A stretch of DNA of 64,000 bases from Gemmatimonadota bacterium. GTDB lineage: Bacteria > Gemmatimonadota > Gemmatimonadetes > Longimicrobiales > Gaopeijiaceae. The translations under genes and the position numbers were made by a program. Numbering within the stretch: the first letter of the stretch is position 1; every line of letters starts with the position of its first letter. Location of the stretch: positions 1-64,000 of the forward strand of contig JBBEBG010000037.1 in the NCBI GenBank assembly GCA_040882465.1, in the 5' to 3' direction. Below, in pieces: positions 1 through 64,000 of this stretch. Under the pieces are notes generated by a model. That model saw only the letters and a program-made list of their open reading frames with translations, ran no database searches and was not told where the DNA came from.

Positions 1-395
1 GGGGGAGCATGAGCGCGGAGCTGGCGTTTCGGGCGAAGGGGTCAGGCGTCCCAGTCGCCCGGCGGAGACTGGTCGAAGTCCGGCTCGGGGAGTGGCTCGG
101 GATCGGACGGGTCGAAGGCGGACGTCTGATCGAAGTCGAGCTCGGCCTGCGGGGGAGCGCGCGCGGGAGTGAGCGGCGGGGGCCGGTGTGGAAGAGCGAG
201 ATGCAGGAGGATGGCCTGGACGGTGGGAGGGCCGGTGATGAACGAGAGAACCCGCATCTCACCCCCGCAGGCGGGACACAGGAGCGGGAGCACCTCGTAG
301 ATCCGGGCGAGAAGCCGGGCCCAGGAGATGCGGGCGGAGCCGCTCGTGCCGCACGGCTCGGGCACGGGCGTCGAGGCCGGCTTCGCGGTGGCGCC
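1..395 (-). mobile_element. IS91-family element, 3' fragment (copy A)
   Basis: This fragment holds the C-terminal coding part of the IS91-like transposase found complete at 55274-56920. The reading frame (stop at 42) ends in an acidic, proline-rich tail with repeated D-P/D-F-D units and contains the CPACGGEM cysteine pair seen in the full copy. The element's terminal non-coding end would lie to the left of the window. At about 396-407 the match stops and serine-recombinase sequence begins, so the fragment is a recombined remnant with no nuclease domain. It cannot be an active transposase on its own. Confidence 0.8.
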
Positions 396-406
396 GCGGA
401 AGCCGA

Positions 407-664
407 GAGAAGGTATTCCAGGGGCTCCGCCCCGGGAATGGATCGAGGACCGCCTGGACGGGATGCAGGAGCTGCTGGAGCGGCGGACCGAGCAGTCAGC
501 CCTCCTACTCCGAGAGCTCCTCGGCCAGGTCCGGCTCGAGCCCACCCTCGGCGACATCGGGCGACCCTACTACGGGGTGCGCACCACGATCGATTGCCTG
601 GTCCTACTCAAGACGCCGCCCGGGCGAGGCCCGGACGGCGGTTCGAGTATGTTGCAACAGTGGA
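407..664 (+). repeat. Direct repeat 1 of recombinase 3' end
   Basis: These ~258 bases recur at 9388-9643. The two copies differ by a 2-base insertion near the start and otherwise look near identical by eye. Both end at the same point, the tetranucleotide TGGA, after which the sequences are unrelated. A common endpoint in the last codons of the recombinase is expected if it marks the element's attachment site. Confidence 0.8.
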
Positions 665-894
665 CCCGGACGCAAAGAATTCGAACCGCGGTCGCGCTGC
701 CGTTCGAGGTGGCGCTGGTGGACACCCTCGACCCACCAACCTACCAGCTGATCGCTGCGAAGGCTCTCCATCTCCATGAACTGGGCCTGAGCGACCGTGC
801 GATCGCGAGGCGCCTTGGCGTGACCGACAAAACGGCAGCGAAGGGGATCGGGTGGATCCTGGACACTGAGATCACTACCGGAAGGCACCCTTGA
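407..894 (+). pseudogene. Serine recombinase C-terminal fragment with HTH tail
   Basis: Positions 407-664 nearly duplicate the 3' end of the intact large serine recombinase (9388-9643), with two extra bases near 421 that break the upstream frame. The frame then continues for about 75 codons not present in the intact gene, containing a helix-turn-helix-like stretch (LSDRAIARRLGVTDKTA). From memory this resembles the C-terminus of another serine-recombinase family (unverified). No catalytic N-terminus is present. The fragment is joined to IS91 sequence on its left and is probably the scar of an earlier integration of a related element. Confidence 0.65.
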
Positions 895-929
895 CGCGCT
901 CCCCCTCATGATAGACGATGTCTGTCAAC

Positions 930-1517
930 ATGGCCGACGATTCGAAGGAATGGACCCTGACGGAGGCGGTCCGCCTCCTTGGAGAACCGCAGCACCGGCT
1001 CATCTACCTGTGCGAGAAGGGGGTGGTGCGGCCCGACTTTCAGGACGCCAAGGGACGTGGCAGCAGTCGTCGGTTCTCGGAACGGAACCTCGTCGAGTTC
1101 GCGGTCGCGCTTCGACTCCGCGACCTGGAAATTGCCGTCTCCTTTGTAGGCGCGATCCTCTATGTACTGCGGGCGTTCGAGGCGAATGTGGCCAAGCGCT
1201 TCCAGGGCTTCAGCCTTCCGGGGAGCCTTCGCGATTCACGAGCGCCAGACCTGAGGCTCGTCATCGGCGACGGAGCGCTTCTGTACTTCACTCTTGCTGC
1301 CGCTCGGTCGCTGCCGAAGGTATACGGAGGGATTGACCTCCGAGAGGTGGCCTCGACGCAGCTAGGTCCGCGCGATCTGGACCGCGCCCTCGCCCGGGCC
1401 AAGGCACCTCAGCATGGAAGGATTCCGTATGGGCTTGGCGGGCCCGAAGGGAGCCGGGCCGTACGTCTCGAGCTGAGCCTGACTGAAATCTCACGCGAGC
1501 TGAATCTGGAGGATTGA
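930..1517 (+). CDS. MerR-like HTH regulator
   Basis: This is a protein of about 195 residues. Residues ~5-60 look like a winged-helix MerR/excisionase-type domain: WTLTEAVRLLGEPQHRLIYL followed by a GRGSSRRFSERNLVEF wing. MerR-type regulators read short inverted repeats, but here no effector domain is recognisable; the remainder is helical and carries no cysteine cluster. I chose the ATG at 930 because the alternative at 918 adds only four residues ahead of the domain. It follows a recombinase remnant, which suggests it may regulate or accompany a mobile element. No partner operon gene is obvious. Confidence 0.55.
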   Translation: MADDSKEWTLTEAVRLLGEPQHRLIYLCEKGVVRPDFQDAKGRGSSRRFSERNLVEFAVALRLRDLEIAVSFVGAILYVLRAFEANVAKRFQGFSLPGSLRDSRAPDLRLVIGDGALLYFTLAAARSLPKVYGGIDLREVASTQLGPRDLDRALARAKAPQHGRIPYGLGGPEGSRAVRLELSLTEISRELNLED

Positions 1518-1636
1518 CCTCTCCTTCCCTGCCTGGAACGCGGAGCGCCGCGGGGCCCCTGGGAGAGCTCGCGCCCGGGGCGGAGCACAACGGGCGGCCG
1601 TAACTCAGGCAGGGCACGGATCGTCGCTCGAGCAGG

Positions 1637-2296
1637 TCAGTCGGAAGGGACGCCTCCGATCTCCAGGTCGTCGAACTCCGTCACGGCGTCGGCCTTCGTC
1701 CATAACCCTACGAGCCCCTCCCTAAACCTCTCGTCACGATGGTCGATCAGTAAGCGGCCGCCCAGATAGGCCTGAATCCGCGAACCCACTGCGGTTACCC
1801 GGAGCGTGTGCCACTCCCCGAGGCGAGGCGCGTCGATCCGAGTACCCGCAATCTGCCGGCGGTCCCCGTCCACGACTGCGTACAGCCGGAAGTTGTCCTC
1901 GAGACTGTTGGCACGGACCACGTAGTAGTTCTGCCCGTCATGGGCTCGGAAGACGATCCCCGCGCTGGCGTCGGCTTCGCCGGACACGGGTCTGAAGCGC
2001 ACTGTGACGTCCACGTCCGAGAAACGCCGCCCCTCGAGGAGTACGACCGGGAAGGCACGATCGGTGGAGGTCTGAGCCAGCCGGTGTTCACCGCCGAGGC
2101 TCCGCCGCTCCCAGACCCCATCCACCACGCTCCAGTCCACGAGTCCCGATGTGAAGTCGTTCCGAAGAGTCACGATGGCGGTGCCACGGACCTCGATCCG
2201 TTCCGTCGTAGCGGGTGGCGGCGGGCCGTCACATGCAGCGAGAAACGGTAGGACCACGCCCAACGGAAGCGAGACGCAGAGGTCCGTTGGTTTCAC
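1637..2296 (-). CDS. Secreted lipoprotein, LamG/DUF1080-like
   Basis: This ~219-residue protein opens with a lipoprotein signal peptide ending in the lipobox LAAC, so it is probably anchored in a membrane facing the periplasm or cell surface. The mature part reads as one concanavalin-like jelly-roll domain of the 3-keto-disaccharide hydrolase (DUF1080)/LamG type, with FSDVDVTVRFRPVSG and AGIVFRAHDGQNYYVVRAN strands. The GTG start at 2296 overlaps the upstream chrB stop as GTGA, so the two are probably translationally coupled. Its role beside a chromate-resistance gene is unknown. No catalytic residues are assignable. Confidence 0.7.
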   Translation of the reverse strand: MKPTDLCVSLPLGVVLPFLAACDGPPPPATTERIEVRGTAIVTLRNDFTSGLVDWSVVDGVWERRSLGGEHRLAQTSTDRAFPVVLLEGRRFSDVDVTVRFRPVSGEADASAGIVFRAHDGQNYYVVRANSLEDNFRLYAVVDGDRRQIAGTRIDAPRLGEWHTLRVTAVGSRIQAYLGGRLLIDHRDERFREGLVGLWTKADAVTEFDDLEIGGVPSD

Positions 2297-3168
2297 GGGT
2301 CCATGCCTCCGGCACCGGGAGCCGAGCGAGGATCGCCGTCCGCCTCCCTTTGTGCATCTCCCCCCAACGAGCCGAACGAGTGTGCGCGGCCATTTAGAGC
2401 GTTCCAGAGGACATCGAACAATGCGAAACCAAGCTCGAGGCGCCGCTCGTCGGCCACTGCCTCTCGACACACGCCGTCGAGGAGAAGCAGGCGAATCCCC
2501 TCGGTCTCGGGACGGGCGAACCGCGATTCCTTCAGGTCGATGTCGTGGACGATTTCGCCGATTGCCGCCACCGCTCGGTCCACTGAAACGAACGTACTCG
2601 CCAATACCTCGAAAGTGCAGGCATCTCCCTGATGAGAGAACTCGGCTTCGTACATGTCGAATCGTATCTCGCCGGCGCTGGGAACGTATCCCGTCTCCGA
2701 AACGAACTTGAAGGTCGCGTCCGAATCCACGAAGCGTTTGATAAGCCAGGCGCTGCCGATCCGATCGGCCTTCGCGCCCCGGCGAGTCACCCAGACACGC
2801 CCACGAAAATCCATCGGGTCGAAGGACCGGGCGCTACCTGGTTTCGGGGCCGATGCCCGCGACTCCGGCTGCGGGGCCGAGCCCGCCGCGGCCAGGAGCG
2901 CTTCCGACACCTCATCCGTCAGCCCGGCGACAAAGGTGGCCTGGCAAATCAGCGCTTCCCCGTCTGCTCCCTGGACCTCCTCCGCCAGCCACTGGAAGTC
3001 CTCGAGCGATTCGTTTGTCACGGGAAGTCCCCACACAGAGCTCTTCACCTGCACGGCACCGATGCGCTGGAGGCGCCGCCACAGCCTCACGCGCGCATAG
3101 CCCGGCTTGGCGGGAAGCTGGTGGATGAAGAGAAGCCAAGGTCCCCCGTGTCGCTCGGTCAGCACCAT
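2293..3168 (-). CDS. chrB: ChrB-like chromate resistance protein
   Basis: This is a ~291-residue ChrB-family protein. The N-terminal half has the ChrB_N pattern (WLLFIHQLPAKPGYARVRLWRRL then GAVQVKSSVWGLP). The C-terminal half carries RGRVWVTRRGAKADRIGSAWLIKRF, typical of the ChrB C-terminal domain. In studied bacteria ChrB acts as a regulator or sensor of chromate efflux; no ChrA transporter lies in this window. I prefer the ATG at 3168, because family members start a few residues before the WLL motif and the longer start at 3216 would lie beyond the palindrome at 3192-3209. The lipoprotein gene overlaps its stop codon. Confidence 0.85.
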   Translation of the reverse strand: MVLTERHGGPWLLFIHQLPAKPGYARVRLWRRLQRIGAVQVKSSVWGLPVTNESLEDFQWLAEEVQGADGEALICQATFVAGLTDEVSEALLAAAGSAPQPESRASAPKPGSARSFDPMDFRGRVWVTRRGAKADRIGSAWLIKRFVDSDATFKFVSETGYVPSAGEIRFDMYEAEFSHQGDACTFEVLASTFVSVDRAVAAIGEIVHDIDLKESRFARPETEGIRLLLLDGVCREAVADERRLELGFALFDVLWNALNGRAHSFGSLGGDAQREADGDPRSAPGAGGMDP

Positions 3169-3191
3169 CTCCAGGGTCTGTTGCCCTCGCG

Positions 3192-3209
3192 ATGATACAT
3201 GTGTATCAT
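3192..3209. promoter_or_regulatory. BlaI/CopY-like palindromic operator
   Basis: Perfect 8-base arms ATGATACA and TGTATCAT flank a 2-base spacer. The core TACA-TG-TGTA matches the TACANNTGTA operator of the BlaI/MecI/CopY repressor family. It sits between the divergent chrB operon and the DUF1259 gene. No BlaI-type gene is seen in the window, so the regulator would act from elsewhere or be ChrB itself. Confidence 0.6.
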
Positions 3210-3309
3210 GCAACAAGATGCCATTCTACCGGCCGTTGCGAAAGGGGGGACCGGCATCGGAAGCGCCGTCACGGGCTCCCCCAGCAGCCAACACAAGGAA
3301 GAACCGGAG

Positions 3310-4188
3310 ATGATCATACGAGCTTCACCTCTAGTCACCGTGCTTTCGTGCATCGCGCTGGCGCTCCCCGTGGCAGCCTCGAGCCAAAACGTGGACCCTT
3401 GGATCGCCGTCGGACGAACCCTCGGGACCGAGAATGTGTCGAGCGCTCCGTACCACCGGTACAACCTGCCCCGTTCCGACCTGACGCTTACGATCGCAGG
3501 CGTGGATGCCAGCGCCATCGGACTTGGAGCCTGGGTGGGATTCAGCGGTGAGCCGAACGACGCCACGATGATGGGCGATCTGGTCGTCACCAGCGCGGAG
3601 CTGGGCCCCGTGCTCGAGGAGTTGGCACGGCAGCGCATCGCGGTGACCGCGATCCACAACCACTTCGCGGGAGAAACCCCTCAAATCGTCTACATGCATT
3701 TCCACGGTCAAGGCGTCGCGACCGACCTGGCCAGCCGCGTGGAGCGCGCGGTGGCGCTGACCGGCACGCCGCGCCCCGCGCCCGCCCCGCGTCCCCAGCC
3801 TGTCCAGATCGACACAGCTCTGGTGTTCCGGGTGCTCGGACAATCGGGCTCGGCGAGCGGTCCGGTAGCGCGCCTCTCCTTTCAGCTCGTTGACGGTGCG
3901 GTGACCATGGACGGCCGGGTCGTGAATCCCGCGCTCGGATACGGCTCTCCGATCGTGATCCAGCAGGTGAACGCGAACCGCGCCGTGGCCACCGGCGACT
4001 TCGCGGTTCGTGGACGGGCTGTCACCCCCCTCCTCCGGGCTCTGGCCGAGGGCGGCACCGTGGCCACCGCAGTGCACAGTCACCTCATCGACAGCGACCC
4101 TGACATTACTTACATCCACTTCTGGGGAGACGGGCCGCTCAATGACGTTCTCCGTGGGCTGAGGAGCGCCCTCGATGCAGGTCGCTGA
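3310..4188 (+). CDS. Secreted DUF1259 (LpqO-like) protein
   Basis: This ~292-residue protein has an N-terminal signal peptide (MIIRASPLVTVLSCIALALPVAASSQ) and two tandem DUF1259 repeats. Each repeat ends in a histidine-rich strand: AIHNHFAGETPQIVYMHFHG in the first and AVHSHLIDSDPDITYIHFWG in the second. The paired His residues suggest metal binding, but the family's function is unknown. The ATG at 3310 is chosen because it begins the signal peptide and follows an AAGGAAG-type ribosome site. The gene is divergent from chrB across a shared palindrome, so common control is likely; from memory DUF1259 genes often sit near chromate-resistance genes. Confidence 0.85.
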   Translation: MIIRASPLVTVLSCIALALPVAASSQNVDPWIAVGRTLGTENVSSAPYHRYNLPRSDLTLTIAGVDASAIGLGAWVGFSGEPNDATMMGDLVVTSAELGPVLEELARQRIAVTAIHNHFAGETPQIVYMHFHGQGVATDLASRVERAVALTGTPRPAPAPRPQPVQIDTALVFRVLGQSGSASGPVARLSFQLVDGAVTMDGRVVNPALGYGSPIVIQQVNANRAVATGDFAVRGRAVTPLLRALAEGGTVATAVHSHLIDSDPDITYIHFWGDGPLNDVLRGLRSALDAGR

Positions 4189-4236
4189 CCGTGTTCGGCT
4201 GGGGATCCCCGGCGTGGTGCTGGAGCATACGCCGGG

Positions 4237-6291
4237 GTGCCGCGAGGCACCCAACTGCGGGCCGTGGCCGGCGTGCTCGACAATGCGCACGTGCTGACCG
4301 CGGCTCTGCTTGCGATCAACTCGGCCTTGCCGGCGCAGCAGGTGCCGAGCGTGGAGGCCGTGCGCGCCGACGTCTCGCCGGTCGTGGACGGGGTCCTCGA
4401 CGAGCCCGCCTGGTCCCGAGCCTCCCGACTAACCGAGTTCATCCAGTTTGAGCCCCGGCGGGGAGAGCCGGCCATGCAGCCCACCGAGGCGATGGTCCTC
4501 TACGACAGCGTGGCCGTCTACTTCGGATTCCGCCTCCGCGAATCCGGCAGCATCCAGGCGGAGCTGACCCGGCGCGACGCCGACATGATGACGGATGACG
4601 CGGTGTTCGTCGTGCTCGATACGTATTCCGACCGGCAGTCCGGCTACGTCTTTGCCGTGAACCCCCTCGGTACGAAATCGGACGGCCGGATCGCGGGCGA
4701 CGGGCGGGAGGTGGACTTCACCTGGGACGGCGAATGGACGGGAGCGGCTGCGCGAACCGCGGGCGGATGGACCGCCGAGATCGCGATTCCCCTTTCGACG
4801 CTCCGATACGCCGCTGGAGAAGGAAGGGTCTGGGGACTCAACGTCGGGCGAAGCCGCCGGAGGGAACTGGAAGTGAGCTTCTGGTCGGGGCCGCTCGAGA
4901 CCGCGTTCCGCGTATCCGGCGCGGGCCTCCTCGTCGGGCTCGACCTCCCTCCTCCCCTCCGCCGGCGCGAGATCATCGTGTACGGGCTCTCCCGGGCCGA
5001 GCAGGGTGTGAAGACGCGATGGGACGCCGGATTGGACGCGCGTTATCGGCTCACTCCCGCCGTGGCCTTGGACGCCACCGTGAACCCGGACTTCGCCACC
5101 ATCGAGGCCGACCGTGAGCAGGTGAACCTCACCCGATTCGAGCTCTCCCTCCCAGAGAAGCGCCCGTTCTTCCTCGAAGGCGCGGAGCTCTTCCGCCAGC
5201 GGATCCGAACGTTCTACAGCCGGCGCATCGCCGACCTCCGGGGCGGAGGGAAGGTACACGGCAAGATCGGCCCATGGACGATCTACTTCCTCGGCGCTGA
5301 CGAAGCACCGGGTGCTGGGGAGCCGCACTCGGTGTACGGCGTGAGCCGTCTCCAGCGGGACGTCGGGCGATCGAGCCTGGGGCTGACCTGGGCCGGACGC
5401 GAGGCCGGCGGCGCGGGCAGCGGCTCGGTCAGCCTCGACGCCACCCTGTTTTTCAGCGAGCGGCTCGGGCTCACAGCGCAGGCGATCGCGAGTTACGGAT
5501 CCGGGGCTTCCGGCTCTCATGGGTTCTTCCTGCGCCCGTCGTACGACTCCCCGACGGGTCACTTCCACGTCCGCTACACGGAGTTGGGCGAGGGCTTCGG
5601 AGACGATGTAAACCCCGTCGGCTTCGTTCAGGACGACGATCGCCGGGAGCTGGACTCAGCCATCGAGAAGGCGCTCTGGCCCGCTTCCGGCCCGGCCGAG
5701 CGGATCCAGTATCTATCGAATTACAACGTGTACTGGGGACAGAGCGGTGTGCTTCGGAGCTGGCAGGTGGACCAGAGCGTGAGCGTGGATCTCCGCAACC
5801 GATGGTCCGCGTCGGTGAGCTACACCGAGGAGTTCAAGCGCTTCGAAACGGACTTTCGAAACCGCGACGTGGGCACGACCATCGGATACAACACGAGGGC
5901 CCTTCAGTCAGCGTCCGTTGGCTACCGGACGGGAAAGAGCTTCGGCTCCGACTTCGACCTCATTACCCTCGCTGCGGCGGTGAAGCCGACGGATTCTTCG
6001 GCACTGGAGTACGAGTTGGAACGCCTCGTACTCGATCCCGATCCCGCGGATCAGACGACCTGGATCCACGTGGTTCGCGGGAACGTGTATTTCACGCCGG
6101 ACCTGTACTTGCAGCTCTTCTATCAGAACAGCACCCGCCTGGACCGGCACAACGTTCAGACCGTCTTCGTCTACCGCTACCGGCCGCCATTCGGCGCGAT
6201 ACAGATCGCGTTCCAACGGGGGACGGCTGCGTTCGGGCAGGCATCCTCGCAGGGTAACACGCTGTTCCTCAAGGTATCGGGCGTCCTGTAG
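4237..6291 (+). CDS. DUF5916 outer-membrane protein with CBM9-like domain
   Basis: This ~684-residue exported protein begins with a hydrophobic segment (LTAALLAINSALPAQ). Residues ~40-230 form a CBM9-like carbohydrate-binding fold (SPVVDGVLDEPAWSRA, GWTAEIAIPLSTLRY). From ~250 onward it is DUF5916, with the conserved NPDFATIEADREQVNLTRFEL and LPEKRPFFLEGAELF motifs and many amphipathic strands of an outer-membrane barrel. The substrate is unknown; sugar or peptide binding at the surface is plausible. The start is uncertain because internal GTG codons could give a shorter signal peptide. It is monocistronic, following DUF1259 by ~50 bases. Confidence 0.85.
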   Translation: MPRGTQLRAVAGVLDNAHVLTAALLAINSALPAQQVPSVEAVRADVSPVVDGVLDEPAWSRASRLTEFIQFEPRRGEPAMQPTEAMVLYDSVAVYFGFRLRESGSIQAELTRRDADMMTDDAVFVVLDTYSDRQSGYVFAVNPLGTKSDGRIAGDGREVDFTWDGEWTGAAARTAGGWTAEIAIPLSTLRYAAGEGRVWGLNVGRSRRRELEVSFWSGPLETAFRVSGAGLLVGLDLPPPLRRREIIVYGLSRAEQGVKTRWDAGLDARYRLTPAVALDATVNPDFATIEADREQVNLTRFELSLPEKRPFFLEGAELFRQRIRTFYSRRIADLRGGGKVHGKIGPWTIYFLGADEAPGAGEPHSVYGVSRLQRDVGRSSLGLTWAGREAGGAGSGSVSLDATLFFSERLGLTAQAIASYGSGASGSHGFFLRPSYDSPTGHFHVRYTELGEGFGDDVNPVGFVQDDDRRELDSAIEKALWPASGPAERIQYLSNYNVYWGQSGVLRSWQVDQSVSVDLRNRWSASVSYTEEFKRFETDFRNRDVGTTIGYNTRALQSASVGYRTGKSFGSDFDLITLAAAVKPTDSSALEYELERLVLDPDPADQTTWIHVVRGNVYFTPDLYLQLFYQNSTRLDRHNVQTVFVYRYRPPFGAIQIAFQRGTAAFGQASSQGNTLFLKVSGVL

Positions 6292-6335
6292 GGCCGCCCC
6301 AGGGCTACGCTCGAGACCGAGTCGGGGAGCGCCGT

Positions 6336-7553
6336 ATGACCGTGGACGACCGACGGCTCCTCTACGCCGCTGCGTTCTTCCGTGCCCTGGCAACCGGAAT
6401 GGTGGGCGTCCTCATCGGAGTGTACCTGGCGAAAGTTGGACTCGACGCCCTCGCCATCGGCAATGTCGTGACCGCAGGTCTCTCCGGCGCCGCCGTAGCG
6501 GCCATGCTCGTCACGCTCGCGGGCGACCGACTCGGTCGCCGAAACTCCCTGGTCGCCCTTTCTCTCGCTGGTGCCATCGGCGGGCTCGGCTTCGCGCTCG
6601 CGTCCGGGCCCGCCGCCATTGGGGCCGCCGCCTTCCTCGGCATGGTAAACGGGATGGGACGGGACCGCGGCGCGTCCGTCATCATTGACCAGGCGATTCT
6701 CCCGGCGATGGCCTCCGAGCCGGAGCGCACGTCGGTCTACGCCTGGTACAACGTGCTTCAGGACGCCGGCCACGCGCTCGGCAGCCTCTTTGCGGCCCTG
6801 CCCACGGTGCTTTAGGGGGTCGCCGGGGTCGAGGAGCTGGCTGCGTTCCGCGCAGCGCTCGTCGTTTAAGCTTCGATCCTCCTTCTCACGGCAGTGGCGT
6901 ATGCGGGACTCTCGGAGGCAGCCGAGAGAGGCCGAGTGACCGAGGCGAAGCCTGTTGTACGCGCATCGCCGGAAACCCGGCGCATTCTCTGGAAGATGTC
7001 CTCCCTTTTCGCGGTGGACGGCGTCGCGGGAGGATTTCTGACCACGGCGCTCCTATCCTTCTTCTTCTACGAACGGTTCGGCGCCGGAGAGGCTGCCGTG
7101 GGACTTCTCTTCTTCGCTACGCGAGTGTCGAACGCGCCGTCGCACCTCGGGGCAGCGTGGCTCGCAAGGCGGTTCGGGCTGCTCAACACGATGGTCTTTA
7201 CGCACATTCCGTCGAGCCTCGTGCTCGTGACCGTGCCCTTCGCCCCGACCTTTCCGATGGCCGCCGTGCTCTTTTTGCTCCGAGAGAGCCTTGTGGAGAT
7301 GGACGTGCCGACCAGGCAGGCTTTTTTGATGGCCGTGATCCGGCCCGAGGAACGCACCTTGGCCGCCGGCGCCACGCACCTCGTGCGGCTCGCGGCATGG
7401 GCCGTGGCGCCGGCATTCGCCGGCCTCCTCATGTGAGGGGTCGGGCTCGGAATGTTCCTTTTCGTTGGAGCGGGAATGAAGGTCGGATACGACATCCTTC
7501 TCTATACCGCCTTCCGGCGATTGAGGCCTCCCGAAGAGTGGGATGGTCTTTGA
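6336..7553 (+). pseudogene. MFS transporter with three in-frame stops
   Basis: One reading frame encodes a complete ~405-codon major facilitator protein with successive hydrophobic helices and the GDRLGRRNSL loop between helices 2 and 3. The frame is interrupted by TAG at 6813, TAA at 6867 and TGA at 7434, yet no frameshift is seen and coding character continues after each stop up to TGA at 7551. Such proteins export small hydrophilic solutes or drugs; the substrate is unknown here. Three different stop codons in an otherwise preserved frame argue for a recently inactivated gene rather than codon reassignment. The C-terminal piece restarts at an ATG at 6894 but could not make a working 12-helix carrier. 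Confidence 0.8.
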
Positions 7554-7792
7554 CGAACCAACCTCTTGCCGAGGGGGGTTCGCCCGGAGTCTCGTTTCTG
7601 GAAGCGCTTCGAGTATGGGTGCGCTGCCGCGTCTTTTCGCTTCGGTAGAGCAAGGCTCCATCGGGAGCGCGCGCCGCGCCGCCTAGGCTTTCCCCGGGGG
7701 GCCGGCGGCGCCGCGCGCTCCAAGACTTACTGGCTCCACAACGAGGCTCAAATTCCTATGTCTAATATAATAGCCACTGTCTATCATATACC

Positions 7793-7987
7793 ATGGCGAC
7801 ACCAGCCCGCCGAGCAGCTGCCTCTCAACCGCCTCCGGGCCCCGAAGTCTCCTGGACGCCGGACCTGAACCCCGCGATGACGGCCCTTCTCGACCACCTC
7901 GCGGAGGAGTTGGCGCTGGAATACGTCCGCCTCATGGCGGCCGCGGCTGAGGTCTCCCTACACGAAGGCGAGCACCAGGAGGATTAG
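7793..7987 (+). CDS. Small ORF preceding serine recombinase
   Basis: This 64-residue protein has a proline-rich N-terminus, a helical middle (NPAMTALLDHLAEELALEYVRLM) and an acidic end. Its stop codon lies two bases before the recombinase ATG, so the two are almost certainly co-translated. Short proteins in this position often accompany large serine recombinases, but I do not recognise a named family. The AT-rich stretch just upstream (7755-7790, including TAATATAATAG) is the likely promoter and contrasts with the GC-rich surroundings, as in a mobile element. Confidence 0.65.
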   Translation: MATPARRAAASQPPPGPEVSWTPDLNPAMTALLDHLAEELALEYVRLMAAAAEVSLHEGEHQED

Positions 7988-7989
7988 GC

Positions 7990-9756
7990 ATGCGTGCGGC
8001 CATCTACGCCAGGTACAGCTCCGAGAACCAACGCCCCGAGAGCATCGAGGACCAGACCGGTGCGTGCCGGCGGCTCGCAGCCCAGCGCGGCTTCTCCGTG
8101 TTGGAGGACCACATCTACGCCGACGAGGCGAAATCGGGGGCTCGCCGCGATCGGGTAGGGCTCGTGGCCCTGGTGGCCGCCGCCCAAAACGCGCAGTTCG
8201 ACGTAGTGCTGGTCGACGACCTCTCTCGGCTCGCCCGCGACAACTACCTCATGCTCTCGGTGATTGCCGAGTTGCATTTCGAGCGAGTGCGGGTGGTGTC
8301 GGTGGCCGACGGGCTGGACAGCGATGACGAGGAGGCCACCCTCGGTATCCAGATCCGCGGCATCTTCAACGAGCTCCAGCTCCGGGACCTGAAGAAGAAG
8401 ACGCTCCGGGGGCAGATCGGCCAGAAGGAGCGAGGCTTCTCCGTCGGCGAGCGGACGTTCGGGTACCGGTCGGTGCCGGTCGGGACGATTCGGATGGATA
8501 AGAAAGGCCGCCCACGACCGGACGGCTACAAGATGGAGATGGAGCCACGAGAGGCCGCCGTGGTGCTTCGGGTCTTCCAGACGTACGCCGACGGGCTGCC
8601 GGTCTCCCGTATCGTGCGCATGTTGAACGAGGAGGGAGTTCCTGGGCGAATCCACTCCGCCAAGGGGTGGTCACCGGCCACGGTGAGCCGGATCCTGGAC
8701 AACGAGAAGTACGTGGGCTGGTGGACCTGGAACAAGACGGAGAGCCGCCGGGACCCGCGGACCGGGAAGCGCCGCCGCTTCACCAAACTCGCGAGCGAGT
8801 GGATCGTTCAGGATGACGATACGCTCCGGATCGTGCCCCAGGAGATGTGGGAGGCAGTTCGAGCCCGACGGAAGGAGGTTCGGCGGAGCTGGCCCGGCGG
8901 GAAGGGCCGGCGAGGGTTCTCGAAGAGCCAGGGAGGCCGGCAGGGCCACTTCCCTACCCACCTGTTGTCGGGAGCCATGGTGTGTGGTACCTGCGGCGCC
9001 GCGATCGCCCAGGTGAGCGGGAAAGCCGGAGGGTACTACGGCTGCCTCGGCGCGGCCAAGGGCGCCTGCAACAACCGCGTGCTGGTTCGGCGAACCCTTG
9101 CTGAGAACGTGATCGTCGGCGCCGTCCGGGAGCAGCTCTCTCGAACCAGGCAGATCCAGTATCTCATCAGCCGCGTGGAGGAGGAAGTTGGCAAGCTCTC
9201 CGTCCACCTTCCCGAAACCGTCCGGGTCAAGGAGGCCGAGCTCGGGGCCGAGGAGCGCCGGCTCGGCAACTTCGTGGACTTCATCGGCGAGGGGCGAGGG
9301 AGCCAGGCCCTCGCCAAGGCCCTCCTGGAGACCGAGCGGCGCGTGGAGGCTCTCCGCGACGAGTTGGACGGCCTGCGCCGTAGCCGGGAGAAGGTATTCC
9401 ACGCTCCGCCCCGGGAATGGATCGAGGACCGCCTGGACGGGATGCAGGAGCTGCTGGAGCGGCGGACCGAGCAGTCAGCCCTCCTACTCCGAGAGCTCCT
9501 CGGCCAGGTCCGGCTCGAGCCCACCCTCGGCGACATCGGGCGACCCTACTACGGGGTGCGCACCACGATCGATTGCCTGGTCCTACTCAAGACGCCGCCC
9601 GGGCGAGGCCCGGACGGCGGTTCGAGTATGTTGCAACAGTGGAGGCGGCGGGAGTCGAACCCGCGTCCGCGAACAGATCCATCAAAGCATCTACGTGCGT
9701 ATCGCCCTATTGGGTTCGCGATCGGCCTCGGCCAGGGCGCAGCCGGTCCGCGCTAG
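7990..9756 (+). CDS. Large serine recombinase, end read into ssrA antisense
   Basis: A site-specific recombinase of the large serine family, which cuts and exchanges strands through a phosphoserine link. The resolvase catalytic domain occupies residues ~1-150 with nucleophile Ser10 (YARYSSENQ). The recombinase domain follows at ~165-290 and a zinc ribbon at ~325-360 (CGTCGAAIAQ then CLGAAKGACNNR). A coiled-coil segment and a helical C-terminus complete it. The last ~38 codons (after 9643) are antisense to tmRNA and include the RRRESNPRP artefact typical of reverse-translated tRNA-like sequence. The native end of the protein is therefore set by whatever sequence the element is joined to. Confidence 0.9.
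   Translation: MRAAIYARYSSENQRPESIEDQTGACRRLAAQRGFSVLEDHIYADEAKSGARRDRVGLVALVAAAQNAQFDVVLVDDLSRLARDNYLMLSVIAELHFERVRVVSVADGLDSDDEEATLGIQIRGIFNELQLRDLKKKTLRGQIGQKERGFSVGERTFGYRSVPVGTIRMDKKGRPRPDGYKMEMEPREAAVVLRVFQTYADGLPVSRIVRMLNEEGVPGRIHSAKGWSPATVSRILDNEKYVGWWTWNKTESRRDPRTGKRRRFTKLASEWIVQDDDTLRIVPQEMWEAVRARRKEVRRSWPGGKGRRGFSKSQGGRQGHFPTHLLSGAMVCGTCGAAIAQVSGKAGGYYGCLGAAKGACNNRVLVRRTLAENVIVGAVREQLSRTRQIQYLISRVEEEVGKLSVHLPETVRVKEAELGAEERRLGNFVDFIGEGRGSQALAKALLETERRVEALRDELDGLRRSREKVFHAPPREWIEDRLDGMQELLERRTEQSALLLRELLGQVRLEPTLGDIGRPYYGVRTTIDCLVLLKTPPGRGPDGGSSMLQQWRRRESNPRPRTDPSKHLRAYRPIGFAIGLGQGAAGPR
9388..9643 (+). repeat. Direct repeat 2 of recombinase 3' end
   Basis: This is the copy of the 407-664 repeat inside the intact recombinase gene. 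It ends at TGGA, which is also the complement of the last four bases of the tmRNA acceptor arm. The junction marks the right end of the integrated element. Confidence 0.8.
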
Positions 9757-9999
9757 CTACCGAGAAATCTCGTCCCCGACGCGGCAGCGCCGCCGAAGGA
9801 CCAGCCCGAATTTTCGACGTCCACGAGAGTCGCCTCAGGCGGGCTCCTCAAGGAACGGACTGCGGCTAAGGTAGAACCTTACGCAGCCATTGCCAGGTTA
9901 TCGTTGGCAGTTGTGAAATTTCCCGGAGGATTTTCGAGGTCCCGGGACCTCGGCACGCAGCTCCGACTTCACCGAACACGTCGAAACCGGGACGCCCCC
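9640..9999 (-). ncRNA. ssrA: tmRNA (transfer-messenger RNA)
   Basis: Reading the minus strand, the 5' end GGGGGCG (from 9999) pairs with CGCCTCC at the 3' end, including the conserved G3-U wobble of alanyl tmRNA. The T arm GCGGG-TTCGACT-CCCGC is intact. The resume ORF lies at 9908-9879 and encodes ANDNLAMAA followed by TAA, about 92 bases from the 5' end as in E. coli. The RNA rescues stalled ribosomes and tags nascent peptides for proteolysis. CCA is not encoded: the discriminator A is followed by CTG belonging to the integrated recombinase element. The acceptor arm remains complete, so the RNA should still function after CCA addition. Confidence 0.92.
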
Positions 10000-10010
10000 A
10001 AACGTGGGTG

Positions 10011-10442
10011 TCACCCTGAAGGTACGCCGAAACGCGGATTCGGTTCCACGGGAACCTCGACGAGCTCAACCAGGACCCCCCCTGCCGCCGAAGGATGCAG
10101 GAAGGCGATGGGGTGGCCCGCCGCGCCGATCCGCGGTTCGCGATCCACGAGCCGGACCCCGGCCGCTTCCAAGCGCGTGAGCTCCGCTGCAATGTCGGGG
10201 ACCCGAAAGGCCATGTGATGAAGCCCCGGCCCCCGCGAGTCGAAAAATCTGGCCAGGGAAGACTCTGGACCTCGGGGCTCCAGGAGTTCGATCCCACCGA
10301 AGAAGGCGACGTTCACCCCCTGCTCCGGTAGCTCCAGCGTGGGTCCACCCGGCGCGCCGGTGACGCGCTCGTAAAGGGGGCGCGCCTCCTCGATCGAAGT
10401 CACCGCGATCCCGATGTGGTCGAGAGGCCACTCGGTCACCAT
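10011..10442 (-). CDS. mce: Methylmalonyl-CoA epimerase-like protein
   Basis: This 143-residue protein of the vicinal-oxygen-chelate (glyoxalase) superfamily probably interconverts (R)- and (S)-methylmalonyl-CoA in propionate metabolism. Two beta-alpha-beta-beta-beta modules are visible. Candidate metal ligands are His in LDHIGIAV, His in GLHHMAFRV and Glu in VLVELVEVP, the usual set for epimerases. Length fits the family (~130-150). It overlaps the end of the PepSY gene by seven bases (ATGGTGA) and ends 11 bases before the tmRNA gene, so it is probably the last gene of a two-gene transcript. Other glyoxalase-fold enzymes cannot be fully excluded. Confidence 0.8.
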   Translation of the reverse strand: MVTEWPLDHIGIAVTSIEEARPLYERVTGAPGGPTLELPEQGVNVAFFGGIELLEPRGPESSLARFFDSRGPGLHHMAFRVPDIAAELTRLEAAGVRLVDREPRIGAAGHPIAFLHPSAAGGVLVELVEVPVEPNPRFGVPSG

Positions 10443-11998
10443 TTCCTCGCGATCCTTTCGAGCCCCAACGAGAACCCGATCACGGTCGTCGTAAGCCCTC
10501 CGAGCAAGAGAACGATCATGGCGATGTCCCAGGCCGGCCGGGTCCGGTACCAGAAATTGAAGTCCAGGCTGTGGAATCCGCTATAAATCCAACGTTCGAT
10601 CCGGTCGAGCCGGTGAAGGGCGGCGGCGACGGTGCCGGCCTCGGGATCGAGGTACATCCAGGTCCGGTCCGCGTCGTCGAATCGGACGCGCAAGACAGGG
10701 AGCGGCGCACTGCGGTCACGGGAGTAATAATAGGAATCGTAGTCGTGGAGCACCGCCGCATCCGCAATCGGAATTTCCGGGTAAGTCGCTCGAACAATTC
10801 CGAGGAGAGTGTCCATGGGAATGGATGTGATCGGACGCAGGCTCAGGGCATCCAAGATGTGTCTCCCGGCACTTCGGGGGGACCCTCGGTCCAGGATGGA
10901 CACGCCTTGTATGCCTTGGTCTGCCGAGGTTCTCAGGATCAATGTCGGGTGGCCGCGGACCCGGCCAAATGACACCTCCTTCAAACGCTCTTCTCCAAGG
11001 AACGCGGCGAGCGCTGCCGGCTGAAGGGAAGGAATCGCCTCCAGCGCCACGGCCTCCCCCGCAAGGGCCCTCCGAATTGGAACGCTCGACAACCCCTCTC
11101 CCGACGCCCATCCCCACGGTTCCATGGATAGGAAGCCACTGAATATCCAGGTGAATGTCAGGACGCCGAAGACGGCACCGGTGAGGTAGTGCCATCTCAT
11201 CCATCCCGCGTACGGAATGTATGAGCGAACATGGGACAGTCGAACAGGACGGGGCACTCGAAATTGAACGACGGCCAGCGTGAGCCCGAGCACGGCGAGG
11301 ACACTTCCGATCCCGGCGGTCCAGAGGATGAGCTGTCGCCAAAGGCCTTCCCTGAGGCGAAGCGGCGTCAGATAAAGCCAGTGGGGGATTGCGGCAATCC
11401 AGGCCAGAGCCCGGCTTCGGCGCGTCGTGATCTGAACGACTTCCGCGTTCCCGGGAGAGACGTAAAGCACCGTACCCCTTCCGTCGTCCACGCGCAGCCG
11501 GTGGAGCGGCAACTGGCGGCGCTGGGCGATGGTCCACTGGTCCGCGTGCGAGATGAGCTGGTCGTAGGTGACGGCCTCCACGGGTACGCCGGCGAACAAG
11601 CTTGCCACCCACACCGCTTCCCGGGTTCCCGCGGTCTCGACCAGCGTGGTGTCGTCGGCGAAGACGGAGGGACCCTGGCTTCCATTGAATCGGTAGGCAG
11701 GTCTACCGAGGACGGAGAGGAGGGTCACGCTCGAGGGCGCGCCATTGAGTCCTGTCCGCGTGTAGGCTTCGGCCGGTCCTTGGCGAACCGCGGTGAGTTC
11801 CAGAGAGGGCAATCTCTCGAGGCGAAGGTCGGGTGTGAGGCTCGGCATCCCGCCGGTGTACATCATGCCGATCCCCGAAACGAACCAGAGGGCGACGAGG
11901 GGGCCGAGGACGAGTCCGAGGGTTCGATGCAGGACCGCGATGCGTCTCCGAATCCCGCGGGAGGGAATTGGGTTGGGGCCCATTTTTTCCGAAGTCAT
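10436..11998 (-). CDS. PepSY-associated TM (PiuB-like) membrane protein
   Basis: This ~520-residue inner-membrane protein has four or five helices in the PepSY_TM arrangement. The first helix is near the start (VLHRTLGLVLGPLVALWFVSGIGMMYTGG). A periplasmic PepSY-containing region follows, then a pair of helices, then RWHYLTGAVFGVLTFTWIFSGFLSMEPW, a second periplasmic domain and a final helix. Proteins of this kind are often linked to siderophore or heme iron handling and ferric reduction. The start is uncertain: GTG at 12073 is possible, but ATG at 11998 has AAGGAG upstream and still leaves the first helix intact. It is transcribed with mce. Confidence 0.75.
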   Translation of the reverse strand: MTSEKMGPNPIPSRGIRRRIAVLHRTLGLVLGPLVALWFVSGIGMMYTGGMPSLTPDLRLERLPSLELTAVRQGPAEAYTRTGLNGAPSSVTLLSVLGRPAYRFNGSQGPSVFADDTTLVETAGTREAVWVASLFAGVPVEAVTYDQLISHADQWTIAQRRQLPLHRLRVDDGRGTVLYVSPGNAEVVQITTRRSRALAWIAAIPHWLYLTPLRLREGLWRQLILWTAGIGSVLAVLGLTLAVVQFRVPRPVRLSHVRSYIPYAGWMRWHYLTGAVFGVLTFTWIFSGFLSMEPWGWASGEGLSSVPIRRALAGEAVALEAIPSLQPAALAAFLGEERLKEVSFGRVRGHPTLILRTSADQGIQGVSILDRGSPRSAGRHILDALSLRPITSIPMDTLLGIVRATYPEIPIADAAVLHDYDSYYYSRDRSAPLPVLRVRFDDADRTWMYLDPEAGTVAAALHRLDRIERWIYSGFHSLDFNFWYRTRPAWDIAMIVLLLGGLTTTVIGFSLGLERIARKW

Positions 11999-12337
11999 CG
12001 GCTTTCCGACTCCTTGCGCGGGGGCGAGTCCCGGTTCGACCCTGGTAGGTGGAGGGGAAGAGAAGTGCGTCACCGGATCTCAACAAGGGATGCGGCCTTC
12101 GACCGCGGCATTCCTGCCCCCCCCTGGGAGGGATTTCCCCGACGAACTCTCGCGCCCCGGTCCGCGTCCCGGGGGCTTCCGGGACCACCTTCGCCATTTT
12201 GAGCGGTTGGGCGAGCGAATCGAGGACGGCTTGATTCTTGCGAAACGTCTGGAAACATGTGATATGTGTAAGGAACATGTGTTTGGCTTCGGGACCATGC
12301 CCTTCGGCGGTTCCGGGCCCAAGCCGGAGAGGGAGAG

Positions 12338-12727
12338 ATGAAATTTCGAGCGCGCACGGACGACGTGGCCTGGAAAGTTGTGGAAGGGGAAGCGGTCCTC
12401 GTACACGCGGAGTCTTCGGCATATTATGGGCTGAACCGTACCGGGACCGCACTTTGGGAGGCCCTTACGTCGGGCCCCTGCTCGCCCGACGAGTTGGTGA
12501 GCGGATTGTCACAGCAGCTCGATGCGCCGCCGCAGCAGGCGGGACAAGACGTTGACACTTTTCTCAGGAGCCTGGTCGGGGCCGGGTTGGCCACCGAAGT
12601 CCCGGATGCGTCGGAAACCTCGTCAGGGAGTGGGGTACGGCTCGGTCGGGCGGCATCGGGGCCTTACGAACCGCCGCAGGTGTCTCCCTTCGGTGAGCTC
12701 GAGCAGCTCATTCTGAGCGGGGAGTGA
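12338..12727 (+). CDS. PqqD/RRE protein with lasso-leader-like tail
   Basis: Residues ~1-88 form a PqqD-type RiPP recognition element: WKVVEGEAVLVHAESSAYYGLNRTGTALWEAL followed by helices ending in FLRSLVGAGL. A Ser/Gly linker (90-108) leads to a C-terminal tail with Y110, P113, V115 and G119. That spacing, Y-x-x-P-x-V-x-x-x-G, is the signature by which lasso-peptide leaders bind their RRE. The protein ends at residue 129 (LILSGE), where a core peptide would begin. It heads a tight operon with a peptidase-like protein and an HprK-related kinase, matching what NCBIfam calls HPr-rel-A systems (recalled, not searched). Role inferred: peptide chaperone and possibly itself a kinase substrate. Confidence 0.75.
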   Translation: MKFRARTDDVAWKVVEGEAVLVHAESSAYYGLNRTGTALWEALTSGPCSPDELVSGLSQQLDAPPQQAGQDVDTFLRSLVGAGLATEVPDASETSSGSGVRLGRAASGPYEPPQVSPFGELEQLILSGE

Positions 12728-12768
12728 CGACACTTCACTATGATCCCGCCAAAGACGACTGATCGCGC

Positions 12769-13239
12769 ATGGGTGTGAATCTCCTGGCCGCCAAGGAGCT
12801 CCAGCTGGAGCTCTCCTCGAAGGGGCGCCGGCTCTACTTTCACGGTGAGAGCATGCGCCCGTTTCTCGTGGAAGGGGACGAGGTCGTCGTCGAGCCAATC
12901 GCTTTCGACGACATCCACGTTGGAGATGTCGTCACCTATCGGTTCAGCGACAAGTTCCCGACGAGGCGCGTCGTGCGAAAACACCAACGGGGACTGGACC
13001 TCTGGTGCGAGAACTGGCCGGCCCGGCGGTACGTCTGTGCCGCCGAGGACCTGCTCGGAGTCGCGGTGGCACGCGGGCGGGACGGGGAGTGGATCGGCGA
13101 TCGGAGCCCGGAATGGCGAGCCGCGCGGAGGAAGGCTCTCCGTGCATGGCGGCGCATCGCGGCGCGTGAGTACGTCGTGACCTTCCCCGGCCGCGTCGTC
13201 AGAAAGCTCGCGAAGGTCGCTCGCCGCGTTCCCGCCTGA
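12769..13239 (+). CDS. S24/S26 signal-peptidase-like protein
   Basis: This 156-residue protein has the S24/S26 peptidase core. HGESMRPFLVEGDEVVVEP carries the expected nucleophile Ser28 in GESMRP, and VGDVVTYRF follows. The strand that normally supplies the general base (K-R-V-V in LepB, H-R-V-V in SipW types) reads TRRVV, with Arg66 in that position, so classic Ser-Lys or Ser-His catalysis is doubtful. No transmembrane helix is evident; the C-terminus is very basic. It lies 41 bases after the PqqD gene and 33 before the kinase gene. It could process a RiPP-like leader or be a catalytically altered partner. Confidence 0.75.
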   Translation: MGVNLLAAKELQLELSSKGRRLYFHGESMRPFLVEGDEVVVEPIAFDDIHVGDVVTYRFSDKFPTRRVVRKHQRGLDLWCENWPARRYVCAAEDLLGVAVARGRDGEWIGDRSPEWRAARRKALRAWRRIAAREYVVTFPGRVVRKLAKVARRVPA

Positions 13240-13272
13240 TTCTGTCCCGTCGGCGACCAAGGGCGTGAGCGG

Positions 13273-14247
13273 ATGCACGAACGTCACATCCGTTTGGGTA
13301 GCCTGACCGCCCGCCTCCTTCTCCCGGATGAGCGTTACGGGCACGATGTCGCCCAAATTTTCGGCACTTCGCTCCAGGCTCCGGATTGGGCACCCGTCGC
13401 GGGCATTGGCGCCGAAATCGCATTCGAGGAAAGGCCGGGCGGGCGCGCCGATTCAGGTCCGCAGGTCCCGATGGACGGTATGGTGCTCATGCACGACCCT
13501 CTCCGGCCCGAGATCCACACCGAGGCGCTTTCGCTCTATCTGAATCTCGACATTCACCCGGCCCGAATCCGGCTGGATGTCGTGCGCCTCGACCTTCCCC
13601 ATTTCGACCTGTGCGTTCACCTCGCGGTCGCCTTTCACAAGCTCCTCTTCCTCATGGACCGCGTCGTGCTTCACGGCGCGGCGATCAGCGTGGACGACAA
13701 GGTATGTCTCTTCCTGGGGGACAAGGGGGCGGGAAAAAGCACGATCGCGCTCAAGCTGGCGCGCGCGGGAGGGACGGTCCTCGGCGAAGACCACCTCATC
13801 CTCCGACGCACCGGAGACGGATTCGTCGTGAGTGGGTGTGACGAACGCTCCCGGCTCACCGCCAAAACTGAGGAATTCTTCTTTGACGACCCGCTCGACA
13901 TCGTGCCGAAGGACTTTGCCGGAACGATGAAGAAGGAAGTCCCCGCGGGGGAGCTCTTCACGTCGGTCCCCTACACCGACGGCCCGGTGACACACCTCTT
14001 TTTCCCGAAGGTGGGGAATCGGCTGCTCCCGGCGCGGCTCTCAAGGAAGGAGTTGCTTCTGGAGCTGATGCGGGCGACGGGCAAGCTCCAGCGATTCGTG
14101 GATCTGGCGGATCGGACCCGCTTCCTCGAACTCCTTGCGGCCTTCACGCCTTCGGTCGAGGGGTACCGCCTCGAGCTGAGTGAGGACCTCGCCGATCTGG
14201 ACGATCTCGTGACCTTTGTCCGCGCGCTTCCGGCGCGGGGCAGCTGA
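13273..14247 (+). CDS. HprK-related kinase
   Basis: This 324-residue protein carries a P-loop at residues 149-157 (GDKGAGKST) preceded by VVLHGAAISVDDKVCLFL, the usual HPr kinase/phosphorylase core order, with GEDHLIL after it. The N-terminal ~120 residues are a variable domain. HPr itself and other PTS genes are absent. In lasso clusters, HprK-like kinases such as ThcoK and PadeK phosphorylate the precursor's C-terminal serine, so a peptide target encoded nearby is plausible; Ser127 of the PqqD protein is one candidate. It is the third gene of the operon. Substrate is inferred, kinase fold is well supported. Confidence 0.8.
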   Translation: MHERHIRLGSLTARLLLPDERYGHDVAQIFGTSLQAPDWAPVAGIGAEIAFEERPGGRADSGPQVPMDGMVLMHDPLRPEIHTEALSLYLNLDIHPARIRLDVVRLDLPHFDLCVHLAVAFHKLLFLMDRVVLHGAAISVDDKVCLFLGDKGAGKSTIALKLARAGGTVLGEDHLILRRTGDGFVVSGCDERSRLTAKTEEFFFDDPLDIVPKDFAGTMKKEVPAGELFTSVPYTDGPVTHLFFPKVGNRLLPARLSRKELLLELMRATGKLQRFVDLADRTRFLELLAAFTPSVEGYRLELSEDLADLDDLVTFVRALPARGS

Positions 14248-14260
14248 ACGGGAGTCCCGA

Positions 14261-15367
14261 TTGTCCTCGCACGAGGGCGAGCGTCCCACCCGCAAGACCG
14301 TCGCGTTCCAGGGGCGGCGCATCGGCAAATCCGCCTTCGCTCTGGTGAATTCCCACTGGAGCGCGGGGCTGGAGGGGGACGACCGGTATCGGGTGACCGA
14401 CTACGACCCGCGCGGGGCGGCTCCGGACTTCGTCATCCATCATGACTTCGAGACACATTTTTCGGCCTTTCGGCCGCCCCGCGGGAGTCAATCCATCGCC
14501 GTGCGAACCTGGGACTTCGGGCCACTCCCTACGGCGTGGGTCGAAAAGATCAATCGCGAGTTCGATCAATTCTGGGCCTACAGTCATTGGATCGCCAAGC
14601 AGGCGGAGATAGCGGGCGTGGAGCCGGCGCGGATTCGGGTCGTTCCGCTCGGCGTAGATCCCCAAGTCTTTCGCCCGGATGGGGTAAGGTTTCCGCTGAT
14701 GGACGATCGTTCCTTCCGCTTCCTCTTCGTCGGAGGGGTGAGCGCCCGGAAGGGGACCGACATCCTCCTCGACGCGTACACCCAGGCGTTCACGGCAACG
14801 GACGATGTCTCTCTCGTCATCAAAGACCACTCGGGCGACCTCTTCTACAAGGGAGACGCAGTCCGGAGCCGCATCTCCGCTCTCGCGGCAGACCCCACGG
14901 CGCCGCGTATCGTGCACCTCGACGAGTTTCTGGGGCTCGAGGAACTCGCCGCGCTTTATCGGGCGTGCGACGTGGGTGTCTTCCCTTACCGGGCCGAGGG
15001 CTTCTGCCTTCCGATTCTCGAGGCGATCGCCTGCGGGACGCCGCCCATCGTGCCGAATTTCGGAGCGTGCCTCGACTTCTGCTCCGGGGAGGTGGCCTTC
15101 CTGACGCCGGTGCGGCGCATCAACCTTCCCGTGAACAACCGCTTCAAGGTCGCGCTGGGTTTCGAGGAGGACGTGACGGAAGTGGACTTCTGCGAGGTGG
15201 AGAGGGCGACGCTCGCGCAACGGATGAGGGGAGTTGCCGGGGGGCTTCGTGGCGAACGAGACCGCATGGCGGCGGCGGGAGTGAAACGGGCGCGGGAGCG
15301 CTTTACCTGGAAGGAATCGGTCGCGCGGGTGATCGAGTGCCTGGAGGAGCTGGGCGCCGCGTCATGA
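14261..15367 (+). CDS. Glycosyltransferase, GT4/group 1 type
   Basis: This ~368-residue glycosyltransferase has a GT-B fold. The C-terminal nucleotide-sugar half starts near FRFLFVGGVSARKGTDILLDAY and contains the donor-binding E-x7-E motif EGFCLPILEAIACGTPPIVPNFG. I prefer the TTG at 14261, which follows GGAG by six bases and lies 13 bases past the kinase stop; an upstream in-frame TTG at 14216 would overlap the kinase gene. As the fourth gene of the operon, it suggests that the pathway product is glycosylated or that the cluster serves surface polysaccharide synthesis. Sugar donor and acceptor are unknown. Confidence 0.8.
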   Translation: MSSHEGERPTRKTVAFQGRRIGKSAFALVNSHWSAGLEGDDRYRVTDYDPRGAAPDFVIHHDFETHFSAFRPPRGSQSIAVRTWDFGPLPTAWVEKINREFDQFWAYSHWIAKQAEIAGVEPARIRVVPLGVDPQVFRPDGVRFPLMDDRSFRFLFVGGVSARKGTDILLDAYTQAFTATDDVSLVIKDHSGDLFYKGDAVRSRISALAADPTAPRIVHLDEFLGLEELAALYRACDVGVFPYRAEGFCLPILEAIACGTPPIVPNFGACLDFCSGEVAFLTPVRRINLPVNNRFKVALGFEEDVTEVDFCEVERATLAQRMRGVAGGLRGERDRMAAAGVKRARERFTWKESVARVIECLEELGAAS

Positions 15368-16627
15368 CGACGCGAGCATCGCCCGGTAGGCCGCGACCGT
15401 CCCCTGGGCGGTTCGGGCCCAGGAAAATTCCTTCGCGCGCTCCAGACCCTTCACGGACATCTCTGTCGCCAGGCGGTCGTCCGCGAGGACCTTCCTCAGC
15501 GCGGCCGCGAGACCCGCCTCGTCTCGGGGTTCCACCAAGATCGCCGCGGATCCCACGACTTCGGGAATCGAACCGGCCGTGGAGGTCACCACCGCGGTTC
15601 CGCAACACATCGCTTCCAATGGGGGGAGTCCGAACCCTTCATAGAGAGAAGGATAAGCGAAGGCGCGAGCACCGGAATAAATCGCGCTGAGCTCTGCGTC
15701 AGGGACGTAACCCGTGAGCACGATCCGCTCACGAAGGTCGGGCCGCTCGCCGATCAGCTCGAAAAGCGGTTGTGACTTCCATCCCGTCGGACCCACCAGG
15801 GCGAGCAGAAGCCCGTCGTTTCCCGGTTCGCCGGCGATCGCAAAAAAGGCGCGGAGGAGCGCCGGGAGGTTCTTCCGTGGCTCGAGGGTGCAGAGACTGA
15901 GGAGGTAGTCCCGCCCGGCGAGCCCGTAACGGGCGAGAATGGCCGTGCGCTCCGGGCCGTCGGAAGAGGGTCGGAAGACGCGGGGGTCGGCGGCGAAGGG
16001 GGTCACGAACGCGCGATCATTGGGGAAGCCGAGAATTCGGCAGGCGTCGGCTTTAGTGCATTCGGAGTTACAGATGATCCAATCCGACCCGGGTTCGAGG
16101 CTCCGCGTCATCGCCTGGTGTTCGACCACGAATCGCTCTTCAGCGAGCTCCGGAAAGAGGACCGGGACCATGTCATGAATCGTGACGATGCGGAGCGCCC
16201 CTGGGACCCGATCCCTCGATCGAAGCGGGTGTTTGAGGGAATGGACGATTTCGAACGCGCCGGGAAGTGCTCGCGGACGCGCGAGTCGGTTAGTGAGGGC
16301 TAACTCCGCAACGATCCGCTTTCCTTCCGGGGCGTCGCGGTTGACGGATTCGAGCGAGTCCACCAAACGCACCGACGCGCCCAGGTCCGTTCCCGGTGCG
16401 TCCCACGCGGAAACCATGCGGGCGCCGAGCTGGCCGGCTACGGAGCGGTCGTAGCGCGCGAGCTGGACTTCGGCGACGTAGGATTCGAGTGCGGCGAAGC
16501 CCAGGTCGAGGTCATTCCGGCGAAGGAGCTCATCCACGAGAAACTCGGTGGCCCGAAAGATGCCTGTGCGGGTTTCCGCAGACCCGTGCGCGAGCCCCAG
16601 GTTCGAGACGTCGAGGAGAACTTTCAA
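15362..16627 (-). CDS. Glycosyltransferase family 1/4
   Basis: This ~421-residue GT-B glycosyltransferase has a long N-terminal acceptor domain (with IVTIHDMVPVLFPEL) and a donor domain with YLLSLCTLEPRKNLPALLRAF, VLTGYVPDAELSAIYSGARAFAYPS and EGFGLPPLEAMCCGTAVVTS. This is the mannosyl/rhamnosyl-transferase-like pattern. The TTG at 16627 overlaps the upstream stop as TTGA, giving tight coupling to the nucleotidyltransferase-like gene. Its stop shares the palindrome TCATGA with the stop of the converging plus-strand glycosyltransferase. Specificity cannot be read from sequence. Confidence 0.82.
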   Translation of the reverse strand: MKVLLDVSNLGLAHGSAETRTGIFRATEFLVDELLRRNDLDLGFAALESYVAEVQLARYDRSVAGQLGARMVSAWDAPGTDLGASVRLVDSLESVNRDAPEGKRIVAELALTNRLARPRALPGAFEIVHSLKHPLRSRDRVPGALRIVTIHDMVPVLFPELAEERFVVEHQAMTRSLEPGSDWIICNSECTKADACRILGFPNDRAFVTPFAADPRVFRPSSDGPERTAILARYGLAGRDYLLSLCTLEPRKNLPALLRAFFAIAGEPGNDGLLLALVGPTGWKSQPLFELIGERPDLRERIVLTGYVPDAELSAIYSGARAFAYPSLYEGFGLPPLEAMCCGTAVVTSTAGSIPEVVGSAAILVEPRDEAGLAAALRKVLADDRLATEMSVKGLERAKEFSWARTAQGTVAAYRAMLASS

Positions 16628-17955
16628 CCCGTCCCACCCGGGGTGTGGTCCTCGGGGTCTTGGCCCCAAAAGTGTCGGGTACCCGAACCGGCCACGGAAG
16701 CTCTCCCGAAGCGCCCGGCGGTCTCGGTCCAGAGCTGGTACGCGGCCATCTTGAGCAGACGTCCCAGCCCCCCGTTAGAGATCTCCTCCCCCTCCTCGGG
16801 TGACTCCTTTCCTTCCCAGACCCACTCCAGTGGATCGGCCCTTCTCGCGGCGAGCTCACGCAGTCTGGCGCCCCGCAATGTCCATGACGGAAGGAGCCAG
16901 AACCGAAACAAGTCTTGGGCTGCGACCACACCCTGGGACTTCGCAAATAGGAGGTGTTCCACGGGACGCGCGAGCTCGGTGCCGCGGCGGGAGGCCGGTG
17001 GGAGGCCGCGGCCGTTCGCGGCCCAGTCGGGAACCGGGGTCGAAAGGAGGAGGTTCGCGAGGCGGAGAGAGACCGCGAGCGCGACGCCCAGGTTTCCCGC
17101 TTCGCCCCGGTTTCGGAGGTAGTCCCAGTCCAGCTCTGTGAACGCCGCGATGACCCGGTCCAGATCCACGATTCGGCTGAGTCGCCTGCACCCCTCCTGT
17201 TCGATCTGGCTCACGAGGTGGAGGACCATGTCCTCGGGGGAGGGGACAAGCATCGGGGCGCCACCCGACGGGTGGATCTCCGTCGCCCGTTGGAAGAAGC
17301 GGACGGGGTCCAACGCGCAGGGCGCCCCGGGGCGGGTCAGCCCCTGATGCGCCTCGACGATGAAGCCGTTGGGGTGGGTGACGACGTGGTGGTAATGATG
17401 CTCCTCGATCCCCTCCCTGGCTGCCGCCGAATACTCGCTCGAGTAACCCAGCGTGGAGAGCGTCGAAAGGAGGGGCGTCATGTCCTCCGCGTGGACCAGG
17501 AGGTCCAGGTCTCCCATCCATCGCTCCAGCGGGTGGTCGTAGGCCATATGCCGTAGCGCCCCGCCCTTCAGGACGATGGGGTGAGTCCCCGCCGATCGGA
17601 GGGCCGTGAGGATCCGGTCCTGCTCCAGCTCCCAGAGCGTGGCCTGCTTCCGGAGGAGTGGGAGCGGCTCGAAGAGGGCGGCCCAACCCGATTCCGCCGC
17701 CGGCTCCGTCGAGCGGGCGTCCAGGAGCCTCTTGAGGACGAGACCCCGGACGCCGTGCCGGGCGCACTCCGCGAGAAAGGCCTGGGCGGTCGAGGTCTCG
17801 GTCAGGCCTTCAATGTCGAGGAGGGCCAAGTGATCCGGCGCGTCACGGCGACAGAGCCGGGCGATCAATAGCTGAATCGGCCCCGGCGAAGTGGGTTCTG
17901 AGCGCAGAATTTCCTCGGGATCAGGGATGAGGAGGGCCAGCGCGGCGGGGGCCAC
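16624..17955 (-). CDS. NTP_transf_5-type nucleotidyltransferase family protein
   Basis: This 443-residue protein fits the 'nucleotidyltransferase family protein' group (PF14907). It has VLKGGALRHMAYDHPLERWMGDLDLLV, with K130-G131 and the G148-D149-L150-D151 metal-binding pair of the Pol-beta fold. The histidine-rich EEHHYHHVV and the E-D-M-V-L-H-L stretch are also typical of this family. Such proteins recur beside PqqD and HprK-related genes, in lasso clusters and in exopolysaccharide loci. The reaction is undefined; nucleotidylation of a peptide or sugar is the likely chemistry. It forms a two-gene unit with the downstream glycosyltransferase, converging on the PqqD operon. Confidence 0.75.
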   Translation of the reverse strand: MAPAALALLIPDPEEILRSEPTSPGPIQLLIARLCRRDAPDHLALLDIEGLTETSTAQAFLAECARHGVRGLVLKRLLDARSTEPAAESGWAALFEPLPLLRKQATLWELEQDRILTALRSAGTHPIVLKGGALRHMAYDHPLERWMGDLDLLVHAEDMTPLLSTLSTLGYSSEYSAAAREGIEEHHYHHVVTHPNGFIVEAHQGLTRPGAPCALDPVRFFQRATEIHPSGGAPMLVPSPEDMVLHLVSQIEQEGCRRLSRIVDLDRVIAAFTELDWDYLRNRGEAGNLGVALAVSLRLANLLLSTPVPDWAANGRGLPPASRRGTELARPVEHLLFAKSQGVVAAQDLFRFWLLPSWTLRGARLRELAARRADPLEWVWEGKESPEEGEEISNGGLGRLLKMAAYQLWTETAGRFGRASVAGSGTRHFWGQDPEDHTPGGTG

Positions 17956-18204
17956 GCGCGTACAATTGAATCGTGGCGTCCTCAGGTAACGAGATAAAAG
18001 CTAATCCGGGGACGTTGGACGCCACAACGGCGGCCGAAGCGCCGCGACGCCGGCCCGGGCCTGTCCCTGTAGGAGATTTCCCCACATCCGAATCCGGCGA
18101 TTCCCGACTGCCGGAGCCCCTCCGCCGGACGCACTTTCAATCTACCGGCCGAGAGCAGTGTGGAGGTCTGTTCCAGGCGGGCCACGCGAACGGAGGGCAA
18201 TCTG

Positions 18205-19020
18205 ATGAGAATTGCGAGACCGATCACTGGAGGGGCCCTGCTCGCGCTCTTCCTCAGCGCGGGAATCGCCGCTGAAGCGCAGCAGAACCCGCTCGCTCGC
18301 CAGCAGCCGAAGGGTCTGGGCGTCAGCCCGACCTTCGAGGGCTGGTTCCCGAATCCTGACGGGACCTTCACCCTCTCCTTCGGCTACCTCAATCGCAACA
18401 CCGAGGAAATCGTCGAGATCCCAGTGGGGCCGGGCAACTTTGTCGAACCGGGCGAGGTGGATCAGGGGCAGCCCACCTACTTCACCCCCCGCCGCCACTA
18501 TGGCGTGTTCGCGGTGAAGGTGCCGGCGGACTTCGGGCCCGATGACCGGGTGACCTGGACGCTCGAGGTCCACGGCGAACGGTATTCGATCCCCGGAGGC
18601 CTCCTGGGCAGCTATCAGACCGACAACCTTCACGCCTCCGGGACGAATAAGCGCCCACCCGTCGTGGTGCTCGAGGACGAGGGCGTGGAGTCCCGCGGTC
18701 CGGCCGGGGCTTGGGTCGGTCCACTTCGGGCCCGGGCCGGGGAGCCTCTTCCCCTCGACGTGACCTCCTGGGATGAAGACGGCAAGGCCGTCACCCTCCG
18801 CTGGTTCAAGTACCGGGGACCAGGCGAGGTCACCTTCGCGAACCCGGAGCTGCCGATCGAGGAAGGGAACGAGCAGGCGGCCACGACCGCCGTCTTCAGC
18901 GTGGAAGGCGAATATGTCCTCTACGTGCGCGCCGACCACAGCGAGACGCCGGTCTCCGCCGCCGGACTGGAGCAGTGCTGCTGGACCAACGGATATGTCA
19001 GAGTCAACGTCACCCGCTAA
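18205..19020 (+). CDS. Secreted protein preceding cytochrome/copper proteins
   Basis: This 271-residue exported protein has a clear signal peptide (MRIARPITGGALLALFLSAGIAAEAQQ) following GGAGGG. The mature part has beta-rich segments, including FTLSFGYLNRNTEEIVEIPVG near the start and a C-terminal Ig-like region (DVTSWDEDGKAVTLRWFKYRGPGEVTF) ending in a Cys-Cys pair. I do not recognise a named family. It lies 35 bases before the first cytochrome/copper protein and is probably co-transcribed with it, suggesting a periplasmic accessory role. The ATG at 18205 is chosen because the signal peptide starts there. Confidence 0.7.
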   Translation: MRIARPITGGALLALFLSAGIAAEAQQNPLARQQPKGLGVSPTFEGWFPNPDGTFTLSFGYLNRNTEEIVEIPVGPGNFVEPGEVDQGQPTYFTPRRHYGVFAVKVPADFGPDDRVTWTLEVHGERYSIPGGLLGSYQTDNLHASGTNKRPPVVVLEDEGVESRGPAGAWVGPLRARAGEPLPLDVTSWDEDGKAVTLRWFKYRGPGEVTFANPELPIEEGNEQAATTAVFSVEGEYVLYVRADHSETPVSAAGLEQCCWTNGYVRVNVTR

Positions 19021-19055
19021 CCGAACCACGCCGTCCAACGAGGAGGAAACGCAAC

Positions 19056-20390
19056 ATGGACCGGATGAACCAGAGCGAAGCGGCGAGGCGGTGGGCGCGG
19101 TGGCTCGGAGCGGCTGTCGTTGTCGCGATTGCCCTTCCCGCACACGTGCATGCCCTAACGAGCAACGGCCCGGGGGACGATGAAGTTCCGACCTTCAGTC
19201 GGGACATCGCGCCGATCCTCCAGGCGAATTGCCAGGAGTGCCACCAGCCCGGCTCGATCGCGCCGATGTCGCTTCTCACCTACGATGAGGTGCGCCCCTG
19301 GGCGCCCCTGATTCGGGTGCGGGTTTCCGAGCGAATCATGCCGCCCTGGCATGTGAATCCGTATCTCGGGATCCAGGAATTCAAGAACGATGTGTCGCTC
19401 TCGGAGGAGGAGATCGCGACGATCGTGGCATGGGTGGACGGGGGAGCTCCAGAGGGCGACCCGGCCGATCTCCCGGCTCCGGCGACCTTCGACACGGGCG
19501 AGGAGTATCGGATGCTCGATGTCTTCGGCCCCCCGGACCTCGTCGTGAAGACGACCCCATTCACGGTCCCCGCGAACGGAAATGACCAGTGGTGGAGGCC
19601 GGTGGTGTCCACCGGGCTCACGGAGGACCGGTGGGTTCGGGCCGTCGAGGTCCTCCCCGCGTTCCCTGCGGGCCGCACGGTGACGCACCACGTCCTCGCC
19701 ACCGCGGTACAGCAGCACAACCTGGGCGGCCTCCTGACCGAGTGGGCAATCGGCAAGGTGGGCGAAGTCTACGCCGAAGGGACCGGGAAGCTGCTCCAGG
19801 CCGGCTCCGAGGTCGAGTTCGAGATCCACTATTACCCGTCGGGGACCGAGGTCGTGGACGATCAGGTCTCGCTCGGCATCTGGCTCTATCCCGAAGGCTA
19901 CGTGCCGGAATACGAGACGACGCTGAGGATCTTCAATGTGGCTCCGCAGAACACGCTCGAGATCCCGCCCCACTCGACGGTGATGTTTCAGAACGAGTTC
20001 GTGATGCGGAACCCGGTTCGGATCCAGAGCTTCCAGCCGCACATGCACCTGCGGGGGAAGGGGATGTCCATGGAAGCGATCTATCCGAATGGACGGAAGG
20101 AGTTGCTGAGCATCGTGGACAACTTCCAGTTCAACTGGCACAACAACTACATCTACGCGGACGATGCGGCGCCGCTGCTCCCCACGGGGACGGTGCTCAA
20201 GTTCACGACCTGGTTCGACAACACCGAGAATCACCCTTCGAACCCGCATCCGGGAGACTTCGTGACCTGGGGTGACCGGGCCGCGGACGAGATGGGACAT
20301 GCCTGGGTCGGTGTGACGAATCTCACGGAGGAAGAGTTCGAACGGCTGGTGAGGGAGAGAGAGGCAATCCAGAGCGTGGCTGGGTTCTAA
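19056..20390 (+). CDS. Cytochrome c fused to PHM-like copper domain (1)
   Basis: This 444-residue periplasmic protein has a signal peptide and a single c-type heme site, C59-x-x-C62-H63, in a short cytochrome domain with distal candidate Met in IAPMSLL and RIMPPWHV. The C-terminal ~270 residues resemble copper type II ascorbate-dependent monooxygenases (peptidylglycine hydroxylase fold): a His-His pair in RTVTHHVLATAV, the H-M-H motif in FQPHMHLRGKGM and further His in NWHNNYIY. This suggests a copper centre fed electrons through heme, but the substrate is unknown. AGGAGG precedes the ATG. A strong terminator follows, separating it from its paralogue. Confidence 0.75.
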   Translation: MDRMNQSEAARRWARWLGAAVVVAIALPAHVHALTSNGPGDDEVPTFSRDIAPILQANCQECHQPGSIAPMSLLTYDEVRPWAPLIRVRVSERIMPPWHVNPYLGIQEFKNDVSLSEEEIATIVAWVDGGAPEGDPADLPAPATFDTGEEYRMLDVFGPPDLVVKTTPFTVPANGNDQWWRPVVSTGLTEDRWVRAVEVLPAFPAGRTVTHHVLATAVQQHNLGGLLTEWAIGKVGEVYAEGTGKLLQAGSEVEFEIHYYPSGTEVVDDQVSLGIWLYPEGYVPEYETTLRIFNVAPQNTLEIPPHSTVMFQNEFVMRNPVRIQSFQPHMHLRGKGMSMEAIYPNGRKELLSIVDNFQFNWHNNYIYADDAAPLLPTGTVLKFTTWFDNTENHPSNPHPGDFVTWGDRAADEMGHAWVGVTNLTEEEFERLVREREAIQSVAGF

Positions 20391-20427
20391 GCGGTACGCC
20401 CACTCATCCCTCACCTAGTCCTGCCGG

Positions 20428-20470
20428 AAGGTGCGGGGGGGGCCCCGGCCCCCCCGGGCACCTTTCTTCT
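20428..20470 (+). terminator. Rho-independent terminator
   Basis: The arms AAGGTGC and GCACCTT close a G/C-rich hairpin (GGGGGGGCCCC opposite CCCCCCGGG-type sequence), followed by the T-rich tail TTCTTCTT. It lies 37 bases after the first cytochrome/copper gene and before the promoter region of the second. Confidence 0.8.
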
Positions 20471-20568
20471 TGCAGAACCCCGCCCCGCGTCCGTAGATTT
20501 CCCGCAAGTGTGTAAGTAGGCCCCCTCAGTATGGACCCCCAGGTCCACGCCCTTCGGGAGGGTGCGAC

Positions 20569-21933
20569 ATGCCAGCGACGAATTTCGCGGAAACCCCAGT
20601 TCTCCGGCGCACGATGGCGGCCCTCCTCCTTGCCGTGGCGGCGAGCCCCAGCGTCGGAGCTCAACAGCAGGTGGCTTCGGCCACGCGCGCCGCGGGAGAA
20701 TCCAGGGCGGCCCCGACCTTCTACGCCGACGTCCTTCCGATCCTCCAGGAGAACTGCCAGGCGTGCCATCAGCCCGAGGGGCTCAACATGGGTGGGATGG
20801 TCGCGCCGATGTCGCTGGTCACCTATGAAGAGGCGCGGCCCTGGGCTCCCATGATCGCGCGTGCCGTGGCCGAGGGGCGCATGCCACCCTGGTCCGCGGC
20901 GGAGATGCATCGTGGGACCTTCACCGAGGAGCGGATTCTCACGGACGAGGAAAAGGCGACGATCCTCGCCTGGGCGGAAAGTGGCGCCCCGGCCGGGAAT
21001 GCCGCGGATGCGCCTCCTCCGCCCGAGTTTCTGACGCGCGCGCAAGCGGGGGCGGGCGGATGGTTCCTCGGGGAGCCCGACCTGATCCTCGAGTTCGCCG
21101 AGCCGTATTGCCTGAGCGACGAGGATCAGGACATCTACGTGAACCTCCCGGTGCAGATCACGGCGGAGATGCTTCCGGAGGACCGCTGGCTCCATTCCGT
21201 GGAGTACAGGAATGGCCCGGCCGTGCACCACATCATCTCGTCGGTCGGCGGCCTGGTTCCCGGGATGTCGCCGCATATCTGGGAGAACGGGCGAGGACGG
21301 CTCTTCAGGGCGGGGCCCCGCCAGGTCATGTTCAACATGCATTTCAACAAGACGCCGGGACCCGGGACCGCCCTCTGCACGAACATCCAGGCAGGGATCA
21401 CCTTCAAGGAGCCCGGCGAGGTCATCACCTACGTCACCTCGGGTGCGGACCTGATGATGCGGGGAATCAACATTCCGGCCGGTGCGGAGAGCTACTCCTC
21501 CTCGATGGTCCACGAGTTCGAAGAGGATGTCGAGATTCTGAGCTTTATGCCGCACATGCACCTGCGCGGGAAAGCGGCTCTTTATGAGCTCGTCTACCCG
21601 GATGGGAGGATGGAGACGCTCCTGCACGTCCCGAAGTACGACTTCAACTGGCAGCACACCTACGAGTTCCGGGAACCGGTGCTCGCACCTGCGGGCTCGC
21701 GGCTGCGCTTCACCCTCTGGTGGGACAATTCGGAGACCAATCCCTACAACCCCGATCCCACGGCCAACGTGAGATGGGGACTGCCGACCTCGGCGGAAAT
21801 GTCACAGGGGTACATGAGCTACCGGAACCTCGACGAGCTGCACATCGTCGTCGGCGAGCCGATCCCGAACAACTTCCGCGAGGAGCCGGATCCCGCGGAC
21901 GGAGCGGATACGAACGGCGCCGCGAACGATTAG
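20569..21933 (+). CDS. Cytochrome c fused to PHM-like copper domain (2)
   Basis: This 454-residue paralogue of the preceding protein has a signal peptide, a heme site C63-x-x-C66-H67, MVAPMSLV, and MPPW at the end of the cytochrome part. The copper-monooxygenase-like domain keeps a His-His pair (GPAVHHIISSV), a His in FNMHFNKTPG and H-M-H in FMPHMHLRGKA. It differs from the first copy by a longer segment between the cytochrome and copper domains and by an acidic C-terminal tail. It has its own GGGAGG ribosome site and lies beyond a terminator, so it may be separately controlled. Substrate unknown. Confidence 0.75.
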   Translation: MPATNFAETPVLRRTMAALLLAVAASPSVGAQQQVASATRAAGESRAAPTFYADVLPILQENCQACHQPEGLNMGGMVAPMSLVTYEEARPWAPMIARAVAEGRMPPWSAAEMHRGTFTEERILTDEEKATILAWAESGAPAGNAADAPPPPEFLTRAQAGAGGWFLGEPDLILEFAEPYCLSDEDQDIYVNLPVQITAEMLPEDRWLHSVEYRNGPAVHHIISSVGGLVPGMSPHIWENGRGRLFRAGPRQVMFNMHFNKTPGPGTALCTNIQAGITFKEPGEVITYVTSGADLMMRGINIPAGAESYSSSMVHEFEEDVEILSFMPHMHLRGKAALYELVYPDGRMETLLHVPKYDFNWQHTYEFREPVLAPAGSRLRFTLWWDNSETNPYNPDPTANVRWGLPTSAEMSQGYMSYRNLDELHIVVGEPIPNNFREEPDPADGADTNGAAND

Positions 21934-22639
21934 TCGGCGCACCTACTGGTGAGAGGGGCTCGCCGGACGATCTTGCCCGGCGGCCCCACTGCGCGGAACG
22001 GGCCTCGGGCTTCCCAGGTTGAGTGGATGCCCGGGGCCCGTACGTGTTTCGCCGTGACCCGTTCGTGTCAGGCTCCCCGCGTGCATCGGGGGTAACCGGT
22101 GGTCCCGCTACGTTCGCTCCAGGGCGACCAGTCCGTCCAAGATTTTTCCTTTCTCTCGTAGTCACCCGCCCATCTTGTGCAGGTCTTCGGGTCCGAGCCC
22201 CGAGACTGCAGCTCCTCGAGTCGCGTGGCGGACCACCGGTGTTCGGGTGGCGAGGGTCCCTTCCCGCGATGTTGGCGCCATGACCCGAGGTGTTTGTCGT
22301 TCCTGTAAGCGGGAAAGGCGGCAAGGTAGGGCCGGTCAGACGCATTCGCAGCAGCGTAGTCGGTGGACCCGAAGTCCGATACGGAAGCAGAGGGAGCGGG
22401 GGCGAGTGCGGGATCGGGGAAAAAACGGTCGAGGGCCTCCAGGAATGGGAGGGTCCTCGGCGGCCGTCCCAGGCGCGAGCAATTCCCCCTTGGAACGAGC
22501 ATCGGGCCCGCCACGTCGGAGTTCTCGGCGCGATCGGTTTCCTCGAGCACCCCAGCGGCACGGGGGTTGCCTCTTTTCGATGTCGCAAGCCGGATATCAT
22601 GGGTAGCGGATCACTTCATTTCGCAACAAGGAGGAATCC
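21934..22639. other. Intergenic region, no gene seen
   Basis: About 700 bases without a supported gene. The open frames on both strands lack coding character and ribosome sites. No tRNA, riboswitch or repeat was recognised. The last ~40 bases supply the AAGGAGGA ribosome site and presumably the promoter of the DUF1328 gene. Confidence 0.5.
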
Positions 22640-22813
22640 ATGCCCGGCTGGGCATTGACATTTTTTATTCTCGCGATCGTGGCTGCGATCTTGGGTTTTT
22701 CCGGCATCGCCGGGGCCGCCGCGGGAATAGCGCAGCTCCTGTTCTACATATTTCTCATTCTCCTCGTCGTTTCCTTCGTCGCTCGGGCCTTGAAGGGACG
22801 GTCGCCAGTGTAA
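22640..22813 (+). CDS. DUF1328 small membrane protein
   Basis: This 57-residue protein matches the DUF1328/YtjA family: [20 protein letters not shown], then [26 protein letters not shown] and a short basic tail. It has two transmembrane helices. Family members are small inner-membrane proteins, in several bacteria induced by stress, with no known biochemical role. The start is fixed by an ideal AAGGAGGA ribosome site six bases upstream. It is monocistronic or loosely grouped with the rhodanese gene downstream. Confidence 0.9.
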
Positions 22814-22943
22814 CCGGGAAGATCGGACTTCCCGCGAAAAGGCGAGAGGGCGGGGGATGACCTGACTTGGGCCCAGCGCTGCCGTGTTCGGCCAGGGCAG
22901 GTCCCTGCATCGCGCGCGCCCCAATCAAAGGAGCACGAGGGCC

Positions 22944-23315
22944 ATGCGAAAGGTCACGACGGACGAATTGGCGGACATGCTCCAGAAGTCCGAAACCTGG
23001 GTGTTCAACGTACTCGCGCCGAAAGAGTTCGAGCGGGGGCACATTCCGGGAACCGAGAACATCCCGATCGGCGGATCAGACTTCCTGGCGCAGGCGAGAG
23101 CTGTCGTTCCCGATGAGGATACGCCGGTCGTCGTTTATTGCGCTGGGCCGGAGTGCAAGGCATCCGCGCGCGCGGCCAACGCACTGGCCGAGGCGGGATA
23201 CATGGAGGTGTACGCATACGAAGGTGGCATGAAGGAGTGGATCGCCGCCGGAAACGAAGTCGAGACGGGAGAACGCACTGTCGCTCGACGATCGCACCGC
23301 GAGGGAGCTCCGTAA
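22944..23315 (+). CDS. Rhodanese-like sulfurtransferase
   Basis: This ~123-residue single-domain rhodanese shows FNVLAPKEFERGHIPGTENIPIG, the active-site loop VVYCAGPECKAS with the catalytic Cys in YCAG, and EGGMKEWIAAG at the end. Such proteins transfer sulfane sulfur or act in sulfide and cyanide detoxification. The ATG at 22944 follows AAAGGAG. The rhodanese fold is complete, but the tail after GNEVETG is low-complexity. In the +1 frame the DNA continues as a plausible coding segment to 23424 (see findings), so a frameshift may have removed a C-terminal extension. Confidence 0.85.
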   Translation: MRKVTTDELADMLQKSETWVFNVLAPKEFERGHIPGTENIPIGGSDFLAQARAVVPDEDTPVVVYCAGPECKASARAANALAEAGYMEVYAYEGGMKEWIAAGNEVETGERTVARRSHREGAP

Positions 23316-23384
23316 CATCGCCGGCGATCTGGTGAGCGGCGGTCGAAGTCGGATGAAGAAGGGCGAGCTCGAGGGGGCTCTCCA

Positions 23385-24386
23385 CTACCTCCGGTACCAG
23401 GACTCCCGAAGGAATCGGCCGTGAATAAGCCCTGCGATCTTGGCTCGGCCCGGTCCAGACGGATGCACGCCGTCCTCGATGTAGTCCTCTTCGTCGTAGC
23501 AGAGCCCGGATGCATTAGATCCACCCGAAACGCACGAAGGAGCCCAGAGATAGGGTCCCCAGCCGTACCACACCCCTTCCACCTGAGGATTGCCGGCCAG
23601 CCAGCGGTTCAGGGCGTGGCCCTCTTCGTAGCTCAGAGGCTCGCCCCGCCCCGGATTCCCCGCGAATCCTCCAAAGCTTCGGGAGGCCGTATACACTGCG
23701 ACGACGCTGGGAAACCAGTCTGGCACGCGCTCGGAGAAGTCGCTCAGATGCTCGTGAAAGGCGTTGAAGTCGCTTCCGGCATCGGGATAGGTCGGGAGGG
23801 GCACCCCGCCCGGTCCGGTCGTAAACTGGTTCGCCGCTTTGTGATAGAGGACCCTCACCTGGTCGGGTCGCACGCCCGCCGCGGGAAGCCGCACCTCGAG
23901 GCACGCTTCCCAAAGGACTTCGTCGAAGTCCGGATCTATCCAGCGCTCGATCGCGTGCCCCCCGCGCGCGCAGTCCACGACCCGCACGGCGGGGTTCACC
24001 TCGTCGGCCCAGTCCGTATCGAGAAGGGCCTTGTACGCCTGACACTCCTGGGTCGCGTTGCTCATGCCGATGCATACCACGCCGATGATGCCGTCCACGG
24101 GGGTGACAGAGGGCTCATCACGTGTGACGAGCCGAAGGGGAAGGCCCTTGTAACTTCCGGGAGTGTGTGCGCCGTCGTCGCCTCGATCGAGGGGGAAGGG
24201 TTCGGAGACGTCAGGTCCGGGAGGGAATGGGGAGCTATTTTCGGCCGAGGTGGACGATTCGCAGCCGATCAGCAATACGCCGACCGCGAAGATAAGCCCG
24301 AGCGATACGAATCCCGGGGCATCGCCGAATCTGTGGTGCTCCTTGGGCCCGGCGTCCATCGGCGTCCTCCCAGTGGCTGCCTTCAT
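23385..24386 (-). CDS. SGNH-hydrolase-like lipoprotein
   Basis: This 333-residue protein has a lipoprotein signal (FAVGVLLIGC) and an acidic, Ser/Pro-rich linker. The catalytic part resembles SGNH/GDSL esterases: block I is probably GVVCIGMSNATQ, and the C-terminal DGVHPSGPGRAKIA is the classic block V with Asp and His of the triad. The substrate is unknown; deacetylation of surface carbohydrate is common for this fold. The open frame may begin a little later than 24386, but an ATG at 24357 would also precede the hydrophobic segment. It converges with the rhodanese region and overlaps its possible extension. Confidence 0.65.
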   Translation of the reverse strand: MKAATGRTPMDAGPKEHHRFGDAPGFVSLGLIFAVGVLLIGCESSTSAENSSPFPPGPDVSEPFPLDRGDDGAHTPGSYKGLPLRLVTRDEPSVTPVDGIIGVVCIGMSNATQECQAYKALLDTDWADEVNPAVRVVDCARGGHAIERWIDPDFDEVLWEACLEVRLPAAGVRPDQVRVLYHKAANQFTTGPGGVPLPTYPDAGSDFNAFHEHLSDFSERVPDWFPSVVAVYTASRSFGGFAGNPGRGEPLSYEEGHALNRWLAGNPQVEGVWYGWGPYLWAPSCVSGGSNASGLCYDEEDYIEDGVHPSGPGRAKIAGLIHGRFLRESWYRR

Positions 24387-24480
24387 AACCGGTTAGACCG
24401 ATCCGGGTCCGGAGCCGTTGCCCGAGCATGACAGAGGAGGCCGACGTTTTCCGCGCGCGCCGATGTCCCCGCCGCGCGTC

Positions 24481-24795
24481 TCAGAGCGTCCGCGCGTGCG
24501 CCACCAACTGGTCGAGCGCAGTCCCCCATCCTTCGTGGAAGCCTATCTCCTCGTGTTTCTTGCGGCTTTCGGCGTTCCCGTGAATGGCTCGTGCGGCATA
24601 GCGGGTGCCGGAGCCCTCGGGTTCGAAAGTCACGATCGCCGTGAAGAAGGGATTGGCCGCGGGGCGGAATCCGGACTCCAGGGCGTCGGTGAAAGCGAGG
24701 CGGCGATTCTCCACGACGTCGAGGAAACAACCGACGTTCGGGAAGGCCTCTCCCTCCGGGGAGCGCGTCACCGTATTGAAGTCATCTGAATCATG
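24481..24795 (-). pseudogene. SRPBCC/AHSA1-type gene lacking its N-terminus
   Basis: The surviving ~100 codons match the second half of AHSA1-like START-fold proteins: [30 protein letters not shown], then [24 protein letters not shown] and [19 protein letters not shown]. The usual first ~50 residues are missing. Just upstream, the ArsR stop overlaps an ATGA that looks like the original start, but that frame ends after eight codons. An internal deletion with frame change therefore probably removed the first half. ArsR plus SRPBCC is a common two-gene operon, which supports this reading. Confidence 0.7.
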
Positions 24796-25135
24796 GGTCG
24801 AGCTCCTGCTCCTTGAGGTGGTGGAGGTATTCGTCGAGTTGGTCGAGTCGTCCTTCCCACTTCGCGCGTTGTTTGCCGATCCAACCTTCGGCGGTGCGGA
24901 GAGGGGAGGGCGTGAGGCGGTACGTACGAATTCGCCCCGCCTTTTCACTTCCCACGAGCCCGCACGCCTCGAGTACCTCCAGGTGCTGGAGAAAGGAGGG
25001 GAGGGCCATGTCGAAGGGGCGGGCGAGTTCGCTGACTGCGGCCGGTCCGGCGCTCAGGCGCTGGACGACGGCGCGGCGCGTGGGATTCGAGAGCGCCTGA
25101 AAGACGCGGTCGAGGGAGGCGGAGTGTTTAGGCAT
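24791..25135 (-). CDS. ArsR/SmtB-family repressor
   Basis: This ~114-residue winged-helix regulator shows [55 protein letters not shown], the standard ArsR fold. No metal-binding Cys pair is present, so it belongs to the subtype that controls SRPBCC genes rather than metal efflux. I chose the ATG at 25135 because relatives begin MPxxSxxLDRVF; the start codon lies within a palindrome that may be its own operator. The downstream SRPBCC partner is broken, leaving the regulator possibly without a target. Confidence 0.85.
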
Positions 25136-25150
25136 ACACCTAAGTATGCC
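25131..25150. promoter_or_regulatory. Palindrome over arsR start, candidate operator
   Basis: The arms GGCATAC and GTATGCC flank six bases (ACCTAA). The site overlaps the proposed ATG of the ArsR gene, and CTAAGTAT within it recurs ~40 bases upstream. Autorepression is the likely role. Confidence 0.5.
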
Positions 25151-25203
25151 GCCGCCCGATACATAGGTCAAGGACTAAGTATCAGGGCGTCGGCGGTCAC
25201 GAC

Positions 25204-25638
25204 TCATCGTGCGGCTTCGTCGGCGCAACCGGTGTTCCGACGCGTGTCGGTGATGCCGAGCACCAGCCAGCCCTCCTCGGAGCGGAGGAGCTCGAAGGCG
25301 TTCACTCCGCAGTGACCGAAGGTCTCATCGGCGTAAAACGAATAGTCCATCCAGGCGGTGGCGAGCGGCCCATCCACGCGCATCTCCAGATTGGAGATTC
25401 GCTCGTCCCAAAGCTGGGTGCGCGGGGCGCCCACCTGGTCCGTAAATCGCGCCACTTCTGCGTGATTCACGCGGGCCTGGCCTTCCACCACGGATACCGA
25501 CTTCATCGTCGCGTCGGGGTGGAAGAGAGATGCCAGGCCATCGCCGTCGCCCGCACGCATTGCGTCGAAGAAACGAGTCACCGTCTCACGGACTTGCCCG
25601 GCCTCCGGCATCTGCGCGCGGGCCTGGCCCACGGACAT
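25204..25638 (-). CDS. SnoaL/NTF2-like protein
   Basis: This 144-residue alpha+beta cone protein fits the lumazine-binding/SnoaL-like group: VRETVTRFFDAMRAGDGDGLASLFHPDATMKSV at the start, then ERISNLEMRVDGPLATAWMDYSFY and GVNAFELLRSEEGWLVLGITDTRR. Such proteins are isomerases, hydrolases or ligand binders; the role here is unknown. The frame just before the ATG at 25638 is hydrophobic (FPSFAVLFFALP) and ends in ARAQ, as a signal peptide would, but no start codon serves it. The true start may have been lost or be non-canonical. Confidence 0.7.
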   Translation of the reverse strand: MSVGQARAQMPEAGQVRETVTRFFDAMRAGDGDGLASLFHPDATMKSVSVVEGQARVNHAEVARFTDQVGAPRTQLWDERISNLEMRVDGPLATAWMDYSFYADETFGHCGVNAFELLRSEEGWLVLGITDTRRNTGCADEAAR

Positions 25639-25770
25639 AGGAAGGGCAAAAAACAGGACGGCGAAGGAAGGAAAGCCGTTGGCGCATGGGTTGATCCTGG
25701 GAAGTGGGAGAGCTGGAGCACGGAAGTGCCCGCCCGCTTACTCGTTCGCCGCCGCCCCAACACCGCGAGA

Positions 25771-27228
25771 CTAAAGACCGATGGTCGAATCCACGGCGGC
25801 CCGCCGCGCCGCCTCCGCCTCGGGTGGGAGGAGGTAGCCGTCCCGCTCGAGGGCGTCGACGGCCGCGATGTACGGAGTGAGAAAGGCTTCGCGGTTCGGG
25901 TACATCTCCCGAAGCGTGTCGGCACTGAATGCCTCTGTCGCCCCAAAGAGAAAGCAGAAGTTCTGGCCCGGGGGGGCGGGAGGCGCCACCGAGTTCCGGC
26001 GACCGTCGAGGGTCGCCGTCGGCGCTTCGAGGTGGGGAAGACGGATGCCGCCGAGAGCATTGCCGTATTCGTCGCGGACGATCGGATCTTCGGCGTTCGG
26101 ATCCCCGAGCTCGATTTCCGGCGACTGGGCCGGGACCTGGCCCGCGGTTACCCACCGCGAGAAGGCGCGAAGGCCGGCTTTCACGATCGCGTCGTGTGGA
26201 GCGGCGTTGACCGGAAGCGCGCACCCCGGACCGGTCGAAAGTGGAGGCGGCTCCTCGATGATCCATCGGGGGACTTCGGCGTGCGCCGCTCCCGCGATCT
26301 CCCAGCGGCGGTATTGGTCTCCGGGCGGCTGGCGAGTGAGGTGCGACCGGAGGGCGACCATATCCCCCTCGGTCTGAAGGTCGAAGACGGGAACGTCGAG
26401 GTCGGTCCGGATGCGTGCGCCCGGAGGAATCGGCCTCTCCGCGTCAGCGCCCATTCCCTCTGCGGTCAGCCCCGAGGCGTTCGCCCCTCGGCTGTGAATG
26501 AAGTACCCGTCGAAGAGGCCCTCCCGCGGATGGATCGCGTTCACGTAGGTGACCAGCCGAAAAGCCGATTGCGACCGGCCCGTGGCGACGAGATGGCCCA
26601 CCCTGAGTCCGGCGAGGGGATGACCGCTTTCCGGCGTGACGCGGAGTGCGCGGGCCGCCAGCGAAAAGATGTCGTATGAAAAGCGGTCTCCGGGGTGGGA
26701 GAGCGCCCCATACCGCTCGGGATCCCACGCCTTCAGTCCGGTTCCCGCGGCGTTCACGCCGACCGACTGCGCGCCCACACCGACCCAGGCATACCCCTCG
26801 CGAACCAGCTCTTCGGCCATCTGCGAGTAGTCGGCCGCACCCTCGGACTGGGCCGTGACGTTCAACCACTCGACGACGACCACGCCGTTGAAGGCCGACG
26901 CTTCGATGGGGCGCCGAATCAGAAGTCGAATCGCGAAGGGCTCGGTCCCGGCGGGAACGGCGTCCCAGCGGCCGTCGAGTCCCCAGGTCCCGACTTTTTC
27001 ATAAGACGATGCGATTCCGGAGAGGAACCACTCGGACTCGGCGTATCCTGCCGGGAGCGCCGCGCCGCCAAGCGCGCCGAAGGCCGTGCCTCGCTGGCCC
27101 CCAGTGATGGGTCCGCTGAGCTCGGCGCGGCCGGGCTCTTGCCCTTCGACACAGGTCGCGAAGACGCTCAGGGCGACAAGAGTCGAGGCGGCAAGGGGAA
27201 TTCGGCGTTCGGGTCGGTGGCGGGGCAT
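25771..27228 (-). CDS. Secreted alpha/beta hydrolase (Abhydrolase_10)
   Basis: This 485-residue exported protein has a signal peptide (IPLAASTLVALSVFATCVEGQ) and an alpha/beta-hydrolase domain of the PF20091 type. The nucleophile elbow is probably GRSQSA (HLVATGRSQSAFRLVTYVN). FNGVVVVEWLNVTAQSEGAADY is the conserved early strand, and AGAAHAE may provide the catalytic His. Four Cys residues could form disulfides. The substrate is unknown; esterase or lactonase activity is most likely. It is divergent from the zinc metalloprotease gene, with ~155 bases between them. Confidence 0.8.
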   Translation of the reverse strand: MPRHRPERRIPLAASTLVALSVFATCVEGQEPGRAELSGPITGGQRGTAFGALGGAALPAGYAESEWFLSGIASSYEKVGTWGLDGRWDAVPAGTEPFAIRLLIRRPIEASAFNGVVVVEWLNVTAQSEGAADYSQMAEELVREGYAWVGVGAQSVGVNAAGTGLKAWDPERYGALSHPGDRFSYDIFSLAARALRVTPESGHPLAGLRVGHLVATGRSQSAFRLVTYVNAIHPREGLFDGYFIHSRGANASGLTAEGMGADAERPIPPGARIRTDLDVPVFDLQTEGDMVALRSHLTRQPPGDQYRRWEIAGAAHAEVPRWIIEEPPPLSTGPGCALPVNAAPHDAIVKAGLRAFSRWVTAGQVPAQSPEIELGDPNAEDPIVRDEYGNALGGIRLPHLEAPTATLDGRRNSVAPPAPPGQNFCFLFGATEAFSADTLREMYPNREAFLTPYIAAVDALERDGYLLPPEAEAARRAAVDSTIGL

Positions 27229-27384
27229 GGGGCGACTCTACTTCACCGCGAGTGCCATCGCAACTACTTGCTGGAGGTTCCGCAGCTACTTCAGTCTTGC
27301 TTCTTGGAGAGTGGGCGATCTACAGTCCCTCGATCGCATTCCCTCGCTCCGCCGCTTTTTGCCCGCACCCGAAGGAGCTCGAGC

Positions 27385-29889
27385 ATGAAAAGCCACCGTG
27401 GACTCGCCCTTGTTTTGGCTCTGATTGGTCTCGCGATTCTCCCTTCCAAGGGTGCCGCGCGTCAGGCCACGCCGCTCCCGACGATCGCGGAAAAGACGGA
27501 GGGGATGGAGCGGATGGACGGCTTCCTTCCTCTTTACTGGGATCCGACCCTCGGACAGCTCTGGATGGAGATCGACCGGTTCGACACGGAGCTCCTCCAC
27601 ATCAATGGAATCGGCGCCGGGCTCGGCTCCAACGACATCGGCCTCGACCGTGGAGCGCTGGAGGGCTCCCGCATCGTCGAGTTCGAGCGCCAGGGGCGTA
27701 GGATCCTCATGGTTCAGCCGAATTATGCCTTTCGCGCGAGCTCGACGAACCCCTCGGAGGTGGCCGCGGTGCGGGACGCCTTCGCGCGCTCGGTGCTCTG
27801 GAGCTTCACCGCTGCCGCCGAAAGCGACGGGCGAGTCCTCGTGGACCTCACGGACTTCCTTCTTCGCGACGCCGTGGACTTCGGTTCGTCCCTCACCCCC
27901 GGCACCTACCGGCTCGATGTCGGCCGGAGCTCCGTCTATCGCCCCATGACCATGAATTTTCCGGAGAACACCGAGCTCGAAGTCGAGCTGACTTTCGTCC
28001 GGCAGCCGGGTGGTGGAGGCGGGGGAGGGGGAGGAATCGAAGGCGTCGGAAGTGTGTCCGCGTCCGCGGAGGCGGCGAGCCTCAGGCTTCATCACTCGTT
28101 CGTGCAGCTCCCCGGCGAAGGTTATGAGCCGCGCGCCTTCGATCCCCGTTCGGGTTACGGGGCGATGAGCTACCGGGACTATTCGACGCCGATCGAGGAG
28201 CCGATCGTGCAGCGCTTCATTCGTAGGCATCGCCTTGAAAAGCGAAATCCCAACGAGGCGATGGGGGAGGCCGTCGAGCCGATCGTGTATTACCTGGATC
28301 CGGGCGTGCCGGAGCCGATCCGGTCCGCCCTTCTGGACGGCGCCAGATGGTGGAATCAGGCCTTCGAAGCGGCCGGGTACGAAAACGCATTCCAGGTGGA
28401 GCTTCGTCCTGACAGCATCAGCTCGCACGACATTCGGTACAACGTCATTAACTGGGTTCACCGCTCGACGCGTGGCTGGAGCACCGGGGCGTCGGTTTCC
28501 GATCCTCGCACGGGAGAGATCCTGAAGGGGGTCGTGACCCTCGGATCGCTCCGGGTCCGTCAGGACTACATGATCGCGGAGGGGCTGCTGGCGCCCTACG
28601 AAAACGGGGACGAGACACCGACGGAGCTCTCGGAGTGGGCGCTCGCCCGGATTCGGCAACTCTCCGCCCACGAGATCGGCCACACCCTGGGCCTGGGGCA
28701 CAACTATTACGACAGCGAAGCGGGACGGATCTCGGTGTTGGATTACCCGCACCCCTGGGTCACCCTCGATGAGGGGGGTGAGCTCGACTATTCGGAAGTC
28801 TACGACGACGGCATTGGCGAGTGGGACCGTGTGGCGATCGAATACGGATACCGGGACTTCCCCGAAGGGGCCGACGAGGCGCGAGAGCTTCAGCGCATTC
28901 TCGATGAAGCCTGGGAGGAAGACGTCCGGTATATGACGAACCAGGACATCGCCACACACCCGCGGGCGGATCAGTGGTCGAACGGCACGGATGCGGCAGC
29001 CGAGCTGGATCGGATGATGGAGGTCCGGCGGGTCGCGCTGTCCCGCTTTGGTGAGACGGCGATCCGGGTAGGGATGCCGATGGCGACGATGGAAGAAGTT
29101 CTCGTTCCCCTCTACCTGCATCACCGCTACCAGGTCGAAGCGACCGCTTCCGTCCTGGGCGGGGTGGACTACATCTACGCCATCCGAGGCGACGGGCGGG
29201 AGCCGTTCCGACGTCCGACGGGCGACGCCCAGCGAAGGGCGCTTCGATCGCTGGCCGCGGCGCTCGCGCCTTCGGCCCTGGCGCTGCCGGACGCCGTCGT
29301 CCGATCCCTTCCTCCTCGCCCCGCCGGATACGGATCGACCCGCGAGCTCTTCCCCCGGTATACCGGTGGAATGTTCGACCTCGTGACGCCGGCGGTCGTG
29401 GCGGCCGATCACGTCGTGGCGAACGTCCTCGATGCGAGCCGCGCGGCTCGCCTGGTCCAACAGCACGCGGTGGACCCCTCCCTCCCGAACCTTCTCGAGG
29501 TGATCGACGAGTTGATCGAGGCCACCTTCGGGGCGAGGCCCGCGAATCCCTATGAAGCGGAGATCAAGCGCGCTGTCGAGCGGGTTGTGATGGGGCGGCT
29601 GATGCGCCTCGCGGACGGGGCCTCGATGCCGCAGGTCCGTGCCGAGGCGCTCCTCCGCCTCGAGGAACGGTCGGAGGCACTCGTCCTCATGGCGGACGCG
29701 GCCGCGGACGCCGATCGGGCACACTATGGGCTTCTCGTCCATGACATCGGTCGGTTCCTTTCCGGCGAGGCTCCGGTGAGCGACCTCGTCGCAGTTCCCG
29801 CGGCGCCGCCCGGAGCACCGATCGGCGAGCCGGCGATGGATTGGCTCGGGCTCCTGGAGCCGTGGTGCATCCAGGAGGAGGTCTGGTGA
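27385..29889 (+). CDS. Secreted zinc metalloprotease (DUF5117/DUF4953 type)
   Basis: This 834-residue exported protein belongs to a large metallopeptidase family common in Gemmatimonadota and Bacteroidota. It has a signal peptide (RGLALVLALIGLAILPSKGAA), a DUF5117-like N-terminal domain with a glycine-rich insert (nine consecutive Gly near residue 210), and a catalytic domain with HEIGHTLGLGHNY at about residue 429. The HExxH and the third His, two turns on, are the metzincin-like zinc ligands. The ATG at 27385 follows AAGGAG. The next gene, an M14 peptidase, overlaps its stop as GTGA, so the two secreted peptidases form an operon, presumably for extracellular protein use. Confidence 0.88.
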   Translation: MKSHRGLALVLALIGLAILPSKGAARQATPLPTIAEKTEGMERMDGFLPLYWDPTLGQLWMEIDRFDTELLHINGIGAGLGSNDIGLDRGALEGSRIVEFERQGRRILMVQPNYAFRASSTNPSEVAAVRDAFARSVLWSFTAAAESDGRVLVDLTDFLLRDAVDFGSSLTPGTYRLDVGRSSVYRPMTMNFPENTELEVELTFVRQPGGGGGGGGGIEGVGSVSASAEAASLRLHHSFVQLPGEGYEPRAFDPRSGYGAMSYRDYSTPIEEPIVQRFIRRHRLEKRNPNEAMGEAVEPIVYYLDPGVPEPIRSALLDGARWWNQAFEAAGYENAFQVELRPDSISSHDIRYNVINWVHRSTRGWSTGASVSDPRTGEILKGVVTLGSLRVRQDYMIAEGLLAPYENGDETPTELSEWALARIRQLSAHEIGHTLGLGHNYYDSEAGRISVLDYPHPWVTLDEGGELDYSEVYDDGIGEWDRVAIEYGYRDFPEGADEARELQRILDEAWEEDVRYMTNQDIATHPRADQWSNGTDAAAELDRMMEVRRVALSRFGETAIRVGMPMATMEEVLVPLYLHHRYQVEATASVLGGVDYIYAIRGDGREPFRRPTGDAQRRALRSLAAALAPSALALPDAVVRSLPPRPAGYGSTRELFPRYTGGMFDLVTPAVVAADHVVANVLDASRAARLVQQHAVDPSLPNLLEVIDELIEATFGARPANPYEAEIKRAVERVVMGRLMRLADGASMPQVRAEALLRLEERSEALVLMADAAADADRAHYGLLVHDIGRFLSGEAPVSDLVAVPAAPPGAPIGEPAMDWLGLLEPWCIQEEVW

Positions 29890-31502
29890 CCGTGTGGCGC
29901 GGGCCGGTCCCGTCGCTTGCGCGCGCCCTCGCGGTGTCAGCGGCGCTCGTGCTGGCAGGGTTCGGCCCGGCCCCGCTTTCCGCCCAGGAGGTTCCGGTGT
30001 CGCTTCTCACGGCTCCCGAGCGGACCGACCACCGGGAGACCACGCGGTACGAGGAGGTGGTCGCCTTCATGCGAGCGGTCACCGACGCGTCTCCTCTCAT
30101 CCACCTGACCTCCTTCGGTTACTCCCTCGAGGGGCGGTCCCTCCCGCTGGCCGTGGTCGGCCGCGTCGCGGACGCCTCCCCGGAGTCCGTGCGTTCAGCC
30201 GGGAAAACGGTCGTCTACCTCCAGGGGAACATCCATGCGGGCGAAGTCGAGGGGAAGGAGATCCTCCTGATCCTTCTGCGCGAGATCTCCGAAGGGCGAC
30301 ACGGCGCCCTCCTCGATTCACTCGTGCTCCTCGTGGCGCCGATCCTGAACGCCGACGGGAACGAACGGATCAATCTGACGAATCGCGGTGCCCAACACGG
30401 TCCGATCGGAGGGACGGGGACCCGTGCGAACGCGCAGGGGCTCAACATCAACCGCGATCACATGAAGCTGGATTCCCCCGAGGGTCGGTCGTTCGCCCGG
30501 CTCCTGACGGAATACGACCCGCATGTCGCAGCCGATCTCCACACGACGAACGGGACCGAGCACGGCTACCATCTCACATTCTCGCCACCTCTCCATCCGA
30601 ACACCCATCCGGAGATCGTGGCGATCGCGCGGGAACGAATCTTTCCCGAGATGACGGCCCGGGTGAGGGAGGAAACCGGGTGGCACTTCTACTATTACGG
30701 CAACCTTCAGGGCCAGGGTGAGGATCGCGGATGGGCGACCTTCGATCACCGGCCGCGCTTCAACAACAACTACCTCGGGCTTCGCAACCGGATCGGGCTT
30801 CTCAGCGAAGCGTACTCGTACGCGACCTTCGAGGACAGAATGACGGCGACCCGCCACTTCGTCGCCGAGACCCTCCGCTTCGCCTCCGAACATGCCACGG
30901 AGATCCGTGAGCTCACGGCACGGATGGATGCGCAGTCCGTCGTGGGGGAACGCCTCGCGGTCCGGGCCGCAGTGGAGCGATCGGAAGCGCCTGTGGAGAT
31001 TCTACTCGGGAGTGTGACCGAGGAAGTGAATCCCTATTCGGGCGCGAGGATGCTCCGACGGACCGACGAGGTCCGTTCCGAACGCATGTGGGAATTCGGG
31101 ACCTTTCAGGCGACCGCGACGGAGGTGGTTCCGGGAGCATATTACATTCCCGCGGAAATGACCGAGGTCCTTCGCACGTTGGAGGCCCATGGGGTACGCA
31201 TGAGTCCCGTCGCATCCGGTGCTCTCGGTATGCCGGGCTCCCTCGAGCGATTCCGGCTCGAAGCCGTGGCCTCTGCTGCGGGCACCTTCGAGGGGCGGGT
31301 CGAGCAGACGCTGAGCGGTGCCTGGGAGCCTGCCGGGGCAGAGGTTACGATGGAGGTCGTCGAGGTCCTCGTCGCACAACCGCTGGGGCGGCTGATCTTT
31401 TCCCTCCTCGAACCCCGCTCCGACGATGGACTCGCGAACTGGGGCTTTTTCGCGTCCGCGCTAGAGGGCGCGTCATTTTATCCAGTCTTGCGGGGGCCAT
31501 AG
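29886..31502 (+). CDS. Secreted M14-family zinc carboxypeptidase
   Basis: This 538-residue exported protein has a signal peptide ending in LSAQ and an M14 peptidase domain. The zinc site is formed by QGNIHAGEVEGKE (HxxE) near residue 118 and by VAADLHTTNG downstream. NADGNERINLTNR supplies the substrate-binding Asn-Arg region, and the catalytic Glu is probably in IGLLSEAYSYATF. The last ~150 residues form a beta-rich accessory domain. The GTG start is coupled to the metalloprotease stop. It would trim C-terminal residues from peptides released by its operon partner. Confidence 0.88.
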   Translation: MTVWRGPVPSLARALAVSAALVLAGFGPAPLSAQEVPVSLLTAPERTDHRETTRYEEVVAFMRAVTDASPLIHLTSFGYSLEGRSLPLAVVGRVADASPESVRSAGKTVVYLQGNIHAGEVEGKEILLILLREISEGRHGALLDSLVLLVAPILNADGNERINLTNRGAQHGPIGGTGTRANAQGLNINRDHMKLDSPEGRSFARLLTEYDPHVAADLHTTNGTEHGYHLTFSPPLHPNTHPEIVAIARERIFPEMTARVREETGWHFYYYGNLQGQGEDRGWATFDHRPRFNNNYLGLRNRIGLLSEAYSYATFEDRMTATRHFVAETLRFASEHATEIRELTARMDAQSVVGERLAVRAAVERSEAPVEILLGSVTEEVNPYSGARMLRRTDEVRSERMWEFGTFQATATEVVPGAYYIPAEMTEVLRTLEAHGVRMSPVASGALGMPGSLERFRLEAVASAAGTFEGRVEQTLSGAWEPAGAEVTMEVVEVLVAQPLGRLIFSLLEPRSDDGLANWGFFASALEGASFYPVLRGP

Positions 31503-31511
31503 GGGCCCTCA

Positions 31512-32258
31512 CTACGGACGCACTCCCAATCCCATCACCAGCACGCTGTGTGTGGGACGGATGCGCAGCATCGTGGATGGCGAGGACCCGTGAGCCGCTT
31601 CGATGGCCGGGACTGCGTAGCCTCGCACCGCAAGATCGAAGAACCATGTACCTTCCAGGGGCCACTCGAGGCCGATCTCCCCCACGATCCCGACCCCGGT
31701 GGCGCTGGCCGTTTCGGCGGAGCGCGCCGACGTGTTCGCCAGCCGCATGAGAGCGGGGCCGCCCCCCACGCGAAAAGAGCGCAGCGGTTTCCAGAATGCC
31801 GAGACCCATCCCGTTCTGGCGATCCAGTAACCGCTGGTATGTTCTGGAGACTCGCCTCCCCGGTAGCCGTGAGCACCCCCAAGCGAGGTCCGCCCATAAC
31901 CCGCGCCCAACGCAAACGGCCTTGCGACGGAGAACCGACCCGAAATTTCAAGAGTTGGCCCGCCACTCTCCTCCCACGGGTGAAGCGTCGGACCAGGGCA
32001 CCCCAAGACGAAGCCGAGGAATTCGATGCAACCTCCTGGTGTCGAGTCACCAAATCCAGCGCGATCCATCTCCTCGGCCAGTCCGGCCGCCAGGCCGCTA
32101 GAGGCCCAACCCAGACTCGCGCTCAGCGAGAATCGCTTCGGGGATTGTCCGGTTTCCTCCAGCGGAGTCTGTCCGACAAGGAGACCGGGCATGAGAAGCG
32201 TTAGTAACAGAATGCGTGCATCGGACGGGTTTGGACGTCGCGTGTTGGAGACCCTCAC
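31512..32258 (-). CDS. Predicted exported beta-barrel protein, unknown
   Basis: This ~248-residue protein has a signal peptide (ARILLLTLLMPGLLVGQ) and alternating glycine/aromatic strands (FSLSASLGWASSG, LEISGRFSVARPFALGAGYG, FFDLAVRGYAV) that suggest a small outer-membrane barrel, ending in VLVMGLGVRP. Two or three Cys residues lie in one loop (CIEFLGFVLGCPG). No named family is recognised. The GTG at 32258 is preferred over the more distant ATG at 32333, because it places a basic stretch directly before the hydrophobic core. It converges with the M14 gene at ~10 bases distance. Confidence 0.55.
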   Translation of the reverse strand: MRVSNTRRPNPSDARILLLTLLMPGLLVGQTPLEETGQSPKRFSLSASLGWASSGLAAGLAEEMDRAGFGDSTPGGCIEFLGFVLGCPGPTLHPWEESGGPTLEISGRFSVARPFALGAGYGRTSLGGAHGYRGGESPEHTSGYWIARTGWVSAFWKPLRSFRVGGGPALMRLANTSARSAETASATGVGIVGEIGLEWPLEGTWFFDLAVRGYAVPAIEAAHGSSPSTMLRIRPTHSVLVMGLGVRP

Positions 32259-32593
32259 TTCTTGGACGCACCAGCCAACTGCTCTCTCGGGTCCAATTCT
32301 GGGGCTTGTCATCTTTCTCCCTCGCTGTATCACGGGGCGTCCGACTTCTTCGCGGTAGCTCTCGTCAGGGATTCGGCGAGTCTGAAACTCCTCCGCGTTG
32401 TGGTCCCATCAAGATGGCTCTCCGTCGAGCGCGGGAGCGTACGCCACTTGACTTAGCGGTGACCCCACAGTGACGTAGTCGCACGCCGGATTCCGGGCGG
32501 GAGTGGGCGCAGGCGATCCGGCGATGTCCGTTACCTTGAGAAAACTCGGGTGACTGGAAGAGCGGCTGGGGACACCCCAGCGGGGAGATCCGA

Positions 32594-32923
32594 ATGACCG
32601 GAATGCGGGGTGTCGCGGGGGTGACGGTAGCGATCGCGTCATTCGGGCTCCACCCTTCGCCGGGTGATGCCTAGGGCGCACCATCGGCATTCTCAGAATG
32701 CGCGTCGCCCGGCCAATGGGTCCAGGAAGAGGGGCTCGTGGCCGTGGGCGGGATCGCGCAGTGGGTCACCATCCACGGGGACGACGGCACGGTTGCGGCG
32801 CTCGAGGCCATCGGACCCCCACCCTGGGAGGCGCCCCCCAACTTCGGCATCCTTCGTGGTCTTCCAAGGGCTTGCGAGGCGGGCGTGGCGAACTGTCGGG
32901 CTGTGTACGACGATCTCGTGTGA
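32594..32923 (+). pseudogene. Remnant of exported alpha/beta hydrolase
   Basis: An ATG at 32594, after a GGGGAG ribosome site and a GCTGGGG/CCCCAGC hairpin, starts a signal-peptide-like stretch that stops after 26 codons. A different frame (32738-32923) then encodes ALEAIGPPPWEAPPNF, a motif found in the cap region of proline-iminopeptidase-like hydrolases. No catalytic residues remain. Internal deletions and frameshifts appear to have destroyed the gene. The rest of the 760-base gap (32334-33097) shows no gene. Confidence 0.45.
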
Positions 32924-33097
32924 CCGGAGCTTCGATCCACATTGGACGACCGTCCGCTCAGTTCTTAGAATTTGGACATCAGCTCCAGAGTCATCGCCGC
33001 GCCCCATGGAGGAGCCCCGGCGACGGGCCTGACGGCCAGCCCTGAGAACCGGTCCCGGCGGACACCCAACGAATCCTATCCCGGAAGGGAGGCACCC

Positions 33098-33991
33098 TTG
33101 AATCGAATCGAAGTCCAGACCGAAAAGATCCGGACCGAACGCGGGTTCATCGCGGCGTTGGATCAGAGCGGGGGGAGCACGCCGAAGGCCCTCCGGAGTT
33201 ATGGGATCGAGGAGGGTGCCTGGTCGAACGACAAGGAAATGTTCGACCTGGTACATGCAATGCGGGCTCGGATCATTACGAGCCCGGCCTTCTCGGGAGA
33301 ACGCCTGATCGGCGCGATTCTCTTCGAGGACACGATGGATCGGGACATCGAAGGCCGGCCGACCGGGGACTACCTCTGGGAAGTGAAGGGAGTCGTCCCT
33401 TTTCTCAAAGTAGACAAGGGACTCGCCGAGGAAAAAGATGGAGTGCAGCTCATGAAGGACATCCCAGGCCTCGACGCGCTACTCGGGCGGGCGAAGTCGA
33501 AGAATGTGTTCGGCACGAAGATGCGCTCTGTGATCAAGCTGGCAAATCCGACGGGGATTGCGGCCATCGTCCGCCAGCAGCTTGAAGTTGGCGCGCAAAT
33601 TCTCGCCGCCGGTCTCGTTCCGATCCTGGAGCCCGAGGTGGAGATCAAGAGCCCTGAAAAAGCCAAGGCCGAAGCCCTGCTGAAGGCGGAGATTTTGAAG
33701 GGGCTTGAATCGCTTGGCGGGAGCGAGCACGTGATGCTGAAGCTCACGCTCCCCGAGGAGGACAACCTCTACCGCGAGTGCATCGAGCACTCGAACGTGT
33801 TGAAGGTCGTGGCGCTGTCTGGGGGTTACTCGCGCGCGGAGGCCAACGAACGGCTGAGCCGGAACCGAGGAATGGTGGCGAGTTTTTCCCGGGCGCTCGT
33901 CGAGGGCCTCTCCGCCGGTCAGAGCGACGACGAGTTCAACGCGACCCTCGACGCCGCTATCGAGAGCATCTACCAGGCATCGCGCAGCTGA
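33098..33991 (+). CDS. fda: Class I fructose-bisphosphate aldolase
   Basis: This 297-residue class I aldolase of the bacterial type cleaves fructose 1,6-bisphosphate to two triose phosphates through a lysine Schiff base. It shows [22 protein letters not shown] at the N-terminus, [20 protein letters not shown] and [15 protein letters not shown]; the Schiff-base lysine is probably in VMLKLTLP, and [13 protein letters not shown] follows. No metal ligands of class II enzymes are present. The TTG at 33098 is chosen because GGAAGGGAGG precedes it at good spacing and relatives start at this point. It is monocistronic. Confidence 0.9.
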
Positions 33992-34045
33992 TCCCGGGAT
34001 CTGCGGGCTTGAATGGCGATTCCAGGGAAATGCCCAACCCTCGCC

Positions 34046-35023
34046 TCAGCCCTGCGGGAGCGCGTCCACAAGCTCCACCATGCGGCGCAGGTGTTCCTGG
34101 GTAGGAAGCCGCCCTCTGCCTCCACCCAAATTGTCCACCATGTGCTCGGGGTCCCCGGTTCCGGGCACCGCCACGGTGACGGCCGGGTGGGCCACCACGA
34201 ACTTCAACATGAACTGCGCCCAGGTCGTGGCATCGAACTCGGCGGCCCACTCCGGGAGCGGTCTGTCACCGATTCGCGCCCACATCCGACTTCTCCCGAA
34301 AGGGAGGTACACCATGACCGCGATCCCTTCGTCCTGCGCCAGAGGGAAGATCGTCTCCTCTGCGACTCGGTTGTCGATCGCGTAGTCGATGCCGATACAA
34401 TCAATCGGGTAGTCTCGCATGACCTGAGCGAGCGCCGGGTATTGATTCTCGCTGGTGGTTGTCATGCCGATATGGCTGATCCGGCCGGCCGCCTTGTATT
34501 CCTGCAGGATGCCGAGCTGCGTGGGCGGATCGCCCATGTTGTGGACCTGGTTGAGGTCGATCACAGGCACCCGCAGGCGAGCGAATGACCGCTCGATCTG
34601 ATCCCGGACCGCGGCGGGATCGGCCGATCCCCCCTGGTCGACGTTGACCTTCGTCGCCCAGAAGATATTGTCCGCGAATCCGTCTTGGCTTGCCCACTCT
34701 CCCGCGTATTCTTCGGACCCGCCCCCTCCATATCCCGCCGCCGTATCGAATACCCTGCCGGCCCCCTCGGCCCCGTTTGCCAGGGCGTGCAGAACCGCGC
34801 GGTGGCCGGCCAGCTCCTCCGAGCTCGCGTTGGCCGAGATCCACCGGCCTCCGAGGCCGATCACGGGGATCTGCACGCCGCTGGAGGGGATCGGCTTCAG
34901 GATCATCCCCTGTGACCCGATCTGTGCGGCCAGCGCTTCGCGCAGGCCGGAACCGTATCGTCCAAGGGTGAGCGCCGCACCGGCCCCGGCCGTGATTCGG
35001 AGCCATTCGCGTCTAGAGATCAT
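34046..35023 (-). CDS. Tat-exported aldo/keto reductase
   Basis: This 325-residue protein begins with a twin-arginine signal (MISRREWLRITAGAGAALTLG) and continues as an aldo/keto-reductase TIM barrel. RVFDTAAGYG contains the catalytic Asp; the usual catalytic Tyr would be the Y of this motif, and WATKVNV supplies the Lys. In place of the usual histidine strand it has IDLNQVHNM. NADPH-binding residues occur in TVAVPGTGDPEHMVDNL. Export of a folded, cofactor-loaded oxidoreductase explains the Tat signal. Substrate unknown. It converges with the aldolase gene. Confidence 0.82.
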   Translation of the reverse strand: MISRREWLRITAGAGAALTLGRYGSGLREALAAQIGSQGMILKPIPSSGVQIPVIGLGGRWISANASSEELAGHRAVLHALANGAEGAGRVFDTAAGYGGGGSEEYAGEWASQDGFADNIFWATKVNVDQGGSADPAAVRDQIERSFARLRVPVIDLNQVHNMGDPPTQLGILQEYKAAGRISHIGMTTTSENQYPALAQVMRDYPIDCIGIDYAIDNRVAEETIFPLAQDEGIAVMVYLPFGRSRMWARIGDRPLPEWAAEFDATTWAQFMLKFVVAHPAVTVAVPGTGDPEHMVDNLGGGRGRLPTQEHLRRMVELVDALPQG

Positions 35024-35101
35024 GGATTCCTCGCGGATTCAGTCGTCGTCGGATTTGATCGTCGGGTGTCCCGATGTGGCGCCCGACGATGCCTCTCACC
35101 C

Positions 35102-36415
35102 TCAGTTCCCGGACGTTTCGGGAAGTCGGCTCTGCCTCACTTTTTCGGAGTATTTCTCGTATAGCTGCCGGTGGATATCGTTCAGGTCGATCCGCCCTCC
35201 CCGAATGTAGGCGTCCTCCACGCGGGATCGCGTGTCGAGCGGGTGTCCGGTCGTGACGATCAGCGTTGCGTCCTTCCCGATTTCGATGGATCCCACCAGA
35301 TCGTCGATCCCGAAGATCTGAGCCGGGTACAGCGTGACCGCGCGGACCGCTTCCTCCTCAGGAAGTCCGAACGCGACGGCGACCCCCGCCTCGTACGGCA
35401 GGCGGTTTGCGTAGGGGGCACTCGGTCCTCCGGTGATCGCGAATCGCACTCCCAGATCCGCCAGTCGGCCGGCGAGCGCGTATGCGTGGTCGTACGGCTC
35501 CCACGCGCGGCCCGGTGCGGCCATAGTTGACGTGAGGAGCACTGGAATTCCCTTCGCCACCAAATGGTCGGCGACATAGGGGGCGTCCGTTCCGCCGCGG
35601 AGAACGAGGCGGATCCCCTCCTCCTCGGCCCAGGTGATCGCGTCCTGAATCTGACGGAGCTCGCTCGCCGATACGACCACGGGGACGTCCCCCGCCAGCG
35701 CCGGAAGCATGGCCTCCCACCGCAGATCGAGCGGGAGGGAGCCGCCGCCACTCCGCACGTCCCGATACTCGCGCGCGGTCTGGAAGAGGCGCCGGAGCTC
35801 CCGAATCTGGGCGGCGTATGCGTCCGCGTCGTTCGGATTCGGCCAGTTGACGTTCAGCGCCAGCCGGCTCCGCATCGTCATCGCCTCCCAGCTCCAACCG
35901 TCCAGGGCGAGCGCGGCCGAAAGTCCGGAGACGAGTCCCCCGCCCGGAGTCGTGATGGAGACGAGGACGCCGTTCGAGCGCGTGGTTCCGATATGCCGGC
36001 TCTCCGGGTTCACGGCCACTTCGACGCGGGCATTGGGATTGAAGGCGCCGAACTCGTTCGTGTCGATCGTGAGGTCTATGGATCCGATCTCGTAGAGGCC
36101 GACCTGGCTAAATCCGTCTATCAACCCCGGATAGACGTGCCTGCCGGTGACGTCCACCCGCTCCGCGTCGGGCGGGATCGAAACGTTCGTCCCGACGGCG
36201 GTGATGACGCCGTCCACGAAGAGGACGGTTCCGTTCGAGATATCGGGGCCGCTCACCGGGTGCACCGTTCCGCCCGTGAGCGCGACGGCGCGGCTCTGCG
36301 GTGCGGCGGGGACCTGGGCGTCCGCCTGAGGAACCATTAGGAACGAGGCCACGGCCATAACGGGGAGGACCGATCGAACGAGCGTGCCCCCGACCCATGC
36401 GAATGCGTATCTCAT
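35102..36415 (-). CDS. Secreted amidohydrolase-like protein, degenerate metal site
   Basis: This 437-residue exported protein has a signal peptide (LPVMAVASFLMVPQADAQ) and an amidohydrolase fold with the composite beta-sandwich (ALTGGTVHPVSGPDISNGTVLFVDGVITAVG) and a TIM barrel. The usual HxH after PGLID is replaced by GFSQVGLYE, so the binuclear metal site is incomplete and hydrolysis is doubtful. AGVAVAFGLPEEEAVRAVTLYPAQIFGIDD and the IEIGKDATLIV end are standard. The ATG follows AGGAG by seven bases. It lies 25 bases downstream of a double amidohydrolase and is probably co-transcribed, perhaps as a subunit. Confidence 0.8.
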   Translation of the reverse strand: MRYAFAWVGGTLVRSVLPVMAVASFLMVPQADAQVPAAPQSRAVALTGGTVHPVSGPDISNGTVLFVDGVITAVGTNVSIPPDAERVDVTGRHVYPGLIDGFSQVGLYEIGSIDLTIDTNEFGAFNPNARVEVAVNPESRHIGTTRSNGVLVSITTPGGGLVSGLSAALALDGWSWEAMTMRSRLALNVNWPNPNDADAYAAQIRELRRLFQTAREYRDVRSGGGSLPLDLRWEAMLPALAGDVPVVVSASELRQIQDAITWAEEEGIRLVLRGGTDAPYVADHLVAKGIPVLLTSTMAAPGRAWEPYDHAYALAGRLADLGVRFAITGGPSAPYANRLPYEAGVAVAFGLPEEEAVRAVTLYPAQIFGIDDLVGSIEIGKDATLIVTTGHPLDTRSRVEDAYIRGGRIDLNDIHRQLYEKYSEKVRQSRLPETSGN

Positions 36416-36440
36416 CGAAAATCTCCTGGCGGTCGGTGGC

Positions 36441-39400
36441 TCAGTCGTTGTCGAGGGCAAGCTGGATGAGCTGCGCGCGCTCCCACTCGACCTGACGGCG
36501 AAGCTCCCGGTCCTCGGTGAGATCGAAGTAGCGCCGCCCATCCACCCACGTTTGTTCGGCCCGTGTGAACTGAGAGAGCGGATTCCCGCTCCAGATCACG
36601 AAGTCCGCGTCCTTCCCGACTTCGAGTGAGCCTACCCGGTCGTCAATGCGGAGGATGCGCGCAGGGTTGATCGTGACCAGCGCGAGGGCATCCTCCTCGG
36701 TCATCCCGGCTCGGACCATCTTTCCGGCTTCCCAGTTCATACGGCTCGAGACCTGGGAGTCGTCCGAATGCAGGGAAGTGAGCACCCCGGCCTCGGTCAG
36801 CAGGCGAGCGTTGTAGGTCATCCCGTCGTACGCCTCGATCTTGAACGACGACCAGTCGCTCCACACGATGGCCGCCACCCCCGCCTCAGCCAGCTCGGGC
36901 GCGATCTTGTAGGCCTCCACGCCATGTTGGAGCGTCAGGACGTTGAAGTCGAACTCCTGGGCCAGGCGCACGAGCATCAGGAATTCGTCTTGGCGGTAAC
37001 CGTGCGCGGAGATGAGCAGCCGCTCCTCGAGAATGTCCACCAGCGCATCCATCCGGAGGTCCCGGCGCGGGGGAATGCCCTCGCCGTTTCCGGCCTCCCA
37101 CTCCCGCCAGATTTCGCGATACTCGCGGGCGGCATTGAAGTTGTCTCGGATGATCTCTTCCACGCCCATTCGGGTGCCGGGATACCGCGTTTCAGATACG
37201 GGGTTTTCGCCCAACGCGAACTTCACCGTGCGGGGCGCGCCGACGAACCGCAGCTCATCGGGAAGGGCGCCCCACCGCATCTTCACGATGACGTTCTCTC
37301 CGCCGATGGGATTGGCCGAGCCGTGTTTCAGGTGCGCCAGTGTGAGTCCACCCGCGAGTTGCCGGTACATCCAGATGTTGTTGTGGGTGAGCACGTCTCC
37401 GACGCGGACCTCCGGAACGATGTTCGACCCGGACTCATTCACCGACGAGATCCCGGAATGGAGGTGGGGATCGATGAGCCCGGGGGTGACGTGCCGCCCC
37501 GCGGCGTCAATGACCACCGCACCGGTCGGGGCCTGGAGGCCCTGACCTACCTGCGAGATGCGTCCGCTCGTAACGAGGAGATCCGCGTTCTCCATGAGTC
37601 CGCTCGGGCCCATGGTCCAGATCGTCGCGTTCCGGACGAGCACGCTCTGGGGCTGCTCGGGAAGGGTCTCCCGCCCGAACTCCATTGCTGGACGGATGTC
37701 GGCGAGGCGGAGAAGGGCCTGCGCCGGGGGCGCCGCGCTCCCGTCATCGGCTTCATCGTCACTCGCCGCCTCGTCCGCCGCTCCTCCACCGGGCCCGGAG
37801 GGACTGGAGGCCGTCGCAACGGACGGTGCCCCGGCGTCCGGACCGGGCCCCGCGACCCGCTCGGCGCGCCAGCCCGGCGCCGTGCCATCGGGAAACTCGC
37901 TCCAGCCATAAACGACGTCGCCTTCGATGGATCCGGAGAAGCGAACGAGCCCGTCCACCGCGAGGATCTCGCCCGGTACGCTGAAGCGGAGCCGCCCTTC
38001 CTCGTCCTGTATGCTGGCCGACTCAAGGTCTTCTTCCTCCCCGTTCACGGTGAAACTCCCCGTGAGTCGCTCGAGGGACCCCTCGAGGCTCAAACGTCCA
38101 TTAGGAACGCCGCCGCCGTTCCAGGCGACCAGCCACTCTCCCCGAGGATCCACACGCGGGGGCGTGGAGATCTCGTATCGGCGGCCGTCAACCCACACGT
38201 CCCGGATCTCGGCTTCGTCGTCGAACAGGTCGCCGTCCACGGCCACGATGTTCGCCACTTTTCCCACGTCGAGGGTCCCGTGTGTCCGTTCGATGCCGAG
38301 CATGCGGGCCGGGTTTACCGTGAGCGCCGCGACGGCGATATCCGTCGGGAGTCCGCGTTCGACGGCTCGGCGGAGGTTCGGCAAGAAGTCGGCCGCATCG
38401 TCCAGGCCGGCCAACGTGAGTGCGAACTCGATCCCCGCCGCGGCCAGGCGTCCTGGATTCTCGGGGGCGAGGTGCCAGTGGCGAAGGGTCGAGAGCGTCA
38501 CATCGAGCGCGTCCTCCGGGCTCTCGACCTCGGGCGTGTCCGGAAAGTTCAGCGGGAGGATCAGCGGGAGACCGGCATCGAGGACATCCAGGATTCGATA
38601 TTCCTGTCCGCTTCCGCGGATCCAGGGTCGGATCTGAGGGAACTCGCGAAAGAGGGCCTGGGTCCGCAGGTATTCCTCCTCGGACCGGACTTCGAAGAGG
38701 AGCGGTTGCTCGCCCCGGACGGCGGTGCCCAGTGATGCCAGGGCCGGATTCGTCTCCGGGCGGCGGAGCCCCACCGGATTCCGCTCGTAGATCGTCTGGG
38801 CCTCGCCGTACCAGGCAGCGTCCAGGAGTGTCTGTCGAATCAGGGCGATGGCGCCCATGGAGGAATTGGGATAGCTGGCGGCGATGTCGGTGTCCCGCGC
38901 GAAGGAGACCGACTGACTGATGCCCGACCGGAGGATCCGGTCCCGGTACGGGTCCTCCCCGAGGCTCACGAGCGCTGACTGCCCGCGGAAGATGCCGAGC
39001 GGAGGCACCGCGTGAACCACGGTGACGCCCTGGCCCCGGAATTCCGCCGTCCGATCCTCGCTGACGAGGAACTCCTCGGCCGCGTCAATGAAGGGGCGCA
39101 CCTGCGGATTCCAGTGCACCGGACCCCGAGCCGTATCCACCCGGATTTCCTCGAGTCCCAGGTCTGAGTGCGCGTCAATGAACCCCGGATAGAGAGTGAG
39201 CCCCGCCTGGTCGCGCACGTGAGCGTCCGGCGGGAGCGTCACGTCGGCCCCGATGGCTTCGAGCACGCCGTCTCGGATCACGAGGGTGGCATCCTCCAAG
39301 ATCCGCCCTGGGCCCATGACCACTCGGGCATTGGTGAGCGCGTAAACACCGGGAAGTTGCTCGCGTATGCCTTCGAGCCGTTCGGTCTGGCGAGGCTCCT

Positions 39401-39458
39401 GGGCCAGAAGGGTCATCGGAGCGATCGCGAGGAGCAGGAGGAGTGCGGGGCGGTTCAT
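36441..39458 (-). CDS. Secreted two-module amidohydrolase
   Basis: This 1005-residue exported protein contains two amidohydrolase modules separated by an acidic, Ala/Gly-rich linker (~residues 550-620). The first module has [31 protein letters not shown] and [14 protein letters not shown], where the second metal His is replaced by Asp. The second has [13 protein letters not shown] with a complete HxH, plus [29 protein letters not shown]. Hydrolysis therefore probably depends on the C-terminal module. The family includes secreted prolidase- and imidazolonepropionase-like enzymes; the substrate is unknown. The signal peptide ([15 protein letters not shown]) fixes the start at 39458. It precedes the single-module homologue in one operon. 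Confidence 0.85.
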
Positions 39459-39662
39459 GACGACTTCTCCTTTGGACGTGGAAAAGCGTGTGGGGGGGCC
39501 TTCGAGAATCCGGCACGTTTGTCCGGCCCCCACCAGAGGCATTCTACGGTCGTCGGAGCGATTGCGCCTCGATTTCGGGTCCGGCCCACGAAATGCAACG
39601 GTTGCGATCACGGAGCGGGCGCCCCGGTCGAACCTCTCGCGGTGGCCCGGACGCTGGGAGGC

Positions 39663-40556
39663 TCAGCCCCTCGGGATCGAGAGGACGCGTTCGGCCTCGT
39701 TCGCCTGGGGGTCGAAGGGGGCCCACCGATCCGGTTGCCCGAAGGCCGTAATGTCTCGGGTCACGATCTCTCCCCGGCGGTACCGGCGCGTCTTGTACCC
39801 GGCCTCACTGGAGAAGGGGGTCGCGAGGAAGCTTTTCACATAGTTGTGAAGCTTCCGCACCCCCCGGGCCCTCAACTCGAACGGATTCTTGCGGTGGACT
39901 GGAGCTACGGTGTCCGCCGAGCTGCGGGGAAAGAAGCAGAGATGGACGCACCGCATGTCGCACGCCTCCCACGGGGCCTCCGCGAAGAGGTCGAAGACGT
40001 CCTTCTTCGAGTGGCCCGGCCGGAACTTCATCGAGTGTCCGTGGAGCCGCTCCCGGTCCGGCTGCACCCAGGACTCGAGGAGGCCGAAGTTGTAGAGCTT
40101 CGTTCCCCGGGGCGTGTGGGGACTGATGTATCCGGAGGCCTGGCCGGCCTCGAGGTCCATGCGCACCGCATGGAGCATATATCCGGCCAGGCACCAGTGG
40201 GCATCGAACTCACCGGACAGGATGCGAAGACGCAGCCGGGCCAGCCCTTCGGGATCGTAAATCTCGTCTCCGTCGACCCCGAAGATCCAGACGTCCTCCC
40301 CCGCGTAGTCTTGGATGTACCGGTGACTCGTATTCGGGTCCTCGGACTTGTGGATCGTGATCCGGGGGTGGAGGGCTCGGAGCGCCTCCAGCTTCTCTCC
40401 CGTCCGGTCGTCCGACTGATTGTCCACCACCAGGAACTCGTCGCAGAAGTCCACCGCGTTCGCAATGGACCAGAACGCGAAGTACTCCTCATTTCTCAGA
40501 AGCGAGATCCCGACGATTTTTCGCTCTGTGCTCAACTCCTCCTCCTGATCATTCAT
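39663..40556 (-). CDS. Glycosyltransferase family 2
   Basis: This 297-residue GT-A enzyme has the GT2 opening VGISLLRNEEYFAFWSIANAVDFCDEFLVVDNQSDDRTGE and the DXD-like metal site in WIFGVDGDEIYDPEG. The C-terminal half is rich in His and basic residues (HGHSMKFRPGHSKKDVFDLF), as in transferases modifying surface glycans. No membrane helix is present. The ATG at 40556 opens the domain with a short acidic leader; the ribosome site is weak. Donor and acceptor are unknown. No other polysaccharide genes adjoin it. Confidence 0.8.
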   Translation of the reverse strand: MNDQEEELSTERKIVGISLLRNEEYFAFWSIANAVDFCDEFLVVDNQSDDRTGEKLEALRALHPRITIHKSEDPNTSHRYIQDYAGEDVWIFGVDGDEIYDPEGLARLRLRILSGEFDAHWCLAGYMLHAVRMDLEAGQASGYISPHTPRGTKLYNFGLLESWVQPDRERLHGHSMKFRPGHSKKDVFDLFAEAPWEACDMRCVHLCFFPRSSADTVAPVHRKNPFELRARGVRKLHNYVKSFLATPFSSEAGYKTRRYRRGEIVTRDITAFGQPDRWAPFDPQANEAERVLSIPRG

Positions 40557-40671
40557 CCTGTTTCGGCATGCGGTCGGCCGGATTCGTGCGACGATCGCGA
40601 GTGATTTGAGCGAGCGCCCCCGGTGGGCCACCGGAGCTCCTCCAGGATGGCCGGGATCATGAAGGAGGGCT

Positions 40672-40965
40672 AGGGATTTCAAAGGCCCTCGGAGCGCGAA
40701 CAGCAAGGTAGGGGGCGGGTTTTGAGGGAGCAAGGAATTCTTGAATGGAGGCCCTGATGGCCGGCCGAGCGAGGGGAGAGCGGCGCACGGAGCCGGGAGA
40801 AGGGCTCCGGAATCCCTATGTGGGGATGGGCCGGGAGGATGGCGGGAGGGGCGGGGGAGGAGGAGCGCGGAGCGGACGTTGCGGGCGAAGGAATCAGGCG
40901 TCCCAGTGGCCCGGCGGGGACTGCTCGAGGTCCGGCTCGGGGAGGGGCTCTCCCTGGCCGAGGTA
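40672..40965 (-). mobile_element. IS91-family right-end fragment (copy B)
   Basis: This is the terminal sequence of the IS91-like element. It begins AGGGATTTCAAAGGCCC and matches 55054-55340 and 63200-63490, including the non-coding tail and the last ~25 transposase codons. The rest of the transposase is absent. A left-end fragment in matching orientation lies at 42019-42122. Confidence 0.8.
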
Positions 40966-40987
40966 CGGCCGAAGTGTGACGTGTACG

Positions 40988-41395
40988 CTACGACGCCTGG
41001 TAGATCCCGAACGCGATCAGCCCGGCGAAGCCGAGCCCGACGATCCACAATAGGGCGCGCCCCCATCTGAACTGCCGCAGGTAACCGCCGAGAAACCCGC
41101 CCACGAGGAACCCGAGGGTGCCCCCGAAGAACCAGTCCCAATTCAGGGGTGGGTTCAAGCCGCCGAACAGCGCGCCGATCGCACCGAAGTACCACACGAC
41201 GAGGGGCGCACCTCCGCGCTGCTGCGAATCCCCCTTCTTGTCCTCTCTCTGCCGTCGATCATAGTGATCGTCCTGCTGCTTCATGTAGTCTTCGTGCTGC
41301 CGCTGCTGCTGATCGCGCGGGCTCTTTTCGCGCTGCTGCCGTTCCTGATCGCGGCGCTGGCGCTGCTCGTTCTGGTGATACTCGTCCCAGCTCAT
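40988..41395 (-). CDS. Gln/Arg-rich protein with two C-terminal helices
   Basis: This 135-residue protein has a strongly charged, low-complexity N-terminal half (repeated QRQ, DQERQQ and QHEDYMKQQDDHYDRR units, probably coiled-coil) and a hydrophobic C-terminal half with two glycine-rich membrane segments (FFGGTLGFLVGGFLGGYL and ALLWIVGLGFAGLIAFGIY). No family is recognised. The ATG at 41395 begins MSWDEY and is preferred to an upstream start. It lies between IS91 end fragments with the DUF5615 gene, and may be passenger DNA of that element. Confidence 0.6.
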   Translation of the reverse strand: MSWDEYHQNEQRQRRDQERQQREKSPRDQQQRQHEDYMKQQDDHYDRRQREDKKGDSQQRGGAPLVVWYFGAIGALFGGLNPPLNWDWFFGGTLGFLVGGFLGGYLRQFRWGRALLWIVGLGFAGLIAFGIYQAS

Positions 41396-41537
41396 CGTTT
41401 TGCTCCCCCGGGGCTGGTGATGAACTGCAGCGCCCGGCGCTGTGGCAAAGCGCGTACTCATGGCCCGCGCCGCGCCGGGATGGGGGCGGGAGCGGAGGCG
41501 TCACCGAAAATGGGGAGGGCCAGGCATCATAGGGGCC

Positions 41538-41894
41538 CTACGACAGCGCCAGGAAAGAGGCGTCCTCCTCGGCCTCGAACTCCAGAATCTCTGCTCTTCG
41601 CGACCACAGCGGTGCCTCGATCGCCTTGGTGGAGCAATTTCCCCTGCGAATCCAAACGACCTTGGGCGGCGGGCCGCGCAGGAAGCTCACCTGGTGGAAG
41701 TCCGAGTCCTTGGAGACGATGGTGAGGTCGTGATCCCGGGCGTAATCCCAGAGCGCGGCGTCGGCTGCTCGCGCGAGTCCGACGTCCCGTACGTGGACCG
41801 ATCCTGGAAACATGTCCGATAGGCTTCCGACGAGACGCGGAGAGAGGTTCTCATCGAAGAGAAGCTTCACTCGGGGGGGATCGAAACGAGCCAT
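41538..41894 (-). CDS. DUF5615 PIN-like toxin
   Basis: This 118-residue protein matches the DUF5615 PIN-like (Mut7-C-related) family: VKLLFDENLSPRLVGSL with the first acidic pair, DVGLARAADAALWDYARDHDLTIVSKDSDFHQ with the second acidic cluster, and VVWIRRGNCST. These residues would bind the metal of a ribonuclease. It normally pairs with a DUF433 antitoxin, and the remnant of one lies eight bases upstream. The toxin frame is intact while the antitoxin is decapitated, so the toxin is either inactive, weakly expressed or neutralised in trans. Confidence 0.85.
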   Translation of the reverse strand: MARFDPPRVKLLFDENLSPRLVGSLSDMFPGSVHVRDVGLARAADAALWDYARDHDLTIVSKDSDFHQVSFLRGPPPKVVWIRRGNCSTKAIEAPLWSRRAEILEFEAEEDASFLALS

Positions 41895-41902
41895 CGCTCA
41901 CG

Positions 41903-42019
41903 CTAGGCGGCGAAGGCGAGGGCCGCCCGAATGTCTTCGGGCTCCAGATCCGGGAAATCGGCCAGGATCTGATCCTCGGTCATCCCGGAAGCGAGGTACT
42001 CCAGGATATCGTACAGGCG
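41903..42019 (-). pseudogene. DUF433 antitoxin, N-terminus lost
   Basis: Thirty-eight codons, RLYDILEYLASGMTEDQILADFPDLEPEDIRAALAFAA, match the C-terminal half of DUF433 proteins (a MarR-like HTH antitoxin). The first ~35 residues, including the usual PxxxxGRPxIxGTRI motif, are replaced by reverse-translated IS91 left-end sequence (open frame to 42136). Any product starting in the IS would carry a foreign N-terminus. The toxin gene follows directly. Confidence 0.8.
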
Positions 42020-42122
42020 CGACGGCCGAGGAGACCCAACGGCGGGCGGTCGGCGAAGGAGGTGGGGCGCGGACGGCCATCCCCAACCCACCGGGAGTGC
42101 CCTGTGCCCTGCCATGGCTGGA
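42019..42122 (-). mobile_element. IS91-family left-end remnant
   Basis: About 104 bases match 56860-56963 of the complete element, spanning the first transposase codons and part of the upstream leader through CCATGGCTGGA. The outer ~23 bases of the end differ. It truncates the DUF433 gene. Confidence 0.7.
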
Positions 42123-42208
42123 GGGGCCCTGCGCACCTCTTCCGGCTGGAGCGTGTCGAAAGATCGTCTCCCGGAGGGGGCCTCCTGAGGCGGCGATGGC
42201 GGCTTCGG

Positions 42209-43390
42209 TCAGATGGAGGTGGCCGCCAACTCTTCCGCCATTTCACGCAAACCGATCGTCTCGACTCCTCCACCTTTCGGATACCGCTCGTCACCGGAGT
42301 GGACCAAGAACGCGCGATCGGGCTTCAGATCGTCGAGGGCGTTGCGGAACCCCCGTTCCACCCGCGGCGCCGAGCCACGCTTGATCTCCACGGCCCACCG
42401 GCGATGGCCGGGCAGGTCCAACACCAGGTCGATCTCGGCGCCGGCCGAGGTACGATAGAAGCTCGGGAGGGTCCGTTGAGGCGCCAGGCGAAGGAGCGTT
42501 TCGACGACATGGCCCTCCCAGCTTCCCCCCACGATCGGATGACCGAGGAGATCGTCGAGGGAATCGAGCCTGAGAAGGGCATGCACCATGCCGCTGTCAC
42601 GGACGTACGTCTTCGGAGACTTGACGAGCCGCTTTCCAACGTTGGCATGTAGCGGCTCCAGCCGCCGCACGAGCAGGAGGTCCACCAGGAGATCGAGGTA
42701 ACGCGCTACGGTTTTCCCGTCGACCGCCAAGCCCCGCGCGAGCTCGGCCGCGTTCAGCGGCGCTCCCTGACGATGAGCGAGCATGGTCCAGAAGCGGCGA
42801 AGCGTCTCCGCCGGTATCCGCGGACCGAGCTGCGGGATATCGCGCTCCAGATAGGTCGCGATGAAGCTCCCCCTCCACGCCACGCTGGCCTCGTCCGAGC
42901 TCGCCAGAAAGCTGGGGGGGAAGCCACCCCTGACCCAGAGCTCAGCCTCCCGGCCAGGGTCGACCTCCAGGACGTCGAACGGTCCGAGCTCAAGGTACGC
43001 GATGCGTCCGGCGAGGCTCTCGCCGGATTGTTTGAGCAGATCGATCGACGCCGAACCCAGCAGTAGAAAGTGCCCGCTGGATCTCCCGGAGAGTCTCCGC
43101 TCGTCGATGACCCCCCGGAGCGTGCGAAACAGCCCCGGCGCCCGTTGAACCTCATCGAGGATGACCAGCCGGTCCGCGCGAGACTCCAGATACCCGGCGG
43201 CGTCCTCCAGCTTGGCGAGATCCGCAGGCCTCTCGAGGTCGAGGTAATCCGGCACCGCCGCGTCACCGAGCTCGAGGCTCAGCGAGCGGGCGAGGGTGGT
43301 CTTCCCCACCTGGCGGGGACCGAGGATCGCCACGGCGGGGAACTCCGAGAGACGGCGTCGCACCGGGGCAGAGAGTCGGCGGCTGATCAT
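42209..43390 (-). CDS. AAA_14/DUF4143 ATPase
   Basis: This 393-residue protein has an AAA_14 ATPase domain (Walker A GPRQVGKTT at residues 24-32, Walker B DRLVILDEVQRAPGLF) followed by a winged-helix segment (LNAAELARGLAVDGKTVARYLDLL) and a DUF4143 domain of PD-(D/E)xK-nuclease-like fold (GAEIDLVLDL and WAVEIKRG, the catalytic pattern). The family's role is uncertain; suggestions include mobile-element or defence functions. It stands alone between IS91 fragments. A perfect palindrome lies just upstream of the start and is probably its operator. Confidence 0.88.
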   Translation of the reverse strand: MISRRLSAPVRRRLSEFPAVAILGPRQVGKTTLARSLSLELGDAAVPDYLDLERPADLAKLEDAAGYLESRADRLVILDEVQRAPGLFRTLRGVIDERRLSGRSSGHFLLLGSASIDLLKQSGESLAGRIAYLELGPFDVLEVDPGREAELWVRGGFPPSFLASSDEASVAWRGSFIATYLERDIPQLGPRIPAETLRRFWTMLAHRQGAPLNAAELARGLAVDGKTVARYLDLLVDLLLVRRLEPLHANVGKRLVKSPKTYVRDSGMVHALLRLDSLDDLLGHPIVGGSWEGHVVETLLRLAPQRTLPSFYRTSAGAEIDLVLDLPGHRRWAVEIKRGSAPRVERGFRNALDDLKPDRAFLVHSGDERYPKGGGVETIGLREMAEELAATSI

Positions 43391-43400
43391 CCTAGCAAAT

Positions 43401-43417
43401 ATGGTATGACATACCAT
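43401..43417. promoter_or_regulatory. Palindrome upstream of AAA_14 gene
   Basis: The arms ATGGTATG and CATACCAT flank a single A. It lies 11 bases upstream of the ATPase start within an AT-rich stretch, in the place of an operator or promoter element. Confidence 0.6.
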
Positions 43418-43517
43418 TAATGCAAGGGTGCGAGCCCTGCCGGACGCTCCCGATGTCCCCGGAATATCGACGGGGCCCGGAATTCGGGGTTCTGGAGCCG
43501 CACCCTGTTCGGGGCGC

Positions 43518-44040
43518 CTGTGCAGGAATGGGCGCAGCCGCTTGGGGAGCGAGAGCACCCACTGCCGGACCGGAAGGTGCGGAAGCAGTTGGTCCGTCAG
43601 GTGGGCCGCGACCTCGGCCATCCGCCGGCCGTTGCACGACGGGCACACCCCACGCCCTTGCAGGAGAACGCAAGAAGCCGTTCCTGGCCGCAGTCGCCGC
43701 ACCGCACGCGGGCGAACCCGTGGGCCAGAACCCCGCACGTGAGGTAGCGACGGAAATCCTCCTCGACCCAGGCGGGCACGCCCCACCCCATCGGATCCGC
43801 CTCCGCGGCGAACGCGAGGAATGTTTCCAGGTGATACTGGACCACGGGGTAGAGCGGCGTAGCGGTCGGGCGTCTCGGGCGGTAGACGCCTCCGACGGGT
43901 TGATACTCCGGCGTGACGGAGGAGGGAGCCCACCGGCGGGTGGTCGGCGAAGGAGGTGGGACGTGGGCGACCATCTCCCAACCCACTGGGACAGCCGTGT
44001 GCCCTGCCATGGCTGGAACGGCCGTCACACGGGCAACACG
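43518..44040 (-). mobile_element. IS91-family left half (truncated transposase)
   Basis: This fragment carries the left end (GTCACACGGGCAACACG, ending at 44040) and the first ~150 codons of the transposase. Those codons include the zinc-binding domain (RCGDCGQERLLAFSCKG) with a small deletion in the second Cys pair that shifts the frame. It breaks off at the point matching LPKRLRPFLH of the complete copy. The shared endpoint with 56987 helps define the left terminus of the element. Confidence 0.8.
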
Positions 44041-44196
44041 GTCACCCCCCTCCCGGGGGGCAGTGAAACACCAGGACTCCAGACTACTTGTCAGATTTCA
44101 TCGCAACTAGTGCAGCTCAGGATGACACGGCTATAGATTCCCGTTCTCCGTTCACCGATTTCAGTGTCGGCGTCACAGGCATGCTCACCTCCTCCC

Positions 44197-46284
44197 CTAC
44201 CCCCCCAATCCCATCGCTTTGACCACTGCCGTAAAGCGCGGCTGGCCACGCAGCGGGGCGTAGATGAACGACCCGCGGATCGCGTAGGCCGGGCCGCAAC
44301 GCTCGGCCACCGCCCGCTCGAGCAGGTCGAGTGCCGCATCCGCCTCACCAAGCCCTTGGTACGGGTGTACGAGATGGCAAGGTGAGACACCCGGCGTCGC
44401 TTCGAGGTCAGCAATCAACGCACGCGCGTCGGTCCACCGCCCCATCATGCCGAGCATCTGGCCCAGTTCGCCGCGCCAGCGGAGGTGACCATCCGATCGC
44501 GCGAACGCCTCTGCCATGGTCCGTGCGCCCGCATCGTACTGCCGACAGAGGAAGAGGGCCCAGGCAAGCGCAGCGTGGGTGCGTGGAGCATACGGATCCA
44601 CCTCACTCGCGAGCCGCGCTTCCGCCAACGCGTCGCCGTAGCGGTTCGCACTGAGCAACAGCGTGACGAGATCCACCCCATGCGGCGTCGCGCCAAGTGT
44701 CTGCGCGCGGCGCGCCACGGGGAACGCCTCGTCGTAGCGTCCCATCGCCCAGAGCAGGCGGGCGAGGATGTCATGCACCAATGGGTGGTCCGGCGCGCGC
44801 TCGAGGGCCCGACGCAAGCCGGCCTCCGCACCAGACCAATCGAAGTCCGCCATCATCCGCACCGCCGCATCGACGGCGAGTGCCTCAGGGTGTCGTGCGT
44901 CGAGTGCCAACGCATGATCGGCCGCCTCGCGCGCTTCCGCGAAGCGCGTGACGAAATCCGGGTCGCCCTCGGTCGCGAGTTCAAGGCAGGCAAACGCCCG
45001 CTGCACCTGCGCCTCGAGATACCTTGGTGCGTGCGACACCGCACGGGTAAAGGCCTCGCGCGCGCGTGACAAGGCAGCGACGGTGTTGCCGGCGAGGTGT
45101 TGCCTTCCCTGCAGCACCAGACGATGCGCCAGCGAGTCCGGTGCTGGAACGTCTCCCGATGCGTGGGCCCCCGTCACCACCTCGGCGTGCACCGCCTCCG
45201 CGAGCCGGAGCGCCACGTCGGACTGGAGTGCGAGGACGTCTGCATGCACTCGCTCGTACGTTTCTGCCCAGACTGGTCGCTCCGTCTCGGCATCGATCAG
45301 CGTCGCGACCACACGCACCCGTCCGGACGCGATGCGCAAGGAGCCATCCAGGACGTAGCGCACCGACAACACGCGACCCACCTCGCGCGGCGCCGCCTCG
45401 CGCGCGCGGAGTGCTGCCACCGTGCCGCGCGCGATGACACGGAGATCACGTCGCTTGGCGAGCAACGCGATGACCTCTTCGGTGATGCCGTCGCCGAGCG
45501 CATGCGCATCAGGCTCGGCGCCGACGGTGCGCAGGGGCAGCACCGCGATGGACGGGGGCTCGACCGCGGCGGCGACGCCCTCGCGGAGTTCGTCGGCGAG
45601 TGCCGCCACGGCGGGGTCGGGGCCGATTTCGAGATCCGCGCGGCGACGCTGCGTGTGCTCGACCGCCTGACGGATCGCGGAGGTTCGGTCGCCGGCCTGC
45701 TCGAGCGCGCGCATCAACCGGCGCGCGTCGTCACCCGAGTAGGGATCAAGCGCCACGAGCTGCCGACACGCGGCCACGGCGCCGTGAAGATCGCCCGCGC
45801 GCTCAGAACGTTCGAGTTGTGCCAGGACTGCACGCCGATGCAGCCGTTGTAGGTCGCGGCGCGTGTCGTCAAGCCAGTGGCCGAAGTCCACCGCGTCCGG
45901 CAGCGAAAAGCCGTCGAGCAACGGGGCCGCGTGCAACCGGGCGACGCGATCGAGGTCGTCGCCTGCGACGGCGGCGCGGAGATCGAGCACGTCGCAGGAG
46001 AGCTCCTCGGTACCCAGGAGGAGGCCATCGCCGAGAGAGACGATGGCCTGCTTGCCGAGAGCGCGGCGGAGGACGTGGATGCTGAGGTTGAGGAGGCGGC
46101 GGGCGGCGGTCTCGTCCTTCTCGGGCCAGAGGAGGGCCAGCACTCGCGCGCGCGCGAGGGGCAGCGGCCAGGCCCCGGCGAGGAGGGCGAGGAGAGCGAT
46201 GCGGTGCCGTTGGGCAGGCGGGCCGGTCAGGACAGTGGTGCCGTCGCGCAGGCAGGCGCCGCCGAGGAGCTGGATGCGAACCAT
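44197..46284 (-). CDS. BTAD/SARP-type TPR transcriptional activator
   Basis: This 695-residue regulator has an N-terminal winged helix of the OmpR/SARP type (VRIQLLGGACLRDG, LLWPEKDETAARRLLNLSIHVLRRALG) and a bacterial transcriptional activator domain to ~residue 240. A CadC/adenylate-cyclase-like middle (SIAVLPLRTVGAEPDAHALGDGITEEVIALL) follows, and then TPR repeats to the end. Such proteins activate nearby operons in response to signals read by the TPR part. It is divergent from the lipoprotein/DUF4242 pair, its likely target, with ~115 bases between the starts. Confidence 0.85.
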   Translation of the reverse strand: MVRIQLLGGACLRDGTTVLTGPPAQRHRIALLALLAGAWPLPLARARVLALLWPEKDETAARRLLNLSIHVLRRALGKQAIVSLGDGLLLGTEELSCDVLDLRAAVAGDDLDRVARLHAAPLLDGFSLPDAVDFGHWLDDTRRDLQRLHRRAVLAQLERSERAGDLHGAVAACRQLVALDPYSGDDARRLMRALEQAGDRTSAIRQAVEHTQRRRADLEIGPDPAVAALADELREGVAAAVEPPSIAVLPLRTVGAEPDAHALGDGITEEVIALLAKRRDLRVIARGTVAALRAREAAPREVGRVLSVRYVLDGSLRIASGRVRVVATLIDAETERPVWAETYERVHADVLALQSDVALRLAEAVHAEVVTGAHASGDVPAPDSLAHRLVLQGRQHLAGNTVAALSRAREAFTRAVSHAPRYLEAQVQRAFACLELATEGDPDFVTRFAEAREAADHALALDARHPEALAVDAAVRMMADFDWSGAEAGLRRALERAPDHPLVHDILARLLWAMGRYDEAFPVARRAQTLGATPHGVDLVTLLLSANRYGDALAEARLASEVDPYAPRTHAALAWALFLCRQYDAGARTMAEAFARSDGHLRWRGELGQMLGMMGRWTDARALIADLEATPGVSPCHLVHPYQGLGEADAALDLLERAVAERCGPAYAIRGSFIYAPLRGQPRFTAVVKAMGLGG

Positions 46285-46400
46285 ACGCTCAAGTTAACGA
46301 ACAGTTAATTCTCGGGGAGGTGAGGCGCTAACCGTTCCGCGTCATCTTGCGGGCGTTGGTTCTCGCACTTCCTTCGGTTCCCATTTCCAAGGAGTTTCCG

Positions 46401-46937
46401 ATGCGTCTCCCCATCCTGCTGTCTGCCCTGCTCACCCTCGCAGCGTGCGCCGCCGACCCCATCGCTCCCGAGCCGCTCCATCTGCAGGCCGCCAAGGTCG
46501 GCCCTGACCTGCAGGCGGTGCGCGCCGCGACCGCTCGCTTCAGCAGCTTCGAACAGGCGGAGAAGGGTGCGTATACCTTCCTCTTCGGCGGTAGTTGCTT
46601 CTCGGACCCGACCGAGGGGGCGATGGGTTACCACTACGTCAACACCTCGCTGCTCGACGCCGTGGTTGACCCGCTCCAGCCCGAGGCGGTGATGTACGAG
46701 CCGCAGGCGAACGGGAGCCTCAAGTTGGTCGGTCTGGAATACGTGGTGCCGGGTACCGCGTGGACCAACAGCGAGCCGCCGCGCCTCTTCGGGCAGGATT
46801 ACAGCTTTGGTAATGGGCTGTACACGTTGCATGTCTGGCTCTGGCAGACCAACCCGAACGGGATGTTCACGCCCTGGAACCCTACCGTGAGCTGCGCCAA
46901 CGCCGCAGCCGCCCTTTCTGCGGAGCACGACCACTGA
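46401..46937 (+). CDS. Lipoprotein of unknown function
   Basis: This 178-residue protein has a lipoprotein signal with lipobox LAAC (LLSALLTLAACAADP). The mature part has several aromatic residues (GAYTFLFGGSCF, YTLHVWLWQTNPNGMF) and two further Cys. Family unknown to me, although short lipoproteins of this type recur with BTAD regulators in Gemmatimonadota (from memory, not checked). AAGGAG precedes the ATG. Its stop overlaps the DUF4242 start as TGATG, giving translational coupling. Confidence 0.65.
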   Translation: MRLPILLSALLTLAACAADPIAPEPLHLQAAKVGPDLQAVRAATARFSSFEQAEKGAYTFLFGGSCFSDPTEGAMGYHYVNTSLLDAVVDPLQPEAVMYEPQANGSLKLVGLEYVVPGTAWTNSEPPRLFGQDYSFGNGLYTLHVWLWQTNPNGMFTPWNPTVSCANAAAALSAEHDH

Positions 46938-47209
46938 TGCCACGCTACCTGATCGAGCGGGAAATTCCGAACGCCGGCGCCCTGAGCCGGGAGGAACTAC
47001 AGGCGATTGCCCAGAAGTCGAAGAGCGTGCTCGAGGAACTCGGGCCAACCATCCAGTGGGTGCAGAGCTACGTGACGGACGACAAGATCACCTGCGTCTA
47101 CATCGCGCCCAATGCGGACCTGATTCGCGAGCACGCCCGCCGCGGGTGCTTCCCGGCAGATCGGGTCCTGGAAGTGGCGGCGATCATCGATCCGACGACC
47201 GCCGAGTAG
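46937..47209 (+). CDS. DUF4242 protein
   Basis: This 90-residue protein fits DUF4242: MPRYLIEREIPNAGALSREELQAIAQKS, IQWVQSYVTDDKITCVYIAPNADLIREHARRGCFPADRVLEVAAIIDP. Structural relatives have a ferredoxin-like fold and at least one binds nickel. The sequence has single Cys residues in TCVYI and RGCFP. It is the second gene of the lipoprotein operon divergent from the BTAD regulator. Confidence 0.85.
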   Translation: MPRYLIEREIPNAGALSREELQAIAQKSKSVLEELGPTIQWVQSYVTDDKITCVYIAPNADLIREHARRGCFPADRVLEVAAIIDPTTAE

Positions 47210-47238
47210 TAGGCGAACGGCGAACGGCGACAACAAGA

Positions 47239-47283
47239 ATGTCATCCCGACCGAGCGCCGCAGGCGCTCGGTCGGGATGACAT
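47239..47283. repeat. Perfect 21-bp inverted repeat
   Basis: Arms of 21 bases (ATGTCATCCCGACCGAGCGCC and its exact complement) flank the loop GCA. No T-run follows, so it is more like an intergenic palindromic repeat than a typical terminator, although it may end the DUF4242 transcript. A related half with the same right flank (GGATGACA-y-GGCTATA) lies at 44120-44135. Confidence 0.85.
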
Positions 47284-47333
47284 GGCTATACATTTCGGTT
47301 AGCCAATCGCCAATCGCCCTCTCAGGCCTCCTC

Positions 47334-47620
47334 ATGCTCTCATCGCTCCTGCTCTTCGCCGCCCTTCAGCTCCCCACCCCCGACTACCCGTCGCGCGTGG
47401 AGATCCGTCGCACCGCCCACGGGGTGCCGCACATCCTCGCCGAAGACATGGCGGCGATGGGCTACGGCCTCGCGTGGGCCCAGCTCGAGGATCACGGGGC
47501 GATGGTGGTGCTCAATCTGGTCCGCGGGCGAGGTGAACTTTCCAAGATTTTCGGGGCCGACTCACTCGAAAGCGACTTCACCCACAAGGAGACCCACGCA
47601 CTCGCGGTGGCTCGGGCGGT
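47334..47620 (+). pseudogene. Penicillin acylase family, N-terminal fragment
   Basis: About 95 codons encode a signal peptide and the first part of a penicillin/acyl-homoserine-lactone acylase: VEIRRTAHGVPHILAEDMAAMGYGLAWAQLEDHGAMVVLNLVRGRGELSKIFG. The Ntn-hydrolase catalytic Ser and most of the ~700-residue protein are missing. At about 47620 the sequence changes abruptly to the end of an NtrC-type regulator gene. The fragment belongs to the BTAD cassette side of the junction. Confidence 0.75.
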
Positions 47621-47821
47621 GTCATTCGCCAGGAGCACATCGCGATTGGTGCGCCGCACGCGCCGGATGCTCCGACGATCATCCCACTGAGCGCGGTGGA
47701 GAAGGAGCACGTGAGACGTGCGCTCGAGGCCACGCGTGGCCATAAGGCGCGCGCGGCGGAGTTGCTCGGCGTGTCCCGTCCGCGGCTCAATCGCCTCATC
47801 GACAAGTACGGGCTCGAATGA
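47621..47821 (+). pseudogene. NtrC-type response regulator, C-terminal fragment
   Basis: Sixty-six codons carry the Fis-type DNA-binding end of a sigma-54-dependent regulator (HVRRALEATRGHKARAAELLGVSRPRLNRLIDKYGLE). The receiver and AAA+ domains are gone. Its stop overlaps the histidine-kinase ATG as ATGA, which identifies the pair as a former NtrC/NtrB-like two-component operon truncated by a deletion or insertion at ~47620. Confidence 0.8.
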
Positions 47822-49512
47822 GCGAGCGCCCCCGCCGCAGGGGACTTCCGTCCTCCTTTCGTGCCCGCTTCCTGCTGGTGGTGTTCCTCGCGGCGGTCGC
47901 GCCGCTGGCCCTGCTCGGGTTATGGCTCACTCGCTCGGTGATGGGGGCGGGCGAAGAGCTCTTGCGTTCGGAGCTCGCGCGATCGCTCGAGGCGCTGTCC
48001 GAGGGCGTCCAGGAGCGCTGGAGCTACCGGCTGGGCGACCTCATGCTTCTCGCGCGCAACGAGCCGATCACGCGGGTACTGTCGAAGGGTTAGGGTGCGG
48101 AGCTCGCGCCGCAGGATGCCGACTACTTCGGGCAGCTGGCGGCCGGACTTTCGCGCACCATTCCGTCCTTCACTTATCTCGACGCGGAAGGTCGGGCGCT
48201 TTGGTCCTCCCCGGTACCTGGCGGAGACACCGTGGATGCTCGAGGGCAAGACCCTCCTCCCAGAGCAACCGAGGCCACGGGACCGACCTTGAACGTTCGA
48301 ATACCGATCCATTCCGCATCGGGTCCGGTCCCCATCGGTGAAGTCTTGGCGGAGGTGAGCGTGCCATCCCTGGTTCAGGTCGACACGACGCTGAGGCGGC
48401 CGGATGGCGCCGACCTGCAGATCGTCCAGCGCGAAACGGATCGATCGATCCTCCCCTCCGGCGTCCCCGGGTCGGTCGGCCCCGGTCGATTCACTTTGGG
48501 CGGCGCGGACTGGCTCGCCGTCCGGCGCGACCTCGCCGATCCCGAGATCGCGCTCATCCTCGCGGCGCCGCTGGCCGGGTACGTGCAGCCCTTCGAGCGA
48601 ACCGCCCGCGTGGGTCTCGTCGCCCTCCTCCTCGTCGCGCTGTTCGCGCTCACGCTGAGCGCGGTTCTGACCACGCGATTGACGGCCTCCCTCGAGCGAC
48701 TCGCGGTGGCCGCGGACGCGGTGGCGCGGGGTGAGCTCGATCATCGAGTCGACGACCGCGGGTCCACGGAAGTCGCGCGCGTCGCGGGTGCCTTCAACAC
48801 CATGACGGAGAGCCTTCGGAAGACTCTCGGCGAACTGTCCCAGCGTCAGGCGCTGGCGGCTGTCGGAGAATACGCCGCCGCGCTCTCCCACGAAGTCCGG
48901 AACGGCCTCACCGCCATTCGCGTCGATCTCCAGCGCGCGGAAGAAGCCGTGCCCGATGGACCGAAGGGCGGGACCCTCGTGGCCCGCGCGCTAGCAAATG
49001 TACGACGCCTGGACGGAATCATTTCGCGGTCGCTGCGCAGATCACCGGGCGGGGATGACCCACCACGGCGGGTGGATCTACGGCAAGTGGTGAGGAGCGC
49101 TGGACGAGCGGCGGAGAGCGTATTCAGTGAACGGGACGCCGTCCTCGACATCGGGGAGGAGTCCCGAGACCCCATCTGGACACGGGGAGATCCCCTCGCT
49201 CTCGAGCAGCTCTTCCTCAATCTGGTCGTGAACGCGGGGCAGACGCTTTCTCCCGGTGGCCGGGCGATCGTCTCGGTCGGGACCGAAGGACGGGAGGCGC
49301 AAGTCATCGTGACCAACGCGGGCACGATCCCGCCCGAACAGCTCGCCCATGTACTCGACCCGTTCTTTTCGACCAAGGCAGAGGGGACCGGTATGGGACT
49401 CCCGATTGCCCGTTCCATTGCGGCTTCCCACGGCGGCTCTCTCCGCATCGAGAGCACGCCGGCCAAAGGAACACGGGTCGAGGTGCGATTGCCGCTGTCC
49501 GCGAGCGACTGA
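47818..49512 (+). pseudogene. Sensor histidine kinase with internal amber codon
   Basis: The frame encodes a complete ~565-codon kinase: N-terminal helix (FLLVVFLAAVAPLALLGLWL), periplasmic sensor region, second helix, HAMP, H-box (LSHEVRNGLTAI), N-box (NLVVNAGQTL), DPFF and the GTGMGLPIARSIAASHGG ATP lid. One TAG at 48091 interrupts it in the sensor region, with coding continuing in the same frame. Restart at later codons could yield a soluble-plus-one-helix kinase. Its partner regulator is also truncated, so the system has probably lost function. Confidence 0.8.
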
Positions 49513-49757
49513 TGCCGTGTGCTTTCACGTGGATCTTTACCGAGACCGCGCTCCGCGGTTCTTGCCATGAGTGATTGTCGCGTAAACCATGCGACTTCGT
49601 CAGATGGTCTCCACACTGCCGCGTGGAGAGTTTGCTCTCCGCACGCCCTCCGAGCCCGTCGCGGGTTGACGCACTCCCAGGACGTTCGTCCGACGTCGTC
49701 GCTGTTCGTGCCGATTCATCATCGCGGGTGCACAGCCACAATGTTCTGGAGGTGTTC

Positions 49758-50774
49758 ATGTCACGCATCGCCCTTGCGGGTGTCGCGGCTCTGCTCTGTG
49801 TGAGCTGTCACGAAGCTTTAATTCCCACGAATCCCGGGGAACCGATCTCCTCCGTCGGTCCGTTGCTCGGCCCACCAGGACCACCGGACGATCCAGGACC
49901 GCCCGACAATCCGGGTCCACCGGACAATCCGGGTCCACCCGACGACCCGGGTCCACCGGATGATCCCGGTCCACCGGACGTCCAGGACTCGGACGACGAC
50001 GGGGTGCCGAACCCCGCGGACAACTGTCCGAGCGCTTACAATCCCGGCCAGGAGGACGTGGATGGAAACGGTGTCGGTGACGCATGTGTGTGCGGCCCGA
50101 TACCTCCCCAGTTCGTGAGTTGGTGGCCTGGCGACGGGAATGCAGTGGACTTGGGCAGTGACAATGACGGGCACCTGGTGGGCGACCTGACATTCGGCCC
50201 GGGCTTCGTCGCGTCGGGGAACGGCGAAGCGTTTCACTTCGATGGCGACAACGACCTCGTATACGTCGGCGATGCAGCGGACTTGGCTCTTTCGCACTTC
50301 ACGATCGACGCTTGGATCCAGACCGCCAGCAGTTCGGTCCAAACCGTTGTTCACCGGGGGCCCGCTGGCGTTCCTACTCAGACCAACTACCACCTGTTCA
50401 TCGAGCAAGGCGTCGGATTCTTCCAGATCAGCGACGGAAAAATCGTTGACCAGATCAGAGGTGTTTCCGTCATCGGAGACGATCTCTTTCACCACATCGC
50501 CGGAACCTTCGATCAGAGCACCAGAGAGCTTCGCCTGTACGTAGACGGAGTCCTGGAGTTCTCCAAGACCAGCACGGTTGTGGCAGCGTTCTCGGGCGGA
50601 CTGACCTCACAACTCACGATAGGCGCCATGGATGGGAGCGACCCGCCTGGCATAGATCCAGTGAATGACTATGCGGGCATCATTGACGAGGTCAGAGTCT
50701 TCAGTCGGCCGTTGTCTGCGGACGAAATCCGACAAGTCTTTGGCGACGGCAGCGGGGGCCAATGCAAGATCTAA
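49758..50774 (+). CDS. LamG lipoprotein with Gly-Pro-Pro-Asp repeats
   Basis: This 338-residue protein has a lipoprotein signal (lipobox VSC after ALAGVAALLC) and a linker of about seven GPPDxP repeats. A calcium-binding thrombospondin type 3-like motif follows (DSDDDGVPNPADNCPSAYNPGQEDVDGNGVGDAC), then a C-terminal LamG jelly roll (FHFDGDNDLVYVG, FTIDAWIQT, IIDEVRVFSRPLSADEI). This architecture suits a surface-exposed adhesin or glycan-binding protein. The ATG at 49758 follows GGAGG. The proline-rich spacer would hold the domains away from the membrane. Confidence 0.8.
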   Translation: MSRIALAGVAALLCVSCHEALIPTNPGEPISSVGPLLGPPGPPDDPGPPDNPGPPDNPGPPDDPGPPDDPGPPDVQDSDDDGVPNPADNCPSAYNPGQEDVDGNGVGDACVCGPIPPQFVSWWPGDGNAVDLGSDNDGHLVGDLTFGPGFVASGNGEAFHFDGDNDLVYVGDAADLALSHFTIDAWIQTASSSVQTVVHRGPAGVPTQTNYHLFIEQGVGFFQISDGKIVDQIRGVSVIGDDLFHHIAGTFDQSTRELRLYVDGVLEFSKTSTVVAAFSGGLTSQLTIGAMDGSDPPGIDPVNDYAGIIDEVRVFSRPLSADEIRQVFGDGSGGQCKI

Positions 50775-50876
50775 AGTACAGGTGAAGTGGTCCACGCGAA
50801 TTCGGGGGTGCGATCGGTACACCACCGCGAGTCAGCAGTCATGAGTAAACGGCATTTCTCCCGAAGGAGGCACTCC

Positions 50877-51203
50877 ATGCACGGATTACCGGTCGTTATC
50901 GCGATGCTCGTCGTCGGAACGCTCGCAAACACCCACAACGAAGCGGCGGCGTCAAGATCATCTCTCGAAGTCACGGCTGCGCCAGTGCTCGCGAGCGCAC
51001 CGACTTCGACCGACGGTGGAGTGCCGGGAACATGGCTGTGCCATTGGGGCGGAGACGGAATCCCCCAGCTCATATTCGTGCCTACTCCGACGATCGAACG
51101 TGAGGGTGGAGTCACCTTGATCCTGCTGTTTGCGGTCAGGAGCCACCTCGCCCATGGCGACTATTCCGCGTACCTGACTTCGACCGGTCCGAGTTGCGAG
51201 TAA
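50877..51203 (+). CDS. Small secreted protein, unknown
   Basis: This 108-residue protein has a probable signal peptide (MHGLPVVIAMLVVGTLANTHNEAAA) and a short mature part with two Cys residues (WLCHWGG and GPSCE) that could form a disulfide. No family is recognised. The ATG at 50877 is preferred because an ideal GAAGGAGG precedes it by seven bases. It lies between the LamG lipoprotein and another small secreted protein and may be co-expressed with them. Confidence 0.55.
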   Translation: MHGLPVVIAMLVVGTLANTHNEAAASRSSLEVTAAPVLASAPTSTDGGVPGTWLCHWGGDGIPQLIFVPTPTIEREGGVTLILLFAVRSHLAHGDYSAYLTSTGPSCE

Positions 51204-51270
51204 TGGAGCATGCAGCGTCGGTGGCAGTCCCTCGCTGCCGACTTGAACCTCTCTGTAGAGGAGGACTACC

Positions 51271-51552
51271 ATGAGCGTGGAGAAGAGGTGTCTTTCGCTG
51301 AGCCTGGGCCTGTTGACTGCGGCCTGCCTTTCCTTTCTGGCGCCAAGCGCCGTTTCGGCGCGGCCTCCGCTAACTGCCGGCGATCTCGAACTCTTTCAAA
51401 GTGACGATGGGATGTGGCTCGTCGGCTGCGTTCGGGACGATCTGGCTGAGCGGCTCGTGGCGCACGCCGGGTTCGTGGTGGGTCCTCAGCCTGAGGTCCC
51501 GGCCCGCCTCTGCATTCAGGGCGAGACATACATCACTCGGCGGTTGCGGTAA
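51271..51552 (+). CDS. Small secreted protein, unknown
   Basis: This 93-residue protein has a signal peptide (SLSLGLLTAACLSFLAPSAVSA) and a mature part of ~65 residues with a Cys pair (VGCVRDD and RLCIQGE). No family is recognised. AGAGGAGG precedes the ATG. Its organisation resembles the preceding small secreted protein: strong ribosome site, signal peptide and two cysteines. Confidence 0.55.
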   Translation: MSVEKRCLSLSLGLLTAACLSFLAPSAVSARPPLTAGDLELFQSDDGMWLVGCVRDDLAERLVAHAGFVVGPQPEVPARLCIQGETYITRRLR

Positions 51553-51947
51553 GCGGCTGCGATTCCCAAGGTGAGACCGCGGAGCTTTATCCGTCTCGCA
51601 CTGACGCCGGACGGTTAGCCAGTGACTCGCTGATACACGAACCGGGAATTCAACCACGCTCCTGGGTGTCGAGCCGACATTCATGTCGGCGCAGCGGGGG
51701 CGCATGATGGGGTGATGGAGATGCGCCGCGCGATGATGGGCGCCATGGAGCGATGAACCAGGGATGGCGGGAGCGAGTGTGCGGGCGTTCGCATGCAGCT
51801 CGTCGTGAAGGCGGCCCCCGCTCTCGTCGCCGTCTCTCGACTGGCTTCGCACCCGCCCGAACGCTCACCGGGAGCGCCGCGAGCCGAACGTCGTACCCTT
51901 CCGCAGGCGCATGGAAGAGAGGTAGAATGACCAGAGACGACATCTCC
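51553..51947. other. Intergenic region, no gene seen
   Basis: About 395 bases without a supported gene. A GCCGACAT/ATGTCGGC hairpin occurs at 51671-51688. The region leads into the tRNA-Leu-like fragment. Confidence 0.4.
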
Positions 51948-51995
51948 GCCGGGGTGGCGAAACTGGTAACCGCAGGGGACTCAAAAAACCAGCGG
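51948..51995 (+). other. tRNA-Leu-like 5' half (CAA), remnant
   Basis: GCCGGGGTGGCGAAACTGGTAACCGC resembles the acceptor strand and D arm of tRNA-Leu, followed by an anticodon-loop-like CTCAAAA. The anticodon stem does not pair well and no T arm (TTCGA) or 3' acceptor follows, so this is not a functional tRNA. A second copy lies at 62485. Such halves are typical of integration sites. Confidence 0.6.
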
Positions 51996-52130
51996 AGAGG
52001 GTCGCTTGAGGGGTGCTGGGCGAACCAAGCAAGGGTTCTCGGGATCCTGACGTCCCTCGGGAGTCCCCGGTGACCGCCGAGTTTGTCACCAGGTTGTCAC
52101 CCAGATCGTGGGTCCTTGCCCCGAGACGGA

Positions 52131-52178
52131 ACGACCTGCGCGGAGAGGCTTCCCGGGGGCCTCTCCCGCGCAGGTCGT
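52131..52178. terminator. Strong hairpin after DUF2283 gene
   Basis: The arms ACGACCTGCGCGG(G)AGAGGC pair over ~19 bases with a single bulged G. It lies just past the stop of the minus-strand DUF2283 gene. No T-run is present, so transcription termination is likely but not certain. Confidence 0.5.
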
Positions 52179-52190
52179 CGCGCTCGAGCC

Positions 52191-52388
52191 CTACGCCGCG
52201 ATTCCCTCGAGCGTGAGGTGGCGGACGTCCGTACGCTTGCTGGCGTGCTCGAGCGTGATCGCCAGCACGTTGCCCTCAGCGTCCACATCGAGGGTCGTGT
52301 TCTCGTCGACATCTCTCGTCTCGTCGATCTCGCGGTCCCGAAGCTCGATGTAGAGAGTGTCCGTGTCTTTGAAGTATCGAATCTTCAT
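52191..52388 (-). CDS. DUF2283 protein (copy 1)
   Basis: This 65-residue protein fits DUF2283: MKIRYFKDTDTLYIELRDREIDETRDVDENTTLDVDAEGNVLAITLEHAS. These small proteins usually follow a short toxin-like or DUF4258-like gene and are thought to be antitoxins. Here only ~20 degenerate codons of the upstream partner remain. It is ~90% identical to the copy at 62739. Confidence 0.85.
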   Translation of the reverse strand: MKIRYFKDTDTLYIELRDREIDETRDVDENTTLDVDAEGNVLAITLEHASKRTDVRHLTLEGIAA

Positions 52389-52494
52389 GGCTTGAACCTA
52401 CGGTCGAGGAGTGCGCTGTGCTCGGCTCTCGACGGGAGGAAGAACTACCCTAGTCCCCGAGGCGGAAGGCCGCAGCAGGGCGTGGGGGTAGAGG

Positions 52495-53730
52495 TCAGAG
52501 TTCCACGACGTACCGGGGGTTAAACGGTCGGTTCGTAAGGGTGGCCGTACCGATCTCTGCGACTTTGAAAGCCTTCAGGCCTCCGCCGGGTCCGCCGCCT
52601 CGCTGCACCTCGAAGACGTATAGGAGTAGGTTGCCCGTGCCCGGGATGCGTATCGAGTACGGCTCGACCAACCGAGACACACCGTGATAGGCGACCTGAA
52701 CCAATAGGCGGTTGCGCGCAGCATAACGCACTCGATCCATCGTGCCCCCGAAGACGCCTTCGGGCCACCGCTGTGGCGACCGCGCCCGAAGCGCTGCTCG
52801 GGCAGGCTGCGGGATCGCGAAGCGGATCGGCGGAACTGCCACCTCCCCAGCTCGCTCCGGGACCGCGGCGAGTCCGGGAGCGCGCTTTCCTGTGAGGAGC
52901 CAACGCAGCACATCGCCCAATGCCGAAAGGAACTCGGCAACAGGAGGAAGGATGGGCAGCTGGTGACGAAGAGCGTTGTCCCAATCCACCGCGAGGATTT
53001 CGGGATCGACGCGCGAGAGGATCAGCTCCGGCGAGGGTTCCTCGATCTCCTTGAACTCGAACTTCGTCTTGGCTAGCGCCGCTATCTGGGCCGGCGAAAG
53101 TTCCTCTCGAAGGTTTCGCCCAACGTTGACGACATCGTAGACGTCCCGTGCCCGCCCCGAACGCTCGTACAGCGCTCTGACCTTCTCGGCCAAAATCTCA
53201 CTGAGGCTGTAGCAGCGAACCCTTGGGCGGGGTTCGATGGCGTCCGTGTATCCGTGGAAGAGTTCGCGGTCTTCGGGTTCAGCCGCGAGGACTTCGTCAC
53301 GGGTGAGATCGAAGCGAATCCGCTGGCGGGAAGCGCGGGGGAGTTGAAGGGGCCCTCGAAAGGTCATGCGCGCTTCGAACGTCCGGTGTCCTCGCTTGTT
53401 GATCGACTCCTTCACATCGAGGTCGTCGGCCGGGAACTCGAGTCCGGTGCGATCTCGAACCCAGTCCGCGACCGCCAGCAGGCCTGTGCGGATCTCATCG
53501 TCCCCGTACGGCGCCCCGTCGGGGACAGTGAAGTCGAGGTCCTCGGAAAACCGGTAGGTGTCGAAGAAGCACTTCTTCAGGCACGTGCCGCCCTTGAAGT
53601 ACCAGCGACTCAGCTCTGGATGGCTGGCGATGCCGAACAAGACCCACCCGAGGGCGTAGTCCTTCTCGACCGTCGTGGGGAGGAGGCCCGCCTCCTCGGC
53701 AACCGCAAGGATCTCGGCCTTGGGGATCAC
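52495..53730 (-). CDS. abiEii: AbiEii nucleotidyltransferase toxin with WYL-like tail
   Basis: This 411-residue protein has an AbiEii/AbiGii nucleotidyltransferase domain: TTVEKDYALGWVLFGI, YFKGGTCLKKCFFDTYRFSEDLDFTV with the G-G-T and D-x-D metal site, and EILAEKVRALYERSGRARDVYD. Such toxins transfer nucleotides to tRNA acceptor ends and mediate abortive phage infection. The last ~80 residues (MDRVRYAARNRLLVQVAYHGVSRLVEPYSIRIPGTGNLLLYVFEV and PFNPRYVVEL) resemble a WYL domain, beyond the usual ~300-residue length. The GTG at 53730 overlaps the antitoxin stop. Confidence 0.85.
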   Translation of the reverse strand: MIPKAEILAVAEEAGLLPTTVEKDYALGWVLFGIASHPELSRWYFKGGTCLKKCFFDTYRFSEDLDFTVPDGAPYGDDEIRTGLLAVADWVRDRTGLEFPADDLDVKESINKRGHRTFEARMTFRGPLQLPRASRQRIRFDLTRDEVLAAEPEDRELFHGYTDAIEPRPRVRCYSLSEILAEKVRALYERSGRARDVYDVVNVGRNLREELSPAQIAALAKTKFEFKEIEEPSPELILSRVDPEILAVDWDNALRHQLPILPPVAEFLSALGDVLRWLLTGKRAPGLAAVPERAGEVAVPPIRFAIPQPARAALRARSPQRWPEGVFGGTMDRVRYAARNRLLVQVAYHGVSRLVEPYSIRIPGTGNLLLYVFEVQRGGGPGGGLKAFKVAEIGTATLTNRPFNPRYVVEL

Positions 53731-54578
53731 GTTAGGTCGTCCGAGGGAACGTTCACGCGGAGGCGCCACGCCGACACGATCGGTCCGCGCTTGGGCCCTT
53801 GGGGATCCCAAAGCGTGAGGCCGGCAGACATTCTACTTCGGCACGCGTCGAGCCAGGAGCGCTTGGGGTTGCCGAACTGCTCGGCCGTGAATGCCAGCCG
53901 CTTGAAGACGCTGCCGCGTCCGAGGCGGGTCGCGAGGGCTAGGAGCACGTCGGCGTCAGCATCGTCGCGGCCCCAGTAGCTCCGAGCGATGTCGAGGGTC
54001 TGCCGTCCGCCACCCCCCATCTCGGGAACGTCAAGCACATCGATCAAGGTGCGATGGAGGTCTGCCACCTCGACCGGGGTGGTTCCGGACCAGATCCTGG
54101 TCGTTCCGAAGATGGCCGCTTCCGGGATGCGTCGAACGCGGTAGTGCACCCCTCCCAGAGTCTGCTCCGACTTTCGTTGAGGCTTCGCGCTGTAGACGAC
54201 GACCGTGTTGGAGATCTGCTCCGTGAGGTCCCAGTGCTCGGCCGCCGTCCACCCCGAGATGTAGCATGGTGCAAAGAGCTCCATGGCCGCCGCGAGCGGT
54301 TGTTCGATGACGTGGCTGCCGGAGCGGGAGGAGAGTGGAATTACCGCATAGGCCCCACGTCGCAGTCGCCGCAGCCACCCCTTTGCGGCCAGGCGAGACA
54401 GGATGAGGTTGACCGCCTTTCTCCCCATCTGCGTTCGCGCGAGCACGTCGTCAGCGCCGACCACGGGCCGCTCAAGAGAGGCGAGGAGGGCAAGGACCGA
54501 CCGCTCCTGCTCCCCAAGGCCCCTGGGACTGGTTGGTGAATGGTCTTGGGGCATTGGCGGGCGTTGGATCGAGGGCAA
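53727..54578 (-). CDS. abiEi: AbiEi family antitoxin
   Basis: This 283-residue antitoxin of type IV AbiE systems has an N-terminal winged helix (LALLASLERPVVGADDVLARTQMGRKAVNLILSRLAAKGWL) and the AbiEi C-terminal domain (PLAAAMELFAPCYISGWTAAEHWDLTEQ, VEVADLHRTLIDVLDVPEMGG). It represses its own promoter; an AT-rich stretch with a CTAC...GTAG inverted pair lies just upstream (54587-54604). The GTGA overlap with the toxin secures balanced expression. Confidence 0.85.
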   Translation of the reverse strand: MPSIQRPPMPQDHSPTSPRGLGEQERSVLALLASLERPVVGADDVLARTQMGRKAVNLILSRLAAKGWLRRLRRGAYAVIPLSSRSGSHVIEQPLAAAMELFAPCYISGWTAAEHWDLTEQISNTVVVYSAKPQRKSEQTLGGVHYRVRRIPEAAIFGTTRIWSGTTPVEVADLHRTLIDVLDVPEMGGGGRQTLDIARSYWGRDDADADVLLALATRLGRGSVFKRLAFTAEQFGNPKRSWLDACRSRMSAGLTLWDPQGPKRGPIVSAWRLRVNVPSDDLT

Positions 54579-54735
54579 GCGGGCACTCTACGTATTTAGT
54601 GTAGTAAATATCCCAAGATGATGTCAACAACACTAATGATGTATGATGCGGCCCCGGGGAAGAAACGACTTGCGGGCGTTAGGGAATCACGCGACGCCCT
54701 TGACCGATTGCCATTTGTTCTACAAGATAAAACTT

Positions 54736-55107
54736 ATGACCAAGATCAGGTTGGGCAGCCTCGAGCTGACGGTGTTGAAGTCCGTGGCCCGACTGGGGAA
54801 GGAGGCCTACGGCCTCGGCGTGCGCCGCGACGTGAGCGAGCTGCGCGGGCATGACTACTCCGTCGGAGCCATCTACACGACGCTCGCTCGACTCGAGGAA
54901 CAGGGCCTCTTGAACTCCTCGACCACGGCGCCGCTGCCTGTGCGCGGGGGCCGGTCGCGTCGGCAGTACCAGGTGAGTCCGGCGGGGCGCGATGCGTTGC
55001 GCGACGCCGAGCGAATCGCCCTCCGGATGTGGGACCTCGACACGGCGAGGGATAGGAATTTCAAAGGCCCTCGGAGCGCGAACAGCAAGGTAGGGCAGGG
55101 GTTTTGA
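54736..55107 (+). CDS. PadR-family regulator with IS-derived C-terminus
   Basis: This ~123-residue protein shows IRLGSLELTVLKSVARLGKEAYGLGVRRDVSEL and DYSVGAIYTTLARLEEQGLL, the PadR winged helix with the usual YxxGxIYxxLxRLExxGLL pattern. The last ~17 residues (after RMWDLDTARDR) are encoded by the right end of the IS91-like element, which supplies NFKGPRSANSKVGQGF and the stop. The HTH is complete but the native dimerisation helix is cut short. The gene normally regulated (often a permease) is absent. Confidence 0.8.
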   Translation: MTKIRLGSLELTVLKSVARLGKEAYGLGVRRDVSELRGHDYSVGAIYTTLARLEEQGLLNSSTTAPLPVRGGRSRRQYQVSPAGRDALRDAERIALRMWDLDTARDRNFKGPRSANSKVGQGF

Positions 55108-56987
55108 GGGAGCAAGGAATTCCGGGATGGGGTCCTCATGGCCGGACGGGCGAGGGAGAGCGGCGCACGGAGCCGGGAGAAGGACTCCGCAGTCCCCATG
55201 TCCGGAGGGGCCGGGAGAATGGCGGGAGGGGCGGGGGAGTACGAGCGCGGAGCGGACGTTGCGGGAGAAGGGATCAGGCATCCCAGTGGCCCGGCGGAGA
55301 CTGGTTGAAGTCCGGGTCGGGGAGGGGCTCGGGATCGGACGGGTCGAACCCGTGCGGGCCGAGGTCTTCTTGGCAGGCGATCTCGTGTCCCGCCGGCTCA
55401 CCGGAGCGAAGCGAAGGTAACGCGGACGTCTGATCGAAGTCGAGCTCGGCCTGCGGGGGAGCGCGCGCGGGGGTGAGGGGCGGGGGTCGGTGGGGAAGGG
55501 CGAGATGGTGGAGGATGGTCTGGACGGTGGGAGGGTCGGTGATGAACGAGAGGATCCGCATCTCCCCCCCGCAGGCGGGGCACAGGAGCGGGAGCACCTC
55601 GTAGATCCGGGCGAGAAGCCGGGCCCAGGAGATGCGGGCGGAGCCGCTCGTGCCGCACGGCTCGGGCACGGGCGTCGAGGCCGCGTTCACGGTGGTGCCT
55701 CCGGGGCCGTTGGCGGACCGGGTGAGCCCGGGCTCTTCCAGCATGGGCCTTCCGAGCGCGATGACAACGGATCTCAGCCTCGCATGGGGCGCGAGAACGC
55801 CGTGGTAACGGTGGCGGTGGATGCGAGGAGGAGGGACGAGGCGGGCGAGGCGTTCGAGAAGCTCGATCGGCGTGAGCCAGAGCTCGGTGCGGCCGCTCGG
55901 GTCCGGGCCAGGGAGACGGTAGACGAGCCGGGCGTCTGGTGAGGCGAGAGCGGCGATTCCCCCGGGTGCATACAGGCGCTCGAGAGCGAGAGGCCCCCTT
56001 GCGCAGTAGCGCACGAGGCGCTCGAGGCCGGCCCGATCGTCTGCCTCGATTCGCACCGAGGCGTCCACGCTGAACCCGCCGGTCCCCTGCCAGGCGAGCA
56101 TGTCGGCCGCGGCGTCGTCGGCTAGAAGCCCTCGACTTCGGAACGCGCGAAGCACCCGGTGCTGCACGAGCCGCGCCAGCTCCTCCGAGTGCTCCGGCCC
56201 GAACCAAGCGGCCTCATAAAACTGGACGTCGGCGGGACCGTCGGTCGCGGCGTTCGCCGCGGTCGGTGGAGCTTCGCTGAGCACCCCATCCACGGCGAGG
56301 ACGTGGAAGTGGTAGTGCGGGTTCAGCGAGTTCCCGAATCGCTGCGGGAAGGAGACGGCCCCGATCTCCGAGTCCACGGGCGCCGTCGGGCTGGCCCGGC
56401 GGAGCGTCGCCCGGAGGGCCCGCATGAAGACGGCGAGCACCGTGCTCGCCACCTCAGGGCTCCCGTGCAGGAACGGCCGCAGCCGCTTGGGGAGCGAGAG
56501 CACCCACTGCCGGATCGGAAGGTGCGGGAACACGTGGTCCGTGAGATGCGCCGCGACCTCCGCCATCCGCCGAGCATTGCACGACGGGCACACCCCCCGC
56601 CCTTTGCACGAGAACGCTAGGAGGCGCTCCTTTCCGCAGTCTCCGCATCGAATCCGTGCGAACCCGAACGCGAGGACTCCGCATTCGAGGTAGCTCCGGA
56701 AGTCTTTCTCCACCGACTCCGGCACGCCCCACCCGGCCGGGTCCGCCTCCGCGGAAGCGGCGAGGAACGTCTCCAGGTGGTGTTGGACAACGGGGTAGAG
56801 CGGCGTAACGGTCGGGCGCCTCGAGCGGTAAACGCCTCCGGTGGGTCGGTACTCCGGTGCGACGGAGGAGGGAGCCCACCGGCGGGTGGTCGGCGAAGGA
56901 GGTGGGACGTGGGCGACCATCTCCCAAACCCACCGTGAGCGCCCGGTGCCCTGCCATGGCTGGAACGGCCGTCACACGGGCAACACG
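55054..56987 (-). mobile_element. Complete IS91-family insertion sequence (copy C)
   Basis: This ~1.93-kb element carries one transposase gene. The right end begins AGGAATTTCAAAGGCCC (shared with 40672 and 63200). The left end finishes GTCACACGGGCAACACG (shared with 44040). Neither end shows the terminal inverted repeats of DDE elements, as expected for rolling-circle IS91-type transposition. It inserted at the end of the PadR gene and lies next to integrase remnants. Confidence 0.85.
55274..56920 (-). CDS. IS91-family (HUH, Y2-type) transposase
   Basis: This 548-residue transposase has a zinc-binding N-terminal domain (RIRCGDCGKERLLAFSCKGRGVCPSCNARRM) and the HUH nuclease motif in NPHYHFHVLAVDG. 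A further cysteine pair lies near the C-terminus (LCPACGGEM), followed by an acidic proline-rich tail. It would nick one strand and transpose by rolling circle. Compared with copies A and E, the tail carries an extra 24-codon in-frame segment (around LPSLRSGEPAGHEIACQEDLG). Start at 56920 is the first good ATG; an upstream start would add only leader sequence. Confidence 0.85.
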   Translation of the reverse strand: MVAHVPPPSPTTRRWAPSSVAPEYRPTGGVYRSRRPTVTPLYPVVQHHLETFLAASAEADPAGWGVPESVEKDFRSYLECGVLAFGFARIRCGDCGKERLLAFSCKGRGVCPSCNARRMAEVAAHLTDHVFPHLPIRQWVLSLPKRLRPFLHGSPEVASTVLAVFMRALRATLRRASPTAPVDSEIGAVSFPQRFGNSLNPHYHFHVLAVDGVLSEAPPTAANAATDGPADVQFYEAAWFGPEHSEELARLVQHRVLRAFRSRGLLADDAAADMLAWQGTGGFSVDASVRIEADDRAGLERLVRYCARGPLALERLYAPGGIAALASPDARLVYRLPGPDPSGRTELWLTPIELLERLARLVPPPRIHRHRYHGVLAPHARLRSVVIALGRPMLEEPGLTRSANGPGGTTVNAASTPVPEPCGTSGSARISWARLLARIYEVLPLLCPACGGEMRILSFITDPPTVQTILHHLALPHRPPPLTPARAPPQAELDFDQTSALPSLRSGEPAGHEIACQEDLGPHGFDPSDPEPLPDPDFNQSPPGHWDA

Positions 56988-57273
56988 GAGGGTTACAGCA
57001 TGAACAGGGGCCGATGAATCGACATCAGCGCTCTGGCGCATCGCCGCGAACCCGTGCGGTGCGCCGGGCCGCGTCGGGCTCCTCGAGGAGGCTCGAGCGG
57101 CCGGCACGCCACAGGCCGAGCCGGAGGAAGGGGTGCGCCCGGAGAAGACCTCGGAAGCAGGGGAGTGGCGCATCCCGAGCGACGACGTGTACGCCCACAC
57201 CCTCCGCATCCCCGAGCGAGACACCACCGTCATCCCTCGGCTCTGGAGGCCGACCTATGGGAAGACGGCGTAG
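56988..57273 (+). pseudogene. DNA-binding/excisionase-like fragment
   Basis: An open frame without a start runs from the IS91 left end to TAG at 57271. It has coding character (GRVGLLEEARAAGTPQAEPEEG, GEWRIPSDDVYAHTLRIPERDT). It overlaps the ATG of an integrase fragment, as excisionase-type genes often do. The 5' part was probably removed when the IS inserted. The family is uncertain. Confidence 0.35.
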
Positions 57274-57515
57274 GAGCCGCCTCTATTGGCGTGAGGGTCG
57301 CGGGTGGTATGCAGACCTGCGGGACTTCGCTGATGTCGGGGGCCGGAGGGAGGCGATGATCCCGGAGCGTGGGGACGGGGCCACCACGGATGCGGACGAA
57401 GCCGGCACCGTCCTCCAGGCCCGCCTCGACGAGCTGAAGGCGCTCAGGGCCGGGCGCGGGGCAGGGAAGGACCCTCTCCTTGAGGACTACGCGAGGTACC
57501 ACCTAGGCCTCTTTG
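57257..57515 (+). pseudogene. Tyrosine-recombinase N-terminal fragment
   Basis: About 86 codons match the arm-binding start of phage-type integrases: SRLYWREGRGWYADLRDFADVGGRREAMIPERG, then DEAGTVLQARLDELKALRAG and LEDYARYHL. The core-binding and catalytic domains (R-H-R-Y) are missing. After ~57515 the sequence changes. This remnant lies inside the island flanked by tRNA-Leu-like repeats and could be what is left of the island's integrase. Confidence 0.6.
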
Positions 57516-57637
57516 GCCGAAGCCCGGAAGCAAGAACCAGTCCCTTTTGCTTGCTGCACTTCCGGCCGCCCGGCATCTTGCCACTGGTTCGTCGCAGCCT
57601 TGGCCGGAGAATGGTCGCTCGTACGGGAGGGGGTCTC

Positions 57638-58072
57638 ATGAACACACGCACGTTTATGCTCGGTACGCTGGCCACAGCCGGAGTCGGGTTTCTCCTCTCC
57701 TTCCTGTGGCACGTGCTTCTGATGAACGACTTCTACGCGGCGACCTCACCCGCGCCGATGCGCGAGGTGCCGGCCTTCTGGGCCGTGATTCTCGCGTATC
57801 TCGTCGTCGGCGCCATCATGGCCTACATGTATCCCAAAGGCCACGAGGGAGGCTCCCCGGTGGCCGAAGGCCTCAAGTTCGGGATCATCATCGGTGTCCT
57901 CTGGTGGTTTCCGACTAATCTGGTGCTATACGGAGCCATGGAAGGCCCGTTCACGCTGGTCCTCGTGGACAGCGCCTGGCACCTCGTGGAACAGGGGGTC
58001 AGCGGCGCGGTGCTCGGCCTGGTGTATGGACTCGGGCTACAAAGCAAAGAGGCCACGCCCGCTGGTGATTAA
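57638..58072 (+). CDS. Four-helix membrane protein, unknown
   Basis: This 144-residue protein has four predicted membrane helices (FMLGTLATAGVGFLLSFLWHVLLM; FWAVILAYLVVGAIMAYMY; FGIIIGVLWWFPTNLVLY; GVSGAVLGLVYGLGL). Between helices are conserved-looking polar loops such as YPKGHEGGSPVAEGLKFG. It is reminiscent of DUF1761-type proteins, but I cannot assign a family with confidence. The ATG at 57638 begins the first helix. No partner is apparent. Confidence 0.6.
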   Translation: MNTRTFMLGTLATAGVGFLLSFLWHVLLMNDFYAATSPAPMREVPAFWAVILAYLVVGAIMAYMYPKGHEGGSPVAEGLKFGIIIGVLWWFPTNLVLYGAMEGPFTLVLVDSAWHLVEQGVSGAVLGLVYGLGLQSKEATPAGD

Positions 58073-58420
58073 GCCCGGATCCTGCACCACGGCGGGGACG
58101 GTGACTTTGAGCGACTGTGAATGAGGGATACAGGGCCTGAGGGGCCGTGGATGCGGAGTGAGACCCGGTTTTCGGGCACTGGGCAACCCGTTGCGGACCG
58201 GAGTTCTGACCGACGGGCACGGGGGCACCAGCCCCTGGGGTGACCAGGGAAGACGGATCGCTGGATGGCCGCCCATTCAGGCGGGAACGAGGACGAGGCC
58301 GGCGAGATCCGAGAGCTGCCGGCCATGAACCCGCTCGGCGCGCGGTGGCATGGCGCTCGCGACTCCGGCTACTCTGCGTGTGTGTCGGAGTGAAACCCAC
58401 GACTTGAATCCTGATACCCC
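58073..58420. other. Intergenic region, no gene seen
   Basis: About 350 bases with no supported gene. The frames are open only because of high GC. No tRNA or repeat was recognised. The promoter for the permease must lie here, but no clear ribosome site precedes its start. Confidence 0.4.
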
Positions 58421-60703
58421 TTGGTTGAAGTGGACGGCCGTACCATAGGCTTCACCGGGGCGACCGGCATCGGCGTAGCCGCGATCGTCGGCGGGGGGAT
58501 CTTCGTCCTCGGCGGCGTCGCGGTGGCGGAGGCCGGCCCGTCCGCCGTGGTCGCTTTCGCCCTGAACGGGGGGATCGCCTGCCTCACCGCCCTCGCGTTC
58601 GCGGAGCTCGCCACGGCCTTCCCCGAAAACGGCGGCCAGTACGTCTACGCGCGCCGCACCTTCTCCGTACGAACGGCCTTCGGCGTGGGGTGGGTCATGA
58701 CCTTCGCCCACGTGGTGGCGGCGGTCCTCTATGCGCTGGGCTTCGCCGCCTACGCCGTCGCCGGACTGGAGGCGCTCCTCCCCGGCGGGCGGGTGGCTCC
58801 GGGCACCTCCCTCCACTCCGGCCTCCTCCTCGTCCTCCCGGTCGCGGCCACGGCGGCCTACGGCTTCCTGCTGACGCGAAGGGCGACCGCCGGCGGCCAG
58901 ATCGAGAATCTGGGGAAGCTCATCGCATTCGGCGTACTCATCGCCGCCGGGCTCGCCGTCATCGTCCGGCGCGGTCCGGGCGAGGCCCTGGCCCCGCTCG
59001 CTCCCTTCTTCGAACGTGGCGCGCTCGGGGTGGTGGCCGCCATGGGATTCACCTTCATCACCCTCCAGGGGTTCGAGCTCATCGCCGGCGTGGCCGGCGA
59101 GATCAGGAACCCGCGGCGCACGATCCCCCGGGCCATGTTCGCTTCGATCGGGATGGCGATGATCGTCTACCTCCCGCTGCTCCTGGTCGTGACGTCGGTG
59201 GGCCTCCCCTCGGCCGCCGCGTCTCCCGCCGCAATGGCGCGGGACTACCCCGAGACCTTCTTCGCCGTGGCGGCCTCGAACTACCTGGGTGCGTTCGGAT
59301 TCTGGCTCGTCATCGTGGCCGCGATCCTGTCGACGCTCACCGCCCTGCGTGCGAATCTTCTGGCGGGCTCGCGCGTCGCCCACGCCATGGCCCGGCACCG
59401 TACGCTTCCCCGGCAGCTCGAGAGGCTCGACGCACGGACCGGCGCACCCGTCGCCGCGATCGGCTTTGTCGCCGCGAGCGTGGCGATCCTGGCGCTGGTC
59501 GTCCCCGATCTGGCTGCGGCCGGCGCGGCGGCCTCGCTCGTCTTCCTGCTGACCTTCGGCATCACGCACGTCAGCGCCTGGCAGCTTCGGCATCGGGCCG
59601 GCGGACGGATCGAGGGTGTCTTCGCGGCGCCCTTCTTTCCTCTCGTTCCCGTGCTGGGGATCCTGACCTGCGGACTCCTGGTCCTCTTCCAGCTCGCGAC
59701 CGTTCCCGAGGCGGGGCTGCTCCTCTTCGTGTGGATCGGGTTCGGAGCCTTCTTCTACGTGGGATTCCTCGCGAGCCGGGCCGAAGCGCTCGACGCGGCG
59801 GTCGCCGGGCAGGATCCCCAGTTCGGTCGCTTGCGCGGAGCCCGGACCTCGGTGCTGGTGCCGCTGGCGCACCCCGCACGCGCGGGCGGGCTGGCGTCGG
59901 TGGGGAGCGCGCTCGCGCCCAAGGCCACCGGGCGAATGCTCCTGCACCAGGTGGTCGTCGTCGGTGAGGCCACCGACGAAGGGCAGCTGCGGAAGGCCAT
60001 GGACGAGGGCAACGCGGCGCTGAGCAACGCCCTGATCCGCACGAGGCGCGAAGGCGTCGAGGCCGAGCTTCTGCTCACGCTGGCGTCCGAGCCGTGGGAC
60101 GAGATCGCACGGGTCGCCCTCGTCGAGGACGTGGACAGCGTGCTCCTCGGGTTGGCCCACGCGCCCGGCGGCGAAGAGGAAGCGGCGGACGCCGGCACCC
60201 CCACCCATCCCCTCGACCGTCTCATGGAGCGGCTCCCGTGCGACGTGGCGCTGCTCCACGGTGGGAACGACTTCGACCTCGATCGGGTGAAGCGGGTCCT
60301 CGTCCCCCTGAGCGGTCACAACGATCACGACCTTCTCAGGGCCCGTGTGATCGGCACCGTGTCCCGGAAGGGGCTCGACCACCTCGAGTTCCTGCACGTC
60401 CTGACGCCCGAGGCCGCGCCCGTGCTCGAGACACGGGCCCGCTCGGCGCTGGAAACCTACGTCCGTGACGAAGCGCGGGGTCGTGGGGTCGCCGTCGTCG
60501 TGCGGGCACCCGATCCGATCGTCGAGATCGTGGACCGAGCGCGGGACTTCGACCTGGTCGTGCTCGGCATCACCCGCCTGCGTGGGGGCCACAGTCGCAT
60601 CGGTGCCCTGCTCGCCCGCATGGTGCGGGAGTCACCCTCGCCCGTGCTCATCATATCCCACCCACCCAGGGCGATGGGCAGGAAGGGCGGACGACCGTTC
60701 TGA
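58421..60703 (+). CDS. APC-superfamily permease with C-terminal USP domains
   Basis: Residues ~1-460 form an amino-acid/polyamine/cation permease with the typical opening GFTGATGIGVAAIVGGGIFVLGG (unwound helix 1), AELATAFPENGGQYVYARRTF and GFELIAGVAGEIRNPRRTIPRA. The remaining ~300 residues are two universal-stress-protein-like domains (TSVLVPLAHPA, RVLVPLSGHNDHDLLRAR, DLVVLGI and SPSPVLIISHPP). USP-fused permeases are thought to be regulated by ATP or nucleotide binding. The start TTG at 58421 is weakly supported; a GTG four codons downstream is possible. The substrate is unknown. Confidence 0.8.
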   Translation: MVEVDGRTIGFTGATGIGVAAIVGGGIFVLGGVAVAEAGPSAVVAFALNGGIACLTALAFAELATAFPENGGQYVYARRTFSVRTAFGVGWVMTFAHVVAAVLYALGFAAYAVAGLEALLPGGRVAPGTSLHSGLLLVLPVAATAAYGFLLTRRATAGGQIENLGKLIAFGVLIAAGLAVIVRRGPGEALAPLAPFFERGALGVVAAMGFTFITLQGFELIAGVAGEIRNPRRTIPRAMFASIGMAMIVYLPLLLVVTSVGLPSAAASPAAMARDYPETFFAVAASNYLGAFGFWLVIVAAILSTLTALRANLLAGSRVAHAMARHRTLPRQLERLDARTGAPVAAIGFVAASVAILALVVPDLAAAGAAASLVFLLTFGITHVSAWQLRHRAGGRIEGVFAAPFFPLVPVLGILTCGLLVLFQLATVPEAGLLLFVWIGFGAFFYVGFLASRAEALDAAVAGQDPQFGRLRGARTSVLVPLAHPARAGGLASVGSALAPKATGRMLLHQVVVVGEATDEGQLRKAMDEGNAALSNALIRTRREGVEAELLLTLASEPWDEIARVALVEDVDSVLLGLAHAPGGEEEAADAGTPTHPLDRLMERLPCDVALLHGGNDFDLDRVKRVLVPLSGHNDHDLLRARVIGTVSRKGLDHLEFLHVLTPEAAPVLETRARSALETYVRDEARGRGVAVVVRAPDPIVEIVDRARDFDLVVLGITRLRGGHSRIGALLARMVRESPSPVLIISHPPRAMGRKGGRPF

Positions 60704-60889
60704 CAGGTCGCTGCAGCGCCTGCTCAGGCGGCGCCCTCGATCGTCTGCCGCCCGAGCGCCCCCAGGATCTCCCTTGCCGCGTGCTCTCCGCTCTCGCACT
60801 CGCGGCAAGCGATGGTGGCCCTCTCCACCCGGACGCCGAAGCCTATCTGAACGCGGCCAACCTACCGCCCCCGTCCAGCAAGGTGGGCC

Positions 60890-61580
60890 AATGAGCGGTG
60901 GCGGTGAATGCGAGGAGGCGGGACGAGGCGGGCGATGCGTTCGGGAAGCTCGATCGGCGTGAGCCAGAGCTCGGTGCGGCCGCTCGGGTCCGGGCCAGGG
61001 AGACGGTAGACGAGCCGGGCGTCTGGTGAGGCGAGAGCGGCGATTCCCCCGGGTGCATACAGGCGCTCGAGAGCGAGAGGCCCCCTTGCGCAGTAGCGCA
61101 CGAGGCGCTCGAGGCCGGCCCGATCGTCTGCCTCGATTCGCACCGAGGCGTCCACGCTGAACCCGCCGGTCCCCTGCCAGGCGAGCATGTCGGCCGCGGC
61201 GTCGTCGGCTAGAAGCCCTCGACTTCGGAACGCGCGAAGCACCCGGTGCTGCACGAGCCGCGCCAGCTCCTCCGAGTGCTCCGGCCCGAACCAAGCGGCC
61301 TCATAAAACTGGACGTCGGCGGGACCGTCGGTCGCGGCGTTCGCCGCGGTCGGTGGAGCTTCGCTGAGCACCCCATCCACGGCGAGGACGTGGAAGTGGA
61401 GCCGAGTGGCCGAGATGGTGGCAGCGCACCCGTCGGTGATCCGCGATACCTTCGAGCCAAGCTCGAAGAACTGCGGGTTCCGGGAGTTCCTGAACCTTTG
61501 CGGGAAGGAGACCGCCGCGATCTCCAAGCCCACGGGCGCCGTCGGGCCAGTCCGGCGGAGTGTCGCCCGGCGGGCCGCGT
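60890..61580 (-). mobile_element. IS91-family internal fragment (copy D)
   Basis: This piece matches the middle of the transposase (HUH region to the segment ending VPPPRIHRHR); both element ends are missing. The HUH motif NPHYHFH reads NPQFFELG...TRLHFH, because ~25 unrelated codons replace the first His and Tyr in frame. The nuclease is therefore inactive. To its right is the VapBC pair. To its left (60725-60849, minus) is an orphan frame IGFGVRVERATIACRECESGEHAA of unknown origin. Confidence 0.8.
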
Positions 61581-61591
61581 CGTTCCCGCGG

Positions 61592-61957
61592 TCAGAGCTT
61601 CGCTAGCGGCACCTGCTTCGAACGTCGCAGCGTTCTGTCCCGTGTCACCAACGGCACGTTGTGCACCACGCTCGTGGCGGCGATCAATTCGTCCGCCGGA
61701 TCCCCCCTCACGTCGAGACGGCAGCTCTCGCGGCAGATCTCCCAGGTCAACGGCCAAGTGTGAAGCCGATTCAAAATCCGGGAGACGTCCGGAGCATCCA
61801 GCTCCAGCTGGATCCGGCCGAGCTGCCGCAGCTTGCAGATCTCCCAACGGACGATGGAGGAGATGCTCCAGACGTCGCTCTCGAGGAGCCGCCGCTCGGC
61901 CGGCTTCAAGGTGTCCTGGAGCGCGTACAGCAGGATGTGCGTGTCAAGATTGAGCAT
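61592..61957 (-). CDS. vapC: VapC-type PIN-domain toxin
   Basis: This 121-residue PIN-domain ribonuclease has Asp5 in MLNLDTHILLYAL, Glu in SIVRWEICKL, and the acidic cluster GDPADELIAATSVVHNVPLVTRDRTLR. It probably cleaves tRNA or rRNA when released from its antitoxin. The ATG at 61957 lies inside the end of the antitoxin gene (14-base overlap), typical of VapBC operons. IS91 copy D abuts its 3' end within ~12 bases but leaves the gene intact. Confidence 0.9.
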   Translation of the reverse strand: MLNLDTHILLYALQDTLKPAERRLLESDVWSISSIVRWEICKLRQLGRIQLELDAPDVSRILNRLHTWPLTWEICRESCRLDVRGDPADELIAATSVVHNVPLVTRDRTLRRSKQVPLAKL

Positions 61958-62165
61958 CCCACGCCACGCCCGTCGAGAGAATGTCTCCCTTGATTTCGAG
62001 CCTGCCCGCGAGAGCGCCGATCAGCTCCCTGGATTCGCTGGAAATCGGAATGAGCTTCGCCACCGGTTTGCCGTGTTTCGTGATCACGATGCCTTCCGGG
62101 TCCAGAGAGTCCATGAGCGAAAGACATTGCTCCTTGAAGCGCGCTGCACCCACCGTTTTCGCCAT
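61944..62165 (-). CDS. Phd/YefM-type antitoxin
   Basis: This 73-residue antitoxin shows VGAARFKEQCLSLMDSLDPEGIVITKHGKPVAKLIPIS, the Phd/YefM fold, and a C-terminal tail that would wrap the toxin. It overlaps the PIN toxin gene downstream. An AT-rich stretch with TCATAATATACG immediately upstream is the likely autoregulated promoter. Confidence 0.88.
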   Translation of the reverse strand: MAKTVGAARFKEQCLSLMDSLDPEGIVITKHGKPVAKLIPISSESRELIGALAGRLEIKGDILSTGVAWDAQS

Positions 62166-62484
62166 TGAATTCTCCTGGTCATAATATACGTCTAGTCACA
62201 ATTTACGACCATAACCTTCACGGCGCCAGATCCCAAACGATGAAGGAGTCGGAGAGATCCTCATTCTTCAGGTCGCGCTGCCCACGGCCGGAAGGATGTT
62301 CGCCCACTTTTTCGCCACGGGTGCCCCAACGCCGGCGCGATCGAGGCGGAAGCACCGCACCGGCGCCGAGCTTCTCGAGCAGGAGGTCAAGGTGGCGGCC
62401 GGCTTCGAAGTCAACCACGCCACCGGTTCGGTTCAGGTCGTACCCTACCGCCAGCGCCCGGAAGGGCGGTACAATGTGCTCGCC

Positions 62485-62531
62485 GCCGGGGTGGCGAAAC
62501 TGGTAACCGCAGGGGACTTAAAATCCAGCGG
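62485..62531 (+). other. tRNA-Leu-like 5' half (TAA), remnant
   Basis: GCCGGGGTGGCGAAACTGGTAACCGC followed by the loop CTTAAAA resembles tRNA-Leu(TAA) up to the anticodon. The anticodon stem is imperfect and no T arm follows. The frame through it gives the GVAKLVTAGDLKS peptide, a known artefact of tRNA-Leu translation. Confidence 0.6.
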
Positions 62532-62738
62532 AGAGGGTTGCCTGGGGCGCCCGAAGCGCACCAGATAAGGGTTCTCGGGACCCTGACGTCCCTAAGAAAC
62601 CCTCGGTGACCGTCGAGTTTGTCACCGGTTTGTCACCGGGATCGTGGGGCCTGCACCTTGAGATGGAACGACCTCCGGGGGGGCTTCCCAGGGGCCTCCC
62701 CGCGCAGGTCGTCTCACTCAGGCCCCACTAAGCCGCCA

Positions 62739-62936
62739 CTAAGCCGCGATTCCCTCGAGCGTGAGGTGGCGGACGTCCGTACGCTTGCTGGCGTGCTCGA
62801 ACGTGATCGCCAGCACGTTGCCCTCGGCGTCCACATCGAGGGTCGTGTTCTCATCGAGATCCCTGGTCTCGAGAATCTCGCGGTCCCGAAACTCGATGTA
62901 GAGCGTGTCCGTGTCCTCGAAGTACCGAATCTTCAT
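62739..62936 (-). CDS. DUF2283 protein (copy 2)
   Basis: This 65-residue DUF2283 protein has about six substitutions relative to the copy at 52191 (for example EFRDREILETRDL). Here the upstream partner is present and overlaps its start as ATGA, supporting a two-gene toxin-antitoxin-like unit. The function is inferred from this arrangement only. Confidence 0.85.
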   Translation of the reverse strand: MKIRYFEDTDTLYIEFRDREILETRDLDENTTLDVDAEGNVLAITFEHASKRTDVRHLTLEGIAA

Positions 62937-63169
62937 GGCGTGAACCTACGGTCGAAGAACGCGTTGTGCACCGTCTCGCCATCGGGCAGCAGAACCACCC
63001 TCAAGTACCTGCCTTCGGCCTCGGGGATCCGGCCCCACCGTCGGATGCGTCGATCTTCCTGCACCACCTCGCGTACGGGCTCGTTCATGACCCCCAGGAT
63101 CCACTCGTCCGTGATCATCGCGCGATCGGGCCGGGAGCGAATGGCCTGGAAGTACTTGGTGGTCTTCAG
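62933..63169 (-). CDS. Toxin-like partner of DUF2283, start uncertain
   Basis: This is a ~78-residue basic protein: KTTKYFQAIRSRPDRAMITDEWILGVMNEPVREVVQEDRRIRRWGRI then YLRVVLLPDGETVHNAFFDRRF. The beta-rich end resembles DUF4258/BrnT-like small toxins that precede DUF2283 genes, but I cannot name the family securely. No ATG precedes KTTKYFQ; a CTG at 63169 may serve, or the true start was removed by the neighbouring IS91 copy (63200). An ATG at 63118 would give a shorter product. Confidence 0.6.
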   Translation of the reverse strand: MKTTKYFQAIRSRPDRAMITDEWILGVMNEPVREVVQEDRRIRRWGRIPEAEGRYLRVVLLPDGETVHNAFFDRRFTP

Positions 63170-63199
63170 TTCCAGAGATCCTCCAGAGATCCAAGGGAG

Positions 63200-64000
63200 A
63201 GGAATTTCAAAGGCCCCCGGAGCGCGAAGGGCAAGGTAGGGCGGGGGTTTTTAGGGAGCAAGGGATTGCCCGAGGGTGGAGGTTGCATGGCCTGACGGAT
63301 AAGGGGGAGGGCCGCGGCCGGCGCTTGGAGAAGGACTCCGCAAACCCCATGTCGGGATGGGCCGGGAGGATGGGCGAAAGGGCGGGGGGGCACGAGCGCG
63401 AAGCGGATGTCCCGGGAGAACGGGTCAGGCGTCCCAGTGGCCTGGCGGGGACTGGTCGAAGTCCGGGTCGGGGAGTGGCTCGGGGTCGGACGGGTCGAAG
63501 GCGAACGTCTGATCGAAGTCGAGCTCGGCCTGCGGGGGAGCGCGAGCGGGGGTGAGGGGCGGGGGCCGGTGGGGAAGGGCGAGATGCAGGAGGATGGCCT
63601 GGACGGTGGGAGGGCCGGTGATGAACGAGAGAGAACCCGCATTTCACCCCCGCAGGCGGGGCACAGGAGCGGGAGCACCTCGCGACCAACGCTTCGCGTC
63701 GGTGCCCGCTGGCGAGGAGCCGGGCCCAGGAGATGCGGGCGGAGCCGCTCGTGCCGCACGGCTCGGGCACGGGCGTCGAGGCCGCGTTCACGGTGGTGCC
63801 TCCGGGGCCGTTGGCGGACCGGGTGAGCCCGGGCTCTTCCAGCATGGGCCTTCCGAGCGCGATGACAACGGATCTCAGCCTCGCATGGGGCGCGAGAACG
63901 CCGTGGTAACGGTGGCGGTGGATGCGAGGAGGAGGGACGAGGCGGGCGAGGCGTTCGAGAAGCTCGATCGGCGTGAGCCAGAGCTCGGTGCGGCCGCTCG
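63200..64000 (-). mobile_element. IS91-family right part (copy E), runs off window
   Basis: This copy begins with the same right end (AGGAATTTCAAAGGCCC) and continues into the C-terminal half of the transposase in the same orientation as the complete copy. At ~63680-63715 a short replacement (GCGACCAACGCTTCGCGTCG and following bases) adds about 19 bases and shifts the frame next to LPLLCPACGG, so this copy is defective. Its left part lies outside the window. Confidence 0.8.

Follow-up and report, generated by a model that had tools for sequence, protein, structure and literature searches.

The window, that is, the whole 64,000-nucleotide stretch of a Gemmatimonadota contig analysed here, encodes a PqqD-type RRE protein with an unusual C-terminal tail, followed by five genes for a signal-peptidase-like protein, a kinase and sugar- or nucleotide-transferring enzymes. 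One relative of the whole gene set was retrieved, in SZUA-440 (locus L023, same genome as G204), with all six genes present and 35-60% identical. The features are as follows:

12338..12727, + strand: PqqD-type RRE protein with C-terminal leader-like tail, 129 aa (ORF and translation; PF05402, E 3.9e-17)
12389..12589, + strand: RRE (PqqD) domain, residues 18-84, groove residues kept (PF05402; groove according to PMC13381572)
12593..12658, + strand: variable linker, residues 86-107 (1.53 bits per column in 21 sequences)
12665..12715, + strand: leader-like tail, residues 110-126, YEPPQVSPFGELEQLIL (2.81 bits per column; matrix score)
12716..12724, + strand: terminal SGE (Ser127), common to the window and L023 only (C-terminus alignment)
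12769..13239, + strand: S24/S26 signal-peptidase-like protein (TIGR02228, E 2.2e-7, below cut-off; 54% identical in L023)
13273..14247, + strand: HprK-like kinase (TIGR04355, E 3.9e-6, below cut-off; HprK structures, E 0.04)
14216..15367, + strand: GT4-type glycosyltransferase (60% identical in L023)
15362..16669, - strand: second GT4-type glycosyltransferase (51% identical in L023)
16624..17955, - strand: NTP_transf_5 (PF14907) nucleotidyltransferase (E 3.1e-41)

Upstream of this cluster, a large serine recombinase-like ORF (7990-9756) is a possible sign of mobility, and an MFS-like transporter (6336-7436) is seemingly split over two frames (6336-6815 and 6894-7436).

The PqqD protein matched PF05402 over residues 18-84 with 62.8 bits (Pfam cut-off 23.4), while no NCBIfam model scored above its cut-off against it. 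The sequence behind its RRE and linker is GPYEPPQVSPFGELEQLILSGE, and its tail reads YEPPQVSPFGELEQLILSGE. Translation of the ORF placed Y110, P113, V115 and G119 at the spacing that the preliminary description had likened to that of lasso-peptide leaders. Because [YW]xxPx[LVIFA]xxxG arises in 0.4% of shuffles of the last 41 residues, the motif by itself is just moderately improbable. The tail was therefore judged on a score matrix built from 21 separate lasso leaders of related genomes, where it reached 17.9, compared with 14.0-49.2 for true leaders (leave-one-out) and a 99th percentile of 9.3 for the C-termini of 486 background proteins. Just 2 of these 486 C-termini attain the score of the window tail; both are leader-like, and one belongs to the training set. 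In the register of the lasso leaders, I125 occupies position -2 (that of their Thr) and S127 would be the first core residue, so that the tail stops about where a core is expected to start, again as first described. Ile at -2 is known from phosphorylated lasso peptides (PMC10368454). At the level of sequence, the window tail is thereby confirmed as a true leader-type motif carried in cis.

When 394 genomes of the class were searched with a three-row profile, the PqqDs fell into two groups, one aligning through the end of the tail and the other stopping near residue 90. With a 17-row profile, tailed proteins scored 127-185 bits and the others about 70 bits at most. We compared 21 tailed PqqDs, 20 from Gemmatimonadota and one from a cyanobacterial plasmid, with one pair being nearly identical. 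The window tail conforms to the family consensus, [YFW]xxPx[LVA]xx[FY]x[DE][ML], and the motif recurs in the 20 other PqqDs. Among plasmids, the tail was found in Crinalium alone, where it is the same and is followed by LDPIHEVDVEAGWP; the PqqDs inspected in Azospirillum and Tistrella have no tail, and three scans of viral contigs retrieved no relatives. L098 and L198 carry practically identical tailed PqqDs in the same gene order, in genomes of two families (f6 and f7), reflecting either a recent transfer or a binning error.

Across the 21 sequences, the tail holds 2.81 bits per column, the RRE strands 2.84 and the linker 1.53, and P113 is invariant, a property shared by just two other columns in a set of 17 sequences. 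The aligned C-termini bore out the expectation that the tail would be conserved in homologues next to HprK-like kinases. In a tree reconstructed from the RRE part alone, the tailed trait needs 2 changes, versus 18 in shuffles, and a single untailed row on a very long branch falls among the tailed PqqDs. On this tree, the tailed PqqDs are one lineage. Given its conservation across the family, the tail looks like a built-in ligand and not like a product of chance. The most divergent tails score near zero on the lasso-leader matrix, so it is the window pair (the window and L023) that most resembles lasso leaders, and part of the family does so weakly. The Gly at position 9 of lasso leaders is retained in this pair only.

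Most tails continue with LDPIH(E/D)VxxxGWP and some relatives with LDPPMP, so the lack of a core noted for the window does not extend to the family as a rule. A motif of the LDPIHEVD type was not found in the literature searched. The expected conservation of a terminal Ser also failed: the other 19 tails read L-D-P there, and Ser is limited to the window and L023. The proposal that Ser127 is the substrate of the adjacent kinase is, therefore, not general, and would be a possibility for this pair. Both proteins of the pair are without the LDPIH stretch and end in SGE (LILSGE in the window). Loss of the stretch by a frameshift in the window was considered and rejected, since no such stretch lies after the stop and the end is common to L023. 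The two PqqDs are 41% identical overall, and the aromatic residue of the tail is Trp in L023 (PWETP) and Tyr in the window. Their last 12 residues, FGELEQLILSGE, are identical (12/12) even though 7 of the 12 codons are synonymously changed, which argues that the tail is under selection as protein.

B2 or AsnB was encoded within 7 kb in 0 of 17 tailed loci versus 43 of 50 untailed PqqDs (p 1e-10, uncorrected for kinship and with some contigs being short). As the tailed set was picked by its tail and not by its neighbours, this comparison is not circular. A scan for small YxxP ORFs detected precursors in 18 untailed loci (20 of 50 rows) and no credible separate precursor in the tailed loci (p 0.0014). 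At the window locus, neither a B2 protease nor a cyclase lies within 7 kb, and the small-ORF scan finds no separate precursor. The recurrent gene set of tailed loci comprises PqqD, GT2, NTP_transf_5, often an ABC exporter, and HprK, which is often fused to GT2. Such kinase-GT2 fusions are found in L095 (9166-12938), L105 (3580-5361) and L106 (2026-3885), and L095 additionally encodes an NTP_transf_5 fused to an NAD-dependent epimerase. In L201 (1242-2915), one ORF runs from a PqqD through a leader-like tail with LDPVHEVDAAAGWP into an HprK-like kinase; since the tail is internal, this protein does not need to release a C-terminal core. Close relatives of the window NTP_transf_5 sit in other tailed-PqqD loci, and the S26-like protein occurs in the window and L023 and in no other tailed locus. 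A peptidase-like match in Nonomuraea was set aside, having no RiPP context.

The genome of the window also holds L040 (4328-8837 of contig C26), a lasso-type cluster with a separate precursor at 8592-8837, and L039 (6396-12284 of contig C1), a second PqqD-B2 cluster, in which an HprK-like gene and a separate YVKPELQRYGTFREVT precursor are also present. The leader of the L040 precursor, YEPPRLVSFGD, is very like the window tail, and cross-talk between RREs is possible on the basis of this resemblance.

Among described systems, the closest is the LPP type reported in 2026, the linear polyphosphorylated peptide (lpp) gene clusters of Bacillota (PMC13381572). Both bring together a discrete RRE, a signal-peptidase-I-like protein, an HprK-like kinase and an NTP transferase, although the window kinase and peptidase fall below curated cut-offs, and both share a glycosyltransferase gene setting and a [Y/W]xxPx[V/L] motif. 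However, the LPP precursor is separate and reads YxxPxVLxHQxIxFETxxS, whereas the RRE of the window carries its leader fused to it, no such separate precursor was found at this locus and the tail has neither HQ nor FET. The LPP core set includes an MsbA-like exporter, which several other tailed loci have and which a profile from two relatives did not find in the window, and its peptidase has an active S-H-D, whereas the base position of the window peptidase reads Arg by motif register. Paeninodin-like and pseudomycoidin lasso clusters (PadeK, PsmK/PsmN) resemble the tailed loci in combining an RRE for YxxPxL leaders, an HprK-like kinase and a nucleotidyltransferase, and their leaders resemble the tail, but the tailed PqqDs have no B2 protease, cyclase or separate precursor nearby. 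A PqqD beside an HprK-related kinase also recalls HPr-rel-A, yet this label, used in the preliminary description, fails, with TIGR04352/TIGR04353 at 18.5 bits (cut-off 200) and 24.5 bits (cut-off 35). PqqD-type or discrete RREs such as TbiB1 and PbaB1 are alike in domain and groove, whereas the untailed relatives examined have no leader-type tail.

At the base position of S26-type peptidases, active relatives have Lys or His, with KR typical of bacterial enzymes and HR of archaeal-type ones. The S26-like protein has Ser28, and by motif register its base position reads Arg66 (TRRV) both in the window and in L023, the alignments with active enzymes being weak. LppS requires S29, H68 and D93 (PMC13381572). 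The window kinase has H134, the P-loop GDKGAGKS and, according to a motif survey, E172-D173 where relatives have DD. The ED variant is found in the window and L023, and DD in every other readable kinase of the tailed loci; lasso kinases require a His-Lys-Asp-Asp motif (PMC9266682). Read from sequence, the ED and Arg substitutions suggest weakened or changed catalysis in the window pair.

Alignment with PbaB1 (9x90) showed that the pocket residues Y30, L32, L39, L57, F75, L79 and L84 are kept in the window PqqD, and its D71 corresponds to LppB D70, the residue that bonds the leader Tyr (PMC13381572). Across the family, an Asp at 71 accompanies 8 of the 12 Tyr tails and none of the 9 Phe/Trp tails (Fisher 0.005, the sequences not being phylogenetically independent). 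On the tree, this link amounts to at most 4 pairs, 1 of them on well supported branches, and with so few independent events the Tyr-Asp covariation is no firm test. In the second pocket, residue 41 is Leu in the window and Ala, Ser or Thr in many tailed relatives. An AlphaFold2 model of the window PqqD, from a two-row alignment, was too poor to use (mean pLDDT 45, tail below 40). Without a leader, free RREs of this type can be insoluble or just half folded (PMC13381572), which gives a built-in leader a reason.

The reading that we favour, with a probability of about 0.5, is that the tailed PqqD is a self-liganded RRE serving phosphate- and sugar-modifying enzymes as a scaffold or as a presenting module. 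We infer that the leader-like tail would fold back into the RRE groove, either of its own chain or of the partner chain in a head-to-tail dimer, and occupy the site that free leader peptides take in lasso and LPP systems. The RRE filled in this way would form a stable, always-on scaffold gathering the HprK-like kinase, NTP_transf_5 and the glycosyltransferases. In most family members, it may present the conserved LDPIH(E/D)VxxxGWP stretch behind the tail, and the product would probably be phosphorylated or glycosylated, and often exported. The branch formed by the window and L023 is probably a repurposed, more structural version, since the LDPIH stretch is replaced by SGE and the peptidase and kinase have unusual catalytic residues. 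Speaking against self-liganding are the poor structural model, the few independent Tyr-Asp events, the variation of residue 41 among tailed relatives and the restriction of the position-9 Gly to the window pair. The stretch behind the tail is, in addition, conserved, which fits a modified product too.

Such a product could be the PqqD itself, a possible but rather unlikely reading in which the protein would be its own RiPP-like substrate, with the tail as leader and SGE or LDPIH..GWP as the modified part. In the window, the kinase would phosphorylate Ser127, and NTP_transf_5 and the glycosyltransferases would add sugars, yielding a protein-bound sugar-phosphate primer. A precursor in cis fits the tailed loci, where a separate one was not found, as well as the position of Ser127, which is kept in L023 and lies at +17 from Tyr110; the phosphorylated Ser is at +18 in LPP by the published motif (PMC13381572) and at about +19 in BsfA (PMC10368454). 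In pseudomycoidin, moreover, PsmK/PsmN phosphorylate a C-terminal Ser and then add hexoses (PMC9266682). However, neither at the place of Ser127 nor beyond it is a Ser/Thr conserved in the other 19 tails, the tail of L201 is internal, and the window kinase has ED instead of the catalytic DD. That RREs with a cis leader act, with no separate precursor, as a carrier for phosphate or sugar build-up (on Ser127 in the window) or as the source of a conserved peptide we regard as unlikely.

We consider it more doubtful still that the tail is a docking motif for the kinase, NTP_transf_5 and the exporter, acting outside its own groove and resembling a leader by descent from an old precursor-RRE fusion. 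The strong conservation extending beyond YxxPxL into DMxDLLxLDP and the existence of a PqqD-tail-HprK fusion would agree with partner docking, but the pocket-filling aromatic residue and the Pro are among the best-kept positions, and the groove residues of the window are kept. Action of the tail in trans on the other RREs of the cell (two lasso-type ones in the genome), as an inhibitor or cross-pathway signal, is very improbable: although the L040 leader from the same genome is so similar and similar leaders are known to bind non-cognate RREs (PMC13381572), the tail is confined to a single lineage with its own neighbourhood, and its placement in cis gives a high local concentration at its own groove.

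The favoured reading, an RRE occupied by its own tail, bears on how loci of this kind are interpreted. RREs are viewed as adaptors that recognise a substrate through a leader on a separate peptide. If the leader is built in and there is no separate precursor, mining for precursor genes would find none at such loci. A lineage that combines a built-in leader with kinase and sugar-transfer partners and lacks a separate precursor would alter the reading of these loci, and the tailed PqqDs could help to explain why HprK-like kinases and NTP_transf_5 are paired with polysaccharide genes.
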